In this document: positions 1 to 64,000 of the stretch, piece by piece
Position numbering within the stretch: the first letter of the stretch is position 1
Layout: each line of letters starts with the position of its first letter
NCBI RefSeq assembly: GCF_007004735.1
Contig: NZ_SSNL01000004.1
Span: forward strand, 124,001 to 188,000
Length of the DNA stretch: 64,000 nt
Direction: 5' to 3'
From: Salinigranum halophilum
GTDB lineage: Archaea; Halobacteriota; Halobacteria; Halobacteriales; Haloferacaceae
Made by a program: the position numbers and the translations under genes
The notes under the pieces: generated by a model
The model's database searches: none
The model's input: the letters and a program-made list of their open reading frames with translations, nothing else
What the model was told of the DNA's origin: nothing

Positions 1-418
1 CGTCGGCGAGTAGTAGCGGGTCGTACTGGCCGAGGACGTGCTTCGCGAGAAACGAGAGGACGAACGCCATCGTCCCGGTGTTGACGACGCGGGTTACTCC
101 CGGGAGAACGGTCGTCCCGTGCTCCTCGATGGGGTGCATCACTCGCTCGAACGTCCGGATGTTGGCGTCGACCCAGTGGTGGCGGTTCTGGATCTCGATG
201 GTCGGCGGGACGTCGAATTCGACGTCGCCGACCGAGCGGAGGCGTCGGCGGGCGTCCCGCACGTCGGCGGCGTACCCCTCACGCTCCGCCGACGACAGGT
301 CGAGCGAACCCGGTTCGACAGAGGCCTGGGCCGCCTCGGCGACGGCGTCCCAGTCGATCGCTCCGGAGCCGTCGCCGGTGGATTCGGCAACCGCCCGGAC
401 GCTCCGGTACAGATTCAT
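1..418 (-). CDS. Zinc-dependent metalloprotease-like protein (DUF2342 type), 5' part only
   Basis: The gene starts at 418 (protein begins MNLYRSVRAVAES) and runs off the left edge, so only about 139 N-terminal residues are visible. The segment around EIQNRHHWVDANIRTFERVM, followed by GVTRVVNTGTM and a run ending GQYDPLLLAD, matches what I remember of haloarchaeal DUF2342 proteins. These relate to the actinobacterial family described as F420-biosynthesis-associated or zinc-dependent metalloproteases. The metal-binding motif would lie outside the window, so catalytic competence cannot be judged. It is transcribed divergently from the VOC gene at 550. Confidence 0.65.
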   Translation of the reverse strand, partial: MNLYRSVRAVAESTGDGSGAIDWDAVAEAAQASVEPGSLDLSSAEREGYAADVRDARRRLRSVGDVEFDVPPTIEIQNRHHWVDANIRTFERVMHPIEEHGTTVLPGVTRVVNTGTMAFVLSFLAKHVLGQYDPLLLAD

Positions 419-549
419 ACTCCACTGTGGGTGAGGAAGCGACAAAACCCTTCGGACCACCGGGACAGAACACCGGACACCGGGCACCGGACAGCCGGCC
501 GTCCCCCCACCGACCGAACGCTCATCACGCTCGCTGCCCTGTTCATCCC

Positions 550-1362
550 ATGCGAATCGACCACGTCGCGTTCGGATGGGACGCTCTCGCCCCGGTCTGT
601 GACGCGCTCGACCGCGTCGGCCTGCCGTTCGACCACGGCGGCACACACGCCGACGGCACGACACAGATGGCGCTGACCGGCCTCCCGGACGGGTCGTATC
701 TCGAGTACATCGCGCCGACGGCGGGGACCGACCCCGGCGCTGCGGGGTTCTGGCCCGAGGCGCTCGCCGCCCGCGCGGGGCCGGCGGCGTGGTGTCTTCG
801 GAGCGACGACGTCGTCGCCGCGGCGAAACGAGCTATCGACTGCGGTCTCGCTATCGAGGGACCGCTCCACGGCGGCCGCGACAGACCCGACGGTCGCCGC
901 GTGGAGTGGGACCAGTTCTTCCAGGGTGGCGACGACCGATGGTTCTACCCGTTCGTCATCGGCGACAGGACCCCACGGGAGTGGCGCGTCACGGAGACGG
1001 ACGGCGTCACCGCTCTCTCCGGCGTCGACACCGTCGTCGTCGGCGTCCGAGACGTCGAGACGGCGGCGGCCCGACTCGACCGACGGTACCGGACGCCAGC
1101 CACGACGCCGGTCGAGACCGACGCCGTCGACGGCGGCGACGACGCGTTCGTGCTTCCGGGGTTCCCCGTCGCACTGGTCCGCGGTGATGACGCCCGACTC
1201 GACCGTGTCGGCGAGCGTCCGATCGCCGTCCTCGTCGGAACCGACGACCTCGCGGCGGCGCGGACGGCGTACGAACTCACGCCTCCCGTCGCCTGGGGTG
1301 ACCGGTCTCTCGCGTGGTTCGACCACGACCTCCTTCGGGGGAGGGTCGGCGTCGTCGGGTGA
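550..1362 (+). CDS. VOC/glyoxalase-like domain protein
   Basis: A 270-residue protein starting MRIDHVAFGWDALAPVCDAL, the usual opening beta strand and helix of a glyoxalase-like VOC domain (residues 1 to about 150). A second, weaker repeat follows (VDTVVVGVRDVETAAARL). Family members bind metal and act as lyases, isomerases or dioxygenases; the substrate cannot be told from sequence. The start was chosen because the domain begins directly at this ATG; an in-frame upstream extension is arginine- and proline-rich read-through. It stands alone between a divergent protease-like gene and the convergent rps2 operon. Confidence 0.75.
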   Translation: MRIDHVAFGWDALAPVCDALDRVGLPFDHGGTHADGTTQMALTGLPDGSYLEYIAPTAGTDPGAAGFWPEALAARAGPAAWCLRSDDVVAAAKRAIDCGLAIEGPLHGGRDRPDGRRVEWDQFFQGGDDRWFYPFVIGDRTPREWRVTETDGVTALSGVDTVVVGVRDVETAAARLDRRYRTPATTPVETDAVDGGDDAFVLPGFPVALVRGDDARLDRVGERPIAVLVGTDDLAAARTAYELTPPVAWGDRSLAWFDHDLLRGRVGVVG

Positions 1363-1489
1363 CCCCGTTCCACGTACGGTGGGGGACGGTGCGGCGGACA
1401 CGCCGACCGGCGTCGGCGGCGTCGACGAGTGCCGCCGCTCTCGACTCGCTCGTGGAACGGTGGGCCCGAAACGTGACTCCGAAAGAACT

Positions 1490-2284
1490 CTAGACTTCCT
1501 CGAACTCGTCGAGGGCGTACACCTGGTCGGTGCCGCGGCGGTCGAGCGTCTCGTTGGCCAAGAGCCAGTAGACGACCGACAGGGCGCGTCGACCCTTGTT
1601 GTTCGTCGGGACGACGAGGTCGACGTTCGACGTCTGGTTGTTCGAGTCGCACATCGCGATGACCGGGATACCGACGGTGATAGCCTCTTTGACGGCCTGG
1701 GCGTCACCGATGGGGTCGGTCACCACGACGACGTCCGGCTCGATGTAGCCGGCGTAGTCGGGGTTCGTCAGCGTCCCCGGGATGAAGCGCCCGGTCCGGG
1801 CGCGCGCACCGACGGCGTCGGCGAACTTCTCCGCCGGGAACCGACCGTACTGGCGCGAGGAGGTGACGAGAATCTGCTCGGGCGCGTAGTTCGCGAGGAA
1901 GTCCGCGGCCGTGCGGATGCGCTGGTCGGTCTGTGAGACGTCGAGCACGTAGAGACCGTCGTCGCGGACGCGGTGGATGAACCGCTCCATGTCCTTCGTC
2001 TTCTGCTGGGTCCCGATGTGGACACCCGCAGAGAGGTAGTCCTCGACCGGGATGAGGAGGTCGGCCTCCTCGTCCGGCATGACGTCCTCGTCGAAGACGG
2101 CCTCTGCTTCGGCCTCCTCCTCGGCGGCGGCCTCGTCGGCCGCGTCTGTCTCTTCGGCCTCGACCTCGGCGGCCTCGGCGGCTTGTTCGGCTTCTTCTTC
2201 GGCCTCGGCCTCGACGTCGGTGGCGACCTCCTCGGCCTCCTCCTCGTCGACGACCTCGACCACGTCGTTTTCATTGTCGCTCAT
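1490..2284 (-). CDS. rps2: 30S ribosomal protein S2 (uS2)
   Basis: A 264-residue small-subunit ribosomal protein. The S2 domain begins around residue 80 with [20 protein letters not shown] and continues through [18 protein letters not shown] and [13 protein letters not shown]. The first roughly 75 residues are an extreme acidic tail made almost only of Glu, Asp, Ala and Val, a halophile-specific extension. It is the last gene of the operon; its ATG overlaps the stop of eno by four bases (ATGA), implying translational coupling. No mevalonate kinase gene follows it here, and the next gene is convergent. Confidence 0.97.
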
Positions 2285-3486
2285 ACTGCGTCGTCTGCGA
2301 TTCTGATGAGTTCGTTCAGTTTGGCGGTTCGCTCGCCCTGCACCGTGCCGGTCTTGATGAACGGCGCGTCGGTGGCGACAGCGAGGTGTGCGATGGTGGT
2401 GTCTTCGGTCTCACCCGAGCGGTGGGAGATGACCGAGTCGTACCCGTGCTCGGTGGCGAGTTCGATGGCGTCGAAGGCGTCCGTCAGCGAACCAATCTGG
2501 TTCGGCTTGATGAGGATGGAGTTTCCAGCCCCGGCGTCGATGCCGTCCTGCAGGCGCGACGTGTTCGTCACGAACAGGTCGTCGCCACAGATGAGCGTCC
2601 GGTCGCCCACCTCGTCGGTCAGCTCGGCGAAGCCCTCGTAGTCGTTCTCGTCGAGGGGGTCTTCGACGTAGGCGAGGTCGTACTCGTCGACCATCTCGGC
2701 GATGTACGTGATCATCTCCGCGGTCGACTTGACCTCGTCACCGAAGTCGTAGCCACCTGTCTCGTCCGAGTGGAGCTCCGACGCGGCGACGTCGAGACCG
2801 AACTTGATCTCGAAACCGAGGTCGTCGGCGACGTCGCCGACGGCCTCCTCCATGACCTCGAACGCCTCCGCGTCCGAGATTGGCGGTGCCCAGGCACCCT
2901 CGTCACCCTTCGCGGCGGGGATGCCCCGCTCGTCGAGGAGTTCAGAGGCGCGACCGTGGACCTTCGCGTTCGCGAAGACGGCCTCCGCGACGGAGGGTGC
3001 ACCGACCGGTGCGGCGAGGAACTCCTGGATGTGGGTCGCCTCCTTGGCGTGCTCTCCGCCCCCGATGACGTTACCGAGGGGGATGGGGAAGTTGTCGCCG
3101 CGGAACGCCCCCCCGAGATGCTGGTACAGCGGGAGGCCGAGCGTGTCCGCGCCGGCCTTCGCGGCCGCCATCGAGATGGCGACGGCGGCGTTGGCACCGA
3201 TCTCCGAGAAGTTCTCCGTACCGTCGGCGCCCCGAAGCGCCGTGTCGATGGCGCGCTGGTCGCCGGCGTACACTTCCCCTTCGAGGCGCGGAATCGCCAG
3301 CCGGCGAGCGGCGGCGATGGCCTCCGACGGGGGGAGTTCGATGGCCTCGTACTCGCCGGTACTCGCACCCGACGGTGCGGCGGCACGGCCGAACCCACCG
3401 GACTCGGTGAGGACGTCGGCCTCGACGGTCGGGTTCCCACGCGAGTCGAGCACACGGCGGAGCGAGACGGAGCTGATGAGCGTCAT
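2281..3486 (-). CDS. eno: Enolase (phosphopyruvate hydratase)
   Basis: 401 residues. It catalyses 2-phosphoglycerate to phosphoenolpyruvate in glycolysis/gluconeogenesis. The N-terminal motif [11 protein letters not shown], the loop [10 protein letters not shown], metal ligands near FGLDVAASE and YVEDPL, and the C-terminal [18 protein letters not shown] are all present. It lies in the ribosomal/RNA polymerase operon between rpoK and rps2, the conserved haloarchaeal position, with an ATGA overlap into rps2. A GGAGGTGA ribosome-binding site lies at about 3488-3495 just before the start. Confidence 0.97.
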
Positions 3487-3519
3487 GCGTCACCTCCACC
3501 TGCGACGGGCAGCGACATG

Positions 3520-3699
3520 TTAGTTCCCCTCCCGTCTGACCGTGAAGGGCAGCACACCCGCGTCGTACTCCTCAGCGGCGATGAGGATGGGCTCGGACTG
3601 CTCGCTTTCGATGAGCACCGGTGCGCCGTACGACACCTGCAGCGCTCGTGCGCCCAGGATGCGGGCCTTCTCGTAGCGGTTGTAACGCTGTCGTGTCAT
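3520..3699 (-). CDS. rpoK: DNA-directed RNA polymerase subunit K (Rpo6)
   Basis: 59 residues. The protein reads [20 protein letters not shown] at the start and then a conserved SYGAPVLIE and PFTVRREG tail, typical of archaeal Rpo6 (eukaryotic Rpb6 core). It is part of the RNA polymerase core assembly. Its ATG overlaps the stop codon of rpoN by four bases (ATGA). It ends in TAA 34 bases before the eno start. Confidence 0.95.
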
Positions 3700-3887
3700 T
3701 GGTAGGGTGCCACCACGTCGACGAGGTCCTTGTGCGAGACGATCATGCGACGGCAGCAGTGGCGCGTGACCCCGAGGTCGTCGAGGACCTCGGCGGGGTC
3801 TTCCCCGGCCTGCGTTCGCGTCTTGAAGTCGTCCCAGTGTTCACCCACGACGTTGCCGCACGTGAAACACCGGACGGGAATCATCAT
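3696..3887 (-). CDS. rpoN: DNA-directed RNA polymerase subunit N (Rpo10)
   Basis: 63 residues, the zinc-binding RNA polymerase subunit equivalent to eukaryotic Rpb10. It has the atypical zinc site CxxC (CFTCG) near the N-terminus and the CC pair in [15 protein letters not shown], as in all archaeal Rpo10. The start was set at the first Met of [11 protein letters not shown]; the longer frame upstream overlaps rps9 and carries no conserved sequence. It sits between rps9 and rpoK. Confidence 0.95.
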
Positions 3888-3898
3888 GGTTCGGTCAC

Positions 3899-4297
3899 CT
3901 AGCGGTAGGACTTCTGGTAGCGTGCACGTGCGCCCGGTCCGCCCCACTTCTTGGGCTCGGACTGACGGACGTCGTTCACCAGCAGCGAACGGTCGAACTC
4001 CATGAACGCGTCGCGGAGTTCGGCGTCGTTGAGGTGCTGGACGATACCGCGCGCGATGGCGGTGCGGACGGCGTCGGCCTGCCCGCTCACGCCCCCACCG
4101 GAGACGTCGATGTCGAGGTCGACCTGCGAGCGGAGGTCCTCGCCGGCGATGCGGAACGGCTCCAGCATCTTCAGGCGGGCCATCTCCGGCTCGACCAGTT
4201 CGACCGGTTGGGAGTTGATGCGCACGCGACCTTCGCCATCGCGCACGGTGGCACGGGCGACGGCCGTCTTCTTCTTGCCAGACGTGTTGGTTACCAT
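3899..4297 (-). CDS. rps9: 30S ribosomal protein S9 (uS9)
   Basis: 132 residues. The N-terminus [20 protein letters not shown] and the C-terminal [14 protein letters not shown] tail, which reaches the P-site tRNA, are diagnostic for S9. It overlaps the end of rpl13 by seven bases and is followed by rpoN, the standard archaeal L18e-L13-S9-RpoN-RpoK order. Confidence 0.97.
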
Positions 4298-4728
4298 GTG
4301 ACGTTAGCCCCCAGCTTCTCGCTCACTTCGCCGAGCGAGATGAACTTGATGTTCGACAGGCGGTCCAGCGACGTCCCTTCGAGGACTTCGCCGTCCTCGT
4401 CGTACGGGTTACCGACGTAGACGCGGACGCGTTCGAGCGCGTCGCGGCCCTTCGGCTTCTTGTACGGGAGCATGCCGCGGACGGCACGCTTGAAGAGACG
4501 GTCGGGACGCTTCGGGTAGTACGGTCCGCGGTCGGAGCCGACGTCGACGCGCTTGCGGTAGACGCTCATCACGTCCTCTTCGGAACCCGTGATGACCGCG
4601 TGCTCGGCGTTGACGATGGCGACCGACTCGCCGGCGAGTGCCTTCTGTGCGACCTCGCTGGCGACACGACCGAGGATACAGTCGCGGGCGTCGACGACGA
4701 CGTCCGCGTCGAACTCTGCCATGCTCAT
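4291..4728 (-). CDS. rpl13: 50S ribosomal protein L13 (uL13)
   Basis: 145 residues of a large-subunit ribosomal protein. Motifs include [34 protein letters not shown] and [18 protein letters not shown]. Start at 4728 ([14 protein letters not shown]) overlaps the stop of rpl18e by four bases. A second Met at residue 3 is an alternative start that would remove this overlap. Confidence 0.96.
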
Positions 4729-5075
4729 CGAATCACCCGTACGTTGGAGCCGTCGGGGTTCTGTTCGGCTAACTGTTCCAGCGTCACGGCGTCGCCGACC
4801 TGCTCGATCTTCGTGCGAGCGGTCGACGAGAAGTCGACGGCGGCGACGGTGACGTTCTTCTGCAGCACACCACTGCCCAGCACCTTGCCGGGGACGACGA
4901 CGGTCTCGTCCTCGCGGGCGTACCGTTCGATGCGTCCGAGGTTGACCTCTGCGTGGGTGCGCCGTGGCTTCTCTAAGCGGTCTGCGACGTCGGCCCAGAC
5001 GTTGGCGCCGGAGTCGCGCGAGGCCGCCTTCAGCTCGGCGATGAGACTTGCGAGTCTCGGGTTCGTCTTACTCAT
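4725..5075 (-). CDS. rpl18e: 50S ribosomal protein L18e (eL18)
   Basis: 116 residues, archaeal/eukaryotic-type large-subunit protein. [20 protein letters not shown] at the start and [19 protein letters not shown] in the middle are typical. It is the first protein gene after tRNA-Leu(CAG), 33 bases downstream of the tRNA 3' end, suggesting a tRNA-mRNA co-transcript that is processed. Confidence 0.96.
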
Positions 5076-5107
5076 GTTCTGTAGTCCAGTGAGGAGAAAT
5101 CGGAGGA

Positions 5108-5192
5108 TGCAGGGAGCAGGATTTGAACCTGCGGACCCCTATGGGACAGCGCCCTGAACGCTGCGCCGTTGGCCAGACTTGGCTATCCCTGC
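5108..5192 (-). tRNA. tRNA-Leu(CAG)
   Basis: 85 nt including the discriminator base A. Acceptor arms GCAGGGA / TCCCTGC pair perfectly, the T-arm is GCAGG-TTCAAAT-CCTGC, and the anticodon arm is CAGCG-TTCAGGG-CGCTG, giving anticodon CAG. The long variable arm (class II tRNA) fits leucine. No intron is visible. It heads the rpl18e-rps2 gene string. Confidence 0.95.
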
Positions 5193-5217
5193 GTGCATAC
5201 TCCGCTACTGCGTGCCC

Positions 5218-5224
5218 CTTGAAA
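5218..5224 (-). promoter_or_regulatory. TATA-like box for tRNA-Leu/rpl18e operon
   Basis: On the minus strand the sequence reads TTTCAAG. Its centre lies about 29 bases before the 5' end of tRNA-Leu(CAG), the right distance for an archaeal TATA box. The match to the haloarchaeal TTTAWA consensus is imperfect. Confidence 0.45.
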
Positions 5225-5346
5225 CCGCTTTCGATTGTCGTCCCGACCCTCACAGTTGGCGAGGGCGGCCGCTCTGCTGGCCAGGCGGGCGAGCGAGCCG
5301 TCGTGGGATGGTGGTTTCGGGGGCGCATCGGTTCGTTGTTGTTCGG

Positions 5347-6099
5347 TTAAATCGCGACTTTCTCTTCGAGTTCGGCCGCACGCGCTTCGATGGAGTCGAC
5401 GGCGCGGGTCACCAGTTCGTCGACGGTGAACGACCCGTCCGTCTCCACGTGGAAGACGAACGCGCCGGGGACGTCGTGGACCGCGACCTCCTTGCCGGGG
5501 TAACGGTTCGTGAGGTCGTTGTCGAACTCCTCCGTGGGGACGAGTTCACCGTCCGCTTCGATGACGCCGCGCAGGATGTTCGGCTCCTGCTCGTCGAACT
5601 CGGCGTCGGGATCGTCACCGACCACTTCGATCTGCTGGAGGTGTCGGTAGCCGACGGCCACGCCGCCCTGCTGTTTGGCGTGACGCTTGCCCGTCTCCAA
5701 GACGGCGTCGGCCTCGAGTTCGAGCCGCTGTCCCTCCTTGAGTTCGATGATGGGGACGTTCGCGTCGGCCGGCTGGACGAGCGCGTCAGACGACTCGATG
5801 TCGCCGGAGTACGCCGTCGCCGGCCCCTCGACGTCGAGCGCCAGCGTGACGACGTCGCCGACCTCGAAGTCGTCGAGGGGCGTCGTCAGCGGGACGAGCC
5901 CGAGCCGGAGCCCGATCATCTCGTCGAACATCACCGAGGAGTTCTCCACGAACCGCACGTCGTCGATGGAGAACGTCGGGACGTCGGCGATCATCGCCCG
6001 GCGGATGCCGTTGGCGAACGCCGGCGTCAGCCCGCGCGCGACGAAGCGCGCCTTTCGCTCGGTGCGTTCGATGAACTCGACTTCGAACTGTTCTGTCAT
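5347..6099 (-). CDS. rpoD: DNA-directed RNA polymerase subunit D (Rpo3)
   Basis: 250 residues, equivalent to eukaryotic Rpb3 and the bacterial alpha N-terminal domain, part of the assembly platform. It has [20 protein letters not shown] near the start (alpha motif) and the [17 protein letters not shown] segment. The start at 6099 is the Met of [11 protein letters not shown], one base after the rps11 stop; upstream in-frame sequence is rps11 shadow. Some archaeal subunits carry a 3Fe-4S or 4Fe-4S domain, but no cysteine cluster is visible here. Confidence 0.95.
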
Positions 6100-6100
6100 C

Positions 6101-6490
6101 TTAGAATCGTCGGTTCTTGGGCGCTCGGGTGCCGTCGTGCGGCAGCGGCGTGACGTCCTCGATACGACCGATTTCGATACCGGCACGGGCGAGCGCGCGG
6201 ATGGCCGCCTGCGCACCGGGTCCGGGTGACTTCGTCATGTTCCCGCCGGGGCCGCGGATGCGGACGTGCAGTTTCGTGATGCCCGCCGCCTTCACTTCCT
6301 CGGCGATGGCGTCGGCCATCTGCATCGCGGCGTACGGTGACGCCTCGTCGCGGTTCTGCTTCACAACCGACCCGCCCGAGGATTTCGCGACGGTCTCGGC
6401 GCCGGTCTGGTCGGTGACGGTCATCAACGTGTTGTTGAACGACGCGTGGATGTGGGCGATACCCCACCGGTCTTTCTCTCCTTCACTCAT
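6101..6490 (-). CDS. rps11: 30S ribosomal protein S11 (uS11)
   Basis: 129 residues. Motifs [38 protein letters not shown] and the C-terminal [18 protein letters not shown] are characteristic. It follows rps4 by four bases and precedes rpoD by one base, the conserved S13-S4-S11-RpoD order. Confidence 0.97.
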
Positions 6491-6494
6491 TGTG

Positions 6495-7022
6495 TTACTC
6501 CTGTTCCTCCGCCCGCGCGGGGTGGAGGTCGTCGTCGAGCGGGCTGTTCGCGTCGAAGGAGACGAGGTCAGCCTCGTCCACCTCGACCTTCCGTGACGGC
6601 ACCGTGACGCGAGCGCCGTCGACCGTGATGTGGCCGTGAGTGACGAACTGACGCGCCTGGTTCGGCGTGTTCGCCAGCCCCTTGCGGTAGACGACCGTCT
6701 GCAGGCGGCGTTCGAGCAGGTCGGTGACGTCCAGCCCGAGCACCTGGGAGATGTCGTCCTCTTCGGAGAGAATACCGAGACGGCGGAGCCGGTTCAGGAA
6801 CGTCGCGCCGGCGGCCTCGGCGTCTTCGACGTCACCCTGCGCCTCGCCGAGGAGACGCCGCGCCTCGCGACGGATGTCACGAAGCTGTGACTGCGCCTTC
6901 CAGAGCTCTTCTTTGTTCTTCAGGCCGTAATCGCCGAGGAGCCCGCCTTCCGCGGCGATGCGCTCGCCCTGGAACGGGTGGTTCGGCGTCTCGTAGAACT
7001 TGGTGTTCTTCCCGGTGGTCAT
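6495..7022 (-). CDS. rps4: 30S ribosomal protein S4 (uS4)
   Basis: 175 residues, the archaeal short form. An S4 RNA-binding domain lies at about residues 105-165 ([20 protein letters not shown], then [19 protein letters not shown]). The C-terminus is acidic. The ATG overlaps the rps13 stop by four bases. Confidence 0.97.
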
Positions 7023-7534
7023 TCGTCGTCACCCGCGTCTTCGGCCATGTCCTCTTTGATCGCCTCGACGTTGACACCGATGGTGCCCTCGCTGCGACCC
7101 GTGGACTTCGTTCGCTGCCCGCGGACCTTCTGACCACGCTTGTGGCGAACGCCCTTGTAGCAGTTGATCATCTTCATCCGGTTGATGTCGTGGGTGCGCT
7201 TCTGTCCGAGGTCGGAACCGACGATGTGGTTCGTCTCCCCCGTGAAGAAGTCGCGCTGGCGGTTCGCCATCCACGACGGGATGTGGTCGTGGAGGTTCTC
7301 GACGACCTCCACCACGGCTTCGATGTCCTCCTCGTCGAGACGCCCGAAGGTCGCCATCCGGTCGACCTCGGCCGCGTCAGCGACGATTCGCGCTGTACGC
7401 TTCCCGATACCGTCCATGTCCGCCAGGCTTCGCTCGACGCTCTTCGTCCCGTCGAGGTCAGTCTGACCGATTCTGACGAAGTACCGAAGGTCGTCGTCTT
7501 CGGCAGAGTCGTCCTGTGGTTCTTCTGCACTCAT
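7019..7534 (-). CDS. rps13: 30S ribosomal protein S13 (uS13)
   Basis: 171 residues. Conserved elements are the helix-hairpin-helix region [19 protein letters not shown] and the C-terminal [19 protein letters not shown], both typical of archaeal S13. The start at 7534 ([15 protein letters not shown]) gives an acidic N-terminal leader of about 15 residues; the in-frame extension further up runs into the tRNA-Ser gene and is not coding. Confidence 0.96.
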
Positions 7535-7549
7535 GACTAATTTGGTGAG

Positions 7550-7634
7550 CGTTGCGGCGGGGATTCGAACCCCGGAGGCTTGACGCCACAGAGTTAGCAA
7601 CCCTGCGCCTTGGGCCAGGCTTGGCTACCGCAAC
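7550..7634 (-). tRNA. tRNA-Ser(GCT)
   Basis: 85 nt. Acceptor GTTGCGG / CCGCAAC, T-arm CGGGG-TTCGAAT-CCCCG, anticodon arm CAGGG-TTGCTAA-CTCTG with anticodon GCT, and a long variable arm typical of serine tRNA. The rps13 start follows 15 bases after the tRNA end, so the two are probably co-transcribed. Confidence 0.94.
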
Positions 7635-7721
7635 CCGCGTTCTGATTCACTGTCGCCCATCCGCGGACTCGGGACCCGACGCCCCTACAGTGTTTGCAGT
7701 CGATACAACTGGCAGCGCGTA

Positions 7722-7727
7722 CTTAAA
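7722..7727 (-). promoter_or_regulatory. TATA box for tRNA-Ser/rps13 operon
   Basis: The minus strand reads TTTAAG inside ACGTTTAAGT, a good haloarchaeal TATA box, about 90 bases before the tRNA 5' end. This implies a leader of about 65 nt trimmed from the tRNA. Confidence 0.55.
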
Positions 7728-7814
7728 CGTCACGAAAGGAGTGCCGGCGTGTCGATGGCCGACACGGTCGTCCGACCACGGCTCGAGTCGGCGGGTCGTG
7801 GCTGCGACGCGGGC

Positions 7815-8807
7815 TCAGTCGTCGGCGGCGACCGGGTCGGGGTCGAGGTCGACGCCGAGGTACTCGTCGTTGACCACCCACTCGCCGTCGTCGTCCTTGA
7901 CGAGGTACTCACCGTAGTACGGCACGCGGTTCGCGACCGTCGCCTCGAACGCCTCGCGGATCTCCGCACGCGTCATCTCACCCATCGGGCGGAGGTCGTC
8001 GTTGCGGTTGAGACACCCCTTGAGATAGCCTTCGTGCGTGACGCGCACGCGGTGGCAGTTCGCGCAGAACGACTCGTTCTCCACGGGGTCGACGATTTCG
8101 ACCATCCCCTCGCCGACGAAGTAGCGTCTGCGGCCGTGCATCGACCGCCGCTCGACGCGGTCGGCGAGGTCGGCGAGCCAGTCGTGGACCCGCTGGATGT
8201 CGATGTTCCACTCGGGCTTGCCCGTGAGTTCCGGCATATACTCGATGAGCTGGAGCTGGAGCCCCTCGTTCGCCGCGACGTGGTCGACCATCTCCTCGAC
8301 GTAGCCCGCGGTGTGCTCGAAGACGACCATGTTCAGCTTGACGGGGGTGAGGCCGGCGTCGACGGCGGCCTGGACGCCCTCCATCACCTTGTCGTACGCC
8401 CCGGACTTCGTGATTTCGGCGAACGCCTCGGGGTCGAGCGCGTCCTGTGAGACGTTCACCCGCGAGAGACCGGCCTCCTTCAGCGCCTCGGCCCGCCCCG
8501 GCAGGAACGTCCCGTTCGTGGTGAGCGACGTCTCCATCGAGTCGGGGGTGCGCCGGATGATCTCCTCGAGGTCCTGCCGGAGCATGGGCTCGCCGCCAGT
8601 GAACTTCACCTTGCGGACGCCGTACCCCTCGACGACTTCGAGGAAGCGCACGACGTCGTCGGTCGACATCTCGTTGTCGCCGGGCTCCATCGGGCCGCGC
8701 GTGTCACCCAGCCCCTCGTTGTGGCAGTACACGCAGTCGAAGTTACACCGGTCCGTCAGTGAGACCCGGACCCCCGTCACCTCCCGGCCGAAGTCGTCCT
8801 CGAGCAT
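7815..8807 (-). CDS. moaA: GTP 3',8-cyclase MoaA (molybdenum cofactor biosynthesis)
   Basis: 330 residues, a radical-SAM enzyme that converts GTP to 3',8-cyclo-7,8-dihydro-GTP, the first step of molybdopterin synthesis. The radical-SAM cluster motif CNFDCVYC is at residues 21-28, a GGEP motif follows in [13 protein letters not shown], and the second C-terminal cluster ligands lie in [19 protein letters not shown]. The length is normal for the family. A TATA box about 27-30 bases upstream suggests a leaderless transcript. No other moa gene lies beside it in this window. Confidence 0.94.
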
Positions 8808-8832
8808 ATGTGCGAACCGTGGCTGTGCGGAG

Positions 8833-8840
8833 TCTTAACT
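8833..8840 (-). promoter_or_regulatory. TATA box of moaA
   Basis: On the minus strand AGTTAAGA is centred about 29 bases before the moaA ATG, matching a leaderless haloarchaeal promoter. Confidence 0.5.
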
Positions 8841-8909
8841 TACCGGGTCGATTCGGGGGGAACGTAACCAGTATCAATTACTCGTTGGCGGAGAACGTGA
8901 CCGTTCGTA

Positions 8910-8925
8910 ATGTCATCTTTGACAT
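8910..8925. repeat. Inverted repeat between moaA and apbC
   Basis: Perfect 6-bp arms ATGTCA and TGACAT separated by TCTT, extendable by one mismatch to 8-bp arms. It lies about 70 bases beyond the moaA TATA box and about 150 bases before the apbC promoter, in a 289-base divergent intergenic region with no gene. The shape fits a dimeric regulator site; the binder is unknown. Confidence 0.35.
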
Positions 8926-9066
8926 AACGCACGACGTTCGCGCGAGCACTCGGGTCCGGGTGTCGGTCGCCCCCGGAGCCGCTCAGGCCGTGTCAGCGGT
9001 CGCTGCGTCGCGGGGGACCACGCGGTCACGAACCGTTCGGTTCCACACCCCCCCCCGTTCAAAACC

Positions 9067-9073
9067 CTTATTC
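9067..9073 (+). promoter_or_regulatory. TATA-like box of apbC
   Basis: CTTATTC lies about 27 bases before the apbC ATG, again consistent with a leaderless transcript. Confidence 0.4.
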
Positions 9074-9096
9074 GCCGCACAGACGGATGAGCGGGC

Positions 9097-10128
9097 ATGG
9101 ACGAAGCGGAGGTACGCGAGCTACTGAGAGGGGTCGATGACCCGGCGCTCGGTGACGATATCGTCTCGCTCGGGCTCGTCAACGCCGTCGAACTGCACGG
9201 TGACACCGCGCGTGTGTCACTGGCGCTCGGGGCGCCGTACTCGCCCCAGGAGTCGGCCATCGCCCGTCGAGTCCGGGAGGCACTCGCCGACGCCGGGCTG
9301 GAGGCCGACCTGACGGCGAAGCTCCCGGGCGACGCCGGCGACGAGGTGCTCCCCGGCGTGAAGAACATCATCGCCGTCGCCTCCGGCAAGGGTGGTGTCG
9401 GGAAGTCGACCATCGCGGTCAACCTCGCCGCGGGACTCTCGAAGCTCGGCGCTCGCGTCGGGCTGTTCGACGCCGACGTCTACGGCCCGAACGTGCCGCG
9501 GATGGTCGACGCCGACGAACACCCCCAGGCGACGGCCCAGGAGACCATCATCCCGCCCGAGAAGTTCGGCATGAAGCTCATGAGCATGGCCTTCCTCGTC
9601 GGCGAGGACGACCCCGTCATCTGGCGGGGGCCGATGGTCCACAAAGTCCTCACCCAGCTGGTCGAGGACGTCGAGTGGGGGTCGCTGGACTACATGGTCC
9701 TCGACCTCCCGCCCGGGACGGGCGACACGCAGCTCACCATCCTCCAGACCCTCCCGCTCACAGGTGCGGTCATCGTCACCACCCCGCAGGCAGTCGCACT
9801 CGACGACGCCCGGAAGGGGCTGCGGATGTTCGGCAAGCACGACACCAACGTGTTGGGAATCGTCGAGAACATGGCCGGCTTCCGGTGTCCGGACTGCGGT
9901 ACCCTCCACGACGTCTTCGGTGCCGGCGGGGGGCGCGGCTTCGCCGACGAGAACGAACTGCCCTTCCTCGGGTCGGTCCCGCTCGACCCGGCCATCCGAG
10001 AGGGCGGCGACAGCGGGCAGCCGATGGTCCTCGCAGAGGGGAGCGAGACGGCCGACGCCCTCCGGGTGATGACCGAGAACGTCGCCAACAACGTCGGTGC
10101 CGTCCACCGCCGCCGCGTCTCCCGATGA
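9097..10128 (+). CDS. apbC: Mrp/NBP35-family Fe-S cluster carrier ATPase
   Basis: 343 residues. An N-terminal MIP18/DUF59 domain (about 1-80) is followed by a P-loop NTPase of the Mrp/ApbC/Nbp35 family with the deviant Walker A GKGGVGKST at 97-105 and the downstream DLPPGTGDTQLTI segment. A CPDC pair (in GFRCPDCGT) is the family's C-terminal CxxC that binds a transferable 4Fe-4S cluster at a dimer interface. It likely delivers Fe-S clusters to apo-proteins in the cytoplasm. Its stop overlaps the next gene's ATG (ATGA). Confidence 0.92.
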   Translation: MDEAEVRELLRGVDDPALGDDIVSLGLVNAVELHGDTARVSLALGAPYSPQESAIARRVREALADAGLEADLTAKLPGDAGDEVLPGVKNIIAVASGKGGVGKSTIAVNLAAGLSKLGARVGLFDADVYGPNVPRMVDADEHPQATAQETIIPPEKFGMKLMSMAFLVGEDDPVIWRGPMVHKVLTQLVEDVEWGSLDYMVLDLPPGTGDTQLTILQTLPLTGAVIVTTPQAVALDDARKGLRMFGKHDTNVLGIVENMAGFRCPDCGTLHDVFGAGGGRGFADENELPFLGSVPLDPAIREGGDSGQPMVLAEGSETADALRVMTENVANNVGAVHRRRVSR

Positions 10129-10355
10129 GCGTGTCGGACGACGAGCGCGTCGAACCGGACGCCGAGCGGATGCGGCTGCTCCGTGCGGTCGCCGACGACC
10201 TCCGCGGGGAGTCCTCGGAGAGCCAGCAACTCGCCGCCCTCCTCTACCGCGTGAGCGACCTCTACGACGAATCCGAGGAGACCACGCCCGAGGAGATCTA
10301 CCGAAACGTCCGCTTCATCCTCGAAGTGAAAGCGCGCGGCGGCCTCGGTCGCTGA
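10125..10355 (+). CDS. Small conserved haloarchaeal protein coupled to apbC
   Basis: 76 residues, acidic, predicted mostly helical (ERMRLLRAVADDLRGESSES, then QQLAALLYRVSDLYDESEET). The ATG overlaps the apbC stop by four bases, so the two are translationally coupled and this protein is probably used together with the Fe-S carrier. No domain recognised and no cysteines, so it does not bind a cluster itself. Confidence 0.75.
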   Translation: MSVSDDERVEPDAERMRLLRAVADDLRGESSESQQLAALLYRVSDLYDESEETTPEEIYRNVRFILEVKARGGLGR

Positions 10356-10546
10356 CGGGACGGACTACTTCCACCGAGTCGTCGACGCCGAAGTCGCGAC
10401 GCAAACCCGACGCGTGGGCGCTGGTTCGTGATCTCTCGACGTTCACTTTCACTCCGCACCTCCGGCGCGGCGAGTCGGGCAGTCGCAGACGGGGCACGAC
10501 CGACAGGACCCCCGCAGGTTTTCCCGGTTCACCTCCTGCATCCACT

Positions 10547-11182
10547 GTGGACGCAGAACAAGACCGTCTCCAGAACCCGTTCAACATGGACGAAGCGTGT
10601 ACGAACTGCGACGCGTTACCCGAAACCCGGACGCAGGTCGTCCACGGGTACGGCGACGTGGGTGCCGAGTTCCTCTTCGTCGGCGACTCACCCTCACAGG
10701 CGGCCGACCGGACGGGCGTTCCCTTCACGGGGGATGCGGCCGGCGAGCGACTCCAGCGCGTGCTCGGCGAGCTAGGCTTCTCGCGGTCGCCGCCCGAGTC
10801 GACGGAGCCGGACCTCCAGAACGTCTTTCTCACCTACCTCGCACGCTGTCGGCACCCCGAACGACCCGCGACCGACGCGGAGGTGACGAACTGTGACCCG
10901 TTCCTGACGGCCGAGATCAGGATGATAAACCCCCACATCATCGTCCCCGTCGGCGAGCGCGCACTCACGTCGCTCGCCGTCGAGTACACCACGCGCGCCC
11001 CGGACGAGTTCGACATCGAGACGGCGCACGCGACCACCATCAGGGGGCGAGGCTTCGAACTGGTGCCGATGAAGGCGCTCGAGGTGCAGACCGACGCCGA
11101 CACCGAGGCGTTCGTCGAACACCTCGTCGAGAACGTCCTCGGGCGCGACTACCGCCAGACGAAGGGACGGCGGAGTCGATAG
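10547..11182 (+). CDS. Uracil-DNA glycosylase (Fe-S, family 4/5 type)
   Basis: About 211 residues from a GTG at 10547 (VDAEQDRLQNPFN); an ATG at 10586 is the alternative. It removes uracil from DNA in base-excision repair. The 4Fe-4S ligands are a CTNC pair at the N-terminus and two later cysteines (LARCRHP and VTNCDPF), as in thermophile-type UDGs. The active-site region is GDSPSQAADRTGVPFTG and the C-terminal region holds IVPVGERALTSL. The GTG was preferred because, from memory, haloarchaeal relatives begin with an equivalent DAEQDRxQNPF stretch. Confidence 0.88.
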   Translation: MDAEQDRLQNPFNMDEACTNCDALPETRTQVVHGYGDVGAEFLFVGDSPSQAADRTGVPFTGDAAGERLQRVLGELGFSRSPPESTEPDLQNVFLTYLARCRHPERPATDAEVTNCDPFLTAEIRMINPHIIVPVGERALTSLAVEYTTRAPDEFDIETAHATTIRGRGFELVPMKALEVQTDADTEAFVEHLVENVLGRDYRQTKGRRSR

Positions 11183-11247
11183 TGTGACCCGGTGCGTCGT
11201 GTGCCTGAAGCGGCGCGTTCAAGACCACGCCGCCGTTCATCCCGAAC

Positions 11248-11973
11248 ATGACCGTCGTCTGCGTCCTCTGTGACCCGCCGCGACCCGGACTGGTGCTCTC
11301 GGACCTCGTCGAGGGAGGACCACTCACCGCCGAGGAAGCCGCCGACCTGTACGCTGCGATGCTGAAAGACACGTTCGTCGCCGTCGCCCGCTCCGGCGGT
11401 GACCTCCTCGTGAACTACCGCCCGGAGGACCACCTCCCCGAGGAGTATCAGGCCACGGACGACGTCGATGCGGAAGCCGAGGCCCGCGCCCTCGTGGCCG
11501 ACGCGCTCGACGACCCCGACGACGTCCGATTCGAGGTTCAGGTCGGCTCCTCGTACGCCGCCCGTGCGGGGAACACCGCGACTCACCTCCTCCGCGAAGA
11601 GGGTGTGGACTCCGTCGCCGTCGTCCGTGGGACCGCGCCGTTCCTGACGCGGGCGACCATCGACTCGGCGGCGATGAAACTCCGGACGACGCCCGTCGTC
11701 CTCGGGCCCGCCCCCGACGGTCGGGTGTTCTACGCGGCGTTCACCGAACCCATCGACTTCGCCGACGCCTTCGAGGCACCCGAGGTGGCGACGCTCGCTG
11801 CCCGCGGCGACGAGGCCGACCTCGACGTCGACTTCCTCCCGATGCAACCGGTGCTCCGGACGCCCGAGGACCTCGACACCGTCCTCCCGTTGCTCACCGC
11901 TCGACGGGACGCCGGACGAATCGTCCCGAAGCAGACGGCGCCGCTCATCGCCGGGCTGGGGCTCCTCGACTGA
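11248..11973 (+). CDS. DUF2064-like (glycosyltransferase A fold) protein
   Basis: 241 residues. The arrangement of an N-terminal strand followed by LTAEEAADLYAAMLKDTFVA, the basic/acidic loop LVNYRPEDHLPEEY, and the C-terminal LRTPEDLDTVLPLLTARRD resembles DUF2064 (rSAM/selenodomain-associated transferase 1 group), a nucleotide-diphospho-sugar transferase-like fold. The substrate is unknown. It is a single gene downstream of the glycosylase with a 65-base gap. Confidence 0.6.
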   Translation: MTVVCVLCDPPRPGLVLSDLVEGGPLTAEEAADLYAAMLKDTFVAVARSGGDLLVNYRPEDHLPEEYQATDDVDAEAEARALVADALDDPDDVRFEVQVGSSYAARAGNTATHLLREEGVDSVAVVRGTAPFLTRATIDSAAMKLRTTPVVLGPAPDGRVFYAAFTEPIDFADAFEAPEVATLAARGDEADLDVDFLPMQPVLRTPEDLDTVLPLLTARRDAGRIVPKQTAPLIAGLGLLD

Positions 11974-12081
11974 GCCGACGTCCGACACCGACCGTCCGGC
12001 GAGGCGTCTCGGCGTCGTGTCCGAATCCCTGCGGATTAAACCGTCGTCGGACGGTGACGATTGAACTCTCCGCATACTCTA

Positions 12082-12091
12082 TTTTTAAATA
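12082..12091 (+). promoter_or_regulatory. TATA box upstream of the 12164 gene
   Basis: TTTTTAAATA sits in a distinctly AT-rich 40-base patch (12072-12110), about 75 bases before the gene at 12164, implying a short leader of about 50 nt. Confidence 0.5.
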
Positions 12092-12163
12092 ATATTGGCT
12101 GTAATAATGGGGCGTGACCGGCGTCGCTCCGGCGAGTGACGGTCCGCTCCGTGAGGCCATCCA

Positions 12164-12703
12164 ATGACACCACCCACGACACCGAATCAGACGTCGAACG
12201 TCGGCGGAGCCGCAGTGGTGAATCGTCGCGTCGTCAAACGAATCGAGGCGCGAAACGAACGGGCCTCGAGCCCGGGGCGAGGTGCGTTCGACTTCGTCGT
12301 CGAGGGCGGCACCGCCGACGACCTGACGCTCGGACTCCTGGCGAGCTACCTCGGTGCCGCCGCCGCCCGACGGTCGGCCACGCTCGACATCGCGCTCGAC
12401 GTGAGCCGCGTCGTCGTCGAGGTCGAACACGGGAGAGCGCAGTCTGACGGTGGTGCGGTCGAATCCCCCGGCGAGGACGGCCACTGGCGGGCGGGGCGCG
12501 AGCGGACACCGAGACGCGTCCGGGCAATAGTCGAGGCACACACCGACGGGTCGACCGACCGTCTCACCGCGTGGCGCGACCAACTCGTCGGCGACGACGT
12601 CCCGTTCGAGATGGTCCCCGGCCTCGTCGGCGTCGACCTCCTCGTCACGCCCCGGTCCGGCACCGGAGACGGGACGGACGACTCCCCCGAATCCGCCCAG
12701 TAG
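12164..12703 (+). CDS. Hypothetical protein, paralogue of the next gene (OsmC-like layout)
   Basis: 179 residues. Not recognised by family. It shares a skeleton with the following protein: an R-x-EA-x-N segment, AFDF, a helix L-x2-YL-x-AA, a strand DV-x-R-VV and a WR-x2-L helix. This order (strand, long helix, strands, helix, strand) is reminiscent of OsmC-type proteins, but the catalytic cysteines are missing here. The C-terminus is acidic and probably disordered. No signal peptide. Confidence 0.6.
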   Translation: MTPPTTPNQTSNVGGAAVVNRRVVKRIEARNERASSPGRGAFDFVVEGGTADDLTLGLLASYLGAAAARRSATLDIALDVSRVVVEVEHGRAQSDGGAVESPGEDGHWRAGRERTPRRVRAIVEAHTDGSTDRLTAWRDQLVGDDVPFEMVPGLVGVDLLVTPRSGTGDGTDDSPESAQ

Positions 12704-12762
12704 AGTCAAGACACTGGCCACATCTTTCATGGTAGAATGTTAGTTATCTCCGCGGGCTGCTC

Positions 12763-13263
12763 GTGACCGACCGTTCGTCGGCGCCGGAGAGCGTGCCGTC
12801 GGGTGCGACACTCGGAACGAACGTCCACCGGGTCGAAGCGGTGAACGACCACGCGCTAGACCGGTGCTCGGGTACCGACCACGGCGACCGTGCGGCTCGG
12901 GCACGGCGTGCGTTCGACTTCGAACTCACCCGTTCGGCTGAGACGACGGCGGCCACGGCGACGGTGCTGGAGCTCTTCACGGGGTATCTCGCCGCGGCGA
13001 GCCACGAGCTCTGCGAGTCGGTCGCCGGACGGGTCGACGTCACCAGAATCGTCGTCGACGGGACCGTCCCGACGGACGCGGACGGGGGTCCGGCGTACCA
13101 GCCTCCGGTGACGGCGGTGTCGGTGACGCTGTGCGTCGAGACGGACGCGGACGACGCGGCGCTCGAACGCTGGCGACGGACGCTCCGCGACGCCGAGGCG
13201 ACCCAGGAGGCCATCCGAACCGACACGACGGTGTCACTCGCCGTCGTTCGAGAGTCCCGATAA
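12763..13263 (+). CDS. Hypothetical protein with degenerate OsmC-like layout
   Basis: 166 residues from a GTG start (MTDRSSAPESVPSG). The core has AFDFELTRSAET, the helix LELFTGYLAAASHELCES with a cysteine near the place where OsmC proteins carry their peroxidatic cysteine, and the C-terminal strand TTVSLAVV. It appears to be a diverged tandem duplicate of the preceding gene, 59 bases away and on the same strand. A thiol-peroxidase role is possible but unsupported without the second cysteine. Confidence 0.55.
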   Translation: MTDRSSAPESVPSGATLGTNVHRVEAVNDHALDRCSGTDHGDRAARARRAFDFELTRSAETTAATATVLELFTGYLAAASHELCESVAGRVDVTRIVVDGTVPTDADGGPAYQPPVTAVSVTLCVETDADDAALERWRRTLRDAEATQEAIRTDTTVSLAVVRESR

Positions 13264-13309
13264 CGGCCGACAGCGTAACGGCTTTCAGGTGTCCACCCAA
13301 CCGTGCGGT

Positions 13310-13627
13310 ATGGACTGGCCACACGATCCCGACGGAGAACAGGGGAGCGAGGGCCGGCGGAAGTACGGCCACGCCGTCATCGCCAAGAAGATCGACGAGG
13401 ACGAGGACTTCCCGCTCTCTCGCGACGAGTTCGTCGCCGAGTACGGCGACGACCCGATTCGTATCGACTCCGAGCGGGTCGTCCCCCTGCGGGAGGTCTT
13501 CGAAGGGGTCGACAAAGAGGAGTTCGCCGACTTCGTCGAACTCCACCAGGCGCTCGGTCGGGCGATGCGTGAGAACGACCTCTGGTTCTACGAGGGCGCC
13601 GACGAGTTCGTCCGCACGCGGGGTTAG
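13310..13627 (+). CDS. Haloarchaeal conserved protein (DUF5785-like)
   Basis: 105 residues, very acidic: MDWPHDPDGEQGSEGRRKYG, then HAVIAKKIDEDEDFPLSR. I recognise the opening as a small haloarchaea-specific family of unknown function. The ATG at 13310 was preferred over a GTG seven codons upstream because the conserved sequence begins there. Its 3' end overlaps the convergent udk gene by four bases. Confidence 0.75.
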   Translation: MDWPHDPDGEQGSEGRRKYGHAVIAKKIDEDEDFPLSRDEFVAEYGDDPIRIDSERVVPLREVFEGVDKEEFADFVELHQALGRAMRENDLWFYEGADEFVRTRG

Positions 13628-14310
13628 TCCCGCTCGTCGTACTCCGCGTCGAGTTCGAGTTCTACCGGGTTGCGCTCCCACGTTCGGGGCGCGTCGCCGG
13701 TGACCTCCGCGCGCACTTTCTCTTCGAGGAGACTCACCGCGACGCTGTTCGCGCCTTCGGGGACGATGAGGTCGGCGTTCCGCTTCGTCGGCTCGATGAA
13801 CTGCTCGTGCATCGGCTTGACCGTCGAGAGGTACTGCTCGATGACCCCTTCGAGGTCACGGCCTCGCTCGATGACGTCGCGCTGGATTCGCCGGAGGATA
13901 CGGACGTCGGCGTCCGTCTCGACGTACAGTCGGAGGTCCATCATCTCGTTGAGCGCGTCGTCGTGCAGGGCGAGAATCCCCTCGATGATGATGACGTCCG
14001 TCGGCTCGACCGTCGTCCGCTCCGGCTTCCGGTTGTGTTCGGCGAAGTCGTACTGCGGCATCTCGACCGACTGCCCCTCCAGCAGTCGACCCATCTGCTC
14101 GCGGAGGAGCTCCCACTCGAACGCCGAGGGGTGGTCGTAGTTCCGCCGTTCCCGTTCCTCGAAGTCGAGGTGGTCCAGTTCCTCGTAGTAGTTGTCGATG
14201 GGAATCCGAGCCACCGAGTCGCCGACGTTCTCCGTGATGAGTCGCGCAACCGTCGTCTTCCCGGCGCCAGTCCCTCCCGCGATACCGATGACAAACGACG
14301 GGATTGCCAT
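13624..14310 (-). CDS. udk: Uridine kinase
   Basis: 228 residues. It phosphorylates uridine/cytidine to UMP/CMP in pyrimidine salvage. The Walker A is GGTGAGKTT (12-20), followed by ARIPIDNYYEELDHLDFEER with the catalytic Asp and the dinucleotide-base loop NYDHPSAFEWELL. The lid region RRIQRDVIERGRDLEGVIEQ is standard. The C-terminal roughly 20 residues are acidic. Confidence 0.93.
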   Translation of the reverse strand: MAIPSFVIGIAGGTGAGKTTVARLITENVGDSVARIPIDNYYEELDHLDFEERERRNYDHPSAFEWELLREQMGRLLEGQSVEMPQYDFAEHNRKPERTTVEPTDVIIIEGILALHDDALNEMMDLRLYVETDADVRILRRIQRDVIERGRDLEGVIEQYLSTVKPMHEQFIEPTKRNADLIVPEGANSVAVSLLEEKVRAEVTGDAPRTWERNPVELELDAEYDERD

Positions 14311-14471
14311 TCGATAGACGGGACGGAGAGCGCCTGTTTCAACGTGTTGGTTCCCGTCGGACCGACGGCGCGCCCGATATCAAAAACATCAACTAATAAA
14401 TAAGATATCGCTGCGAATCAGTCACCGAACCGTCTCCGGAGCTGGATGTGTATGTTATTCACAAGGGTAGA

Positions 14472-14478
14472 TTTATAA
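14472..14478 (+). promoter_or_regulatory. TATA box of the substrate-binding protein gene
   Basis: TTTATAA, centred 27 bases before the ATG at 14502, a near-ideal haloarchaeal promoter for a leaderless mRNA. Confidence 0.65.
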
Positions 14479-14501
14479 GCGGCTGTACCTTTCGACGGAA
14501 C

Positions 14502-15914
14502 ATGGTCCGTGATATCGACCGACGTAAGTTCCTGAAAGGAGCCGGCGCGGCGGGCGTTGCTGGTCTCGCTGGCTGTATCGGTGGCGGTGGAAACGGCGGA
14601 GGCGGCGACTCCGGTGGCTCCGGTGACTCCAGCACCGAGTCCAGTGGGGGCGGCGACTCCGGCGGCGACATGACCGAAACCGAAGGGACCAGCACCGGCG
14701 GGGGGATGGGTGGCCCCGACGGTCTCGTCGTCATCGGCTATCCCGAATCCGGTATCCAACTGTTCCGCGACTACTACAGTCAGACCGACGGCAGCCAGTC
14801 CATCCTCATCCCGGACGGTCTCCGCGACGGCGCGTTGCCCGCACAGGTCGGGAACCCGATGGAGAACGTCACGGGGACGGCACCGGCGGCCGGCGGCCCG
14901 AACCAGCAGGCGTTCAACGACCTCTTCCAGGAGCAGTACGGCTCCGCACCCGGCGTGTTCACCTCCCAGTCGTTCGACTCCGCGGCCATCGGTATCCTCG
15001 CCAACGCGGCGGCCGGCGAGAACAGCGGTCCGGCCGTCAAAGACCAGATGCGCCGCATCTCCAACCCCGGCGGGATGGAGGTCGGCCCACAGAACTTCAT
15101 CGAGGGCGTCGAAGCCGCGGCCAACGGCGACGACATCAACTACCAGGGCGCGTCCTCGGCGACGAACTTCGACCAGAACGGCGACCCGGCCTCCGCGGCC
15201 TACGCCATCTGGGAGTTCGAGGGTGTCGACTCGCAGTCGACGTCGACCATCGAGACCCAGTCGTTCTCCGGTCAGAACCCCGACGGGAACGGCCCGGCGG
15301 CGGACAGCGGCCCGGGCGGCAGCGACCGTGAGATCTCGCTCGGAATCTTGCTCCCGGAGACGGGTGACCTCGCCTCGACCGGGCAGCCGATGATTCAGGC
15401 GGCACAGATTCCCGGGATGCTCGTCAACGAGTCGAACCCGGCCGGGCTGTCGGTGAGCGCGCAGGTCGAGGACACCCAGACCTCGCCCAGCGCGGGCGTC
15501 GCGGCCGGTCAGTCGCTGGCCAGCGCCGGTGTGCCGTTCATCTGTGGCACTGCGTCCTCCGGTGTGAACGTCCCCATGTCTCAGCAGGTCGCCATCCCGA
15601 ACGAGATCGTCGGCTGCTCGCCGTCGTCGACGGCGCTGTCGGTGACGAACCTCGAGGACAACGACTACATCTTCCGGACGGCTCCCTCGGACCGCCTGCA
15701 GGGGCGCGTGATGGCGCAGGTCATGTCGGAGCGCCTCGGCGCCTCCTCGGTGTCGACGCTGTACGTCAACAACGACTACGGCCAGCAGCTGTCGAACCGC
15801 TTCGCCAGCGTGTTCGAGGACAGCTTCGACGGCGAGGTCATGACGCAGGTCGCGTTCAACATCGGCGAGTCCTCGTACTCGTCGGTCATCGAGAGCGCGC
15901 TCTCGGGCAACTGA
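14502..15914 (+). CDS. livK: ABC transporter substrate-binding lipoprotein (LivK type), apparently circularly permuted
   Basis: 470 residues. Tat signal RRKFLKG and lipobox LAGC at the N-terminus place it on the outside of the membrane as a lipoprotein; a Gly/Ser/Thr linker runs to about residue 70. Residues 72-274 (beginning PDGLVVIGYPESGIQLF and including GVFTSQSFDSAAIGILANA) match the part that normally forms the C-terminal half of leucine-binding-type proteins. Residues 275-470 begin REISLGILLPETGDLASTGQ, which is normally the first strand of the mature protein, and end at SSVIESALSGN followed by the stop. Joining the end (SALSGN) to the start of the first half (PDGLVVIGYPESG) restores the usual family order. 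The convergent livFGMH genes encode its likely permease and ATPases. Confidence 0.85.
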   Translation: MVRDIDRRKFLKGAGAAGVAGLAGCIGGGGNGGGGDSGGSGDSSTESSGGGDSGGDMTETEGTSTGGGMGGPDGLVVIGYPESGIQLFRDYYSQTDGSQSILIPDGLRDGALPAQVGNPMENVTGTAPAAGGPNQQAFNDLFQEQYGSAPGVFTSQSFDSAAIGILANAAAGENSGPAVKDQMRRISNPGGMEVGPQNFIEGVEAAANGDDINYQGASSATNFDQNGDPASAAYAIWEFEGVDSQSTSTIETQSFSGQNPDGNGPAADSGPGGSDREISLGILLPETGDLASTGQPMIQAAQIPGMLVNESNPAGLSVSAQVEDTQTSPSAGVAAGQSLASAGVPFICGTASSGVNVPMSQQVAIPNEIVGCSPSSTALSVTNLEDNDYIFRTAPSDRLQGRVMAQVMSERLGASSVSTLYVNNDYGQQLSNRFASVFEDSFDGEVMTQVAFNIGESSYSSVIESALSGN

Positions 15915-15924
15915 ACGGACTCAC

Positions 15925-15936
15925 TTCTCGATTTTT
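15925..15936 (+). terminator. T-run terminator after the binding-protein gene
   Basis: TCTCGATTTTTT ends 22 bases after the stop codon. Archaeal transcription commonly ends at such T stretches. The following 135 bases to the convergent livF stop hold no gene. Confidence 0.5.
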
Positions 15937-16071
15937 TCACCGCGACGAGCGGCCGCGCCGGACCATCGTCCCGGCTCCGACTCGTCCGAGCCGGCGCTCG
16001 CGGGGTGTGTTGGTCACGGTGGCCGACGACCGGACCGACCGATAGAACGGACGCCCGGCCCGAGCGCCGCC

Positions 16072-16776
16072 TCAGCCGCCGAGGAAGTCCTGTCGGACCT
16101 GCGGGTCGTTCAAGAGCGCGTCGCCGGTGTCGACGTAGCGGTTCTGTCCGTTGGCGAGGACGTAGCCGCGGTCACAGCGCCGGAGTGCCTCCTTCGCGTT
16201 CTGCTCGACCATCAGGATGGCCGTCCCGTCGCCGTTGATGGCGTCGATGCGGTCGAACATGTCGTCGACGAGGTCGGGGGCGAGCCCGGCCGAGGGCTCG
16301 TCGAGGAGGAGCAAGGAGGGTTCGAGCATGAGCGCTCGGCCCATCGCGAGCATCTGCTGTTGGCCGCCACTCATCGTCCCCGCCTTCTGCTCTCTCCGCT
16401 CGCGGAGGATCGGGAAGCGCTCGAAGACCGCTTCGAGGGCGTCCTCGGGTACGTCGTCGAGGATGTACGCCCCCATCTCGAGGTTCTCCTGTACCGAGAG
16501 GGAGGTGAAGACGTTGTCGTTCTGTGGGACGTAGCCGACACCCTCGTGGATGATCTCTTCGGGGATGAGCCCCGTGATGTCCTCGCCTTCGAACGTCACG
16601 CTCCCGCCCATGTGGGTGGTGAGTCCGAAGACACTCTTCATCAGCGTCGACTTCCCCGCGCCGTTGGGCCCGACGATGGTGACGTACTCGCCGTCCTCGA
16701 CGAACATGTCCACGTCCGTGAGAATCTGGAGGTCGCCGTAGCCGGCGTCGAGGTCGTCGACCTCGAGCAGGCTCAT
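16072..16776 (-). CDS. livF: Branched-chain amino acid type ABC transporter ATP-binding protein LivF
   Basis: 234 residues. Walker A GPNGAGKST, Q-loop in VPQNDNVF, signature MSGGQQQMLAMGRAL, Walker B LLLLDEPSAGLAPDL and the switch His region (here AILMVEQN, as usual for LivF). It is one of two ATPases energising uptake of branched-chain amino acids or chemically related compounds. It is the last gene of livHMGF, and its ATG overlaps the livG stop by four bases. Confidence 0.93.
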   Translation of the reverse strand: MSLLEVDDLDAGYGDLQILTDVDMFVEDGEYVTIVGPNGAGKSTLMKSVFGLTTHMGGSVTFEGEDITGLIPEEIIHEGVGYVPQNDNVFTSLSVQENLEMGAYILDDVPEDALEAVFERFPILRERREQKAGTMSGGQQQMLAMGRALMLEPSLLLLDEPSAGLAPDLVDDMFDRIDAINGDGTAILMVEQNAKEALRRCDRGYVLANGQNRYVDTGDALLNDPQVRQDFLGG

Positions 16777-17642
16777 ACGTTCCCCCCGAGGTAGGCCTCG
16801 ATGACTTCCTCGTTCGACTTGATGTCCGCGGGCGTGCCCTCGGTGAGGACCTTGCCCTGGTGGAGAACGATGACGTGCTCGCAGTTGTTCATGATGAGGT
16901 CCATGTCGTGTTCGACGAGCAGGAAGGTGTAGCCCTCCTCACGTAGCTCGTGGATGTGGGTGAGAAGGCGTTTCTCCAGCGAGGGGTTGACGCCGGCGAA
17001 CGGCTCGTCGAGGAGGAGCATGTCCGGGTCGGTGAGCAGCGCACGCGCCATCTCGAGCAGCTTCCGCTGCCCGCCCGAGAGGTTGCCCGCGTACTCCTCG
17101 GCGATGTGGTCGATTTCGAAGAACTCGAGCGTCTCCCACGCGCGCTCGAGGAGCTCTTCTTCCTGTTCGACGACCTTCCCGCGGACGCCCGGGGTGACAG
17201 ACCGCCAGAGGCTCTCGCCGACCTGTCCCTTCGGCGCAAGCATCATGTTCTCCAGGACGGTCATGTCTTTGAGTTCGCGGGCGATCTGGAACGTCCGGAC
17301 GAGCCCGCGGTTGGCGATGGTGTACGGCTCCATTCCGGTGATGTCCTCGCCGTTGAACGTCACGGTCCCCGCGTCGGGCGTGTACATCCCCGTGATGAGG
17401 TTGAACGTGGTCGACTTGCCGGCACCGTTCGGGCCGATGAGCCCCGTCAGCGACCCCTGCTCGACCTGGAAGCTCGCGCCGTCGACGGCGGTGATGCCGC
17501 CGAACGACTTCTCCAGCCCCTCGACCCGGAGCGGGTACTCGTGGTCGAGCCCGACACCGCTCGTCGCCGAGAGCGCCTCCGCGTCGGCGTCCATCTCGTC
17601 GGGAGCGCCTTGCCCACCGCCGGTGTCTGTGGCTTCACTCAT
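16773..17642 (-). CDS. livG: Branched-chain amino acid type ABC transporter ATP-binding protein LivG
   Basis: 289 residues. An acidic N-terminal leader of about 40 residues precedes the ABC domain: FGGITAVDGASF, Walker A GPNGAGKST, LVRTFQIARELKDMTVLENM, signature LSGGQRKLLEMARAL, Walker B DMLLLDEPFAGVNP and switch VEHDMDLI. The start at 17642 gives an 8-base overlap with livM; an in-frame upstream start would lie inside livM and is unlikely. Confidence 0.93.
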   Translation of the reverse strand: MSEATDTGGGQGAPDEMDADAEALSATSGVGLDHEYPLRVEGLEKSFGGITAVDGASFQVEQGSLTGLIGPNGAGKSTTFNLITGMYTPDAGTVTFNGEDITGMEPYTIANRGLVRTFQIARELKDMTVLENMMLAPKGQVGESLWRSVTPGVRGKVVEQEEELLERAWETLEFFEIDHIAEEYAGNLSGGQRKLLEMARALLTDPDMLLLDEPFAGVNPSLEKRLLTHIHELREEGYTFLLVEHDMDLIMNNCEHVIVLHQGKVLTEGTPADIKSNEEVIEAYLGGNV

Positions 17643-18954
17643 CGTCTTCACCTCCGTCCGCGGCGACGGCACGACCGCGCCGCGCCGTCAGGTCGATACT
17701 GGCCGCCGTCTCCTTGCGGTGGCCGAGGAGGCCCTCGGGCCGGTTGTGCATGAGCCAGATGAGCACCACGCCCATGATGACCAACTGGAGCTGTCGGACG
17801 CTGTCGAGCGTGTAGAAGACGAACGGCAGCGGGTCGGCCTGCGAGATGAGCGGCGAGATAGCCGGCCCGAACGAACTCGGTGCGTCCGCCGAGGGGAGTA
17901 TCTCCTCGATGACGTTCTTCAGGTAGCGCGGGCCCTGATACAGCAGGGCCGCGAACATCGCGCCGCCGACGATGCTCCCGGTGTTGGAGCCGGCACCGCC
18001 GATGATGAGCGCGATCCAGACGAAGAAGGTGATGCGCGGGCGGAACGTGTTCGGCGTCACCGCCCCCTGGGTCATGAACCAGAGGATACCCGCCAGACCC
18101 ATGAGGGCACAGCCGAGCATGAACGACTTGATCTTGAAGCCGTTGGTGTCCTTGCCGAGCGAGTTGGCGACGTCCTCGTCCTCGCGGATAGCCTTGAGGA
18201 CGCGCCCGAACGGCGACTCGCCCGTCCGCTTCAGGAGCCAGAAGTAGCCCGCGACGAAGACGAGGAGGACGCCACCGTAGACGAGCCCGTCGACGACCGG
18301 TTTCGGGTTCGTCGGGATGATGGCCGTCGACGCCTCGACGAGGCCGAGGTACGCGTCCCAGAGGCCGAACGCCGAGAAGAACGCCTCCAGCGGGTCCTGG
18401 AAGTTGAGGATGACGCCGGAGCCGCCGCCGAAGCCGACTCTCCGTCCGAAGAGCTGGAACTGCTGGAACTGCGAGGAGAGGAATGTAAAGCGGACGATCT
18501 CCGACATCGCGATCGTGACGATGGCGAGGTAGTCCGCCCTGAGCCTGAGCGCGGGGAGCGCGACGACCAGGCCGAGCAACGCGGCCGCGACCATCCCGGC
18601 GATGATGCCGACGACGAGCGGGAGGCCGAGTCCGCCAACCTGTGCCGCGCTGCCGGGCTGGTAGATGGGCTTCGAGACGAGTGCCATGACGTAGATGCCG
18701 ACGGCCATGAAGCCGACGATACCGATGTTGAACAGCCCGGTGTAGCCCCAGTGGAGGTTCAACGCGAGCGACAGCATGGCGAACACGCCGATGAAGAAGG
18801 TCAACACCGCCAGCGAGTTCAGCTGTCCGCGGAGCGAGAAGCCGAGGATGACCCCACTGACGATGTACGCGAGGTAGAGTACGGCGAGGAGCAGAACGAT
18901 GAGTCCCGCGTCGCCACCCGGGATTCGCTCGGTGAAGCGGTCGGCGACGCTCAT
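17635..18954 (-). CDS. livM: Branched-chain amino acid type ABC transporter permease LivM
   Basis: 439 residues, about ten hydrophobic segments. Family hallmarks are SLALNLHWGYTGLFNIGIVG, the cytoplasmic coupling stretch LKRTGESPFGRVLKAIREDE, and LWFMTQGAVTPNTFRP. The C-terminal tail after the last membrane segment is charged. The start overlaps the livH stop (ATGA). The longer in-frame read-through upstream lies within livH and is rejected. Confidence 0.92.
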   Translation of the reverse strand: MSVADRFTERIPGGDAGLIVLLLAVLYLAYIVSGVILGFSLRGQLNSLAVLTFFIGVFAMLSLALNLHWGYTGLFNIGIVGFMAVGIYVMALVSKPIYQPGSAAQVGGLGLPLVVGIIAGMVAAALLGLVVALPALRLRADYLAIVTIAMSEIVRFTFLSSQFQQFQLFGRRVGFGGGSGVILNFQDPLEAFFSAFGLWDAYLGLVEASTAIIPTNPKPVVDGLVYGGVLLVFVAGYFWLLKRTGESPFGRVLKAIREDEDVANSLGKDTNGFKIKSFMLGCALMGLAGILWFMTQGAVTPNTFRPRITFFVWIALIIGGAGSNTGSIVGGAMFAALLYQGPRYLKNVIEEILPSADAPSSFGPAISPLISQADPLPFVFYTLDSVRQLQLVIMGVVLIWLMHNRPEGLLGHRKETAASIDLTARRGRAVAADGGEDDE

Positions 18955-20081
18955 GCGGTGGACCTCCCGGCGAAGATGCCCTGCGGTTTGACGAGCAGGA
19001 TGACGATCATGACGAAGAACGCCGCCGCCCGGGCGAAGGCGGAGGGGATCCAGATGACCGACATCGACGCGGTGAGACCGATAATCAGCCCGCCGGCGAT
19101 GGCGCCGTAGATGGAGCCGATACCGCCGAGGATGACCGCAGCGAAGATCAACAGCAAGAGGAGCCAGCCGTCGTTGAAGCCGAGCGTCCCCTTCCAGAGG
19201 ACGAACATGTAGCCGGCGACCCCGGTGAGTCCGCCACCGATGATCCACGTCGACCGAACGACGCGCTCGGTCGGGATGCCCGTGATGCGCGCGAGGTCCT
19301 CGTTGTCGGCCATCGCACGCATCGCCTTCCCGAGCTTCGTCGTCTGCAAGAGCACGTGCACGCCGAGCATCAGTCCGCCGGCGACGACGACGAGCGCGAG
19401 GTCGTGTGCCGAGATGAACACCTGACCGTCCCAGAGATACGCCCCGATCTGGGGCGGCTGTGCCGTCGTCCCCCGGACGTCGGAGCCGAAGACGAACTGC
19501 ATCAGGTACCGCAGGGCGAACGCGACGCCGATGCTGGTGATGAGGAGGGTGATGCCCCCCTCGTCCCGGATGGGCTTGTAGATGAACCGGTCGACGCCGA
19601 GCGAGAGGAGGATAGTGAATCCCCCCGCGACGACGAGACCGAGTACCACGGCGAGCGGCGTCCCCAAGACGCCGATACCCAGCGCGCCGCCGAACACCGA
19701 CCCGCCCGCCCCGACCAGAAGGAGCGACCCGAGGTCGGCGTTGGGGCGGGCAACACCGGCGATGAGGTAGGTCGTCGCCCACCCCGAGAACGCGCCGGCG
19801 GTGATGTAATCACCGTGTGAGAAGTTCGCGAAGTTCAGAATGCTGTACGTCATCGACAGACCGATTCCAGCGAGGCCGATTACGAGCCCCCGCATCAGGC
19901 CGTCCCAGACGAGCGACCCGATGTCGTGGACCTGTACGTCGCCGGTGCTGAACTGCCGAGCGAGGTCGGCGACCAGCACCACGGCGACCAGTGCGACCAA
20001 GAGCACCCCGGGGCGCTCGATCGCGATTTTCCGGCCGCGGGAATAGGTGTCAGCGATGCCCATGATGATAACTATCCTCAT
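18951..20081 (-). CDS. livH: Branched-chain amino acid type ABC transporter permease LivH
   Basis: About 376 residues with eight or more membrane segments. Hallmarks are the GLSMTYSILNFANFSHGDYI motif and the coupling loop QTTKLGKAMRAMADNEDLAR. Start choice: an ATG at 20081 (MRIVIIMGIADTYS) is the right distance from the TATA box at 20104 for a leaderless mRNA; the ATG at 20060 (MGIADTYSRG) is the alternative and fits homologue lengths as I recall them. It is the first gene of the livHMGF operon. Confidence 0.9.
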   Translation of the reverse strand: MRIVIIMGIADTYSRGRKIAIERPGVLLVALVAVVLVADLARQFSTGDVQVHDIGSLVWDGLMRGLVIGLAGIGLSMTYSILNFANFSHGDYITAGAFSGWATTYLIAGVARPNADLGSLLLVGAGGSVFGGALGIGVLGTPLAVVLGLVVAGGFTILLSLGVDRFIYKPIRDEGGITLLITSIGVAFALRYLMQFVFGSDVRGTTAQPPQIGAYLWDGQVFISAHDLALVVVAGGLMLGVHVLLQTTKLGKAMRAMADNEDLARITGIPTERVVRSTWIIGGGLTGVAGYMFVLWKGTLGFNDGWLLLLLIFAAVILGGIGSIYGAIAGGLIIGLTASMSVIWIPSAFARAAAFFVMIVILLVKPQGIFAGRSTA

Positions 20082-20103
20082 GGGTCTGCGGTAGTGAAAC
20101 ACC

Positions 20104-20109
20104 CATAAA
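20104..20109 (-). promoter_or_regulatory. TATA box of the livHMGF operon
   Basis: The minus strand reads TTTATG in GGTTTATGGG, about 25 bases upstream of the 20081 ATG. The 132 bases between livH and the divergent acetyltransferase gene hold only promoters. Confidence 0.55.
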
Positions 20110-20213
20110 CCTTTCTTCCCATGGCCAATCGTGTTGTCTCACAGATATGTTTCGGGGGCTCTCTTATGCCCATTCGTCGGAATATCCATCCGTTCGAGGC
20201 GTCATGTCCGATT

Positions 20214-20723
20214 ATGCCACCCACCCCTCCCGGAGTCTCCATCGATTCTGCCGTCCTCGCCGACGTCGATACGCTCGTCGAGCTGTGGGTCCGTCTCGCG
20301 CGCGACCAGCGCGACCACGACTCACACCTCCGTCCCGAGGCGAACCGGACACCTGTGCGGGCGTCCGTCGCCCACCACGTCGTCGGTGATGGGCTGTTCG
20401 TCGCCCGCGGGGACGACGGGGGCGACATCGTCGGCTTCGTCATGTGTGGGCTGGAACAGGGCGACTACGAACAGACGGTCACCCGCGGCATAGTTCACAA
20501 CCTCTTCGTCGTACCGTCCTACCGAGGCCGGGGGGTCGGGAGCGCACTCCTCGAACGTGCCGAGGCGGCGCTCGCGGCGTTCGGCGCCGACGTCTTCGCG
20601 CTCGAAGCGATGGCCGACAACGCCGACGCTCGTCGGTTCTACGAGCGACACGGCTACCGGACCCACCGCGTAGAACTGGAGAAATCGGCCCGAAACGATA
20701 CACACTCAAAGGAGGACGGATAA
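20214..20723 (+). CDS. GNAT-family N-acetyltransferase
   Basis: 169 residues. Acetyl-CoA binding motif A is NLFVVPSYRGRGVGSALLER, with motif B downstream (DNADARRFYERHGYRTHRVE). The substrate is unknown. The Met at 20214 (MPPTPPGVSIDSAV) starts just before the first GNAT strand; two upstream in-frame Mets add sequence without similarity. Confidence 0.88.
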   Translation: MPPTPPGVSIDSAVLADVDTLVELWVRLARDQRDHDSHLRPEANRTPVRASVAHHVVGDGLFVARGDDGGDIVGFVMCGLEQGDYEQTVTRGIVHNLFVVPSYRGRGVGSALLERAEAALAAFGADVFALEAMADNADARRFYERHGYRTHRVELEKSARNDTHSKEDG

Positions 20724-20734
20724 TCCCGAGACGC

Positions 20735-20808
20735 GCCAGGGGAGCATGGGCGGTTCATGCACTCGACTTGTAATCGAGACTTCACGGGTTCGAATCCCGT
20801 CCCTGGCT
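20735..20808 (+). tRNA. tRNA-Thr(TGT)
   Basis: 74 nt. Acceptor GCCAGGG / CCCTGGC pair fully, T-arm ACGGG-TTCGAAT-CCCGT, and the anticodon arm is CTCGA-CTTGTAA-TCGAG, giving anticodon TGT. No intron. It starts 11 bases after the acetyltransferase stop and could be read from the same transcript. Confidence 0.94.
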
Positions 20809-20974
20809 CTGTTCTGCGAGCCACCGCGGGCACGTTTGGTCGGTCGGTGCGTGGCTCTCGGCTCCCGCGAGCCGAGAACGGGAACTCGTCACAGCGCCGG
20901 GAGATGTCACGAGAGCGCCGCCGAGCGCCGGCTTCAGCACGCGCCCTCCGGCGACGAGCGCGTGGGTGCTCCGG

Positions 20975-21916
20975 TCAGCCACGCCGTCTGCGCACCAGGT
21001 ACGACAGCACCACCAGCGCAGCGACCCCGGCCCCGACCTGGAACCCCGGCGTCGACGTCGCGGTCGTGTCCGTCGGCGTCGGCGACGCCGTCGGTGTCGG
21101 CGTCTCAGGTGGGGTCCGCGTCTCGGTCGGTGTGGGGGTCGATGTCTCCGTCGGCCGTTCCGTCGGGGCTTCGGTCAGCGGTCCCGTCACCGTCGCCGTG
21201 GGGGTGTCGGTCGGTGTCTCGGGCGTGGGCGTCCGTGGGGTCGTCGGGACCGCCGTCGCCGTCTCTCGAGGGCCCGTCCGAACCGTCACCGTCTGCGTCG
21301 CGCGGTCGAGGTCACTCCCCTCGACGGTGATGCTGAACGTCCCGACGGGCTCCTCGGAGAGGTCGAGCCGCACGGAGTCGCCGCTCGTCGCGATGCGGTC
21401 GTCGGTCGTGACCCCATCCGTCACGTCCAACCCGTCGGGGCTCTCGACCGTCACGTCGACGCGGTCGGCCTCGTCGAAGTTGTACTCGACGGTCACGGTG
21501 AGCGACTGCCCCGTGGGCTCCCAGCCGTCGGTCACGTTCGCTCCGTTCTGGTTTCGAACGACGACACTGGTCACGCGCGGCTCGGCGACGACGACATCCG
21601 CGCGGCCGTCGCCGTCCGCAGAGACGTCGTAGCCGCCGGTCTCGAACCCGTCGAAGTCGGCGTTCGTCGAGTCGGTGATGGTCTCGCTCGTCCCGTCCGC
21701 CGCGCCTGCGACGCCGACGAGCGTCACCGACCCTGACCCGATAGTCCCGCCGCCAGTCAGTTGGACGGTCGAGACGTCCAGCGTCTCGGCAACGAAGACG
21801 CGAACCGGTGGGGCCGTGTCGGCTGGTGCGTCACGGGGGGCCGGGACGGCACCGACGGTGCCCACGAGGACGAGGGCGACGAGGAACGTGGCGAGGAGTG
21901 TTCGGGCAGTCGACAT
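20975..21916 (-). CDS. Secreted cell-surface protein with PGF-CTERM-like anchor
   Basis: 313 residues. Signal peptide (STARTLLATFLVALVLVGTV), then about 200 residues of beta-rich domains (VRVFVAETLDVSTVQLTGGG opening, like S-layer glycoprotein domains). A Thr/Pro/Glu-rich stalk of about 75 residues, probably O-glycosylated, is followed by a C-terminal PGF, a hydrophobic helix and RRRR, the archaeosortase sorting signature. It is thus exported and lipid-anchored at the cell surface. Start 21916 chosen because it begins the signal peptide. Confidence 0.8.
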   Translation of the reverse strand: MSTARTLLATFLVALVLVGTVGAVPAPRDAPADTAPPVRVFVAETLDVSTVQLTGGGTIGSGSVTLVGVAGAADGTSETITDSTNADFDGFETGGYDVSADGDGRADVVVAEPRVTSVVVRNQNGANVTDGWEPTGQSLTVTVEYNFDEADRVDVTVESPDGLDVTDGVTTDDRIATSGDSVRLDLSEEPVGTFSITVEGSDLDRATQTVTVRTGPRETATAVPTTPRTPTPETPTDTPTATVTGPLTEAPTERPTETSTPTPTETRTPPETPTPTASPTPTDTTATSTPGFQVGAGVAALVVLSYLVRRRRG

Positions 21917-22037
21917 GAGTGGGCGTACGGGACAGACAGACAAAAACATCGGCCGTCACGCGACTTCGTTCGGATGTCGTGACGGTCAACGACTGGGTGT
22001 GCCGGGTTGCGTGGGTTCGCGAACGGGACGGTCGTTC

Positions 22038-22160
22038 TCAGCGTACTCTGACCTGGTCGCCACAGGTCGGACAGTTCGGTCCACCCTGGCTGTCGTCCAG
22101 TTCGAGTACGTCGCCGGTCCAGCCACACCCTGGGCAGTGGGCGAGTCGGGTGGCACTCAT
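22038..22160 (-). CDS. 40-residue zinc-ribbon micro-protein
   Basis: Short gene read on the minus strand: the product begins MSATRLAHCPGCGWTG, passes VLELDDSQGG and ends NCPTCGDQVRVR. Two CPxCG motifs about 25 residues apart form a zinc ribbon. Haloarchaea carry dozens of such tiny CPxCG proteins, often involved in regulation or stress. An AT-rich TCATAATCG lies about 20-27 bases upstream. It stands alone between the surface-protein gene and a membrane protein gene. Confidence 0.75.
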   Translation of the reverse strand: MSATRLAHCPGCGWTGDVLELDDSQGGPNCPTCGDQVRVR

Positions 22161-22402
22161 CTCAATCCCTCACGTTCGATTATGAGGTATCGAAGGAAGT
22201 ATCTGTCGTCGGTCGCGCCGTCGAGACGGATGTCTCTCCCCGTCGTTGTGTCCTGGATAATGTGCCGGGAGCCAGCGTCAGAGGCGTGTACCCCTACCCG
22301 CGGTCTGCCGCTGGACCTCCTCGGTCTACCAGCCACTACCGACGACGTAAGTAAATACTTTGTGACAGACGTCCGTCTGACGCTGCGTCGAACGGGGGGT
22401 CC

Positions 22403-22804
22403 TCAGGGCTTCTCGGCGGACGCATCGCCTGGGTTCGAACCGCGCGAGAGGAACTGCAGCGGTCCCGACTGTAACACGACGTCCGGGTCCAGTGGGCGCT
22501 CTTGCAGCGCGGTGACCTTGAGGCAGGCGACGTAGATGGTCAGGTGACTCGCCGCGTACGCGAGGACCACCTGAGCGAGCAGCGGCACGGTCAGTCCGGC
22601 GACCTCCAGCATCCCGAAGACGAAGAGAACGGCCGACGAGGTCGCGACGAGGCCCCCCAGCTGCAGCGTCACGCCGATGAACGCCGTGATGGTCGTATCG
22701 ACTCTCGAGGTCGTGTACGGCGTGTACAGCGCCGCGGTCACCACGCTCACCGTCACGAGCACGAGACCGACGGGGAGCGCGATCACGGCGAACGCGGACT
22801 GCAT
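22403..22804 (-). CDS. Small integral membrane protein, haloarchaeal
   Basis: 133 residues with three to four hydrophobic helices (ALPVGLVLVTVSVVTAALY, then VATSSAVLFVFGM, then LTVPLLAQVVLAYAASHLTI) and a short charged C-terminus. No family recognised. The start at 22804 (MQSAFAVIALPVG) fits a TATA-like ATTATA about 27 bases upstream at 22829-22837 on the minus strand. Confidence 0.65.
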   Translation of the reverse strand: MQSAFAVIALPVGLVLVTVSVVTAALYTPYTTSRVDTTITAFIGVTLQLGGLVATSSAVLFVFGMLEVAGLTVPLLAQVVLAYAASHLTIYVACLKVTALQERPLDPDVVLQSGPLQFLSRGSNPGDASAEKP

Positions 22805-22917
22805 CAGTCCCTTCAGACGAGTCGGAGCGGTATAATTGTATCTGCACAAAAGAGTAACACGATTCCGGACAGGTGTCGGTCCGGAAGACCGTATCGGACG
22901 GTCGACCGGGTGAGCGG

Positions 22918-23889
22918 TCAGCCCCCGGGAGGCCCGGACCCGGATCCCGAGCGCTCGGGGTCAGCGGCGCCGTTTCCACCGCCGCGGCTCCCGTCACTGT
23001 TTCCGCCGCGGTTCCCGTCGCCGTTCCCGTTGCCACGGTTTCCGTCTCGGCCGTTCGCGCCGTCGGCCGATTCACCGCCGTTCGGCCGGTCGCTGGCGGT
23101 GGCCGTCTCGTTCTGGGCCCGAGCGTCATCGGGCGCAGCGCCGGCCGGCTCGCCCGGCGCGCTCGCGTTCTCCGCCCGTGCGTTCCCGTTCCGCCCGGGA
23201 GCGTCCGCCGGTGGCCCTGCCCGGGCCGGGCCTTCCTGACTCGCGTTCCCCGCCTGTCCGAAGCCATTGGCGCGGGCGGCCCCCGGCCCTGCGACGCTCC
23301 GAGCGATGGCGGCGCGTTCGGGACCGGTGAGCCGGTCGGCACCGGAACGAACCGCCTCGAGTTCCGTCAGGTTCACACCGTGTCGCTGGAGCGCCGCGGC
23401 CGGGAGCGTGCCCGCCGTCTCCGAGGTGCTCTTCGACAGCCGCTGCAGCGCGGCCGCTCGCGCACTCAACTGTGCTGTCCGGACGCGATAGGCGGTCTCG
23501 GAGACGGTTCCGTTCTCACGGGCGGCCTCGAGTTCCTGCAGGTCGGTTCGGAGCGCGTCCAGTCGCGCCTGACTCTGTTCGGCCTGGTGAGCGACGACCT
23601 GCGCCTTCGACGCGTCGGAGTTCGAGCGGCGCAGCTGGTGTTCGAACGAGCGGCTCTCGAGTTCGCCGCCGAGTTCGGCTCCCTGCACCCCGACTGACCC
23701 GGCCAACCGGGTCCCGGGTGCCGGCTCCGACGCCGTCTCGTTCCCCGCGTCAGCCGTCTCGGTCTGCGCCCAGACCGTCCCGCCGCCGATGCCGGTCGTC
23801 GACGTCGCCGCCTGCACCCCGACCACCGGCACCGCGACCCCGGCGACGACGGTGAGGACGACCACGAGAACGGTCCCGATTCGTCTCAT
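22918..23889 (-). CDS. Secreted protein with coiled coil and Gly/Asn-rich tail
   Basis: 323 residues. Signal peptide MRRIGTVLVVVLTVVAGVAV, then a helical, probably coiled-coil section (about residues 85-150: HQAEQSQARLDALRTDLQEL). The last roughly 120 residues are Ala/Gly/Asn/Arg-rich low complexity (NRGNGNGDGNRGGNSDGSRG). From memory it resembles haloarchaeal DUF7096-type proteins. It lies 114 bases downstream of the membrane-bound HTH gene on the same strand, a pairing that suggests related function. Confidence 0.65.
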   Translation of the reverse strand: MRRIGTVLVVVLTVVAGVAVPVVGVQAATSTTGIGGGTVWAQTETADAGNETASEPAPGTRLAGSVGVQGAELGGELESRSFEHQLRRSNSDASKAQVVAHQAEQSQARLDALRTDLQELEAARENGTVSETAYRVRTAQLSARAAALQRLSKSTSETAGTLPAAALQRHGVNLTELEAVRSGADRLTGPERAAIARSVAGPGAARANGFGQAGNASQEGPARAGPPADAPGRNGNARAENASAPGEPAGAAPDDARAQNETATASDRPNGGESADGANGRDGNRGNGNGDGNRGGNSDGSRGGGNGAADPERSGSGSGPPGG

Positions 23890-24003
23890 CTCGTCTTCCT
23901 GTTCGTGTGGGAGCTGTTTATAGCTCCACGACTATCAGGCCGGATTCACCCCGATTCACCCGGGTTTAACGACTCGTTGAGGGGCCGGGTTGCCGCGTCG
24001 GGG

Positions 24004-25266
24004 TCACGTGAGACCACTACCGGGGAGCGCCACCACGTTCTCCCGACCGAGGCGGAAGGTCTCGACCTCCTCGGCGTCGCGGAGCTTCCCGATGACCTGA
24101 CTCGTCTTCGCGTCCGACCAGTCGAGTTCGGCGGCGACCGCCTGCTGTTTCATCCGTCCGTCGTGGTGGTCGAGGAGCGCGAGCACCCGTTCCTCGTTAC
24201 TGAGGAGGTCGTCCTCCCACGGCGCGGCGGTGTCCTCGCTGTCGCGTTCGTCGTCCGCGGTGTCCGCACGCTCGTCCTCCTCGGTATCGGCATCGGCGTC
24301 GGCGTCGGTGTCGGTGTCGCCGCCAGCCGCCTCGACACCGTGGGGCCGTGCATCGGCTTCGGCGGTGGCTGCCGCTTCGCCGCCGGCATCCGGGGCCGTT
24401 TCGCTGGCCGACGTGACATCGCCGCGGCCGCCGTCTACGGACCCCTGTGACCGCCGCCACAGCAACGCTCCGGCGACCCCGACCGCGAGGAGGAACACCC
24501 CAGCGAGGAGGGTGAGCGACGACGGGCCGTCGCCACCGCCCGCTTCGTCGGTCGCACCGTCGTCCACTCCGGCGGTCGCGTCGCCACCGCCGACCGCCGT
24601 CTCGGAGGCGGTCGTCGACAGCGAGACGGCTGGCTCTCCGTCCGCGAAGTCCGTCGGGCCGACCCACACGACGGCGTCGTCGCGTCGCTCGTCCGGGGTC
24701 GGCTGGACGGCTGTCGTCGCGTAGGCGTCGGGCCACCCGACCACGAACGTGGTCTGCCGGTCGAGGAACAGGCCGGCGAGCGCGTCTCCGGCCTCTAGCG
24801 TGTTCGCGTCGGCGACGGCGAAGCCGGTCCACTCGAACTGGTAGGTGACGACGCCGTACTCCTGGGGGAGGTTTCGACGCGTCGCGCGGACGGAGACGTT
24901 CTGGATCGTCATCTCCCGGCCGGTCGCGTTCGCGGCGGCCCGCGCCGTCGCGCGCATCCGGTCGGCGAACGTCGACGTGTACGCCGTCTCGTTGGTCTCG
25001 ATGTCGTCCCGAAGCGACTCGAACGCCGCCGTGGTGTTCTCGTCGTTCAACCGAACACGGTACTCGACCGTCCAGCGGGCGTCGCCGTCGGCGCGCACGT
25101 CCGCACGCATCAGGACGCCGTCGGGTTCGATACCTGCGTCGCCCAACTGACCCACACCCGGAGCCAGCGAGCGGTGTGCTGTCGCTCCGGCGGGCGGGAC
25201 CGTGAGGCTGCCGAGGACCAGCACGGCGACGAGGAGTGTGACACCGACGCGACGAACACGACACAT
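24004..25266 (-). CDS. Membrane-anchored protein with C-terminal winged-helix DNA-binding domain
   Basis: 420 residues. Signal peptide/first helix (VGVTLLVAVLVLGSLTVPPA), an extracytoplasmic domain of about 200 residues, and one membrane helix (LTLLAGVFLLAVGVAGALLW, about 252-272). A long acidic linker rich in Asp-Thr/Asp-Ala repeats is followed by a cytoplasmic winged helix (VLALLDHHDGRMKQQAVAAE, then LDWSDAKTSQVIGKLRDAEE). The layout suggests a one-component sensor that reads the outside and binds DNA directly. The linker is encoded by an imperfect repeat of Asp codons at about 24286-24320. Confidence 0.75.
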   Translation of the reverse strand: MCRVRRVGVTLLVAVLVLGSLTVPPAGATAHRSLAPGVGQLGDAGIEPDGVLMRADVRADGDARWTVEYRVRLNDENTTAAFESLRDDIETNETAYTSTFADRMRATARAAANATGREMTIQNVSVRATRRNLPQEYGVVTYQFEWTGFAVADANTLEAGDALAGLFLDRQTTFVVGWPDAYATTAVQPTPDERRDDAVVWVGPTDFADGEPAVSLSTTASETAVGGGDATAGVDDGATDEAGGGDGPSSLTLLAGVFLLAVGVAGALLWRRSQGSVDGGRGDVTSASETAPDAGGEAAATAEADARPHGVEAAGGDTDTDADADADTEEDERADTADDERDSEDTAAPWEDDLLSNEERVLALLDHHDGRMKQQAVAAELDWSDAKTSQVIGKLRDAEEVETFRLGRENVVALPGSGLT

Positions 25267-25445
25267 GCTATCCGGTCGGTTGGTCGGGGGTGGCTTAAAC
25301 GTTGTACGACTCGCGCCGGGTCGCGGTCGTGATTCTCACGCTCGGTGTCGGCCTGTCGCTTCGGGAAACCGCCGCGCCACGACGCCGACGTTCGCCGACG
25401 ACGGACAGTTCAGCGTATCAGAACTCGATACTCGGGTCGGTACGG

Positions 25446-25451
25446 TTATAT
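25446..25451 (+). promoter_or_regulatory. TATA box of the 25475 gene
   Basis: TTATAT within GGTTATATCC, centred about 27 bases before the GTG start at 25475, supporting both the start choice and a leaderless transcript. Confidence 0.55.
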
Positions 25452-25474
25452 CCGAGAGTGGACGACGACACGCT

Positions 25475-26083
25475 GTGTCGTTCGAAGACCCGATCGCAGA
25501 GAAGCTCCTGAGTGATTCCCCGTACGAGCGACTCCGCGCACGACAGCTCAGCTACTTCGTCCAGCCCATCGATCGTAAACTGGCGTGGCAGAGTTATCTG
25601 CTCTTCGCGCTCGCCGCGCTCCTCCCTGTGCTCTCCGTCCTCCCACCGAGTGTGCGTGACTCGTACGTTCCGGCGGTCGCCTCGAGCACCCCGAAACTCG
25701 CGTTCGTCGCGCTCGTCGCCGTCGTCTTCGTCGCCGGGACCGGTGTCGGCCACGCACTCGTCGAACACGCTCGACTCAGACTCCGCCCGCTCGACGAGCG
25801 ACAGGCACGGGAACTGGTGACGTTCGAGAGCCTCTGCTCGATGCTCGGCTTCGGAACGGGGGGACTCGCGACTGCCGTGACCTACGCGCTCGTGCTCGTG
25901 GGTTTCGGCGGCCGCGACCTCCTCGACACCTTCCTCGCCGTCGGCGGTGGAAACCCGTTCGCCCCCTCGTCGCTCGGTGTCACCGTCGGCTTCGTCGCCG
26001 TCGTCGCACTGTTGAGTGCGGTGGTGCTCCAGACCCTCTCGGCGTATCTCCACGTCCGGGCGGCCCTCGCGGACCACTCGTAA
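25475..26083 (+). CDS. Haloarchaeal four-helix membrane protein
   Basis: 202 residues from a GTG (product begins MSFEDPIAEKLLSDSPYERL). Four hydrophobic segments: about residues 37-55 (LLFALAALLPVLSVLPP), 73-92 (LAFVALVAVVFVAGTGV), 123-143 (TGGLATAVTYALVLVGF) and 166-190 (GVTVGFVAVVALLSAVVLQT). Function unknown. The GTG start is set by the TATA box; the in-frame sequence upstream belongs to the divergent promoter region. Confidence 0.7.
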   Translation: MSFEDPIAEKLLSDSPYERLRARQLSYFVQPIDRKLAWQSYLLFALAALLPVLSVLPPSVRDSYVPAVASSTPKLAFVALVAVVFVAGTGVGHALVEHARLRLRPLDERQARELVTFESLCSMLGFGTGGLATAVTYALVLVGFGGRDLLDTFLAVGGGNPFAPSSLGVTVGFVAVVALLSAVVLQTLSAYLHVRAALADHS

Positions 26084-26119
26084 GCGCGACGACGGTCTGC
26101 GGGCCGGAAGGCGGCTGGA

Positions 26120-26126
26120 TTTATGT
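26120..26126 (+). promoter_or_regulatory. TATA box of the 28-residue peptide gene
   Basis: TTTATGT, centred 26 bases before the ATG at 26149. Confidence 0.5.
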
Positions 26127-26148
26127 GTTATCGAGAGCAACCGAGCGT

Positions 26149-26235
26149 ATGGACGGTCCAGACCTGTTCTTCCTCGTCGTCTCGCTCTTGGTGTTCGCGC
26201 TCATCCTCGTCGGGGTCGTCATTAGTCTCGTGTGA
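26149..26235 (+). CDS. 28-residue single-pass membrane peptide
   Basis: A very short reading frame, MDGPDLFFLVVSLLVFAL and then ILVGVVISLV before TGA. A short acidic N-terminus is followed by one unbroken hydrophobic helix of about 22 residues. It has its own TATA box at the leaderless distance and lies in a 248-base gap between two genes on the same strand, so it looks like a real small membrane protein rather than chance. Function unknown; possible roles are a subunit or modulator of a membrane complex. Confidence 0.5.
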   Translation: MDGPDLFFLVVSLLVFALILVGVVISLV

Positions 26236-26298
26236 CTGAGAGGTGAAGACCCCGTCTCGACGCCGGCGTCAGCCCTCCGTCTGACAACCGGGGAAAAG

Positions 26299-26305
26299 TT
26301 TATGA
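26299..26305 (+). promoter_or_regulatory. TATA box of the zinc-ribbon gene at 26332
   Basis: TTTATGA, centred 30 bases before the ATG. Confidence 0.5.
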
Positions 26306-26331
26306 TATGTGTCTCATATTTCCGTCACGTT

Positions 26332-26493
26332 ATGCCGGAGTGCCAGAACTGCGGTTCTTTCGTCACCCCCGCGTATGCGCGCGTTTTCACCCCTGATGGT
26401 GTCGAGAACCCCCGTGTGTGCCCGAGCTGTGAAGACATGGTCCGTGACGGGGCGGACGTCAGGAAGGCCCGCTCCCCACGGAACACGAACTGA
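26332..26493 (+). CDS. 53-residue zinc-ribbon protein (DUF7563-like)
   Basis: Begins MPECQNCGSFVTPAYARVFT and continues through VCPSCEDMVRDGAD. CxxC pairs near both ends form a treble-clef/zinc-ribbon. I recognise it as a widespread tiny haloarchaeal protein. The start follows the TATA box; the in-frame Met ten codons upstream is inside the promoter. Its last 35 bases overlap the convergent HTH gene, so the two transcripts are antisense at their 3' ends. Confidence 0.8.
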   Translation: MPECQNCGSFVTPAYARVFTPDGVENPRVCPSCEDMVRDGADVRKARSPRNTN

Positions 26494-26701
26494 CCTCGTA
26501 CCGACCCTCCACCTCTTCGACGAGTCCCCGCTCGGCGAGCGCTCGAAGGACCCCGTACAACGTCAACTTCGTCATCGCCAGCGCGGCCTGGAGTTCTTCC
26601 ACAGTCGCCTCCCCGCCCGTCGCGAGCGCCAGATAGACGAGTTTCGCTCGCGGTGACCGTACGTCTCGTGGGACCTCGATGTGTGTCGACTGCGCTGGCA
26701 T
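26459..26701 (-). CDS. Small winged-helix transcriptional regulator
   Basis: 80 residues. Short winged HTH (RAKLVYLALATGGEATVEEL, QAALAMTKLTLYGVLRALAE, RGLVEEVEGRYEV) of the MarR/TrmB-like type without an extra sensor domain. Start 26701 gives MPAQSTHIEVPRDVRSP and matches a TATA-like box about 29 bases upstream. The tail-to-tail overlap with the zinc-ribbon gene recurs in haloarchaea as I recall, hinting at a functional pair. Confidence 0.78.
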   Translation of the reverse strand: MPAQSTHIEVPRDVRSPRAKLVYLALATGGEATVEELQAALAMTKLTLYGVLRALAERGLVEEVEGRYEVSSCSVGSGPS

Positions 26702-26725
26702 CACTCCGTCGGATGGGTACGACAA

Positions 26726-26733
26726 TACTAAAA
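26726..26733 (-). promoter_or_regulatory. TATA-like box of the small HTH gene
   Basis: The minus strand reads TTTTAGTA, centred about 29 bases before the ATG at 26701. Confidence 0.4.
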
Positions 26734-26821
26734 CCCCGATTCAACGATCGTCGAACAGCCGGCGGGCGCGAGTCCGATCGGGAACCCGACGGCTCACGGA
26801 GCGCGCTCACGAGACGGACAG

Positions 26822-26913
26822 TGGAAGGGGCGGGAGTCGAACCACGCGAAGCCAAATATCCACCGGGCGACAGGCGTCGGACCCGGCGTGCTCTACCACT
26901 GAGCCACCCTTCC
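26822..26913 (-). ncRNA. tRNA-like RNA gene, anticodon not assignable (intron-containing or degenerate tRNA)
   Basis: 92 nt on the minus strand. The acceptor arms GGAAGGG / CCCTTCC pair perfectly, the D-arm GCTC-AGTGGTA-GAGC is canonical, and the T-loop TTCGACT with 3' strand CCCGC is normal. The 5' T-stem strand reads GCGTGG, which pairs only if one T is bulged. The 41 bases between D-arm and T-arm are about 19 too many and fold as CCGGG...CCCGG with an inner CGAC-GCCT-GTCG rather than as a standard 7-base anticodon loop. I could not place an anticodon preceded by U33. It may hold an unusual intron or be a decayed tRNA. Confidence 0.4.
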
Positions 26914-27014
26914 AGTAACCGGTAGTCGCGGGGGAAGCAAATACCCGTTGGTAGCCCGACGAGAGGTGGGAAGAACGTGAGAACGAACGGTGGAACGCGG
27001 ACGGGGGCAGCCGC

Positions 27015-28871
27015 TCAGTAGCTGCGGATCTTCGGCTCGTACGTCTTGTCCTCGCCTTCGAGGATGACGGGCCGGAACCACACCTCGGGCGTCCCATCGT
27101 TCCACGAGAGCATCGTGTGTTTCAGCCACTTCTCGTCCTTGCGCTCTTGATGTTCGGCCCGCCAGTGCGCGCCACGGAACTCGTCGCGGACGAGCGCGCC
27201 GAGCGTGATGGCCTCGGCGAGGTCGAGGATGTTCCGCGTCTCGATGGTCTGGATGAGGTCCGTGTTGAACGTCCGCGACGGGTCCGAGACTGCGACGTCC
27301 TGGTACGCCTCACGGGCCTCACGGAGGTCGCGAAGCGCCTGCTTGAGGCCCTCCTCCTCGCGGAAGACGTTGACGAACCGCGTCATGGACTTCTGGACCT
27401 TCGCGCGGATGTTCGCGTGGTTGGTTCCGTCCCGCGACATGAGCGCGTCGACGCGGGTCCGCTCGTCGGTGACCGCCCGCTCGACGTACTCGCCGGGGGT
27501 GAGCTCGGCGGCGGCCCCGCCGTCCGTCGCCGTGCCACCGTCGGCGGCGACGTCGCCCGGTCCACTGTCGAACACCTCGCCCGGTTCGACCGGCGTGTCG
27601 ACCTCGCCGACCTCGTACTCGCCGCGCTTGCCCGTCTCGATCTTCGCCGTCCCGAGGTCGCGACCGGCGGCGTGCTGGCCGGCGCGCTTGCCGAAGACGA
27701 TGAGTTCCGGCAGGGCGTTCCCACCCAGTCGGTTGGCCCCGTGGACCGACGCACAGGCGCACTCGCCGGCGGCGTACAGGCCCGTGATGCAGGTCTCACC
27801 GTTCTCGTCGGTCTCGACGCCACCCATCGCGTAGTGCTGGCCGGGCTTGACCGGCATCGGCTCTTCGAGGCCGTCGACACCCTCGAAGTCCTCCGCGAGG
27901 TGGAGGATGTTCTCCAGGCGGTCGACGATGCGTTCCTCGCCGAGGTGGCGCATGTCGAGGTGGACGTACTCGTCGTCGATGCCACGTCCCTCGTTCACTT
28001 CCGTGAGTTCGGCGCGGGAGACCACGTCACGCGAGGCGAGTTCGCCGGCGTTGTTCGCGTAGCCGTGTTCGTACATGAAGCGCTCGCCCTCCGCGTTGTA
28101 GAGGATGCCCCCTTCGCCGCGGACGCCCTCGGAGATGAGAACGCCCGTGGAGGGGAGCGTCGTCGGGTGGAACTGAATGAACTCCATGTCCTCGATGGGC
28201 GCGCCGGCGCGGTAGGCCATCGCCACACCGTCGCCCGTGTTCGAGACGGCGTTGGTGGTGTGGTCGAACACCTGGCCGGGTCCGCCCGTCGCGAGGACGA
28301 CACCCTTGCGGGCGCGGAAGCCAGCAATCTCGCCCGACTGGATGTCGTAGGCGACGACGCCGTGACACGTCCGTTCTTCGGGGGCCTCCTCGTCGGAGAC
28401 GGCGAGGCGCGTCGCGTACCACTCGTCGTACACCTCGATGCCGCGCTTGACCAACTGCTCGTACATCGTGTGGAGCAGCTGGTGCCCGGTCTCCGCACCC
28501 GCGTAGGTGGTCCGGGGGAACGAGAGCCCGCCGAACGGGCGCTGGGAGACGCGGCCGTCCTCGTCGCGCGAGAAGGCCATCCCCCAGTGTTCGAGCTGAA
28601 TCGTCTCTTTGGGGCTCTCCCGACAGAGCGTCTCGACCGCCGGGGCGTCTCCCAGGTAGTCCGACCCCTTCATGGTGTCGTAGGCGTGGTCCTCCCAGGA
28701 GTCGCCCTCGCGGAGGGCGGCGTTGATACCGCCTTCGGCTGCGCCGGTGTGACTCCTGACTGGGTGGAGCTTCGTGACGATCGCCACGTCGGCCCCTTCT
28801 TCCTGTGCTGCGATGGCCGCGCGCAGGCCCGCACCGCCTGCGCCGACCACGATGACGTCGTGTTCGTACAT
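27015..28871 (-). CDS. sdhA: Succinate dehydrogenase flavoprotein subunit
   Basis: 618 residues, the FAD-carrying catalytic subunit of complex II (succinate to fumarate) on the cytoplasmic face of the membrane. FAD-binding VVGAGGAGLRAAIAA at the N-terminus, the covalent-flavin histidine in RSHTGAAEGGINAAL, active-site stretches FHPTTLPSTGVLISEGVRGE and the C-terminal WNDGTPEVWFRP. It is the last gene of sdhCDBA but has its own TATA box and a 119-base gap after sdhB. A Gly/Thr/Ala-rich insertion (about residues 440-465) is a halophile peculiarity. Confidence 0.96.
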   Translation of the reverse strand: MYEHDVIVVGAGGAGLRAAIAAQEEGADVAIVTKLHPVRSHTGAAEGGINAALREGDSWEDHAYDTMKGSDYLGDAPAVETLCRESPKETIQLEHWGMAFSRDEDGRVSQRPFGGLSFPRTTYAGAETGHQLLHTMYEQLVKRGIEVYDEWYATRLAVSDEEAPEERTCHGVVAYDIQSGEIAGFRARKGVVLATGGPGQVFDHTTNAVSNTGDGVAMAYRAGAPIEDMEFIQFHPTTLPSTGVLISEGVRGEGGILYNAEGERFMYEHGYANNAGELASRDVVSRAELTEVNEGRGIDDEYVHLDMRHLGEERIVDRLENILHLAEDFEGVDGLEEPMPVKPGQHYAMGGVETDENGETCITGLYAAGECACASVHGANRLGGNALPELIVFGKRAGQHAAGRDLGTAKIETGKRGEYEVGEVDTPVEPGEVFDSGPGDVAADGGTATDGGAAAELTPGEYVERAVTDERTRVDALMSRDGTNHANIRAKVQKSMTRFVNVFREEEGLKQALRDLREAREAYQDVAVSDPSRTFNTDLIQTIETRNILDLAEAITLGALVRDEFRGAHWRAEHQERKDEKWLKHTMLSWNDGTPEVWFRPVILEGEDKTYEPKIRSY

Positions 28872-28905
28872 TGTATGAGTGAGTGTCCGTTTGGTTCCGC
28901 GTTCC

Positions 28906-28913
28906 TTTTTAAA
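28906..28913 (-). promoter_or_regulatory. Internal promoter of sdhA
   Basis: The minus strand reads TTTAAAAA, a strong TATA box about 38 bases before the sdhA ATG, between sdhB and sdhA. It suggests that sdhA can be transcribed separately from sdhCDB. Confidence 0.6.
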
Positions 28914-28990
28914 TGCTCGTCCGTGAGCGTCGGTTAGGACTGGGTGAACTTGAGCGTTTCCGCCGTGTTTCACCCCGTCCTCGCCCGCCG

Positions 28991-29875
28991 TTACCAGAAC
29001 TTCAGATTGTTCTTGACCGCCTCGCGCTTGAGCTCCTGGATGTGCTCCGTGAGCGGGATGTCCTTCGGGCAGACCTCGGTACACGAGAACTGCGTCTGAC
29101 AGCGCCAGACGCCGTGTTCCTGCTCGATAATCTCGAGACGCTGCTGCTTGATGTCCTCGCCCTCGCGCTCGTCCATCGCGAACCGATACGCCTTGTTGAT
29201 GGCCGCCGGTCCGAGGTACTGGTTGTCCCCCGCGGCGATGTTACACGAGGACATACACGCGCCACACCAGATACAGCGCGTGGACATCTTGACCTTCTCG
29301 CGGTTCGCGCGGGTCTGTCGCTGCTCTTCGAGTTCGCCGTCGGGGAGCTCGTTCGTCTGGAAGTACGGCTCGACGGCCTCCATCTGGTCGTAGAAGTGCT
29401 CCATGTCCACGACGAGGTCTTTCACGACCTCCTGGTGGGGGAGCGGTTCGACGCGGACCGGCTCGTCCAGGTCCGACAGCTGGGTCTTACAGCCGAGCCG
29501 CTGTCGACCGTTGATGAACAGGGCGTCGGACCCACAGATCGCCTGCCGGCAGGAGTGCCGGAAGGTGAGTGATGAGTCGTAGGTGTCCCGGGCGTACATC
29601 AGCGCGTCGAGCACCGTCATCCCCTTCTCGAACGGGACGTGGAACGAGTCGAACCGCGGCTTCTCCTTCTCGGGGACTTCGGGGTCGTATCTGAACACCT
29701 TCAGCTCGACGGTGTTCTCGTCCTCCTTGGCGCGCTCGGCTTCCTCCGCCTGCCGTTCGCGCTCGCGCTCTGCGGCCTTGCGCCGGCGCTCGGCGCGGCG
29801 TTCGTCGCCCTTCGAGGGCGCTTGCTGTTCGGTCTCGGGTTCCGCTTCCTGGGTCTCTGGGACTTGCGTGCTCAT
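28991..29875 (-). CDS. sdhB: Succinate dehydrogenase iron-sulfur subunit
   Basis: 294 residues. A highly charged N-terminal extension of about 55 residues (ERRRKAAERERERQAEEAER) precedes a 2Fe-2S ferredoxin domain (FRHSCRQAICGSDALFINGR and the later CKTQ) and the C-terminal CIWCGACMSSC plus CxxC/CP ligands for the 4Fe-4S and 3Fe-4S clusters. It transfers electrons from SdhA to the membrane anchor. It sits four bases after sdhD. Confidence 0.96.
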   Translation of the reverse strand: MSTQVPETQEAEPETEQQAPSKGDERRAERRRKAAERERERQAEEAERAKEDENTVELKVFRYDPEVPEKEKPRFDSFHVPFEKGMTVLDALMYARDTYDSSLTFRHSCRQAICGSDALFINGRQRLGCKTQLSDLDEPVRVEPLPHQEVVKDLVVDMEHFYDQMEAVEPYFQTNELPDGELEEQRQTRANREKVKMSTRCIWCGACMSSCNIAAGDNQYLGPAAINKAYRFAMDEREGEDIKQQRLEIIEQEHGVWRCQTQFSCTEVCPKDIPLTEHIQELKREAVKNNLKFW

Positions 29876-29879
29876 GGTG

Positions 29880-30251
29880 TTAGAACGTCGGGAAGCCCGC
29901 CCACGCGTTCGCCGTGCGGATGCCCTGGATGATGAGCACCGCGCTGGCGAAGATGAGCGTGCCTTTGACGACTTGGAGTTTCGTGCCGGTGAGGCCCTGG
30001 TTGACGAGGGCGTTGTAGACGCCGTTGACCCCGTGGAACGTCGCCGTCACGAGGAACAGGACCATCAGCGAGTAGTACGAGAGCTGTTCCATTCTGGCGG
30101 AAGACAGCGCGAACGTCACCTCGTCGGCGTGGTAGACGAAGTGAAGCAGGAAGAAGTGGAACGCGAGCACGATGACGAGGAACGCCGCCGTGATGCGCTG
30201 CCAGAGCCACCGCCGGCCGCCCGGCTTGAACGAGGAGTAGCGCTCCGCCAT
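29880..30251 (-). CDS. sdhD: Succinate dehydrogenase membrane anchor subunit D
   Basis: 123 residues with three membrane helices (ITAAFLVIVLAFHFFLLHF, YYSLMVLFLVTATFHGVNG, GTLIFASAVLIIQGI). Two histidines on the cytoplasmic/membrane boundary (FHFFLLHF and FHGVNG) are candidate haem ligands. The start at 30251 (MAERYSSFKPGG) follows the sdhC stop by two bases. Confidence 0.88.
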   Translation of the reverse strand: MAERYSSFKPGGRRWLWQRITAAFLVIVLAFHFFLLHFVYHADEVTFALSSARMEQLSYYSLMVLFLVTATFHGVNGVYNALVNQGLTGTKLQVVKGTLIFASAVLIIQGIRTANAWAGFPTF

Positions 30252-30253
30252 CG

Positions 30254-30646
30254 CTAGAACACCCCCGCCATGAACGTCGGCACACTCGCGACGACGATCG
30301 CGCCCGTCAGAACGAGCGACGCGTAGAAGCTCTTGTCCTGTGCGTCCAGTCCGACACCGAGGTCCACGAGGAGGAGACGGAGCCCGTTGAGGATGTGGAA
30401 CACCGCGACCGCGAGGAGCCCGACCTCGAGGATGCGGACCACGAGGAGGCTCTCGAGCGCCTGGATGGTACTGGTGTACGCCCCGGCGCCCGACAGCGCG
30501 GTCGACAGGACCGCGATGTGGGTGAACAGATACCCCACGAGCACCCAGCCCGTGAACTTGTGGAACACCCAGGCCCACATCCCGGCAGAGAACTCCCGCC
30601 ACCGGCCGAAGTCCTCGACGAGGCCTCGACTGTGATACTTACTCAT
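30254..30646 (-). CDS. sdhC: Succinate dehydrogenase cytochrome b556 subunit C
   Basis: 130 residues, three membrane helices, with the family motif [19 protein letters not shown] near the first helix and [16 protein letters not shown] at the third, containing the haem-ligand histidine. It is the first gene of the sdhCDBA operon, with a TATA box about 30 bases upstream. Confidence 0.92.
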
Positions 30647-30674
30647 GCTCTTGTGAGGCTGTGTACCGGGGTGG

Positions 30675-30681
30675 TATAGAA
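30675..30681 (-). promoter_or_regulatory. TATA box of the sdhCDBA operon
   Basis: The minus strand reads TTCTATA, centred 32 bases before the sdhC ATG. The remaining roughly 190 bases up to the alkA leader show no gene. Confidence 0.5.
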
Positions 30682-30906
30682 GTTACGCGTTTGCGGAGAC
30701 GCCTGGGGGCAACGTCACCCAGTGACGGGTGGCGTCCGCGGGCGTCGCGGTCGAGTTCGGACGACGAGTGGCGGCAGCAACGGGACGGACACGGCCTCTC
30801 GCCGACTCACCGACGCCGACGGCATCCACCCCGGCCGAGAACCGGCTCACCGGCCCGGCCGCTCGGCGACGGATACAAATAGCCGAACGGCGACAGTCGC
30901 ACTGAC

Positions 30907-30933
30907 GCGCGGGCCCCTCTTCGGGGCCCGCGC
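30907..30933 (+). repeat. Perfect 11-bp hairpin just before alkA
   Basis: Arms GCGCGGGCCCC and GGGGCCCGCGC are exact complements around the loop TCTTC. The hairpin ends nine bases before the alkA ATG. A TATA-like TACAAATA at 30873-30880 would start the transcript near 30900, so the hairpin would form in the 5' leader and could block or gate ribosome access. It cannot be a terminator for sdhC, which is read the other way. Confidence 0.6.
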
Positions 30934-30942
30934 CCCCTCCTC

Positions 30943-31527
30943 ATGAACACGGACGACTGGAAACGGGTCCTCTCTCGGGACCCGGTCATGGCCGGCCTCG
31001 TCGAGACACACGGTGCGGTCACGCTCACGCCCGCCGAGAACGCGTTCGAACGCCTCTGTGTCTCCATCATCAACCAACAGCTCTCGACGGCGTCGGCCGA
31101 AGCCATCCGTGAACGCGTGTTCGGGCTCTTCGACGGCGACCTCACGCCCGCTGGCGTCCTCGCCGTCGACTCCGAACCCCTCCGCGACGCGGGGCTCTCG
31201 CGCACGAAGGTCGAGTACCTCCGAAACACGGCCGTGGCGTTCCGCGACCGCGACCTCTCACGGGAGCGGCTCTCGTCGCTGTCGAACGAGGCCGTCGTCG
31301 ACGAACTCACACGGATAAAAGGAATCGGGGAGTGGTCCGCGGAGATGTTCCTCATCTTCGCCCTCGGCCGTGAGGACGTCCTCCCGCTGGGTGACCTGGC
31401 GATTCGCCGGGGGCTCGCGAGCCTCTACGACGTCACCGAGCGCGACGAGATGCGGACGGTCGCCGAGCCGTGGCGGCCGTACCGCTCGTACGGGACGCTG
31501 TACGTCTGGCGCGCGTACGAGAGCTGA
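30943..31527 (+). CDS. alkA: DNA-3-methyladenine glycosylase (AlkA/HhH-GPD family)
   Basis: 194 residues. It removes alkylated bases from DNA. The helix-hairpin-helix LTRIKGIGEWSAEMFLIFAL is at about 122-141, followed by LPLGDLAIRRG with the catalytic aspartate at residue 151. The protein has no N-terminal TBP-like domain, so it is the compact archaeal form; no Fe-S cysteines. A strong hairpin lies directly upstream of the ATG. Confidence 0.88.
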   Translation: MNTDDWKRVLSRDPVMAGLVETHGAVTLTPAENAFERLCVSIINQQLSTASAEAIRERVFGLFDGDLTPAGVLAVDSEPLRDAGLSRTKVEYLRNTAVAFRDRDLSRERLSSLSNEAVVDELTRIKGIGEWSAEMFLIFALGREDVLPLGDLAIRRGLASLYDVTERDEMRTVAEPWRPYRSYGTLYVWRAYES

Positions 31528-31528
31528 G

Positions 31529-31669
31529 CTACTCGTCGCGCTCGGCGGCGGCGACGCGCGCCCCACACGCCGTACACCGCACGACGCGACGCCAGCCCCC
31601 GCCGGTCTCGCGGCGCTTACGCACGTCCGCCGACCCACACGCGGGACACTGCCGGCGGTCGTCCGACAC
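31529..31669 (-). CDS. 46-residue zinc-ribbon protein downstream of rimK
   Basis: Product from a GTG start: MSDDRRQCPACGSADVRKRR, then VVRCTACGARVAAAERDE. Two CPxCG-like motifs spaced 20 residues apart form a zinc ribbon. The GTG lies one base after the rimK stop, so it is almost certainly in the same transcript and translationally coupled. Its end abuts the convergent alkA stop. Function unknown; it may be an accessory of the RimK/protease fusion. Confidence 0.7.
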   Translation of the reverse strand: MSDDRRQCPACGSADVRKRRETGGGWRRVVRCTACGARVAAAERDE

Positions 31670-31670
31670 C

Positions 31671-33026
31671 TTACTCGAGGAACTCCTCTTCTTCCTCGTC
31701 GAGGTTGCGGTCCTCGCTGTCGGAGCGGCGGCGGACGTCGACGCGGTAGTGTTCGAGGATGTCGCGTCCGAGGAGGACGGGGTAGTCCATGTGCGAGCGG
31801 TCCTCGACGCTCGCAGTGACGGTGTGTTGCCGCCCGCCGATGCCGATGACGAGGTCGACGACGGGGCGGGCCTTCCCACCCTTGACCGACCCGCTCTTCA
31901 CGCGCGTCATGCTCTTGATCGGGCCGGCGCCGATTTCAGCGGCGAGCGACGTGTCGATGCTCGTCCGTGTCGCGCCCGTGTCCGACTTCGCGAGCGTCTG
32001 GGTGGAGCCGCTGGTCCCCGAGACGACGACGTCCTCGATGTAGCCGATGAGCGGGGTGTCCTCGAGCTGGCTCAGCGCCGAGCGCGGCTTACACGACGGC
32101 GTCGAGTCGTCGAGCGTCGAGGCGAGCTCTTTCACCCGGCCGTCGTCGACTTCGCCGCCGGCGGTCTCGATAGCGAGTTTGGCGATGTGCGGCCCGGCGC
32201 TCGTCCCCGTCGCCTCGTGGAGCCCTTTGAACCCGGCCGTCGGGTTCACCTCGAGGACGAACCAGCCGTCTTCTCCCTCGACGAGGTCGACGCCGACGTA
32301 GTCGAGTCCCATGACGTCTGCGGCGTACAGCGCGGTCTCGCGGGCTTCGGTGGGCATGTCGTCGGTCGCGTCCTCGACTGCGCCGCCGAGGGCGACGTTC
32401 GTCCGCCAGTCGCCGTCGGGGGCGTAGCGGTACATCGCCCCGATGATCTCGCCGTCGACGATGTAGACGCGGAGGTCGCGGTGGCGCGTCTCGTCGCGGT
32501 CGATGAGGTCCTGCAAGAACGCCTGTCGGTTGCCGACTTTCGGGTTCACGGGGTCGGTGAGGTCGACCTTCCACGTCCCGCCGCCGTGGGTCCCGATGGC
32601 GGTCTTGTAGACGCCGACGTCGCCGAAGCGCGCGCGCCCCTGGTTGAGCCGCTCGTTCGAGAGCGCGAGCAGGGCGTCGGGCACCTGGATGTTCCAGTTC
32701 GCCAGCGTCGCCGCGGTGGCGAACTTGTGGATGGCAGTCAGGACGGCGTCGGGCTCGTTCAGCATCGGCCGGATGCGGTTGAACGTGGTCGCCAGGCCGA
32801 GCAGTTCGGCGGGCTCTTCGGTGTTCGAAAGCAGGAGGCGGTTGGCGATGATGTCGACCTCGGGTTCGACGGTCACCTCGCTCCCTTCGATGTTGATGGC
32901 GGCGTTCTCACGGCGGAGCCACACCGGCGTGTGGCCCAGGTCCTCGACGGCGTTGAGGATAGCCTTCGTCTCCTTGCTGTTGTGGAGGCTGAGAACACCG
33001 ACGCGTACGTCGTCCTGCTCGGTCAT
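31671..33026 (-). CDS. rimK: RimK-type ATP-grasp ligase fused to a RimB-like retropepsin-type domain
   Basis: 451 residues. Residues 1 to about 300 are a RimK-family ATP-grasp (VGVLSLHNSKETKAILNAVE opening, central grasp VYKTAIGTHGGGTWKVDL, metal/ATP site VDLVEGEDGWFVLEVNPTAG). RimK enzymes add glutamate or related amino acids to protein or small-molecule carboxylates. Residues about 325-435 form a second domain with KSDTGATRTSIDTS (DTGA at 349-352) and YPVLLGRDIL, the aspartyl-protease-like fold of RimB/DUF785 proteins. Bacteria often encode the two as neighbours; here they are one chain. The C-terminus is acidic. A desuccinylase-like gene is divergent next door. Confidence 0.85.
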   Translation of the reverse strand: MTEQDDVRVGVLSLHNSKETKAILNAVEDLGHTPVWLRRENAAINIEGSEVTVEPEVDIIANRLLLSNTEEPAELLGLATTFNRIRPMLNEPDAVLTAIHKFATAATLANWNIQVPDALLALSNERLNQGRARFGDVGVYKTAIGTHGGGTWKVDLTDPVNPKVGNRQAFLQDLIDRDETRHRDLRVYIVDGEIIGAMYRYAPDGDWRTNVALGGAVEDATDDMPTEARETALYAADVMGLDYVGVDLVEGEDGWFVLEVNPTAGFKGLHEATGTSAGPHIAKLAIETAGGEVDDGRVKELASTLDDSTPSCKPRSALSQLEDTPLIGYIEDVVVSGTSGSTQTLAKSDTGATRTSIDTSLAAEIGAGPIKSMTRVKSGSVKGGKARPVVDLVIGIGGRQHTVTASVEDRSHMDYPVLLGRDILEHYRVDVRRRSDSEDRNLDEEEEEFLE

Positions 33027-33167
33027 AGGACTGGATTTCGGACCGGGCGAAAAAGTGTTGACGATTGGTCTCGCCCCGTGGTCAGCAGTCACAGGCACGA
33101 ACGGCGCTCACACACCTGATTGAGAGGCACAGTCGGCGGCGGCGACCGTCGCACTCGTGACTCACCA

Positions 33168-33175
33168 TTTAAATA
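33168..33175 (+). promoter_or_regulatory. TATA box of the desuccinylase-like gene
   Basis: TTTAAATA, centred about 27 bases before the ATG at 33198; a strong leaderless promoter. Confidence 0.6.
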
Positions 33176-33197
33176 CGAGGGGAGATAGTACCGGACA

Positions 33198-34223
33198 ATG
33201 ACCAGCGACGGGGCGTTCACGTACAACGGCGGACGGGTCGACCCCGGAGAGACCCAGAACATCCGCTACGGCATCTCCGAGACGTATCTGGGCGACCCTG
33301 TCCGCATTCCGGTGACCATCATCAACGGCGAGCGGGCGGGACCGACGGTGTTTCTCACCGCCGCCGCCCACGGGGACGAACTCAACGGCATCGAGGTCGT
33401 CCGTGAGGTCGCGTTCGAGTGGGACCTCTCGGACCTGGCGGGCACGCTCGTCTGCATGCCCGTGCTGAACGTCCCGGCCTTCCTCGCACAGGAACGGTAT
33501 CTCCCCATCTACGACCGCGACCTGAACCGGTCGTTCCCCGGTCACGAGGACTCCACCTCGGCGAAGCGGATGGCCCACCGCATCTTCCAGAACTTCATCG
33601 AACCCTGCGACCTGGGACTCGACTTCCACACCTCCACCCGGGGGCGGACGAACATGCTCCACGTCCGCGCCGACATGAAGAACAAACGCGTCGCCCGCCT
33701 GTCCCGCGCTTTCGGCTCGAACGTCATCATCGACAGCGAGGGACCGGAGGGCACTCTCAGAGGCGAGGCGACGAGCGCGGGCGTCCCGACCATCACCATC
33801 GAGATGGGCGAGGCTCACCGGTTCCAGCGGCGACTCATCGACGACGCGCTCGCGGGCGTCGAGTCGGTGTTCGCCGAGTACGGCCTCCGTGACACGAGCC
33901 TCGTCCGATGGCCCGGCTGGCGGACGGTTATTACGGACAACCAGGAGAAGACGTGGATTCGCGCCGACGTCGGTGGCATCGTCGACATGCACTACGAAGT
34001 GGGCTCGCTCGTCCACGCGGGCGACCGCATCTGCACCATCACCAACCCGTTCAAGGACGACAACACCACCGTCGAAGCGCCCTTCACGGGCGTGCTCGTC
34101 GGCGTGCTGGAGAACCCAGTCGTCTACCCGGGGAACCCACTCTGTCACCTCGTCGAACTGGACGAGAAGACGCTGGGCGTCGTCGAACAGCAGCAGTCAC
34201 CCGACCGACACGCGCACGTCTGA
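33198..34223 (+). CDS. Succinylglutamate desuccinylase/aspartoacylase-family (M14-like) zinc enzyme
   Basis: 341 residues. Zinc ligands are visible as H58-x2-E61 in AAAHGDELNG and H144 in LDFHTST; the catalytic glutamate is likely in TITIEMGEAH. A C-terminal beta-barrel of about 100 residues (ADVGGIVDMHYEVGSLVHAG) completes the family layout. It would hydrolyse an N-acyl-amino acid or a gamma-glutamyl/peptide-type bond. Divergent from the rimK fusion across a 171-base region, recalling bacterial clusters where RimK, RimB and this hydrolase co-occur. Confidence 0.85.
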   Translation: MTSDGAFTYNGGRVDPGETQNIRYGISETYLGDPVRIPVTIINGERAGPTVFLTAAAHGDELNGIEVVREVAFEWDLSDLAGTLVCMPVLNVPAFLAQERYLPIYDRDLNRSFPGHEDSTSAKRMAHRIFQNFIEPCDLGLDFHTSTRGRTNMLHVRADMKNKRVARLSRAFGSNVIIDSEGPEGTLRGEATSAGVPTITIEMGEAHRFQRRLIDDALAGVESVFAEYGLRDTSLVRWPGWRTVITDNQEKTWIRADVGGIVDMHYEVGSLVHAGDRICTITNPFKDDNTTVEAPFTGVLVGVLENPVVYPGNPLCHLVELDEKTLGVVEQQQSPDRHAHV

Positions 34224-34312
34224 GGGGCCGACGCCACGCCTGCGAGCGACGACCCACGCGCTGCCGGCCGTGACGGGGAAAGGTTGAACCGACGACCTGC
34301 CGACGAGCGCGT

Positions 34313-36313
34313 ATGGACACAGCCGACGCGGCCACGGGAACGGGCGCGATACGCTCGGTCGACGACATCGCCACTATCGCGGTCCTCGGTGCGGGGAACA
34401 TGGGCCACGGTATCGCCGAGGTCGCCGCGCTCGCGGGGTTCGACGTCTCCCTGCGCGATATCGACGACGACCTCGTGCAGGCCGGGTACGACCAGATCGA
34501 GTGGAGCCTCGAGAAACTCGCCGAGAAGGACCGAATCACGTCGGCGGACGCCGACGCCGCCCTGGAGCGAATCGACCCCGTCGTCGACCTCGCGGCCGCC
34601 GTCGACGACGCCGACGTGGTCGTTGAGGTGGTCCCCGAGAAGATGGAGATCAAGAAGGACGTCTACGCCGCCGTCGAGGAGCACGCGCCCGACCGCGCGC
34701 TGTTCGTGACCAACACCTCCTCGCTCTCTATCACGGAGTTGAGTCGAGAGACCGACCGCCCCGCACGGTTCTGCGGGATGCACTTCTTCAACCCCCCCGT
34801 TCGGATGCGACTGGTCGAGGTCATCTCGGGAGCCGACACCGCAGCGGAGACGCTCTCGACGGTCGAGGCGCTCGCCGAACGGCTGGGAAAGACGCCCGTC
34901 CGCGTCCACAAGGACAGCCCGGGGTTCATCGTCAACCGGGTGCTCGTCCCGCTCTTGAACGAGGCCGCCTGGGTCGTCGAATCGGGCGACGGCACGCTCG
35001 CCGAGGTCGACTCGACGACGAAGTACGGACTCGGTCTCCCGATGGGGAGCTTCGAGCTCGCAGACCAGGTGGGAATCGACGTCGCCCTGCACGTCCTCGA
35101 GTACATGCACGACCGACTCGGCGAGGCGTACGAGCCGTGCCCGCTCCTGCGCGAGCAGGTCGACGCGGGCGACCTCGGACGGAAGTCCGGGGCCGGGTTC
35201 TACGACTACGACGACGGGGGGGCGGAGATTCCGACGGACCAGGTCCGCGCGGACCTCCGCGAGCGACTCCTCGCGGTGATGGCCAACGAGGTGGCCGGCC
35301 TCGTCTCCGCCGATGTCGCCGATGCCGACGCCATCGACCGTGCGATGCAACTCGGGGCGGGCTTCCCCGACGGGCCGGCGACGCTGGCCGACAGTGCGGG
35401 GCTCGAGACGCTGGTCGCGCGTCTCGACACGCTTCACGACGAGACGGGCGCGGCGCGATACGACGCCGTCGCGACCCTCCGCGACCGCGCCGAGACCGAC
35501 GGCGCGTTCCGCGAACGCACGGAAAGCGAGACCGCGTACGACACGCTTCGTGTCGACCGGTTCGACGGTGTCGGCCACCTCGCCATCGACCGTCCACACC
35601 GACTGAACAGCGTCAACGTCGACCTGCTGGCAGACCTCGACGCCGCCCGCTCCACCCTGGAGGCCGACGACGAGACGCGCGTCATCCTCCTCTCCGGCGC
35701 GGGGGACCGCGCGTTCTCGGCCGGGGCGGACATCCAGCGAATGGCCGCCGAACTGGACTCGCGGTCGGCGGTCGAGCGCGCCCGCGAGGGCCAGCGCGTG
35801 TTCGGTCGATTCGAGTCCTCACCGCTCCCCGTCGTCGCAGCCATCGACGGGTTCTGTCTCGGCGGCGGGATGGAGTTGGCGACCTGCGCCGACCTCCGAC
35901 TCGCCACCGCCCGCTCGACGTTCGGGCAACCGGAGCACAATCTGGGGCTCATCCCCGGGTGGGGCGGGACCCAGCGTCTCCGCCACATCGTCGGCGAGGG
36001 GCGCGCGAAAGAGATCATCCTCACCGCCGCGCGGTACGACGCCGAGACGATGGCCGACTACGGCTTCGTCAACGAAGTCGTCGAGAACGGAGCGCTCGAC
36101 GACCGGGCGCTCGAACTCGCTCGGGACCTGGCTGGGGGCCCGCCGGTCGCGCAGGCGTACACCAAACGTGTGATGCACCGCGGCCGTGACGACACGGACG
36201 CGGGGCTCGAACTCGAAGCCCAGGCGTTCGGGCACGTCTTCGGGACCGCCGACGCCGCCGAGGGAATCGCGGCGTTCGACTCCGACCGTGACCCCGAGTT
36301 CAGCGGGGAGTAG
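34313..36313 (+). CDS. 3-hydroxyacyl-CoA dehydrogenase / enoyl-CoA hydratase fusion
   Basis: 666 residues. The N-terminal 3HCDH part (about 1-390) has the NAD-binding AVLGAGNMGHGIAEVAALAG, the catalytic His region RFCGMHFFNPPVRMRLVEVI and the C-terminal dimerisation domains. The C-terminal crotonase part (about 410-666) has AFSAGADIQRMA, the oxyanion stretch GFCLGGGMELATCADLRLAT and NLGLIPGWGGTQRL. The enzyme performs hydration and oxidation steps of fatty-acid beta-oxidation or a related CoA pathway. The order is dehydrogenase first, hydratase second, the archaeal arrangement and the reverse of bacterial FadB. Confidence 0.93.
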   Translation: MDTADAATGTGAIRSVDDIATIAVLGAGNMGHGIAEVAALAGFDVSLRDIDDDLVQAGYDQIEWSLEKLAEKDRITSADADAALERIDPVVDLAAAVDDADVVVEVVPEKMEIKKDVYAAVEEHAPDRALFVTNTSSLSITELSRETDRPARFCGMHFFNPPVRMRLVEVISGADTAAETLSTVEALAERLGKTPVRVHKDSPGFIVNRVLVPLLNEAAWVVESGDGTLAEVDSTTKYGLGLPMGSFELADQVGIDVALHVLEYMHDRLGEAYEPCPLLREQVDAGDLGRKSGAGFYDYDDGGAEIPTDQVRADLRERLLAVMANEVAGLVSADVADADAIDRAMQLGAGFPDGPATLADSAGLETLVARLDTLHDETGAARYDAVATLRDRAETDGAFRERTESETAYDTLRVDRFDGVGHLAIDRPHRLNSVNVDLLADLDAARSTLEADDETRVILLSGAGDRAFSAGADIQRMAAELDSRSAVERAREGQRVFGRFESSPLPVVAAIDGFCLGGGMELATCADLRLATARSTFGQPEHNLGLIPGWGGTQRLRHIVGEGRAKEIILTAARYDAETMADYGFVNEVVENGALDDRALELARDLAGGPPVAQAYTKRVMHRGRDDTDAGLELEAQAFGHVFGTADAAEGIAAFDSDRDPEFSGE

Positions 36314-36353
36314 CGCGTGGGTCTCACACCCGGACCGGTCGGAAGACGGAATC

Positions 36354-36360
36354 CTTAAAT
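36354..36360 (+). promoter_or_regulatory. TATA box of tRNA-Glu
   Basis: CTTAAAT, centred 30 bases before the tRNA 5' end. Confidence 0.5.
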
Positions 36361-36386
36361 CGGTCCCGCGGTCACGTTCGAGTGTC

Positions 36387-36461
<75 letters not shown>

Positions 36462-36660
36462 CTCCTACTGCCCCGTTGTCGCGTGGTTCCGACTGGTTTC
36501 CAATGACCAATAGCGATGATCAGATTTTGCCAACGAAAGATTTCGGAGCCCCGCAAAGCAACTAACCGCACCCTGGAACCCCATCCTGAGACCCGTAGAA
36601 ACCCCGGTTACACCAGTCGGTGTGACGCCAACAAGATTTCTCGGATGAACGACCTCAGAC
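36462..36660. other. AT-richer spacer at the start of the tRNA-Glu islet
   Basis: Between the tRNA and the hypothetical gene the base composition drops visibly from the surrounding GC. No reading frame of note, no tRNA fragment and no recognisable integrase remnant is seen here. It probably is the left end of a small acquired segment that reaches to about 37740. Confidence 0.45.
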
Positions 36661-37650
36661 TCAGTTAATCACGTGTCGGATATACCATTCTCCCACCTCT
36701 CTGAATCCGAGAATCGCTTCCATCGCTTGATCCACTTGCTTGTCTTCTAGCTTCAGTCGGTCCTCATTCGAGAGGCTCTCCAACTCGCACCATAGATAGT
36801 CCTCCTTTCCTTCCTCTTCAATTACAGCCAATTGAACCATCTCAGTCGGCTTTTCGTAGAAATCAAGGATAGTGCACCTCATTCCATTCGGCTGCATTTT
36901 GAGAGCCATTTCTTCCTCAGCTCTGCTTACATTTGTGTCAAAGAGTCCCTCTACTTCATTTTTGAATCTCATGGCCCACTCATAGTCGCTCCAACTAACC
37001 AACCAAGGTCCGTCTCGATCCAGCGTACGATCAGAGTATCCAGATTCGCTATCGGGGATCTTCAGTTCTACCGTGAATTGGTCGCTCACATGGAGATGGG
37101 GTATGTATTTCAAATTCTCGGTGACATCTTCATTGACCTCTTGCTGCCTCGCTTGTAGATCGGGATAATCATACTGGATAGGGTCGACAAACGCTTCGTT
37201 CAATGCATTTCTCGTCCATTCAGCCACTTCCTGATCACTAGGAGTATCGGTTTCGACCTTCTGATACTCTCTGGCGTTCGCAGTGAACCACTCTCTCCAA
37301 TCTTCTGCAATCTCATAGGCATCAGTCAGGCGCTTCTCATTCGGTCTATGATCAAATCTGTGAGCTACCGAATCGCGGGTATCCTTTAGTCGGTTGATGA
37401 TGTCATTATACTCGTCCGGGATGTCTCGAATCACTCCCGCAGACTTCAGACGTCGATGCGCGGTATTCCACTGTGGCCCGATATTTTTCTCTAGGAGATT
37501 TTCGTCAAATTCCATGTACTCACCACCGACTTCGGCAAGTACAGTGACATAGTAGTCTTCTAAAGCGTAGGTGGCGAGGCGACTCTCACGAACGTCACTC
37601 AGGTCAAACTGCTCAAACAGCCTGAGACACTTGTCGAGCGAGTCGACCAT
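36661..37650 (-). CDS. Hypothetical protein with HEPN-like motif, in AT-rich islet
   Basis: 329 residues, family not recognised. Residues 84-97 (INRLKDTRDSVAH) contain R92-x4-H97 inside a helical region, the catalytic signature of HEPN ribonuclease domains, followed by another long helix (LTDAYEIAEDWREWFTANAR). The C-terminal half is beta-rich with an MQPNGMRCTILDFYE segment. Codon use and GC content are clearly unlike the neighbours, and it lies next to tRNA-Glu, so it was probably acquired horizontally. A role in defence or RNA cleavage is an inference from the motif only. Ends AEAILGFREVGEWYIRHVIN in part, without membrane segments. Confidence 0.6.
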   Translation of the reverse strand: MVDSLDKCLRLFEQFDLSDVRESRLATYALEDYYVTVLAEVGGEYMEFDENLLEKNIGPQWNTAHRRLKSAGVIRDIPDEYNDIINRLKDTRDSVAHRFDHRPNEKRLTDAYEIAEDWREWFTANAREYQKVETDTPSDQEVAEWTRNALNEAFVDPIQYDYPDLQARQQEVNEDVTENLKYIPHLHVSDQFTVELKIPDSESGYSDRTLDRDGPWLVSWSDYEWAMRFKNEVEGLFDTNVSRAEEEMALKMQPNGMRCTILDFYEKPTEMVQLAVIEEEGKEDYLWCELESLSNEDRLKLEDKQVDQAMEAILGFREVGEWYIRHVIN

Positions 37651-37899
37651 ACGCTATGAACAAAATCTACGAGTTAGTCTTTTTCGGGCAGACAAGGGGT
37701 CCAATTTATCTATCAGAATTTTCCAGTAGATAGTCAAACACCTCGAGCGACCGCGTCGTGTCGTTCGGGTCGACTCCGCGGCCGACCCTCAGTCCCCGTC
37801 TCCCACCGCCCATCGCCCGCCGCCCGCCGACTCGGTGCAGGTAGTTGTAAGTAGGTCGGGTTCCCTACTCGCGGACGTACCCTGGAGTAGCCCCCAACG

Positions 37900-38457
37900 A
37901 TGGCCATCCACAGCCGACTCGGCGACGACCCGACGCCCACCGAGCTGACACAGGACACCGTCTTCTCCGTACTGAGCAACGAGCGGCGACGCCGGGTCCT
38001 GCGGTTCCTCAACGAGGAGCGTGCGGGCTCGGACATCCGTGAGCTCTCCACACAGCTCGCGGCGTGGGAGAACGACGTGCCGCCCGAGGCGATCACGTAC
38101 AAACAGCGAAAGCGCGTGTACACCTCGCTCCACCAGACGCACCTCCCGGCGCTCGCCGACGCGGGCGTGGTCGACTACGACCGCGACCGCGGGACGGTCA
38201 GTCTCACAGCCCAGGCGTCGGTGCTCGACGAGTACCTCGCGACCGGCGAGACGACCTCGATTCCCTGGCACTTCGTCTACCTGGGAATCGCTGCCGTCGG
38301 CACCATCGCGACGCTGTTGGCCGCCGTCGGTGTGCTCCCCGCGGCCGTCCCCGACCTCGCCATCGCGGGTGGTCTCTCCGTCGTCCTCGCGGTGGCCGCC
38401 GGCATCCACAGCACTCTCGTCGCCGGCGAACCGTGGGAGGACCTGTATGACCGCTGA
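37900..38457 (+). CDS. Winged-helix protein with two C-terminal membrane helices (DUF7344-like)
   Basis: 185 residues. N-terminal wHTH (TVFSVLSNERRRRVLRFLNE, then YKQRKRVYTSLHQTHLPALA with DAGVVDYDRDRG) followed by two hydrophobic helices (VYLGIAAVGTIATLLAAVG and AIAGGLSVVLAVAAGI). It belongs to a large haloarchaeal group of presumed membrane-associated transcription regulators. Two paralogues lie at 40468 and 51146 in this window. Confidence 0.8.
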   Translation: MAIHSRLGDDPTPTELTQDTVFSVLSNERRRRVLRFLNEERAGSDIRELSTQLAAWENDVPPEAITYKQRKRVYTSLHQTHLPALADAGVVDYDRDRGTVSLTAQASVLDEYLATGETTSIPWHFVYLGIAAVGTIATLLAAVGVLPAAVPDLAIAGGLSVVLAVAAGIHSTLVAGEPWEDLYDR

Positions 38458-38493
38458 CCGCACCCGACCACGCCGATTCGGCCGCCGACAGCC

Positions 38494-38943
38494 GTGACCG
38501 AGTCGCGCGCATCCCTCGGCCGTGGCCTCCTCGTCCTGTTCACGCTCGTAGCGGGCGTCGCGACTGTCGGCAGCCTCCACTTCAGTCTCGGGCTCGGCCT
38601 CGTCCCGTGCGAGCTCTGCTGGTACCAGCGTGTCCTGATGTACCCGCTCGTCGTCGTCGGGGGTGTCGCGACCCTCGAACGGCGGTTCGCCGTCTGGAAG
38701 ACGACGCTCCCGCTCTCTCTCGGTGGTGCCGCCGTCGCGGCGTACCACGTCTTCTTGCAGGTGACGCCGGCCGCGGCCGGGTCGTGCAGCATCGGTGGGG
38801 GGTGTGCGGCGGTGCAGCACCCGATGCTCGGCGGACTGCTCACGATTCCGCGGCTCGCGCTGGTCGCGTTCGCGCTCCTCTCCGCGTTCGGCCTGGGTCT
38901 CGCGTGGCTCGCTCGCTCTCACGAGACGCCCGCGAACCCGTGA
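38494..38943 (+). CDS. dsbB: Disulfide bond formation protein DsbB
   Basis: 149 residues from a GTG start, four membrane helices. The first cysteine pair C39-x2-C42 (PCELCWYQR) and the second pair C98/C104 (SCSIGGGCAAV) are the redox centres that pass electrons from a DsbA-like partner to quinone. It maintains extracytoplasmic disulfide formation. It follows the HTH gene by 36 bases and may share its transcript. Confidence 0.9.
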   Translation: MTESRASLGRGLLVLFTLVAGVATVGSLHFSLGLGLVPCELCWYQRVLMYPLVVVGGVATLERRFAVWKTTLPLSLGGAAVAAYHVFLQVTPAAAGSCSIGGGCAAVQHPMLGGLLTIPRLALVAFALLSAFGLGLAWLARSHETPANP

Positions 38944-38953
38944 CCGTGAGCCG

Positions 38954-40417
38954 TCAGCGGAGCTTCTGGTAGGACTGCTCGAGGTCGACCATCGGCTCGG
39001 GATAGTCGACGCCAAGTTCGACCCCGTACTCGGCCTGTTCGTCGCGACTGAGCGTCCACGGCTCGTGGGCGGACTCGGGAGGGAGCGGGTCGAGTTCGGG
39101 GAGCCAGTGGGTGACGTACTCGGCGTCGGTGTCGTACTTCCGCGCCTGCTTGACGATGTTGAAGTACCGGTCTCGGGAGTCGTTCCCGACGCCCGCGATG
39201 TACGCCCAGTTGCCGTAGTTCGAGCAGGGGTCGTAGTCGACGAGTCGCGTCTCGAAGTACGCCGCGCCCCGCCGCCAGTCGAGTCGGAGGTTGTTCGCGA
39301 GGAACGAGGCGACGTTCTGTCGCCCCCGGTTGGACATGAACCCCGTCTCGTTCAGTTCGCGCATGTTCGCGTCGACGAACGGAATCCCGGTCTCGCCCGC
39401 CGCCCACCGTTCGAACGCCCCCTCGTCCGTCCGCCAGTCGATGTCGTGTCGACCACGGATGCCCGGCCGGGTGAACAGGGTCGCGCCGTGTTTGGCCGCC
39501 TGGAACTGGAAGAAGTCCCGCCAGATGAGCTCGAACAGCAGCCAGTACGTGGAGTCGTTCTCGACCCGGAGCTCCTCGTACCGGCGCACCTCGTCGTGGA
39601 CGTACCGCGGGGAGAGACAGCCCTCGTTGAGCCACGGCGAGAACTTCGAGGAGTAGCCCTCGCCCAGCAGTCCGTTGCGCGTCTGTTTGTACTCGCGGAG
39701 ACGGTCCGCGTCCCAGACGTACGACTCGACCCGGGCGAGCGCCGCCGACTCGCCGCCTTCGAACGGGAGAACACTGCGCTCGTCGGCGTCTGCCGGAGAG
39801 ACGTCCCCCCCGAGCAACGCGACAGGGGTCGGGACGCTCCCCACGTCGACTGCGTCGACCGCGTCGGGGAGCGGCGGAAGCGTCGGCGTGTTCACCTGCT
39901 CGCGGACGCTCGCGTCGCGCTCGACAGCCTTCCGAAAGGAGGTGTAGGTGTCGGAGATGTCGGTGTACGGTGTTGGAAGGTCGTTGATGTGGTAGAGGGT
40001 GTGGCCCCATTTCCGACGAATCTCGACACCCGCCTCGCGGAGGCGAGCCTTCACCGCCGCTTCGACGCCGCGCTCCTCGGGGGTCGGCCACGTGTGCATC
40101 GAGACCACGTCGGCACCGACCGCCCGTGCGAGTTCCGGCAGGACGTCTTCGGGGAGCCCCTCGCGGACGACGAGCTCCGAGTCGCGCTCACGGAGCGACG
40201 CCCGCAGGTCCGAGAGCGACTCACAGCGAAAGCGCGCGCGATGCGCACCCGTCTTCTCGAAGCGGAACGAGTCACGTCCGCCGTACGGACGCTCGCCGTA
40301 CTCGCGCGGGTCGACGACGTAGACGGGGAGGAGCGAATCCGCGGCCGCGGCAGTCGCCAGCGCCTCGTTGTCGTGGAGTCTGAGGTCGCGCCGGAACCAG
40401 ACGAGGGCAGTCGTCAT
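38954..40417 (-). CDS. cry: DASH-type cryptochrome/photolyase
   Basis: 487 residues, FAD flavoprotein. N-terminal alpha/beta photolyase domain (MTTALVWFRRDLRLHDNEAL); then the helical FAD domain with GGESAALARVESYVWDADRL, YKQTRNGLLGEGYSSKFSPW, GCLSPRYVHDEVRRYEELR, and WRDFFQFQAAKHG, which are DASH hallmarks. C-terminal RLVDYDPCSNYGNWAYIAGV is also DASH-like. DASH proteins repair CPDs mainly in single-stranded DNA and may sense blue light. The convergent dsbB stop is 10 bases away. Confidence 0.9.
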   Translation of the reverse strand: MTTALVWFRRDLRLHDNEALATAAAADSLLPVYVVDPREYGERPYGGRDSFRFEKTGAHRARFRCESLSDLRASLRERDSELVVREGLPEDVLPELARAVGADVVSMHTWPTPEERGVEAAVKARLREAGVEIRRKWGHTLYHINDLPTPYTDISDTYTSFRKAVERDASVREQVNTPTLPPLPDAVDAVDVGSVPTPVALLGGDVSPADADERSVLPFEGGESAALARVESYVWDADRLREYKQTRNGLLGEGYSSKFSPWLNEGCLSPRYVHDEVRRYEELRVENDSTYWLLFELIWRDFFQFQAAKHGATLFTRPGIRGRHDIDWRTDEGAFERWAAGETGIPFVDANMRELNETGFMSNRGRQNVASFLANNLRLDWRRGAAYFETRLVDYDPCSNYGNWAYIAGVGNDSRDRYFNIVKQARKYDTDAEYVTHWLPELDPLPPESAHEPWTLSRDEQAEYGVELGVDYPEPMVDLEQSYQKLR

Positions 40418-40467
40418 GGCTCGGCTAAGGAGTGGGGTGACTTGAACCTGGTCGCCGCCGTCCCGAC

Positions 40468-41010
40468 TCAGTCGCGAAACCAGAGCGCGGCGTCGCGCTG
40501 TGTGAGGTGGTGGTACACGGCGGAGAGACAAAGCACGGCGAAGACCGTTCCGCCGAGCAGCGTGGCGTCGACGGTCGAGAGACCGGGCACCCCGATACTG
40601 TGAGCGACGAGGACGAGCAGTCCGAGGAGGCTCACCGTGAAGTAGTACGACGCCCACGAGAGCGCGTTCTTCGGGACCACCTCCATGTAGACGGCGACGT
40701 CGTCGGCGTGTTCGGCCCGTTCGACGGTCTTCGCGTTCGCGTCGTACGTCACGATGCCGAGGTCGTCGAGTTTCGGGAGATGCGTCTGGTGGAGGGAGAC
40801 GTAGACGCTCTGCCGGACGTTGCGTGGGGGCGGTTGCTCGCCGGATTCCACCGCCGCGATGTGCTCTGCGAGGTCGCTCACCGCCTGACGTTCCTCCGTC
40901 TCGGCGAGGCGCTCGAGGACCAGTCGCCGCCGGTCGTTCCGGAGGACGTCGTGGATATCCGTCTCCGCAAGCGAGGAATCACGGTGTGTCTGGGCGGGAC
41001 CCGGATTCAT
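40468..41010 (-). CDS. Winged-helix membrane protein, paralogue of 37900 (DUF7344-like)
   Basis: 180 residues. wHTH of the same type (IHDVLRNDRRRLVLERLAET and VRQSVYVSLHQTHLPKLDDL, GIVTYDANAK) plus two membrane helices (FTVSLLGLLVLVAHSIGV and GTVFAVLCLSAVYHHL). It lies 50 bases upstream of cry on the same strand. A TATA-like TTTCATATA about 25 bases before its ATG sits at 41030-41040. Confidence 0.8.
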   Translation of the reverse strand: MNPGPAQTHRDSSLAETDIHDVLRNDRRRLVLERLAETEERQAVSDLAEHIAAVESGEQPPPRNVRQSVYVSLHQTHLPKLDDLGIVTYDANAKTVERAEHADDVAVYMEVVPKNALSWASYYFTVSLLGLLVLVAHSIGVPGLSTVDATLLGGTVFAVLCLSAVYHHLTQRDAALWFRD

Positions 41011-41153
41011 CCATCTGTCCGTCGCCAGCGGCGGTATATGAAACTATGTCGGTAATTCTCGAACACGATAGCGTCCGGCGGTACCGGCCGTCGAATGTTA
41101 CCACAGCTGAGAACGAAACCGGGGCCGAAACGCCTCACCGACGCGGGTCGAAC

Positions 41154-43163
41154 TCAGGCGAGCCACTCCTCCGGCTTGGTGTCGTAGTCGACGTCCGTCG
41201 CCTGGATGCGCGCCTCGAGGTCGGGGTCGAGGTCGTACGTCTCGAACCCGTCACCGTCGTAGCGGATGCGCTTCCCGCGTTCGACCGGGGTGGGCTCGCG
41301 GTTGCGCCGGCGAGCCACCTCCACGTCGTGGTCGTCGTACTCCTTGACGATGGTCATCAGGTTGACCGGTCGACCCCACAGGTGGTACACCCGTTCGAGC
41401 ACGGCCTTCGCCTGCGGGAGGTCGAGCATGATGCCGTTGTACTGGTGACCCAAGAGGAGCTCGCCCCGGTTGTCGAAGTTCCCGTCGTACACCGCGATGG
41501 TCGGCTTCCCGAAGTTGGTGAACTGCAGGAGGAGCTTCTTCTTGACGTCCTCGTACTGGTCGGAGGTGACGCGGAAGTCGCCGCTCGTCTGGGTGTACTC
41601 GTAGGTGAAGTAGTGGTTGTCCGTGACGAACTCCTGAGTGAGGAACTCGTCGAGGAACGTCACGTCGTTGTGGCTCTCGCGCACCTCGCGCATCCGCGCC
41701 CAGCCAGCGCCGTAGTCGACGTCGTCGAGCGCCTCCGCGACCGTGTCGTACTTCTCGTCGTCGAACATGTACCTCGAAAGCTGTTCGAGCTCCGACCGGC
41801 GGACCCGCGAGAGGAAGCCCCGGTTCTGTGGCTTCACGAGCGAGAAGTGGCGTTCGGCGAGCCCCTCGTACGTGAGCACCTTCCACGGGTACGCCTCGAC
41901 GTCGACATCGCCGGCGAGCGCGGCCGCCAGCGCCTCGCTGTCGACGCGCGGGTCGTCGTCGGCGGCGAGTTCGTGCAACGACTCGAGCGTCTCGGTCGTG
42001 ACGGCGTCGATGACGGGATGCGGCTGGAGATGCTCTTGGACCTCGTCGAAGTCGACGACGTCGCGGAAGTTGCGCCAGGTGATGCCGCGGACGCGGAGGA
42101 GTTTGTCGGCGACCTCCCGCCGGTTGGTGGTGTTCTCGACGTACTCCCACAGCTCCTTGCCGAGCTTGTACGGGTTCAACCCCGGCGAACCGAGCACCCG
42201 CGACTGGTGGTCGGCGTACGTGACGAACTCGTCCGTGCCGGCGAACCGTTCGTCACCCATCATGAGCGACTCCCAGTAGGCGGCCCACCCCTCGTTCATC
42301 ACCTTCGTCATCTTCTGGGCGGCGAAGTAGTACGCCTCCGTCCGGAGCATGTCGAGGACGTCCTTCTGCCACGGCTCCATCTCGACCGCGCGACCCGCCT
42401 CCTCGTCGTACTGCATCCCGTGCTCGCGGAGATACGCCGCCACGTCCTTCCGTGGGTCGGTGAGCTTCGCGGCGCGCTCTTCGGCCTCGGCGAGGGTGTC
42501 GAGCCACTCCTCGTCGAACACCTGTCGACGGACCTCCTCGGAGATGTTCATCTCGTCGAGGCGCGTGCGGAGGTCCTCCGGTTGCGTGCGGGTTCGACCC
42601 TCCCCCGCCTCCTCGAACGCGCGGTGCTGGTCGATGGTGTCCTCTAAGGTGAGCACGGCGTCGATGAACGTCTCGACCTCCTCACGGTCGATGTCGGGGT
42701 CGTTCATGTACGCCGCGATGGCGTCCGCGTGGCGTTCGAGCATCGCCGCGGCGTCGGGGTCGTCGCCCTCGCCCAAGAACAGCCCGAACCACTCGTTGTT
42801 GGCGAAGAAGTCCGCGTGCGCCTCGACGTGGGTGATGACCGCCTTCTGGTCCGTGAGGCTGTTCGAGAGCTGTAAGAAGGCGTGGGAGGGGTTGTCGTTG
42901 TTGACGATTTCGAACGCCTTGCCCATCCCGAACTGGCCCTGCTTGCGCTGGCGGTCGTACGTCATTCCCCACCGCCAGTGGGGGTAGCGGCGCTGGAAGC
43001 CGCCGTAGGCGATGAGCTCGTTCATCTCGTCGTAGTCGACGATCCAGTAGTTCACCGGGTACGGGTCAAGCCCGAGCTTCCGGGCGAGGTTCCCCGCCTC
43101 GTGGACGGGCTCCTCCAACGACTGTGCCTCGCGTTGCTTGTCGACTCTGTCTGAGTTACTCAT
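41154..43163 (-). CDS. SpoVR family protein
   Basis: 669 residues. Typical SpoVR/YcgB features: [20 protein letters not shown] near the N-terminus, [33 protein letters not shown]-type segment ([14 protein letters not shown]) and the C-terminal [20 protein letters not shown]. Biochemical role is unresolved; in bacteria it is linked to stress, spore cortex or biofilm states together with PrkA/YeaH. It is the last gene of the operon; its ATG overlaps the stop of the YeaH-like gene. Confidence 0.92.
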
Positions 43164-44476
43164 TGTCCGTCCTCCGTGCTGAGGATCTCGTAGATGGCGT
43201 CGACCACGTCCGCCGGGGAGGAGACGTAGGTGACGACGACGTTGCCGGTGTCGCCGAGCGCGCGGTCGACCTCCTCGGCGTGAGTCGCGTTGATCGCGGT
43301 GCCGCCCGGCTGGGTCTCGACGTACGCGTGGAGGTTCGCCGGAATCTCCTCCATCAGCGGGATGACGTTCTCCGTCGTGTCGTTCGACGAGTTCTCGGAG
43401 TCGCCCGCGGCGAACACGTAGCGGTTCCACTCGCTCCAGGGGTACTCCTCCTCCAAGACGACCTTCGCGAGTTCGTACGCGCTGGATATCTTCGTTCCAC
43501 CGCCCGAGCGGATGCCGAAGAACTCCTCGCGTTCGACTCGCCACGCCTCCGCGTCGTGGGCGATGTAGACGAACTCCGCGTTGTCGTACTTCCCGGTGAG
43601 ATACCAGTCCAGCGGTGTGAACGTGCGCTCGACCAGTTCGCGTTTCTTCTCGCGCATCGACCCGGAGACGTCGCGGATGTTCACCACCACGACGTTCTTC
43701 TCCTTCTTCTCGATGATCTCGGGGTGGCGGTAGCGCTCGTCCTCGCGCCGGAAGGGCACTTCCTTGAGCCCGTCGCGACGGATTCGCTGGATGGCCGTCG
43801 TCCGTTCGACGTTCTCCGCCATCTCCTCGAAGGAGGCCCACGCGCCGCGTTCGTCCGCCACCTCGGCGAACGCCTCTTCGACCCACGGGAGGCCGACGAG
43901 AATGTGCTGTTCGCGGCACCACCGGAAGACGTCCCGGGCGTCCGTCCCCGCGACCTTGCACGCCTCTCTGACGTAGTCCTCGTCGAAGTCCATCGAGAGC
44001 TTCCGCTTCAGGCCCTCCTTGAACAGCTTCTCGAAGTCGAGCGTGGAGTTGGGCCCCGACCGCGTGATGTCGGTGAAGTCGCCTTCGATCTCCTCGACGA
44101 CCTGTTTCCCCTTGGGCTCGAGGTCGAGGCCGAGTTCCTCGTCGAGTTCCTCGGCGAACTCTTCGGGGTCCATCTCGTAGTACTCGTGCTCACCGCCCTC
44201 CTCGCCGGGTTCGCCGTCCTCGTCGCCGTCGCCCGGCTGCGGCTGCGGCTGACCGACCGGCTGGCCCACGTCGGGCGTGCCGCCCTGGCCCTGGCCGACG
44301 CCCCCCTTGTCGAGCTGGTCGTACTCGAACGACGGGAGGTCGACCACCTTGATGGGAATCTTGATACTGTTCGGGCCGCTCCCACCCAGGTCACCGTACG
44401 TGATGAACTCCTTGAGGTCCTCGCGGCGCTCTTCGCCCACTTCGCGGAACCGTTCGACGTCGTCTCTCAGTCCCAT
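43160..44476 (-). CDS. YeaH/YhbH family protein (DUF444)
   Basis: 438 residues. An N-terminal region with a Gln/Gly/Pro-rich insertion ([20 protein letters not shown]) is followed by a von Willebrand A-like domain with the metal-site motif [19 protein letters not shown] and the [14 protein letters not shown] loop. It is always found with PrkA and SpoVR and probably acts in the same signalling module. The start at 44476 overlaps prkA2 by ten bases. Confidence 0.92.
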
Positions 44477-46752
44477 TGGTAGCTCACCTCTCGCATCACG
44501 TCGCGGCTCACCAGTTCGGCGGACGCGGCCGTGTATCCGTTGTCGGTCATGTGCTCGATGGTCCGTGCTTTGATCTCCTCTGTGTCCGTGTTCGCCGGCG
44601 GGTCGGCCCACTGGTTCGGGTCGAGGTCGGGGAACAGCCGGCGGACGTCCTCCCAGTCGTGGGTGTCCAACACGGCGCGGATGACGGGGATATCCGAGAA
44701 GTCCACGTCCGTGATGGAGAAGTCCTCGTCGCGGTTCTCCCACGCGTAGCGGTTCAACGCGCTGATGACCTTCTCGCGGCGGAAGTCGACGACGTCTTCG
44801 GAGGGCTCGTTCCCCTCGTAGTCGCCCTCGCGGAACCGGCCGAGGTGTTCGGTCTCGAACAGCCGCATCAAGAGCGGGTCCGGGTCGACGGGCCCGTGTT
44901 CGGTCTCGAGTTTGTCGTCGCTCGCCCACGCGTACACGTGTTCGATGTACTCCTCGACGGTCTCGGCCTCGACACCCTTGTCGGCGAGGAGCGCGTCGAG
45001 GACGTCGGTCTCCTGGCGCGTGTAGACGTGGTCTTTGACCGTGGCCAGCCGCGACTCGTACTCCGTGGTCTCCGCGCGCGAGAAGACCGGCGCGTCGGCC
45101 AGGCCACTCGCCATCGCGTCGAGGACGTCCATCGACGTGATGACGCGCTCGACCGGGAGGGACTCGTGTCGTCTCCCCGTGTCCTCGTGGAGCAGGTCGG
45201 CGATGATGTCGCGCGTGTAGGTGACCGGGATTCCGTGGGTGCCGTCGCCGGTCCCGACGAAGTCGAACGCGTCGGCGTCGACTCGCTCGTCGCCCTGCTG
45301 GAGGTAACCCTGGTCGTACAGGAGCGCCTTGTCGACGAGGTCGAGCCCGGCCGAGAGGTCCTCGGCGTCGAGTCGGGACACCACCGAGTACATGGCGGCG
45401 GCTTCGACCGCGTGTGGGGCGAGTTCGCGGTCGGTGAGGTCGCCGGCACTGTCGCGCACCTCGATGACGAGGCCCTCGCGGATCCGGTCGGCGACCTCTT
45501 CTTCGGATTCGCTGTCCCACACCGTCGTCTCGTTCGTCAGCTCTCGGCGGATGAGTTCGGCCTCGAGCGAGTAGTTCGTCAGATAGCGGAACTCGTGTTT
45601 GTTCAGCCGCCGTTTGAGCGCCTTCAGCGGGTCGCGCCCGTTGCGATCGGCGTACTTGTCGAGTTCGGCGTCGAGGTCCGGGTTCGAGATGATGACCAGT
45701 TGCGTGTCGATGTCCATCCCGATGCCCTTGTCCAGCTTGACGTGGCCCTCGTCGGGCACGTTCAGCAGTTTCTGGAGCAGGTCTGCGTGCTGAGCGGCGT
45801 CCTCGACGATGGTCAACAGGCTGTTGCCCTGCGAGAGCACGCCGTCGTAGGAGAACGCCTGCGGATTCTTCCGGCCCCGTGAGTCGAGTTCGCGTAACAT
45901 GCCGGGCATCCACGACCCGACGAGTCGCTCCTTTGGGCTCCCGTCGTCCTCGGAGTGGAGGATACCGATTCCCCGCCCCACGTCGACGACGTAGTTCTTC
46001 ACGCGCAGGTGCCGTTCGTCGGTCACCTCGCTGAAGAGGTTCTGTTTGCCCGCACGACGGTACTGCTCTTCGAGGTGGGTGTACGCCTCCCGGCAGAACG
46101 GGTCGAGTTCCTCGTCCAGAGAGAGCGGGATGTGGTCGCCCGAGGCGTCGTTGAGCGCCTGCACCACGTCGCGGCGCACCTCCAGCGGGAAGACGGTGAG
46201 CGGATGCGACTGCACTGGCGACTCGTACCAGTCCTCCTCGTGGTCCACCTCGTCGCCGTAGGAGAGTCCCCGGGTGTCGGAGACGTTCGCGATGTTCCAC
46301 TCGACGGTGTACCGTCTCCCGGCGTCGGTCTTCGAGTACTCGCGGAGGCCGTTGACGAGACACCGCTTGAGTTCTGACTTCCCGGTCGCCGTCGGCCCGT
46401 CGAACCAGATGAGCTTCTCGGCTTTACCACGGTCCGCGGCGATGGTCCGCAGGTCGTCGACGAAGTCGTTGAGGATTTCGGTGTTCCCCAAGACGGCGTG
46501 TTCGCCCTGGTTGGCTGGGTCGTCGAAGAAGCGATAGCGCTCGCGCTCTTCGCCCTCCTCGACCACGGTGCGCGTCCCCATCGCTTCGATGGCCTCCAGG
46601 AGGTACTTCGAGGCGTGCGAGGCGATGGAGGGGTGCTCGAACGCCCGGTCGAGGTACGTCCCGAGGCTCATCGGCTCCTCGTACGTCCCTCGGAGCTCCT
46701 CGTCTGCGGCGCGGATGAAATCCGGCCGGTCGGTCGGCGTGTTCTGTCGCAT
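44467..46752 (-). CDS. PrkA-family AAA+ serine protein kinase/regulator, second copy
   Basis: 761 residues. AAA+ core with Walker [16 protein letters not shown] and an asparagine-rich sensor region ([20 protein letters not shown]). The N-terminus ([20 protein letters not shown]) matches PrkA. The first copy lies directly upstream. Some PrkA proteins have been described as kinases and more recently as AAA+ proteases; which applies here cannot be read from sequence. Start 46752 chosen over an upstream Met that lies in the prkA1 end. Confidence 0.9.
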
Positions 46753-46762
46753 TCTGGTCAGG

Positions 46763-48838
46763 TCACTCCTTCTCGAGTTCGCTCTTGGCCACCTCGGCAC
46801 CGGCGAACTCGAGGACTTCCCGCGCGCCCTCGCGCGAGTAGCCCTGGTCGACCAAGGCGTCGACCCACGCGTTGCGTTCGTCGTCGTCCAGTTCGTTCGC
46901 GCTCACCAGCGCCGAGAAGTTGATGTTGTGCTTCTTGTCCTCCCACAGCTTGCGCTCTAAGGCGCGGCGGAGCCGGTCGTTGTCCTGGGGGTTGAACGAC
47001 GTCCCCTCGCGGGCACGACGGGAGACCCAGTTGGAGACCTCCTGGCGGAAGTCGTCCTTGCGGTCCTCGGGGATGGAGAGCTTCTCCTCCACCGACCGGA
47101 GGAACTTCTCGTCGGGCTCTTGCTCCCTGCCGGTGAGTTCGTCCTCGACAGTCGCGTCGTCGATGTACGCCATGACGTGGTCCATGTACTTCTCGCCCTG
47201 CCGCTGGATCTCGTCGAGGTCGTACGCCAGCGCGTGGCGGACGTCCTCGATAGCGCGCTCTTTGTACTCCTCGCGCACCATCTCGAGGTAGCGGTGGTAG
47301 CGCTCGATGTTCTCTTCGAGGATGGAGCCGTGCGACTCGAGGTTGCGCTCGAAGTGGTTGAACACCGTGAGCGGCGAGAGGTAGTCCCGACCCCGGTGGG
47401 TCGAGTCCATGATGGCCTCGGCGATCTCGTCGCCAATGAAGCGCGCCGAGACGCCGTCCATCCCCTCGGCGATGTCGGCCTTCGCCTCGCCTTCCTCTCG
47501 CAACTTCTTCACGTCGAGGTCGTCGCCGTCGTCGACCTCGCCGTTGTAGGCCTTGGCCTTCTGGACGAGGGTCACGTTGCCGCCGTCGGGTTCCGTGATG
47601 CGCGTGAGGACGCCGAACAGCCCCGCCATCTCCATGGCGTGCGGTTCGATGTGCATGTCGGGGACGTCGGCGTTCCGGAGCATCTTCCGGTAGATGTCGG
47701 CCTCCTCCTCGTACTCGAGGACGTACGGGAAGTCGATGCGCTTCGTCCGGTCGTTGAACGCCTCCATCTTCTCGTCGCCCTTCTTCTCGCGGTACTCGGG
47801 CATGTTCGTCCGACCGACGATGACCTGGTCGATGTCGATGCGTGGGTTGTTCTTCGGCTTGATCGTCTGTTCTTGCGACGCGTGCAGGAAGTCGTAGAGG
47901 AACTCGCGCTGGAGCTTCAGTAACTCCTCGCCCGAGAACAGCCCCCGGTTGGCGTTACAGAACGCGCCGGAGTAGTCGAACGCGCGGGGGTCCGACTCGC
48001 CGTAGACGGCGAGTTTCGAGTAGTTGACGTCCCCGGTGAGTTCGGTCTCGTCCTGGTTCTTCTTGTCCTTCGGCTCGAACGTCTCGATGCACTGGCGCTT
48101 GTTCTCGCTGGCGACGAGACGGATGACCTCGATGTGGTTCTCCATCACCGACTGGAGGTCGTCGTCGTAGTGCGCCAGCAGTTTGTCCATGTAGAACTCG
48201 CTGGCGGGGTCGAGCGACTGCTCGTTACGGATGGTGTACGGCGCGTCGAGGTCGCCGTTCAGCCGTTCGAGGACGATGTCGCGCTGCTCCTGGGGGAGGA
48301 GCACGATGGGGTCTTGGTGCATCGGCGAGGTGACGGTGTCGTCGGCGGGGTCTTGGTCGCGGATGACGTCGCCGAGGTTGGTCCACCGGAAGGTGTACAT
48401 CCGCCCCTCGTCGCGCATCGTGTAGTCCTCGAAGTAGCGTCGGACCATCCAGTCGAAGTGGGACTTCCCGGAGCCGACGGGGCCCAAGAGGAGTTTGATG
48501 CGTTTCTCGGGGCCGAGCCCGCGAGCGCCCGACTTCACCTTGTTGACGAACTCGTGGATGGACTCGTGGACCTCTCTCCCGTAGAAGACGTTCTCGCCGT
48601 CGTGTAACGGGTCTTCGGAGGCCATGAGATACTCCACGATACCGGCGGTCTCGTCGTAGGTGGTCCCGTAGTGGTCGAACATGTCCGCGACGCGCTGGTG
48701 GGCGTTGCGGGCGACCTTCGGGTCGTCGTACACCTCCGAGAGGTACCAGTCGAAGCTCTTCGCCTCGCGGAGGTCCGCGGGCACGGAGTCTTGATAATGC
48801 TTGCTCAGGTCTGCTAGTGTTTCGAGTTCACTGCTCAT
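46763..48838 (-). CDS. prkA: PrkA-family AAA+ serine protein kinase/regulator, first copy
   Basis: 691 residues. Walker A LGPVGSGKSHFDWMVRRYF, then the PrkA-specific TFRWTNLGDVI and VIVGRTNMPEYREKKGDEKM segments and the C-terminal kinase-related domain (YLSPLTVFNHFERNLESHGS). It is the first gene of prkA-prkA-yeaH-spoVR, a module conserved in bacteria and haloarchaea and induced by starvation or stress. An unusually long leader of about 230 bases precedes it. Confidence 0.93.
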   Translation of the reverse strand: MSSELETLADLSKHYQDSVPADLREAKSFDWYLSEVYDDPKVARNAHQRVADMFDHYGTTYDETAGIVEYLMASEDPLHDGENVFYGREVHESIHEFVNKVKSGARGLGPEKRIKLLLGPVGSGKSHFDWMVRRYFEDYTMRDEGRMYTFRWTNLGDVIRDQDPADDTVTSPMHQDPIVLLPQEQRDIVLERLNGDLDAPYTIRNEQSLDPASEFYMDKLLAHYDDDLQSVMENHIEVIRLVASENKRQCIETFEPKDKKNQDETELTGDVNYSKLAVYGESDPRAFDYSGAFCNANRGLFSGEELLKLQREFLYDFLHASQEQTIKPKNNPRIDIDQVIVGRTNMPEYREKKGDEKMEAFNDRTKRIDFPYVLEYEEEADIYRKMLRNADVPDMHIEPHAMEMAGLFGVLTRITEPDGGNVTLVQKAKAYNGEVDDGDDLDVKKLREEGEAKADIAEGMDGVSARFIGDEIAEAIMDSTHRGRDYLSPLTVFNHFERNLESHGSILEENIERYHRYLEMVREEYKERAIEDVRHALAYDLDEIQRQGEKYMDHVMAYIDDATVEDELTGREQEPDEKFLRSVEEKLSIPEDRKDDFRQEVSNWVSRRAREGTSFNPQDNDRLRRALERKLWEDKKHNINFSALVSANELDDDERNAWVDALVDQGYSREGAREVLEFAGAEVAKSELEKE

Positions 48839-49210
48839 TGTTCGATAATCGGAGTCTCTGGGCGTCGTGCGCCGAGAACGAGGGACGGTAGCTGTGCGCG
48901 GCAAACGTCGAGCGCGGCCGTCTGTGGGGGTTGTGGTTCGTTCGTGGCATGCGTATTCATACCACCCGTTCCGCGCGGCGACACAGGTCCTCGGCGGTTC
49001 TCTCAGAACGACGTAGCCAGCTGACAGTGCACGGGGGCGGCGACTCGGCCCGGTATCCGAGACTACTTGAGTGGTGAGGTTCCGATACAAATAAGCCTTC
49101 TCCTAAAATGTGAATCCAAAATCATTTTTTCGACGCACAGCGCTGACTCGCCCGCGTCGAGGCGGGCGGGGACCGCCGCGCTCTTGACCCGGGACGGCCT
49201 CACGTCGAGT
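48839..49210. other. Long divergent intergenic region before prkA
   Basis: 372 bases without a protein gene. An AT-rich patch at 49085-49130 holds a TATA-like TTATTTGTATC on the minus strand (about 49088-49098), which would give the prkA operon a 5' leader of about 225 nt. On the plus strand the same patch (TCCAAAATCATTTTTTCG) is the only promoter candidate for the 49211 gene. No hairpin or riboswitch that I recognise. Confidence 0.4.
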
Positions 49211-49612
49211 ATGAGCTACGACGCCCTCCCGGAGGGGTGGCAGGTCTGGGCGGACGAATCCGAGGGGCGGAGCGTCCTCACGTACCGGCCGGACGTGTTC
49301 AACACGAAGGACTTCCCCGCGCCGTGTCTGCCGACCATCTACGTCACGAACGGTTCACGGAAACGGCGACCGGGCGCATCGCAGATTCCCACCGACACCT
49401 GGCACGTGTCGCTCTTTCTCGAACCCGAGGTCGAAGGGACGGTCGAGCGGTACGACTCGCGCGCGGCGGCCGTCGCCGGCGCGGCCGACCTCGCCGCCCG
49501 GTTCGTGTCGGGCGAGGTCGACTATCGGGGCTTCTATCAGGTCCCGCGTGCGGACTACCTCGACCGCCTCGACGAACTGGTCGGGGGAGAGGGCACGGGC
49601 CCGGACGAGTGA
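49211..49612 (+). CDS. Haloarchaeal conserved protein (DUF5820-like)
   Basis: 133 residues, beginning MSYDALPEGWQVWADESEGR and including TWHVSLFLEPEVEG. A small soluble alpha/beta protein of a haloarchaea-only family as I recall; function unknown. The start is the Met immediately before the conserved stretch; the in-frame region upstream is promoter DNA. Confidence 0.75.
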   Translation: MSYDALPEGWQVWADESEGRSVLTYRPDVFNTKDFPAPCLPTIYVTNGSRKRRPGASQIPTDTWHVSLFLEPEVEGTVERYDSRAAAVAGAADLAARFVSGEVDYRGFYQVPRADYLDRLDELVGGEGTGPDE

Positions 49613-49757
49613 CACGGCGCGGTCGGTGTCGGTCGCCCCACGTCCCGTGGTGTCGTGTCCGTTAGCCACCGTGACCGGGTCGACGAGTACACCCGCCGTC
49701 ACGCGCCTGTGAGCCCTCGGCGCGACACTTAACCGGCGGCGTGGCGAAGACGGGGAC

Positions 49758-50207
49758 ATGTCACAGGTCACACTCGTCGGTTCCCGACTCGCGACGGAGG
49801 GCCAGGAGTTCGTCTACGAGGGGGAGTCGACCGCGTGTGAGGGCTGCCCCTATCGGCAGCAGTGTCTCAATCTCTCCGAGGGGACCCGGTACCAGGTCAC
49901 CGACGTCCGCGAGAACGCCCAGACGCTCGACTGTGCCGTCCACGACGTCGGCGTCCGCGCCGTCGAGGTCGAACCGGCCGCAATCACGGTGAACGTCGCC
50001 TCGAAGGGCGCGTACGCCGGGAGCAAGGCGCAACTGCCGGGGCCCTGTCCCCACACCGAGTGTCCAAGCCACCCCTACTGCGTCCCCGACGGCGCGGAGT
50101 TCGACACCGAATACCGCATCAAGACGGTCCACGGAGACCCACCACACGACTTCTGTCTCCTCGACCGCGCCCTCACGCTCGTCGAAATCGAGCCGCCGGT
50201 GGAGTGA
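49758..50207 (+). CDS. UPF0179 family cysteine-rich protein
   Basis: 149 residues. MSQVTLVGSRLATEGQEFVY opening, then CEGCPYRQQCLNL and a second cysteine group CPHTECPSHPYCVP. The two CxxC-x-C clusters suggest metal or Fe-S binding. The family is archaeal and uncharacterised. It is alone, with a 145-base gap before it. Confidence 0.85.
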   Translation: MSQVTLVGSRLATEGQEFVYEGESTACEGCPYRQQCLNLSEGTRYQVTDVRENAQTLDCAVHDVGVRAVEVEPAAITVNVASKGAYAGSKAQLPGPCPHTECPSHPYCVPDGAEFDTEYRIKTVHGDPPHDFCLLDRALTLVEIEPPVE

Positions 50208-50247
50208 CGGGGGCCGTTCCGCCCGACTGCCGGACCGTCCAGACGCG

Positions 50248-51063
50248 TCAGGAGAGGGTGCCGACGTGCTCGGCGACGTACCCGAAGATGTCCTCGTAGC
50301 CGTACGCCGAGAGCAACACCGGGTAGAAGTGTCGGTCCGCCACCAGCGGCGTGCCGTCGGTGGCGGCGAACGGATCGCCCACTTCGACGGGTTCGAAGTT
50401 CGTGGCGAACACTTCGTGGTCGCCCTCGGGAGCCTTCGGAATCGGGTCGAGGAGCCGGTAGACGGTCACCGTGTCGGCCTCGTGCGTGGTCGCCCGCGAC
50501 GCCGTCGGGAGGCGCTCGTCGTCCGCGTCGAGGACGTCCGTGGCGTCGAGGAACGCGCGGACGAGGTCGTAGGCGTTCTCGGCCGCCTCGTCGCTACCCT
50601 GCAGGCCACACTCGACCTCGACGGTGTGGGCGTGCTCGATGAGCCGTCCGTCGGTGAACCGGTCGGTCTCGACGACGACGTCGATCGGCAGGTGTGGACA
50701 GACGGCGTGTGTGACGGCGTCGACGCGGTCGACGAGGGCGAACGGTTCGGCGAACGACTGCGTCGAGTGAAGCGAGAGGGTCGTACAGCCGCGGAGCTCC
50801 CGTGAGAGGTGCGCAGCGAGGCGTCGCTCGTGTGAGTCTGCGTCGGGGTCGCCCGGGAACGCCCGGTTGAGGTCCTCGTCGAGGTACCGCACGCCCGCGT
50901 CGAGCGCCTCCTCGTTGGCGACGACGAGCTTCACCGGGCGGCGCACCGCCGGGGATTCGGCGACGAGCCGCTCGATAGCCACCGGCCCGCAGGGTTCGTC
51001 GCCGTGGATGGCACCGACCACGGCTACCTCGGGGGTTCCCTCCCCGAGTTCGTAAATTCGCAT
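50248..51063 (-). CDS. Succinylglutamate desuccinylase/aspartoacylase-family hydrolase, short form
   Basis: 271 residues. Zinc site H20-x2-E23 in VVGAIHGDEPCGP, H99 in LSLHSTQ, and the probable catalytic Glu in TVEVECGLQG. It is shorter than the enzyme at 33198 and its N-terminus starts directly with the catalytic domain. Substrate unknown; N-acyl-amino acid or acyl-peptide hydrolysis is likely. Start chosen at ATG 51063 over a GTG two codons upstream. Confidence 0.82.
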   Translation of the reverse strand: MRIYELGEGTPEVAVVGAIHGDEPCGPVAIERLVAESPAVRRPVKLVVANEEALDAGVRYLDEDLNRAFPGDPDADSHERRLAAHLSRELRGCTTLSLHSTQSFAEPFALVDRVDAVTHAVCPHLPIDVVVETDRFTDGRLIEHAHTVEVECGLQGSDEAAENAYDLVRAFLDATDVLDADDERLPTASRATTHEADTVTVYRLLDPIPKAPEGDHEVFATNFEPVEVGDPFAATDGTPLVADRHFYPVLLSAYGYEDIFGYVAEHVGTLS

Positions 51064-51145
51064 CGTCACAGGATGGGCGTTCGGGACTCAAATCGGTTCG
51101 GAATCGGCGGCGTGAACGAGAGGGAAGACGGCGCGGAGAGCGACG

Positions 51146-51802
51146 TCAGTCGCGAACGAGAGGGAGGGCCGCGACGACCAGCATCGAAACGGCACAGACC
51201 ACCGCCCAGAGGGTGGGCGACAGCAACGCGAACCCGGGGACGCCGGCGACACCGGCGAGCGCAGCCACGCCGATGCCAGCGAGTGCCGCCGAAGACCGAC
51301 GCTCAGCCGCCTCCGCCGTTCCATCCCCGGTGCCGGCGCTGCTGGCGGCGTCGGCGGCCGAGTCCACCTCGAGGTATGGGTAGAGCTGTGCGGCGAGGTC
51401 ACGGAGTTCGATGGTCCCCCGATTCTTGTCGTAGTCGACGACGCCGGCGTCGGCCATCTTGGGGAGGTGACACTGGTAGAGGCCGATGTAGACCCGCTTG
51501 CGCTGCTTCGAGTTGATGCCCTCAAGCGGCAGGTCGTTCTCCTTCGCGGCGATGTGTTCTGCCATGTCCGACAACGTCGCCCAGCCGTCGTTGTCCTTCA
51601 GATACTGGAGGGCGTCCCGGCGACGCTGGTTCTTCAACAGTTCGAACAACGTGTCGCGGGCCAACTCGGGTTCGACGTCGTCGGGGAGGACGGCGACGAC
51701 GGACTCCGTCCCGTTCTCGGGTTGGGGAGCGGTGACGACGGTCGTGTTCGTCCCGGTCTCGTCCATGGCATCGAGGGCGTCTGTGAGAGTCTCTGCGGTC
51801 AT
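51146..51802 (-). CDS. Winged-helix membrane protein, third DUF7344-like paralogue
   Basis: 218 residues. An N-terminal acidic/Thr-rich region of about 45 residues precedes the wHTH (DTLFELLKNQRRRDALQYLK, then SKQRKRVYIGLYQCHLPKMA, DAGVVDYDKNRG) and two C-terminal hydrophobic helices (AGIGVAALAGVAGVPGFALL, LWAVVCAVSMLVVAALPLV). The wHTH closely matches the proteins at 37900 and 40468. Confidence 0.8.
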   Translation of the reverse strand: MTAETLTDALDAMDETGTNTTVVTAPQPENGTESVVAVLPDDVEPELARDTLFELLKNQRRRDALQYLKDNDGWATLSDMAEHIAAKENDLPLEGINSKQRKRVYIGLYQCHLPKMADAGVVDYDKNRGTIELRDLAAQLYPYLEVDSAADAASSAGTGDGTAEAAERRSSAALAGIGVAALAGVAGVPGFALLSPTLWAVVCAVSMLVVAALPLVRD

Positions 51803-51898
51803 GATTGTATCCGAACGGAGCACGGCTCGCAGTGGAGCGCCCACCCGCCGGGGTCACCGCGATGCTGCGTGTCTGAACTACCTACCAATTACCGTCTA

Positions 51899-51909
51899 GA
51901 TATATAAAC
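51899..51909 (-). promoter_or_regulatory. TATA box upstream of the 51146 regulator gene
   Basis: The minus strand reads GTTTATATATC in an AT-rich stretch (51895-51960) about 100 bases before the ATG, implying a leader of about 75 nt. Confidence 0.45.
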
Positions 51910-52010
51910 TTTCCAGATACTGTAACCTTACAGAGCATCTCATACGCGAGAATAACGTTATTTCGAAGATACCGACCGTTCGGGCACTCTCACCCCCTCC
52001 CCACGTCGCG

Positions 52011-52502
52011 TCAGTGGTCGTGTTCGAGGTGCTCGACGTAGTCGAAGTCGGCGGGGTACGCCTCGGGGCGCTGGTCGTCGAGCGTGATCCGCCACCCGTC
52101 GAGCGCCGTCGGGTCTGACAGCGCCGATTCGAGCGTCTGCCGGACGTCGACGACGTCGACACCGTAGAAGTCTCCCGGCGTGCCGCGGAGATACTGAAGC
52201 GCCGTCCGGAAGAGCGACCGCATGCCGCCGTCGTCGTCGAAGTCGACGTGTTTGTAGACGCCGGCGGCGACCTGGACCATTCCGTGGAGGAACGCGCTCT
52301 CTGTCGTCCCCGCGCCGTAGTTGTACCACTCGTCTTCGAAACAGTCGTGAGCGGCGTGGTACTCGCCGGCGTTGAACAGGCGCACGCCGTGTTCGGTGGC
52401 GCGCCGGAGCGTCGCGTGCTCCCACTGCCGACGGTCGCGGTGCCACCCCGTCGGGTCGCCGAGCGGCGGCGCGACGCTCGGGTCGCGTGTGTGGTCGTCC
52501 AT
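52011..52502 (-). CDS. DUF309 family protein
   Basis: 163 residues. The conserved [25 protein letters not shown] and [19 protein letters not shown] segments identify DUF309, a small helical family of unknown function found in archaea and bacteria. Start at 52502 ([15 protein letters not shown]); the extra in-frame sequence upstream lacks similarity. Confidence 0.85.
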
Positions 52503-52585
52503 CCGACCGCTACTACAGCCGACCGCGGCCTGAAGCTGTCGGTGGGCCACGACCACGCCCCGCGACGACGCGACGAAACCGGTGA

Positions 52586-52591
52586 TTTAAA
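52586..52591 (+). promoter_or_regulatory. TATA box of tRNA-Leu(CAA)
   Basis: TTTAAA, centred about 31 bases before the tRNA 5' end. Confidence 0.6.
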
Positions 52592-52619
52592 CCCGCACGG
52601 AGCGGTAGCGACGTACTGC

Positions 52620-52703
52620 GCGAGGGTGGCCGAGTCTGGAAAAGGCGGCGGACTCAAGATCCGCTCTCGTAGGAGTCCGTGGGTTCAAATCCCTCCCCTC
52701 GCA
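52620..52703 (+). tRNA. tRNA-Leu(CAA)
   Basis: 84 nt. Acceptor GCGAGGG / CCCTCGC, anticodon arm GCGGA-CTCAAGA-TCCGC with anticodon CAA, T-loop TTCAAAT and a long variable arm, as expected for a class II leucine tRNA. No intron. It is followed at 180 bases by the repetitive structured RNA. Confidence 0.94.
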
Positions 52704-52806
52704 CCTTCTGACGACGAACGCACGCGCGGAGTCGACACTGCAGACAGAGAGCACGTGAACTCGGTCAGTCGCGCGCAGCGTCAGCGAGCACGGTCACCTC
52801 CACCGA

Positions 52807-52820
52807 CCCCGAATTCGGGG
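52807..52820. repeat. Perfect 14-base palindrome before the structured RNA
   Basis: CCCCGAATTCGGGG is its own reverse complement and sits about 45 bases upstream of the predicted TATA box of the structured RNA and 100 bases after tRNA-Leu. It could be a dimer operator or the stem of a tRNA-transcript terminator. The rest of 52704-52850 shows no gene. Confidence 0.45.
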
Positions 52821-52856
52821 ACGTCCGGCACGTCGCGGCAACCTGTTACTCGAACG

Positions 52857-52867
52857 AAAAGATTATG
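52857..52867 (+). promoter_or_regulatory. TATA-like box of the structured RNA
   Basis: AAAAGATTATG is the only AT-rich element in the 180 bases between tRNA-Leu and the repeat region. Transcription would start near 52885, just before the first helices. Confidence 0.4.
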
Positions 52868-52920
52868 TGGGTTGGTACCGTACCCGTAGGTCCGCGAGAA
52901 GCGGCAAGGGCTTACCGGAC

Positions 52921-53046
52921 GACCGGACCCGTCGCGAGACGGATACGGTGTCGGTGCAACCACCAAGCGTCCCGTAACAGGGAATCGAGGTCAACGCGCC
53001 GACGGAGAACCGAAGCAGCCCAGAACCGTCCCACGAACGGTGTAAA
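52921..53046 (+). repeat. Structured RNA unit 0 (diverged)
   Basis: Starts GACC (52921) with a partner GGTC at 52989-52992. It contains a GNRA hairpin CCGTC-GCGA-GACGG and ends with a P5-like CCGT...ACGG and the AAA preceding unit 1. The P4 loop sequence is not conserved, so this may be a 5' capping module rather than a true copy. Confidence 0.45.
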
Positions 53047-53159
53047 GGCCAAGTAGCGAGGAACGCGAAAGCGGGCCGAGCGAACTCGACGGCAGTCGAA
53101 CTGGCCGTAAGGACTGGGGAACCCACAACCAGTCCGCACCCGTTCAGCGAACGGCGGAA
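53047..53159 (+). repeat. Structured RNA unit 1
   Basis: 113 nt. P1 GGCC 53047-53050 with GGCC 53103-53106. GNRA hairpin CGC-GAAA-GCG at 53064-53073. P3 TCGAC-GGCA-GTCGA at 53086-53099. P4 GGACTGG 53111-53117 with CCAGTCC 53129-53135. P5 CCGTTC-AGC-GAACGG. Confidence 0.75.
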
Positions 53160-53279
53160 GGCCAAGTACCGGGTCACGTGAGAACGGGGCCCGCGAACTC
53201 GACGGCAGTCGAACTGGCCGAGAGGACCGGGGAACACACACAACCGAACCGGTCCGAATCCGTTCCGACAGCGGGACAA
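53160..53279 (+). repeat. Structured RNA unit 2
   Basis: 120 nt. P1 GGCC 53160-53163 with GGCC 53216-53219. GNRA hairpin CGT-GAGA-ACG at 53177-53186 (stem covaries from CGC/GCG). P3 identical to unit 1. P4 GGACCGG 53224-53230 with CCGGTCC 53249-53255. Confidence 0.78.
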
Positions 53280-53400
53280 GGCCAAGTACCGGGCAACGCG
53301 CAAGCGGGGTCCGAGAACTCGGCGGCAGCCGAACGGGCCGTAAGGAGCGTGGACAACACGCAGACCGAAGCGCTCCGAAACCGCTCACGGAACGGGAGAA
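53280..53400 (+). repeat. Structured RNA unit 3
   Basis: 121 nt. P1 GGCC 53280-53283 with GGCC 53336-53339. GNRA hairpin CGC-GCAA-GCG at 53297-53306. P3 TCGGC-GGCA-GCCGA (covaries with units 1 and 2). P4 GGAGCG 53344-53349 with CGCTCC 53371-53376. Confidence 0.78.
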
Positions 53401-53524
53401 GACCAAGTAGCGGCCCACGCGAGAGCGGGAGTCGTGAAGTCGGCTCTACGGAGCCGAGAAAGGTCGTGAGGTCCGGGGAAAACACCAACCGAACCGGGCC
53501 GAATCCGAGCGCAGAACGGCGGAA
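53401..53524 (+). repeat. Structured RNA unit 4
   Basis: 124 nt. P1 GACC 53401-53404 with GGTC 53462-53465, a compensatory change relative to GGCC/GGCC. GNRA hairpin CGC-GAGA-GCG at 53418-53427. P3 CGGCTC-TACG-GAGCCG. P4 GGTCCGG 53470-53476 with CCGGGCC 53494-53500 (one G-U pair). Confidence 0.78.
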
Positions 53525-53652
53525 GACCGAGTACCGGGGTCACGCGAGAGCGGGTCCCGCGAAGTCGACCCTCACGGGTCGAGAAAGGTCGTGAGGCCCG
53601 GGGAAAACACACAACCGAACCGGGCCGAAGACGTTCGACAGGGCGGCGAGAA
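53525..53652 (+). repeat. Structured RNA unit 5
   Basis: 128 nt. P1 GACC 53525-53528 with GGTC 53587-53590. GNRA hairpin CGC-GAGA-GCG at 53543-53552. P3 CGACCC-TCAC-GGGTCG. P4 GGCCCGG 53595-53601 with CCGGGCC 53620-53626. Confidence 0.78.
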
Positions 53653-53765
53653 GGCCAAGTACCGGACGACGCGAAAGCGGGGTTCGGGAAGTCGACGTAC
53701 CCGGATATCCGGAATCTGGGGCAAGTCGAACGGGCCGAACGGGCTGTGGAAAACGTTTCCCGGCC
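53653..53765 (+). repeat. Structured RNA unit 6 (altered 3' half)
   Basis: P1 GGCC 53653-53656 with GGCC 53733-53736. GNRA hairpin CGC-GAAA-GCG at 53670-53679. P3 is enlarged: TCGAC and GTCGA enclose an extra CCGGATATCCGG palindrome. The P4 module is replaced by a GGAAA-ACG-TTTCC hairpin, as if this were a terminal cap. Confidence 0.65.
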
Positions 53766-53820
53766 GGGTCCAAATTGCGGTTTCTCGCTTCCGTACAACG
53801 ACCCGAGCGACGGCGTCTCC

Positions 53821-53833
53821 CGTACGATTTTTG
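53821..53833 (+). terminator. T-run at the end of the structured RNA
   Basis: CGTACGATTTTTG, five T residues at 53828-53832 directly after the last GC-rich stem, 33 bases before the convergent gene's stop. Confidence 0.5.
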
Positions 53834-53865
53834 TGACGACCGATGATTGACGACTGTCGGCGCGG

Positions 53866-54186
53866 TCAGCTCGTGTCGACGAGTCGTTCCATCGCTTCGA
53901 GGTACGCCGCCGCGACGAGCGGTTCGTCGCTCGCGAGTCGGTCGACGCGGCGACAGCCGTGGAGCAGTCGCTCGCGGACCCGTCCTGCGGGGACCTTGTT
54001 CCGGGTGACGGTCTCAACGGTGTCCACGATGGCGGTGACGTCGTCGACGTCGCGGCGGCGTGCCGCGACTGCGGCCTCCGAGAGCAGTTGCGTCAACGCG
54101 GCCTCGACGTCCGCCGGGAGGTCTCCGGCGACGCCGTCGCTACCGCTATCGCCGTCGTCGTCGTCACCGTCACCCGGACGTGGCAC
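53866..54186 (-). CDS. Small haloarchaeal protein, helical
   Basis: 106 residues. Acidic Asp/Gly-rich N-terminus of about 20 residues, then three or four predicted helices (VEAALTQLLSEAAVAARRRD, DVTAIVDTVETVTRNKVP, ERLLHGCRRVDRLASDEP, AAAYLEAMERLV). No family recognised. Composition and codon use match the region. It is convergent with the structured RNA and divergent from the suhB-like gene with a 69-base gap. Confidence 0.7.
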   Translation of the reverse strand: MPRPGDGDDDDGDSGSDGVAGDLPADVEAALTQLLSEAAVAARRRDVDDVTAIVDTVETVTRNKVPAGRVRERLLHGCRRVDRLASDEPLVAAAYLEAMERLVDTS

Positions 54187-54255
54187 GCCTTCGAACTCTC
54201 GTTCGCGTGCGCAAAAAGCCGACGACTATACCCCGGTGGGACGAGGCAAGCCCGT

Positions 54256-55077
54256 ATGGACACGGACTTCGACTCCGACGCGGCGGCGCGCGCCCACGTC
54301 GCGGAGCAGGCCGCTCGCGTCGGTGCGGCCGTCGCCGCGGGGCAGTTCAGGCGGGAAATCGCCGTCGAGACGAAAGGCGAGCAGACGGACGTGGTCACCC
54401 AGGCCGACCGCGACGCGCAGTCGCGGGTCATCGACTGCATCCACTCGGCGTACGAGGCGAACGCTATCGTCGGCGAGGAGGCGGACGAACTCAAGTCGGT
54501 GCCCGAGGAGGGTCCGACGTGGGTCATCGACCCAATCGACGGGACGAGCAACTTCGTCCGCGAGTTCCAGGTGTGGTGTACGGCCGTCGCGGCGGTCCGC
54601 GACGGTGACCCCGTCGCGTCAGCGATTGTCGCCCCCGAACTCGGCGACGTCTACGTCGCCGACGACGAGACGGCCACCAGGAACGGCGAACCGATCTCGG
54701 TCAGTGCGCGGACGGACCCCGAGGGGTGCTCGGTCGTCCCGACGATGTGGTGGGGGCGCGACCGACGAGACGAGTACGCCGCTGCCTGCCGTGAGGTCGT
54801 CGAACGCTTCGGCGACCTCCGCCGTGTGGGGAGCGCGCAGGTGACGCTGGCGATGCTCGCCGCCGGGACGATAGACGGCGTCGTCACCAACGTCTACGCG
54901 AACCCGTGGGACACCGTCGCGGGCGTCCACCTCATCCGCCTCGCCGGCGGCACCGTCACGGACGTCCACGGCGACCCCTGGCGACACGACTCGCACGGAC
55001 TGGTCGCGTCGAACGGCGAGATTCACGACGAACTGCTCGCCGCAGTCGGCGAGGTCGAGGCGGTGGCCCGTGACTGA
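54256..55077 (+). CDS. suhB: Inositol monophosphatase / fructose-1,6-bisphosphatase family enzyme
   Basis: 273 residues. The metal site motif VIDPIDGTSNFVREFQVW, the upstream GEEADE and the C-terminal NPWDTVAGVHLIRLAGG motif define the family. In archaea such enzymes act on inositol phosphates and often on fructose-1,6-bisphosphate. The start follows an acidic, conserved opening (MDTDFDSDAAARAHVAEQ). Its stop overlaps the Lrp gene by eight bases. Confidence 0.88.
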   Translation: MDTDFDSDAAARAHVAEQAARVGAAVAAGQFRREIAVETKGEQTDVVTQADRDAQSRVIDCIHSAYEANAIVGEEADELKSVPEEGPTWVIDPIDGTSNFVREFQVWCTAVAAVRDGDPVASAIVAPELGDVYVADDETATRNGEPISVSARTDPEGCSVVPTMWWGRDRRDEYAAACREVVERFGDLRRVGSAQVTLAMLAAGTIDGVVTNVYANPWDTVAGVHLIRLAGGTVTDVHGDPWRHDSHGLVASNGEIHDELLAAVGEVEAVARD

Positions 55078-55537
55078 CGTCGAACTCGACGACACCGACC
55101 GGGCCATCCTGCGCGCGCTGCAGGAGGACGCGCGGACACCCTTTAGCGAAATCGCCAGACGAATCGATATGTCGTCGGCGACGGTCCACGACCGGGTCAA
55201 TCGACTGAAAGAGGCCGGCGTCATCGAGGGGTACCACGCGAAGGTGAACCCGCAGGCGGTTGGATACAGCGCGTCGGCGTTCGTCGGTCTTCGCGTCGAA
55301 CAGGGTCGTGACGACGCCGTCGAGGGGTTCGTCGACCACCTCCGCGAGGTCGACGGCGTTCAGGAGGTCCACCTCACCACCGGGGACTGGGACGTGCTCA
55401 TCCGCGTCTACGCCGAGGACACCGAGAGCCTCCGGGAACTCCTGTTCGACAACGTCGCCAGCACCGAAGGGTTCGGGCGGTCGTACACGATGGTCGTCCT
55501 CGGCACCGAACACGACGACCCGGTGTTACCGGTCTGA
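55070..55537 (+). CDS. Lrp/AsnC-family transcriptional regulator
   Basis: 155 residues from a GTG. N-terminal HTH (LDDTDRAILRALQEDARTPF, SEIARRIDMSSATVHDRVNR) and C-terminal RAM effector domain (GYSASAFVGLRVEQGRDDAV onwards). Such regulators respond to amino acids and act as octamers. Overlap with suhB suggests co-expression. Confidence 0.9.
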   Translation: MTDVELDDTDRAILRALQEDARTPFSEIARRIDMSSATVHDRVNRLKEAGVIEGYHAKVNPQAVGYSASAFVGLRVEQGRDDAVEGFVDHLREVDGVQEVHLTTGDWDVLIRVYAEDTESLRELLFDNVASTEGFGRSYTMVVLGTEHDDPVLPV

Positions 55538-55588
55538 GGAGACGCCGCGACGACGTGCGGTGTCCGCACGGCGCACGAGACCAGAAGG

Positions 55589-55597
55589 GTATTAATC
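55589..55597 (+). promoter_or_regulatory. TATA box of the DUF63 gene
   Basis: GTATTAATC, centred about 27 bases before the ATG at 55620, the leaderless distance. Confidence 0.5.
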
Positions 55598-55619
55598 GGC
55601 GGGTGCCGGATTTCCCCAC

Positions 55620-56759
55620 ATGGCAACAGTCGCCGAGCGCGTCGGACTCGACCCGGAACGACTGTGGGGTGCGGTAGTCGCGACGCTCGCCCTCGTGCTC
55701 GTCGGCGGCTCGGTCGCGTTCCCCCGCGCCGTCTACGACGGATTCGTGTGGCAGTACTTCTGGGGGCCCGTCGAAGCGGACGCCCAGTCGGCCGTCTGTG
55801 CGGTTCGGGGCGGAGCGGGGACCGAGTATCTCGGGAGCGCGACGGCGTGCGAGGCCGCCACGGGCGTGGTCGCGTACCCCGGCTACACGCTCGTCTCCGA
55901 GGTCGGCTACATGGTCACACTGCTCATCGCACTCTCGGGCGTGGTGTTCCTCATGCGTCGGCTCGATATCGGGCGCGAGCGGCGGTTCTTCTACTCGCTC
56001 ATCCCGTTCGTCTTCTTCGGCGGTGCTCTCCGCGTCGTCGAGGACGCCAACGACACGCCCGGCGCCGCCGACGCCCTCATCACCTACCCGCTCAACACGC
56101 TCTTCATCAGCCCCGTCATCTACTTCACCGTCTTCTTCGTGACGCTCGGGGCCATCGTCGTCACCGTCCTCCTCGAACGGTCCGGCCGGGTCGACGACTA
56201 CCAGAACCCGCTCTTCGTCCTCGGGACCGCCGTCCTCGTTCTCACGCTCGGCTACCTCGCGGCCCTCGCTGTGGGTGGCGACAACAGTGTGACCTTCTAC
56301 CCACAGGTCATCCTCACGATGCTCGTCGGATCGACGGTCGCCGCCCTCGTCACCTGGGTACTCGTCGAGCGGTTCGCCCCGCAGGTCAACGCCGGGACCG
56401 GACGCATCGGCTTCGTCATCATCTGGGGCCACGCGGTCGACGGCGTCGCCAACGTCATCGGGCTCGACTGGATGACGGCGCTGGGAGCCGGTCCGAACCT
56501 CGTGCCCAAACACCCCGTGAACCAGTTCGTCGTCGACTTCACCGCCTCGACGCTGCCACCGTCGATGCTCGCCGTGACGGGCGACGCCTGGCCGTTCCTC
56601 CTCGTGAAACTCGTCGCCGCGACGTTCGTGGTCTGGGTGTTCGAAGACGGCGTCTTCGAGGACTCTCCCCGCTACACGATGCTACTGCTCGTCGCCGTGC
56701 TCGCGGTCGGTCTCGGCCCGGGCACACGCGACATGCTCCGGGCGACGCTCGGCGTCTAG
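55620..56759 (+). CDS. DUF63 family integral membrane protein
   Basis: 379 residues, about nine or ten membrane helices. I recognise the archaeal DUF63 family from segments such as [38 protein letters not shown], and [17 protein letters not shown]. Function unknown. Start follows the TATA box. Confidence 0.85.
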
Positions 56760-56952
56760 CCCCCCCGCGACTCTCCGCGTCCGGACGCTCACGTGCGGTC
56801 GTTTTCGGCTCCGAGAGTTCAAACCGGAAGCCGACGCCACACGGGGCGTGCGCTGAAAACCACCGGAGGGCGTCACGCGGCCGTGCGACACACCGCCCTT
56901 CGTCACCGTCGGTGTCGCCTGTTCGCACTCCGGACAGAACGTGCGGGAACCG

Positions 56953-58656
56953 CTACGGATAGGGGTGGTACTCCCGGTCCAGTTCCGGCTCGAAGCCCAG
57001 GTCTCTCGGGACGCGTTCGGCCCGCCGAGTGAAGAACGGCTCGCCGGTGAAGAGCGGCTGTGCCTCGGGGACGAGGACGCGAACCGCCTCGAAGCCCAGT
57101 TCCGCGACGTCGCGCGTCGTCGTCCGTGCCGCGTACGCGTCCAGTCCCGCGTCCGTCACTCGCTCGACGGCCGCTTCGAGTTCTGCTTCGCCTTCGGGGA
57201 CCGGCTCGGGGCCGACCGACGACGCGGGAACGGTGGCGTCGACGTCGACGAATCGCCGTGCGTGTGAGGGGAACTCGGCGTAGTCGCCGATGGCCGCCTT
57301 CTCGTCGGCGGCCCGTTCGGGGCCCATACTCCGCAACTCCATCCAGTTCTGCAACGCCTCGGCGAGCGCGCTCCGTGCCGCGGTGACGGGGGCGAGGCTC
57401 GCTCCAGAGCCCATCGCGAACCGTGGCCACGCACCCGGCGACTCGTGGCCGGGGTCGCGGTGAACCGCGACGGCGACCACCGGGATGTCGACGTCCTGTG
57501 TCACGAGCAGCGGTGTCACGTCCAACGCTTCGGCTCGCGCGCGTCGTTCGAGCGTCGCGAACCGCTCGTCGTCGACGTCGAGACCGAGCGGCTCGAACGT
57601 CGAGTACCACGCGAGCATCGTCGCGTCGCGCTCGACCACCTCGTACAGTCCCGAGAGCAACGCCTCCACGCCGGAGTTCCCGAGCCCCAGACCCGTCGTG
57701 ATGGCGGGCCTGTGTCGTTCCTCGGGTGGGGGATAGTGGACGAACTCCGCCGGCAGGGAGACGTCCTCGCCCGTCGCGAGGTGTTCGCCCTTGACCCAGG
57801 GGATTCGCTCTTCGGGGTCGGCGTGCCGGTAGCCCGCGGGGCGGGCGAACCGTGCGGGCGAGACCGGTCGTGCCCGGTTCGTCTCCGGGGCGACGACGAA
57901 CTCCGACTGTCGGTAGACGCCGGCGCAGTAGCGCTCGAGCCCCTCACCGAGTGCCTTCATGAAGGCCCGGTCCCAGTCGGGGTCGGCACCGGCAGCGAAC
58001 GCCGCCGCGCGGGCGTCGCTGTACGTCGTCGTGTCCGCGGTGCCGGCCAGGTAGTACGGAATCGGAAACGACTCGCGCTCGCCGACCTGGGTGAGCAGTC
58101 CGACCCGCTCGTCCATCGCCCGCTCTGCGCGGTCGAGCGAGTCGTCGAGCGAGACCGACCGCCACGAGCGGTCGAGCGTCCGGTCGCGCGAGCCGTCGGG
58201 AACCGGGAGGAACCGTCGCTCCTCCCCCGGAACCTCGACGACGGTCCCGCCGAGTGGTTCGCCGGCGAGGAGCCGAACCGCACGCCGCCCCGCGACGGCC
58301 CCCGCGAACCGAACGGCGCTTCTATCGCCGGCCGGACGGGACGCCGTCTCGTCGACCGTCGAGGCGACGCGACGTGCGAGATCCGAGAAGCGGGCGGAGT
58401 CGGGCGTGAACACGGACACCGCCGCGTCGACGCCGTCCAGTGCGTGCCCACCGACGCCGCCGATTTCACAGGTCACCAGTCGGTGGCAGTCCTCGTCGGC
58501 CCGGGTGAACTGCTCGGCGCCGACGGGAGCGACGACGACGGCGAGGTCCGTCTCAGGCAGTGCGTCCCGGTCAGTCGTCACGGCCGCGTCGATGTCCTCG
58601 AATGCAGCCCGAGCCGCCGCGACAGCGGGGCCCGAACCGACGAGTCCGACGTTCAT
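56953..58656 (-). CDS. YcaO domain protein
   Basis: 567 residues. An N-terminal alpha/beta region of about 170 residues (MNVGLVGSGPAVAAARAAFE) precedes the YcaO domain, with KALGEGLERYCAGVYRQSEF, GLGLGNSGVEALLSGLYEVV and GSGASLAPVTAARSALAEAL as ATP-binding elements and a proline-rich C-terminus YHPYP that is important in the family. YcaO enzymes activate backbone amides with ATP (thioamides, azolines). No precursor peptide or TfuA gene lies adjacent in this window, so the substrate may be a protein encoded elsewhere. Confidence 0.87.
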   Translation of the reverse strand: MNVGLVGSGPAVAAARAAFEDIDAAVTTDRDALPETDLAVVVAPVGAEQFTRADEDCHRLVTCEIGGVGGHALDGVDAAVSVFTPDSARFSDLARRVASTVDETASRPAGDRSAVRFAGAVAGRRAVRLLAGEPLGGTVVEVPGEERRFLPVPDGSRDRTLDRSWRSVSLDDSLDRAERAMDERVGLLTQVGERESFPIPYYLAGTADTTTYSDARAAAFAAGADPDWDRAFMKALGEGLERYCAGVYRQSEFVVAPETNRARPVSPARFARPAGYRHADPEERIPWVKGEHLATGEDVSLPAEFVHYPPPEERHRPAITTGLGLGNSGVEALLSGLYEVVERDATMLAWYSTFEPLGLDVDDERFATLERRARAEALDVTPLLVTQDVDIPVVAVAVHRDPGHESPGAWPRFAMGSGASLAPVTAARSALAEALQNWMELRSMGPERAADEKAAIGDYAEFPSHARRFVDVDATVPASSVGPEPVPEGEAELEAAVERVTDAGLDAYAARTTTRDVAELGFEAVRVLVPEAQPLFTGEPFFTRRAERVPRDLGFEPELDREYHPYP

Positions 58657-58703
58657 ACGCGGACGTCGGGGGAGGGGGAGAAAAGAGCGAGGGTTCGACT
58701 CGT

Positions 58704-59528
58704 TCAGGTCAGGAGACTCTGGGCGACACCGGCGAGCTGGTCCGCATCGGCCTGCCGGAGCCGGTCGTCGCCGAGTTTCAGTCGGAGCCGCGGGCGGCCG
58801 ACGTCGATGGGTACTTTCTCCGTGTCGACGAGGCCGAGGTCTTCGAGCTTGGTCTTCGTCCGCGAGAACGTCGCCTTCGACGCGATGCCGATGTCCTCGC
58901 CCCACTTCGAGATGTCGTAGAGCAGGATGTCGTTCTTCGCGGCGACGAGGAGACTGATCGTCACCTCGTCGAGCCCCTGACCGTCGCCTCGTGCGGTCTG
59001 CAACGACGAGAGCACGGTGTCGAAGTCGGCCTGGACGTCCTCGGAGAGGTCCGTCGCGAGCGACTCCCGGACGACGGAAATCGATGGCGTCCGGAGCTTG
59101 AACTCCGGTGCCTCCTCCCACGCGGTGGTGTACGTCTCGTACGTCGACTCGACGAACTCGTCGTCGTCGGTCACCAGTGCGGCGACGCGCTCGCCGGTCG
59201 TCACGAGCGACAGGACGGCGTGTTCCGTGACGATGAGCGAGTTCTGGTCGCCGGCGTTCCCGGTCGTGAGCGAGAGCGTCCCGGCCTCGACGAGGTCGGC
59301 GGCGTTGCTCGCCACGATGAAGTCGTCGACGACGTCTTTCAGGAGCGATTCGTCGGCGATAACCCGAACCGTCGGGAGCGTCTCCTCGGACACCGTCGCG
59401 ACGGACACGAGCGACTCGAGTACGTCAGCCGTGGGGTTGACCACGAGCAGCTCGGACTCTCCCTCCGAGAGGACCTCGCGCAGGATATCCTCAATCCCCT
59501 CCGCTATTAAATTTGAGGCGATAACCAT
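58704..59528 (-). CDS. tbsP: TbsP-like transcriptional regulator (DUF5821)
   Basis: 274 residues. The C-terminal wHTH region (LDEVTISLLVAAKNDILLYD, ISKWGEDIGIASKATFSRTK, TKLEDLGLVDTEKVP) and the N-terminal sensor (GESELLVVNPTADVLESLVS, FIVASNAADLVEAGTLSL) match what I know of haloarchaeal TbsP, which acts with TrmB in sugar metabolism control. The match is from memory. Start coincides with a TATA box about 26 bases upstream. Confidence 0.85.
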   Translation of the reverse strand: MVIASNLIAEGIEDILREVLSEGESELLVVNPTADVLESLVSVATVSEETLPTVRVIADESLLKDVVDDFIVASNAADLVEAGTLSLTTGNAGDQNSLIVTEHAVLSLVTTGERVAALVTDDDEFVESTYETYTTAWEEAPEFKLRTPSISVVRESLATDLSEDVQADFDTVLSSLQTARGDGQGLDEVTISLLVAAKNDILLYDISKWGEDIGIASKATFSRTKTKLEDLGLVDTEKVPIDVGRPRLRLKLGDDRLRQADADQLAGVAQSLLT

Positions 59529-59550
59529 ACTAGAAATATTGGACTGTACC

Positions 59551-59557
59551 TATTTAA
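59551..59557 (-). promoter_or_regulatory. TATA box of tbsP
   Basis: The minus strand reads TTAAATA, centred 26 bases before the ATG at 59528. It lies in an AT-rich 144-base gap (59529-59672) before the CHAT gene. Confidence 0.55.
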
Positions 59558-59672
59558 TCTTACCGCATATCGACTATGACAGTACGGCCGCCTCAGGGTG
59601 TTTTAACGGCCTTGTAGGCTAAAAACAAGATTTCCATCTCAGAAACCATACCATTATAATTCAGGGTGGTTT

Positions 59673-61718
59673 TTAACGTGGTATCTGCCCGACGAGGTCT
59701 GTCGACCACTGAATGTCCCCGTCGAAGATGACCGGGATGTCGACGCTCCGGACGAACCGTTCGGTCTCCGTCGCCGAGAGCGTCATCTCCGACTCCGCGC
59801 CGAACAGCCGCGGCTGTCCGTCGAGCGGTTCCGGAAGCCGGAAGACGTCACCGGTGACCCGTGGCGAGGAGGCGTCGAACGTCACGCGGTACGTCTCGTC
59901 GTCTCGGGGCACGATCGTCGCCGCCAGTGGCACCGTCTCCGGCGCGCCGCTGAGCTTGTGTGTGCCGTCTCCGACGACAGTGTAATCGTTCCCCATGATG
60001 ATGCGGCGTCGGGCCAAGTCGAGCGCGCGCTCGATGCTGAAGCCGTTGACCAGCAGGCGAACGAACATCGTCCCGACGCGGGCGGCGTGGCCGTCGAGTA
60101 CCTTCTCGAAGGTGACTGCACCGGCGACGCTCCCCTTCCTGACGAGGTCGATACCCTCGTAGTACGAGCCACACGCGTTGAGGAAGAACGTCTCCGCGGC
60201 GGAGTGGTCGAGCGTCGACGTCGAGAGCGCGCCGTCACGACACTGGAGGCCGTCCTCCTCGCAGTGGCCGATGTAGTGGACGAAGTCGTGGTCGGCCTCG
60301 AACACTGCCGCCAGTTCGGCCCGACTGAGCTGTTCGCGGACCGAGACGTCGATGTCGAGGTCTGCCGTCCCGCGGCGGTAGATGTCGGCCGCGTCGTCGT
60401 GTTCAGACGACATCTCGGCGTCGTTGAGCACGGCGACGACGGAGGTCGACTGGGTGTCGTGGTCCCCACCGGAGCGGTGCTCGTACGCCTCCGAGAGCGT
60501 CTTGAACACGTCGATGGGGATGCCGTCGGCGAGCCACCCGTGCGCCCGTCCGGGTCCGAGGATTGGTTTGACCGGCTCGATTCTCGCCGAGTCGTCCGCC
60601 GGCGCCCGGTAGAAGTCGTCGAGCGAGCGCCGGAGCCGTTCGTTCCCCTCCAGCGGCTGGGACTTCGGCGCGAAGATGTTGGGGAGGTTCGAGATGACGT
60701 GCGGGAGCGTCCGGACGTGGTCGTACGTCGGCTCGACGTACATCGACAGGTGCCACTCGGGGAGGTCCGGCGAGATGAGGTCGAACGGCACGTCCAAGTA
60801 GGTCTCGACACGCTCACCGATGGACGCCGTCGCGACGGCGTCGGAGTCGAGCGGGAGCCTGTCGAGCAGGTGATGTTCGGCCAGCCGGTCGTTCCCCGGC
60901 ACCGCCTCGCGGACGAGACAGTCGAGGAGGAACACGCGCCGCAGGAGCTCTGCCGTCTCGTACTGGTACCCCGGCATCTCGTCCAGTCGGTGTTCGACGT
61001 CCGGCGTCCGCAGCGTCGGCGTCGCCCCCTCCGCGACTTCGAGGGTGGCGTCGAGGTAGTGAGCGAGCGACGACGTAGCGAAGACGTACTGCAACGTCGG
61101 GGGGACCGTGATGGTCACGTCGCTCTGTGCCCGCCGGTCGGCGAACGCCGGCGGAATCTCCGTCGCCTCCCCGAACTCGATGAGCGGCGGGTGCCGGCGC
61201 ATCCGCGAGTGTGAGCGGGCCGCCGTCGTCGTGAGCGTCGACGTCGAGAGCGTCGACACCACCGTCGCGACGCTCTTGGGGGTCCGCGCGGCGGTGAGCG
61301 TTCCCGGCGGGCGGTCGTCGCGTTCGGCGAAGCCGACTCGAACCGACGTCGGAGCCGAGAACGTGAGCGACGCCCGCTCTTGGGTCTTCGACACGCGGGC
61401 CGCCGCGGTGAAGGCGACCTGAGCCTCGACGACCGAGTCGACCTGGAGGGCGTACGTGCCAGCGGTGAGCGTCTCTTCGCCGGTGAGTTCCCACGTCCGG
61501 CCGGTGTCCTGGTGCGTGACGGTCACCCGCCCCAGCGGGAGTTCCAGGCCGGTCGCTCTCCCGACTGCACTGTCGGCGACTGATTCTCGAATCGGTGGGG
61601 GAGCATCCCCCGGGGTCGACCCCTCGCCTGCCCGCCAGTCCGTCGCGCGGACGGTGACGGACGGGCGCAACCGGCCGATGGCAGCGACTCCATCGGCCGT
61701 GGCCTCCGCACGGAGCAT
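59673..61718 (-). CDS. CHAT-domain (caspase-like) protease
   Basis: 681 residues. The C-terminal part carries the CHAT catalytic pair: His in DFVHYIGHCEEDGLQCRD (H481/H485, the latter the likely base) and Cys516 in FFLNACGSYYEGIDLVRKGS. Residues 1 to about 450 are a unique N-terminal region (beta-rich start with GRTWELTGEETLTAGTYALQ, then mixed). No TPR repeats and no gasdermin or Craspase partner gene is adjacent. CHAT proteases act in immunity and cell death in bacteria; stand-alone archaeal ones are little studied. A TATATA box lies about 29 bases upstream. Confidence 0.75.
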   Translation of the reverse strand: MLRAEATADGVAAIGRLRPSVTVRATDWRAGEGSTPGDAPPPIRESVADSAVGRATGLELPLGRVTVTHQDTGRTWELTGEETLTAGTYALQVDSVVEAQVAFTAAARVSKTQERASLTFSAPTSVRVGFAERDDRPPGTLTAARTPKSVATVVSTLSTSTLTTTAARSHSRMRRHPPLIEFGEATEIPPAFADRRAQSDVTITVPPTLQYVFATSSLAHYLDATLEVAEGATPTLRTPDVEHRLDEMPGYQYETAELLRRVFLLDCLVREAVPGNDRLAEHHLLDRLPLDSDAVATASIGERVETYLDVPFDLISPDLPEWHLSMYVEPTYDHVRTLPHVISNLPNIFAPKSQPLEGNERLRRSLDDFYRAPADDSARIEPVKPILGPGRAHGWLADGIPIDVFKTLSEAYEHRSGGDHDTQSTSVVAVLNDAEMSSEHDDAADIYRRGTADLDIDVSVREQLSRAELAAVFEADHDFVHYIGHCEEDGLQCRDGALSTSTLDHSAAETFFLNACGSYYEGIDLVRKGSVAGAVTFEKVLDGHAARVGTMFVRLLVNGFSIERALDLARRRIIMGNDYTVVGDGTHKLSGAPETVPLAATIVPRDDETYRVTFDASSPRVTGDVFRLPEPLDGQPRLFGAESEMTLSATETERFVRSVDIPVIFDGDIQWSTDLVGQIPR

Positions 61719-61743
61719 TCAAAACAGGGTAGATGTACTCACG

Positions 61744-61750
61744 TATATAT
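61744..61750 (-). promoter_or_regulatory. TATA box of the CHAT gene
   Basis: The minus strand reads ATATATA, centred 29 bases before the ATG at 61718; leaderless distance. Confidence 0.55.
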
Positions 61751-61918
61751 CTGTCGTGAATGTGAGTAATTACCTTTTGTTTACCGACCAGTCCGTCGTA
61801 AGTTGTGGAGACGACACTGTGATATCATCTAGCTGACGGACGGAGTCTGTCACGTTCGTCCCGCTGCAGCCCCGTGAACGTCCGCCACCGACGCGGGGGA
61901 CAACGACGGAGTGAACAG

Positions 61919-61926
61919 GCTTATGT
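61919..61926 (+). promoter_or_regulatory. TATA box of glyA
   Basis: GCTTATGT, centred about 27 bases before the ATG at 61950; it supports that start over the Met at 61923. Confidence 0.5.
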
Positions 61927-61949
61927 CCGACTCACCCGGCACCTCAAGT

Positions 61950-63197
61950 ATGAACGACGAACACGTCCGGGTCGTCGACCCCGAGGTGGCCGACGCCCTG
62001 GCCGGCGAGGAGGACCGACAGGAGCGGACGCTCGCGATGATCGCGAGCGAGAACCACGCCTCGAAGGCAGTCCTCGAGGCGCAGGGGTCCGTCCTCACGA
62101 ACAAGTACGCCGAGGGCTACCCCGGGTCGCGCTACTACGCGGGCTGTGAGTACGCCGACGAGGTCGAGACCCTCGCTATCGAGCGCGCCAAGGAGCTGTG
62201 GGGGGCCGAACACGTCAACGTCCAGCCGCACTCGGGCACGCAGGCGAACATGGGCGTCTACCTCGCGATGCTCGACCCCGGCGACAAGATCCTCTCGCTC
62301 GAACTGAACCACGGCGGGCACCTCTCACACGGCCACCCCGCGAACTTCACGGGACAGCTGTACGAGGTCGAACAGTACCAGGTCGACGCCGAGACGGGCT
62401 ACATCGATTACGAATCGCTCGAAGAGACGGCCGAGTCGTTCGAGCCCGACATCATCGTCTCGGGCTACTCCGCGTACCCCCGTGCGGTCGACTGGGAGCG
62501 CATCCAGGCCGCCGCCGACAGCGTCGACGCGTACCACCTCGCCGACATCGCCCACATCACGGGCCTCGTCGCCGCCGGCGTCCACCCGTCTCCCGTCGGT
62601 ATCGCGGACTTCGTCACCGGCTCGACCCACAAGACCGTCCGCGCCGGCCGCGGCGGCATCATCATGACGCAAGAAGAGTACGCCTCCGACATCGACAAGG
62701 CCGTCTTCCCCGGCGGGCAGGGCGGTCCCCTGATGCACAACATCGCCGGCAAGGCCGTCGGATTCAAGGAGGCGCTCCAGCCCGAGTTCACCGAGTACGC
62801 GGAGCAGGTCGTCTCGAACGCGAAGACGCTCGCCGACACGTTCGCCAACCACGGGCTCGACGTCGTCTCCGGCGGGACCGACACCCACCTCGTCCTCGTC
62901 GACCTCCGCCCCTCGCACCCGGACCTCACCGGGGGCACTGCCGAGGAGGCGCTCGAAGCGACGGGCATCGTCCTCAACGCCAACACGGTTCCCGGCGAGA
63001 CGCGTTCGCCGTTCAACCCCTCGGGCATCCGCGCGGGGACGGCGGCGCTCACGACCCGCGGGTTCGAGAACAGCGAGGTCCGCGAGGTCGGTGAACACAT
63101 CGTTCGCGTCGTCGACAACCCCGAGGACGAGGGCGTCCTCGGCGAGGTGAGCGACAGAGTGACCGAACTCTGCGCGGCCCACCCGCTGTACCGATAG
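61950..63197 (+). CDS. glyA: Serine hydroxymethyltransferase
   Basis: 415 residues, a PLP enzyme interconverting serine and glycine with tetrahydrofolate. Motifs: MIASENHASKAVLEAQGSVL, YPGSRYYAGCEYADEVE, GSTHKTVRAGRGGIIM with the PLP lysine, and AVFPGGQGGPLMHNIAGKAV. The start is the Met of MNDEHVRVVDPEVADALAG, which follows a TATA box; a longer form from 61923 is possible. It links amino-acid and C1 metabolism. Confidence 0.96.
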   Translation: MNDEHVRVVDPEVADALAGEEDRQERTLAMIASENHASKAVLEAQGSVLTNKYAEGYPGSRYYAGCEYADEVETLAIERAKELWGAEHVNVQPHSGTQANMGVYLAMLDPGDKILSLELNHGGHLSHGHPANFTGQLYEVEQYQVDAETGYIDYESLEETAESFEPDIIVSGYSAYPRAVDWERIQAAADSVDAYHLADIAHITGLVAAGVHPSPVGIADFVTGSTHKTVRAGRGGIIMTQEEYASDIDKAVFPGGQGGPLMHNIAGKAVGFKEALQPEFTEYAEQVVSNAKTLADTFANHGLDVVSGGTDTHLVLVDLRPSHPDLTGGTAEEALEATGIVLNANTVPGETRSPFNPSGIRAGTAALTTRGFENSEVREVGEHIVRVVDNPEDEGVLGEVSDRVTELCAAHPLYR

Positions 63198-63255
63198 GCG
63201 TCTCCGACGCACGACCGCCGGCGGATTTATTCTCCGGGCGACGCACGACTCGGGC

Positions 63256-63903
63256 ATGCCGCCGTCCGCCCTCTCCCGTCGACGCTTCCTCTCGGGCACC
63301 GTCCTCGCCGTCGTTCTCGCGGGCTGTAGCGGCGCGCCGAGCGACGGGTCGGACGCTGCCACGACGTCCACGTCCACCACGCCGACGGCCGACGAGACGA
63401 CGGCGACTGCCGCCCCGACCACTGGACGGGAGACGGCGACTGCCGCCCCGACGACGGCATCCGGGACCGAGACCGAACCCGCCGGCGAAGCCGACGCGAC
63501 CAGGACGGCCGTCACCTCCGCGAGCGCGGCCCTCGACCTGCGTGAGGCGAACGTGGTCGGCGTCGAGGTCGAACCGTCGGGGGACGCCGCCCGCTTCAGC
63601 GTGACACTGTATCACGACGACGACGGCGAGGACGGCTACGCGGACTGGTGGCAGGTCGAGACGCTCGACGGCGACCGACTCGGTCGTCGGACGCTGCTGC
63701 ACGCCCACGGCACGGCCCCGTTCACCCGGTCGGAGCGTCTCTCGGTCCCGGACGGGGTACGACACGTCGTCGTCCGCGGCCACGACCAGACCCACGGCTA
63801 CGGCGGACAGGCGATGGTCGTCGACCTGGAGACGGGGGCGACAGCGCCGGTTCGCCAGGGTCCGGAGCCGCGTGACCTCTCGTCGTTCGAGCCGACCTCC
63901 TGA
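63256..63903 (+). CDS. Tat-exported lipoprotein, haloarchaeal
   Basis: 215 residues. Tat motif SRRRFLSG and lipobox LAGC are followed by a Thr/Ala/Glu-rich linker of about 60 residues. A compact beta domain (ANVVGVEVEPSGDAARFSVT, YHDDDGEDGYADWWQVETLD, then FTRSERLSVPDGVRHVVVRG) makes up the rest. Extracytoplasmic, membrane-anchored; function unknown. Confidence 0.75.
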   Translation: MPPSALSRRRFLSGTVLAVVLAGCSGAPSDGSDAATTSTSTTPTADETTATAAPTTGRETATAAPTTASGTETEPAGEADATRTAVTSASAALDLREANVVGVEVEPSGDAARFSVTLYHDDDGEDGYADWWQVETLDGDRLGRRTLLHAHGTAPFTRSERLSVPDGVRHVVVRGHDQTHGYGGQAMVVDLETGATAPVRQGPEPRDLSSFEPTS

Positions 63904-63986
63904 GCCGGCGGGTCGCACGTGCGCCGACCGCCCGACCGTTCGACCGCTCGACAAGACTATTGACGCGTGCGGCTGTAGGCGAGGAC

Positions 63987-64000
63987 ATGGCAGCAATCCG
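63987..64000 (+). CDS. Possible start of the next gene
   Basis: An ATG with four codons (MAAI) at the window edge. A TATA-like GACTATTGAC lies about 27-35 bases upstream. Too short to identify; folD or another C1 gene would be a common neighbour of glyA, but that is a guess. Confidence 0.3.

What the first reader, a model, noticed from the sequence alone, without database searches (positions are those of the whole stretch)
52885..53832. Large tandem-repeat structured RNA of unrecognised class
About 950 bases next to tRNA-Leu carry no plausible protein gene but six tandem copies of a multi-helix module (113-128 nt each) plus a diverged first copy. This is ordered, not low-complexity sequence: each copy has the same helices with different bases. 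Large ornate RNAs are known from bacteria and phages but I cannot match this one, and an archaeal chromosomal example would be new.
Basis: partly seen in the sequence, partly recalled or inferred. Interest (0 to 1): 0.95.

Follow-up and report, generated by a model that had tools for sequence, protein, structure and literature searches.

The report
Giant modular RNA tied to HARP
Haloarchaea carry a structured RNA that matches no Rfam family and was found almost only in genomes with HARP, a tRNA-cutting enzyme whose job in archaea is unknown; in this genome its core module is repeated six times in a row, and it likely serves as HARP's RNA partner.

Summary
In detail: six tandem ~120-nt modules (53045-53740) lie between a 5' domain and a 3' strand predicted to close into one RNA (~52890-53790). 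Covariance models built here found that RNA in 108 of 391 class genomes (107 credible) and in 3 genomes of two families outside the class. Covariation supports helices P1, P3, P4 (long-range), P5 and P6. No Rfam match. Distribution gives the lead: 101 of the 107 have HARP (PF08745), the protein-only RNase P homologue, against 60 of the other 284. By genus: 39 both, 1 RNA only, 18 HARP only, 28 neither. The RNA abuts HARP in 14 of 71 genomes inspected, 8 genera, in differing orientations. HARP's published companion, RNA ligase Rnl3, is missing from 40 HARP genomes; 39 of those have the RNA (15 of them in one genus). I infer an RNA partner that docks on the HARP oligomer, most likely restraining it; substrate and scaffold roles remain open. 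No expression or binding data were examined.

The parts
52861..52867 (+). TATA-like promoter element (predicted)
   Evidence: GATTATG here, GTTTATG in the other three species of the genus; AT-rich TTTAT/TTCAT-like boxes at a similar place in many relatives by eye, not counted or tested
52874..52883 (+). GGTANCATAC-like upstream motif
   Evidence: a match with at most 2 substitutions near the 5' end of 22 of 40 relatives against 11.6% of shuffled sequences
52896..52907 (+). P1 outer strand, 5' side (12 nt)
   Evidence: pairs with 53775-53786 at 11 of 12 positions (read from the sequence); in 49 RNAs pairing is high for about 12-13 bp outward from a 3-nt bulge and then fades
52908..52921 (+). 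P1 middle (4 bp) and inner (7 bp) 5' strands with 3-nt bulge
   Evidence: middle 100% and inner 98.5% paired in 37 relatives; 6 of 7 inner pairs form in the window (read from the sequence)
52953..53000 (+). P3: GGTGC/GCGCC, ACC/GGT and TCCC/GGGA hairpin with GUAACA loop
   Evidence: 97.8%, 95.2% and 92.4% of cells paired in 56 sequences, with compensatory changes
53016..53021 (+). P4 5' strand CAGCCC, predicted to pair with 53741-53746 across 720 nt
   Evidence: in 31 single-module relatives P4 is 97.3% paired and 5 of 6 pairs have changes on both sides
53025..53041 (+). P5 hairpin of the 5' domain
   Evidence: P5 94.9% paired in 56 sequences, 80.8% in the MAFFT alignment of 31
53045..53157 (+). 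module 1 (P6 junction, P6a, P6b, local hairpin, P5 hairpin)
53158..53277 (+). module 2
53278..53398 (+). module 3
53399..53522 (+). module 4
53523..53650 (+). module 5
53651..53740 (+). module 6, followed by the P4 3' strand instead of a local hairpin
   Evidence: position matches the module of the single-module relatives
53741..53746 (+). P4 3' strand GGGCTG
53761..53786 (+). P1 3' strands (inner, middle, AAA bulge, outer), predicted 3' end of the RNA

Best explanation
This stretch holds one member of a covarying RNA family, with its core module repeated six times, and the RNA is predicted to be transcribed as one ~900-nt molecule that likely works as the RNA partner of HARP, probably docking on the HARP oligomer through a terminal helix of tRNA-stem length and holding the nuclease in check. 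Shown: the covarying architecture, the six modules, the family in 107 class genomes, and the statistical and positional tie to HARP. Inferred: transcription, binding to HARP, and restraint as the outcome. Proposed working: the outer part of helix P1 is a ~12-bp stem ending at a 3-nt bulge, about the length of a tRNA acceptor plus T stem; HARP is reported to read the T-loop and to be sensitive to acceptor-stem length. P1 would occupy the tRNA site of a HARP dimer while P4 and the P6 junction hold the RNA compact. Repeating the module would give one RNA several contacts for an oligomer built from repeated dimers. Where Rnl3 is missing the RNA would be the only keeper.
For: Co-occurrence: 101 of 107 credible RNA genomes have HARP, against 60 of the other 284; by genus 39/1/18/28, Fisher p 2e-9. 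The 3 RNA-bearing genomes outside the class also have HARP. Adjacency: HARP lies within 1.5 kb of the RNA in 14 of 71 genomes inspected, 8 genera in 5 families, divergent in 9, convergent in 4, and once as HARP-ligase-RNA. Two Halorussus plasmids show the RNA in a stretch without an annotated coding gene, head to head with 'RNA ligase partner protein'; that gene table omits RNA genes. Alternation: 39 of 40 HARP genomes without Rnl3 have the RNA, against 62 of 121 with it. Shape: P1 outer helix ~12-13 bp. HARP reads the T-loop shape, is sensitive to acceptor-stem length and acts as an oligomer (PMC9051087, passages and section 13; PMC8266387, passages). A toxin-antitoxin origin of HARP has been proposed (PMC6380272, passages). 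Control family PF01036 shows no link: 26 of 40 RNA-positive, 28 of 40 RNA-negative.
Against: No binding, expression or phenotype data were examined. In most genomes inspected (57 of 71) the RNA and HARP are not neighbours, unlike a compact toxin-antitoxin pair. 60 HARP genomes gave no RNA with R1; R2 added only one weak hit, G134. None of 27 HARP genomes elsewhere in the phylum has a credible hit. So HARP does not need this RNA everywhere. Six genomes have RNA without HARP; four are 82-89% complete, but G094 and G221 are 99% complete. Of the 39 HARP genomes with RNA and no ligase, 15 belong to one genus and 5 to another, so the alternation rests on fewer independent cases than it seems. HARP deletion has no growth phenotype in Haloferax volcanii (PMC12153264, PMC8266387), which says nothing about loss of the RNA. 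The likeness of P1 to a tRNA stem rests on length alone. Association tests were not corrected with a tree beyond the genus tally.
Confidence: 0.42

Rival explanations
1. The RNA is HARP's natural substrate: HARP would trim its 5' end to a monophosphate and, where present, Rnl3 would join the two ends held together by P1 into a circle.
For: P1 brings both ends together. Rnl3 was found only in HARP genomes (121 of 121), and one locus strings HARP, ligase and RNA together. Coupled HARP trimming and Rnl3 circularisation has been proposed for C/D box RNAs (PMC12153264, parts 1-2 of 3).
Against: 39 genomes have HARP and RNA but no Rnl3, and 59 have HARP and Rnl3 but no RNA. If the TATA-like box is right, the transcript starts only a few nt from P1, leaving little leader to remove (inference).
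Confidence: 0.22
2. The RNA is a scaffold or aiming subunit: with HARP it would form a ribonucleoprotein that processes some other RNA, the modules multiplying HARP docking sites.
For: Large and multi-helix, with a conserved module that can be multiplied. HARP from H. halophila is a dodecamer of six dimers (PMC8266387, passages) and all four species of the genus keep six modules. Archaeal HARPs are said to have specialised, unknown roles (PMC10941002, passages).
Against: The equality of six and six rests on one genus and a bacterial HARP. The other carriers read here have one module.
Confidence: 0.18
3. The RNA has its own function in halophile RNA metabolism and is only inherited along with HARP, for instance because both suit the same habitats or were transferred together.
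For: RNA persists without HARP in two genomes of 99% completeness, G094 and G221. In genus g33 the RNA stays at the same locus with and without the HARP-ligase pair.
Against: Mostly unlinked genes that nevertheless co-occur at genus level, repeated adjacency in different orientations, and alternation with Rnl3 are more than shared habitat predicts. A patchy control gene shows nothing.
Confidence: 0.15
4. It is not an RNA gene but a repetitive DNA element or a decayed protein gene.
For: Tandem repeats in GC-rich DNA can look structured.
Against: Compensatory changes in 13 and 31 relatives aligned without a structure and in 56 aligned to the model (302 double-change cells against 95.5 shuffled); module lengths are not all multiples of three; usually one locus per genome.
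Confidence: 0.01

Closest known systems
Type III toxin-antitoxin RNA antitoxins (ToxI of ToxIN)
   Same: A structured noncoding RNA, here in tandem repeats, tied to an endoribonuclease; would restrain it
   Different: Modules are ~120 nt rather than ~36 nt (recalled), single in the other carriers read, mostly encoded apart from the protein; inhibition untested
Large ornate bacterial RNAs (OLE, GOLLD, ROOL)
   Same: Long, multi-helix noncoding RNA of unresolved biochemical function
   Different: No Rfam match to any of them; archaeal; linked to a protein-only RNase P homologue
HARP-Rnl3 pairing (Seshadri and Gopalan 2025, PMC12153264, parts 1-2 of 3 read)
   Same: A gene whose patchy distribution follows HARP and which is sometimes adjacent to it
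   Different: The companion here is an RNA; in the class sample it covers 39 of the 40 HARP genomes that lack Rnl3
Archaeal RNase P RNA (RF00373)
   Same: Structured RNA with a core of ~300 nt
   Different: The genome has its own RNase P RNA elsewhere, and this RNA does not match RF00373

Membership tests
Any Rfam 15 family | Covariance-model score at or above the gathering threshold | tested here: not met
   Only tRNAs in the window; one chance-level hit at relaxed threshold in the locus; in 8 relatives only a tRNA and a below-threshold overlap with it; in the 3 loci outside the class two tRNAs and below-threshold hits only
Archaeal RNase P RNA | Match to RF00373 | tested here: not met
   The genome's single match is G000:C2:318510-318914, E 5e-45, not this locus
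Type III TA antitoxin | Tandem repeats of a structured unit | tested here: met
   Six modules in the window and three sister species; not met in the single-module relatives
Type III TA antitoxin | Encoded directly upstream of the toxin gene in one operon (as described in PMC8860590, passages) | tested here: not met
   Beside HARP in 14 of 71 genomes, and then divergent, convergent or beyond the ligase
Type III TA antitoxin | RNA binds and inhibits the nuclease | not testable with these tools
   Needs purified HARP and RNA
OLE/GOLLD/ROOL ornate RNAs | Match to their Rfam models | tested here: not met
   that these classes are in Rfam is recalled
C/D box sRNA (proposed HARP-Rnl3 substrates) | Boxes C and D with a guide | not tested
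   Not searched; size and multi-helix fold are unlike a C/D box sRNA as recalled

The most novel reading that the evidence does not exclude
HARP, known only as an RNA-free enzyme, has an RNA partner in haloarchaea: a multi-domain RNA with a terminal stem of tRNA length that binds the HARP oligomer and controls it, standing in for or working beside the RNA ligase, and able to multiply its docking module up to six times.
Probability: 0.5. Interest if true: 0.95.

Novelty: categorically new. Interest (0 to 1): 0.88.

Why it matters
The role of HARP in archaea is stated in print to be unclear, since its deletion shows nothing and RNase P RNA does the housekeeping (PMC10941002, passages; PMC12153264). 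A conserved RNA that follows HARP gives the question a concrete handle: a molecule to pull down, delete and mix with the enzyme. It also adds a large, modular RNA class in archaea, and would put an RNA beside an enzyme defined by having none. The pattern that 160 of 161 HARP genomes in the class sample have either the ligase or the RNA suggests that HARP needs a companion.

Tried and rejected
Rejected: protein-coding origin (module lengths, covariation). RNase P RNA or another Rfam class. A universal HARP companion: 60 HARP-positive, RNA-negative genomes rescanned with model R2 in two lots of 30 gave one more weak hit, G134, E 2.7e-6; the next best was 0.002. 27 HARP genomes outside the class gave nothing credible with R3; the best chance-level scores there, E 0.005, were in two HARP-negative genomes, G461 and G471. 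A viral form: a short pattern matched 100 stretches of viral contigs exactly; the 80 loci listed were screened with R3 and the best match had E 0.1. A plasmid form in other organisms: two searches found only Halorussus records. A general link with any patchy gene: PF01036 shows none. Dropped before counting: G062 (E 5e-4 with R1, no match with R2) and G064 (hit that reads like coding sequence by eye). A T-loop or certain kink-turn in the RNA was looked for by eye and not established. Haloferax transcriptome papers were searched for passages (in PMC6490895 none of the terms occurred) without recognising this RNA; supplements could not be opened.

Full report
What is there. The window interval contains six tandem modules of 113-128 nt, preceded by a 5' domain and followed by a short 3' strand. 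A DNA search over 60 genomes, the window's own included, matched 15. Three species of the same genus carry the six-module array at 93% identity, with nearly the same spacing. Other genera carry a single-module form of about 300 nt with the same 5' domain and 3' end.

Structure. I aligned 13 RNAs, named the helices by hand and built model R1: 90.3% of cells pair, no shuffle of 500 reaches it, and slides of one to three columns give 33-42%. With 56 sequences the figures are 95.2% paired, 20 of 27 pairs with double changes and 302 double-change cells against 95.5 shuffled; that alignment was fitted to the model, so it leans towards it. The P4 domain, aligned by MAFFT with 31 sequences, gives 91.9% paired and 23 of 29 pairs with double changes; long-range P4 alone is 97.3% paired. 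P1 has an inner 7-bp, a middle 4-bp and an outer 12-13-bp helix, set off by 3-nt bulges; the middle helix pairs fully in 37 of 37 RNAs, three of 40 loci being left out because the end motifs were not found. Over 49 RNAs pairing fades beyond about 13 bp. In the window P4 would join 53016-53021 to 53741-53746, so that the whole array sits inside one closed RNA; this long pairing is predicted from the relatives. Within modules the local GG..CC hairpin pairs with its own partner. P2 was not tested. An AGUA/GAA pattern at the foot of P6a resembles a bulged-G (sarcin-ricin) motif and many P6a loops read GNRA; both are by eye against recalled consensus sequences.

Not a known family. Rfam 15 gives only tRNAs in the window, one chance-level hit in the locus, and nothing relevant in 8 relatives or the three distant members. 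The genome's RNase P RNA is elsewhere.

Distribution. R1 found the RNA in 108 of 391 genomes of the class and 41 of 86 genera, mostly at one locus per genome. I drop G062 (E 5e-4; no match with R2), leaving 107 genomes in 40 genera. In the phylum, 294 genomes searched with R2 gave three members outside the class, in families f26 and f32, confirmed by R3 at E 8e-21 to 7e-16; R3 was built with these three among its 31 sequences, so that confirmation is not independent. Named carriers are Halegenticoccus soli and Haloferacaceae archaeon XH8, by an exact 26-base pattern in contigs of the same length as those of G021 and G029, and two Halorussus plasmids.

HARP. Near several single-module RNAs I saw a PIN-domain gene I recognised as HARP. 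In the same 391 genomes PF08745 has E<1e-20 in 161 (162 over the curated cut-off). RNA and HARP: 101 both, 6 RNA only, 60 HARP only, 224 neither, with G062 set aside. By genus: 39, 1, 18, 28. The six RNA-only genomes have no HARP hit; G328, G344, G397 and G405 are 82-89% complete, G094 and G221 are 99% complete. The three genomes outside the class all have HARP. Rescanning the 60 HARP-only genomes with R2 adds only G134. Outside the class, 27 of 80 further genomes have strong HARP; none of those 27 has a credible RNA. A control family, PF01036, is present in 26 of 40 RNA-positive and 28 of 40 RNA-negative genomes; these were picked by hand, the 40 positives from the 101 with HARP, and G134 was among the 40 negatives.

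Ligase. A 2025 paper (PMC12153264, parts 1 and 2 of 3 read) reports that HARP co-occurs with the circularising RNA ligase Rnl3 and that HARP deletions have no growth effect. Rnl3 (TIGR01209) is over cut-off in 121 of 391 genomes, all with HARP. HARP genomes split into 62 with RNA and ligase, 39 with RNA only, 59 with ligase only and 1 with neither, the last 85% complete (G134 counted as without RNA). RNA is in 39 of 40 ligase-negative HARP genomes and 62 of 121 ligase-positive ones. Lineages are not independent, so the p-values overstate the case: the 40 ligase-negative genomes fall in 14 genera, but 15 are from g28 alone.

Neighbourhood. Flanks, mostly 5 kb a side, were inspected in 71 RNA genomes by tblastn with one HARP protein: 14 have HARP beside the RNA. 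The 71 were not a random draw. Nine are divergent (G013, G096, G151, G342, G021, G374, G347, G028, G293), four convergent (G055, G152, G371, G324), and G341 has HARP and ligase head to head with the RNA after the ligase. About 0.2 of 71 would be expected by chance within 5 kb for one gene in a 4-Mb genome (my estimate). In genus g33 the same flanking genes and RNA occur in G094 and G344 without the HARP-ligase pair.

Mechanism. HARP is reported to recognise the T-loop shape, to be sensitive to acceptor-stem length and to need neighbouring dimers (PMC9051087, section 13 and passages), and to form a dodecamer of six dimers (PMC8266387, passages). The RNA's outer P1 stem has about the length of a tRNA acceptor-plus-T stack. 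I therefore favour docking of P1 in the tRNA site, with restraint as the most likely outcome, because the RNA is nearly always there when the ligase is not. Binding and restraint are inferred, not shown. Substrate and scaffold readings fit nearly as well.

Novelty in print. Searches of open-access full texts returned lists of titles and abstract starts, of which I saw 15 of 160, 18 of 18, 20 of 1,794, 10 of 78, 8 of 8 and 12 of 591; passages were read of PMC2864571, PMC10927574 and PMC12482152, and PMC6490895 held none of the terms. None described this RNA or a HARP-linked RNA. Papers beyond those lists, subscription papers, preprints and supplements were not searched.

Noticed in passing
L079, L080, L098, L102, L107 (insert 3' of the core): In other lineages the P6b arm is enlarged by copies of a different ~30-nt hairpin-like element (GGTG..AA..CC, often followed by CTAAAG-like letters); a core pattern of it occurs at least once in 16 of 40 RNAs and at least twice in 8, a second way of making the RNA modular.
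   Followed up: partly
L032 (G025), about 5091-5675, minus strand: Two complete single-module RNA genes lie in tandem about 444 bp apart.
   Followed up: no
L136 against L134 and L138: In one genus a HARP-ligase pair is present or absent at a spot beside the RNA while the flanking genes stay in order, suggesting gain or loss of the pair as a cassette.
   Followed up: partly
391 class genomes: 160 of 161 HARP-positive genomes have the ligase or the RNA; the exception is an 85% complete genome.
   Followed up: yes
L138 (G344), about 5001-5131, plus strand: A shorter, diverged form of the RNA occurs in genus g33 besides the standard one; its function and status are unclear.
   Followed up: no
window 52874-52883 and relatives: A GGTANCATAC-like motif lies near the start of the RNA in 22 of 40 relatives, perhaps a regulator site.
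   Followed up: partly
G021 and G037: Each of these genomes has two strong HARP genes; in G021 one is beside the RNA.
   Followed up: no
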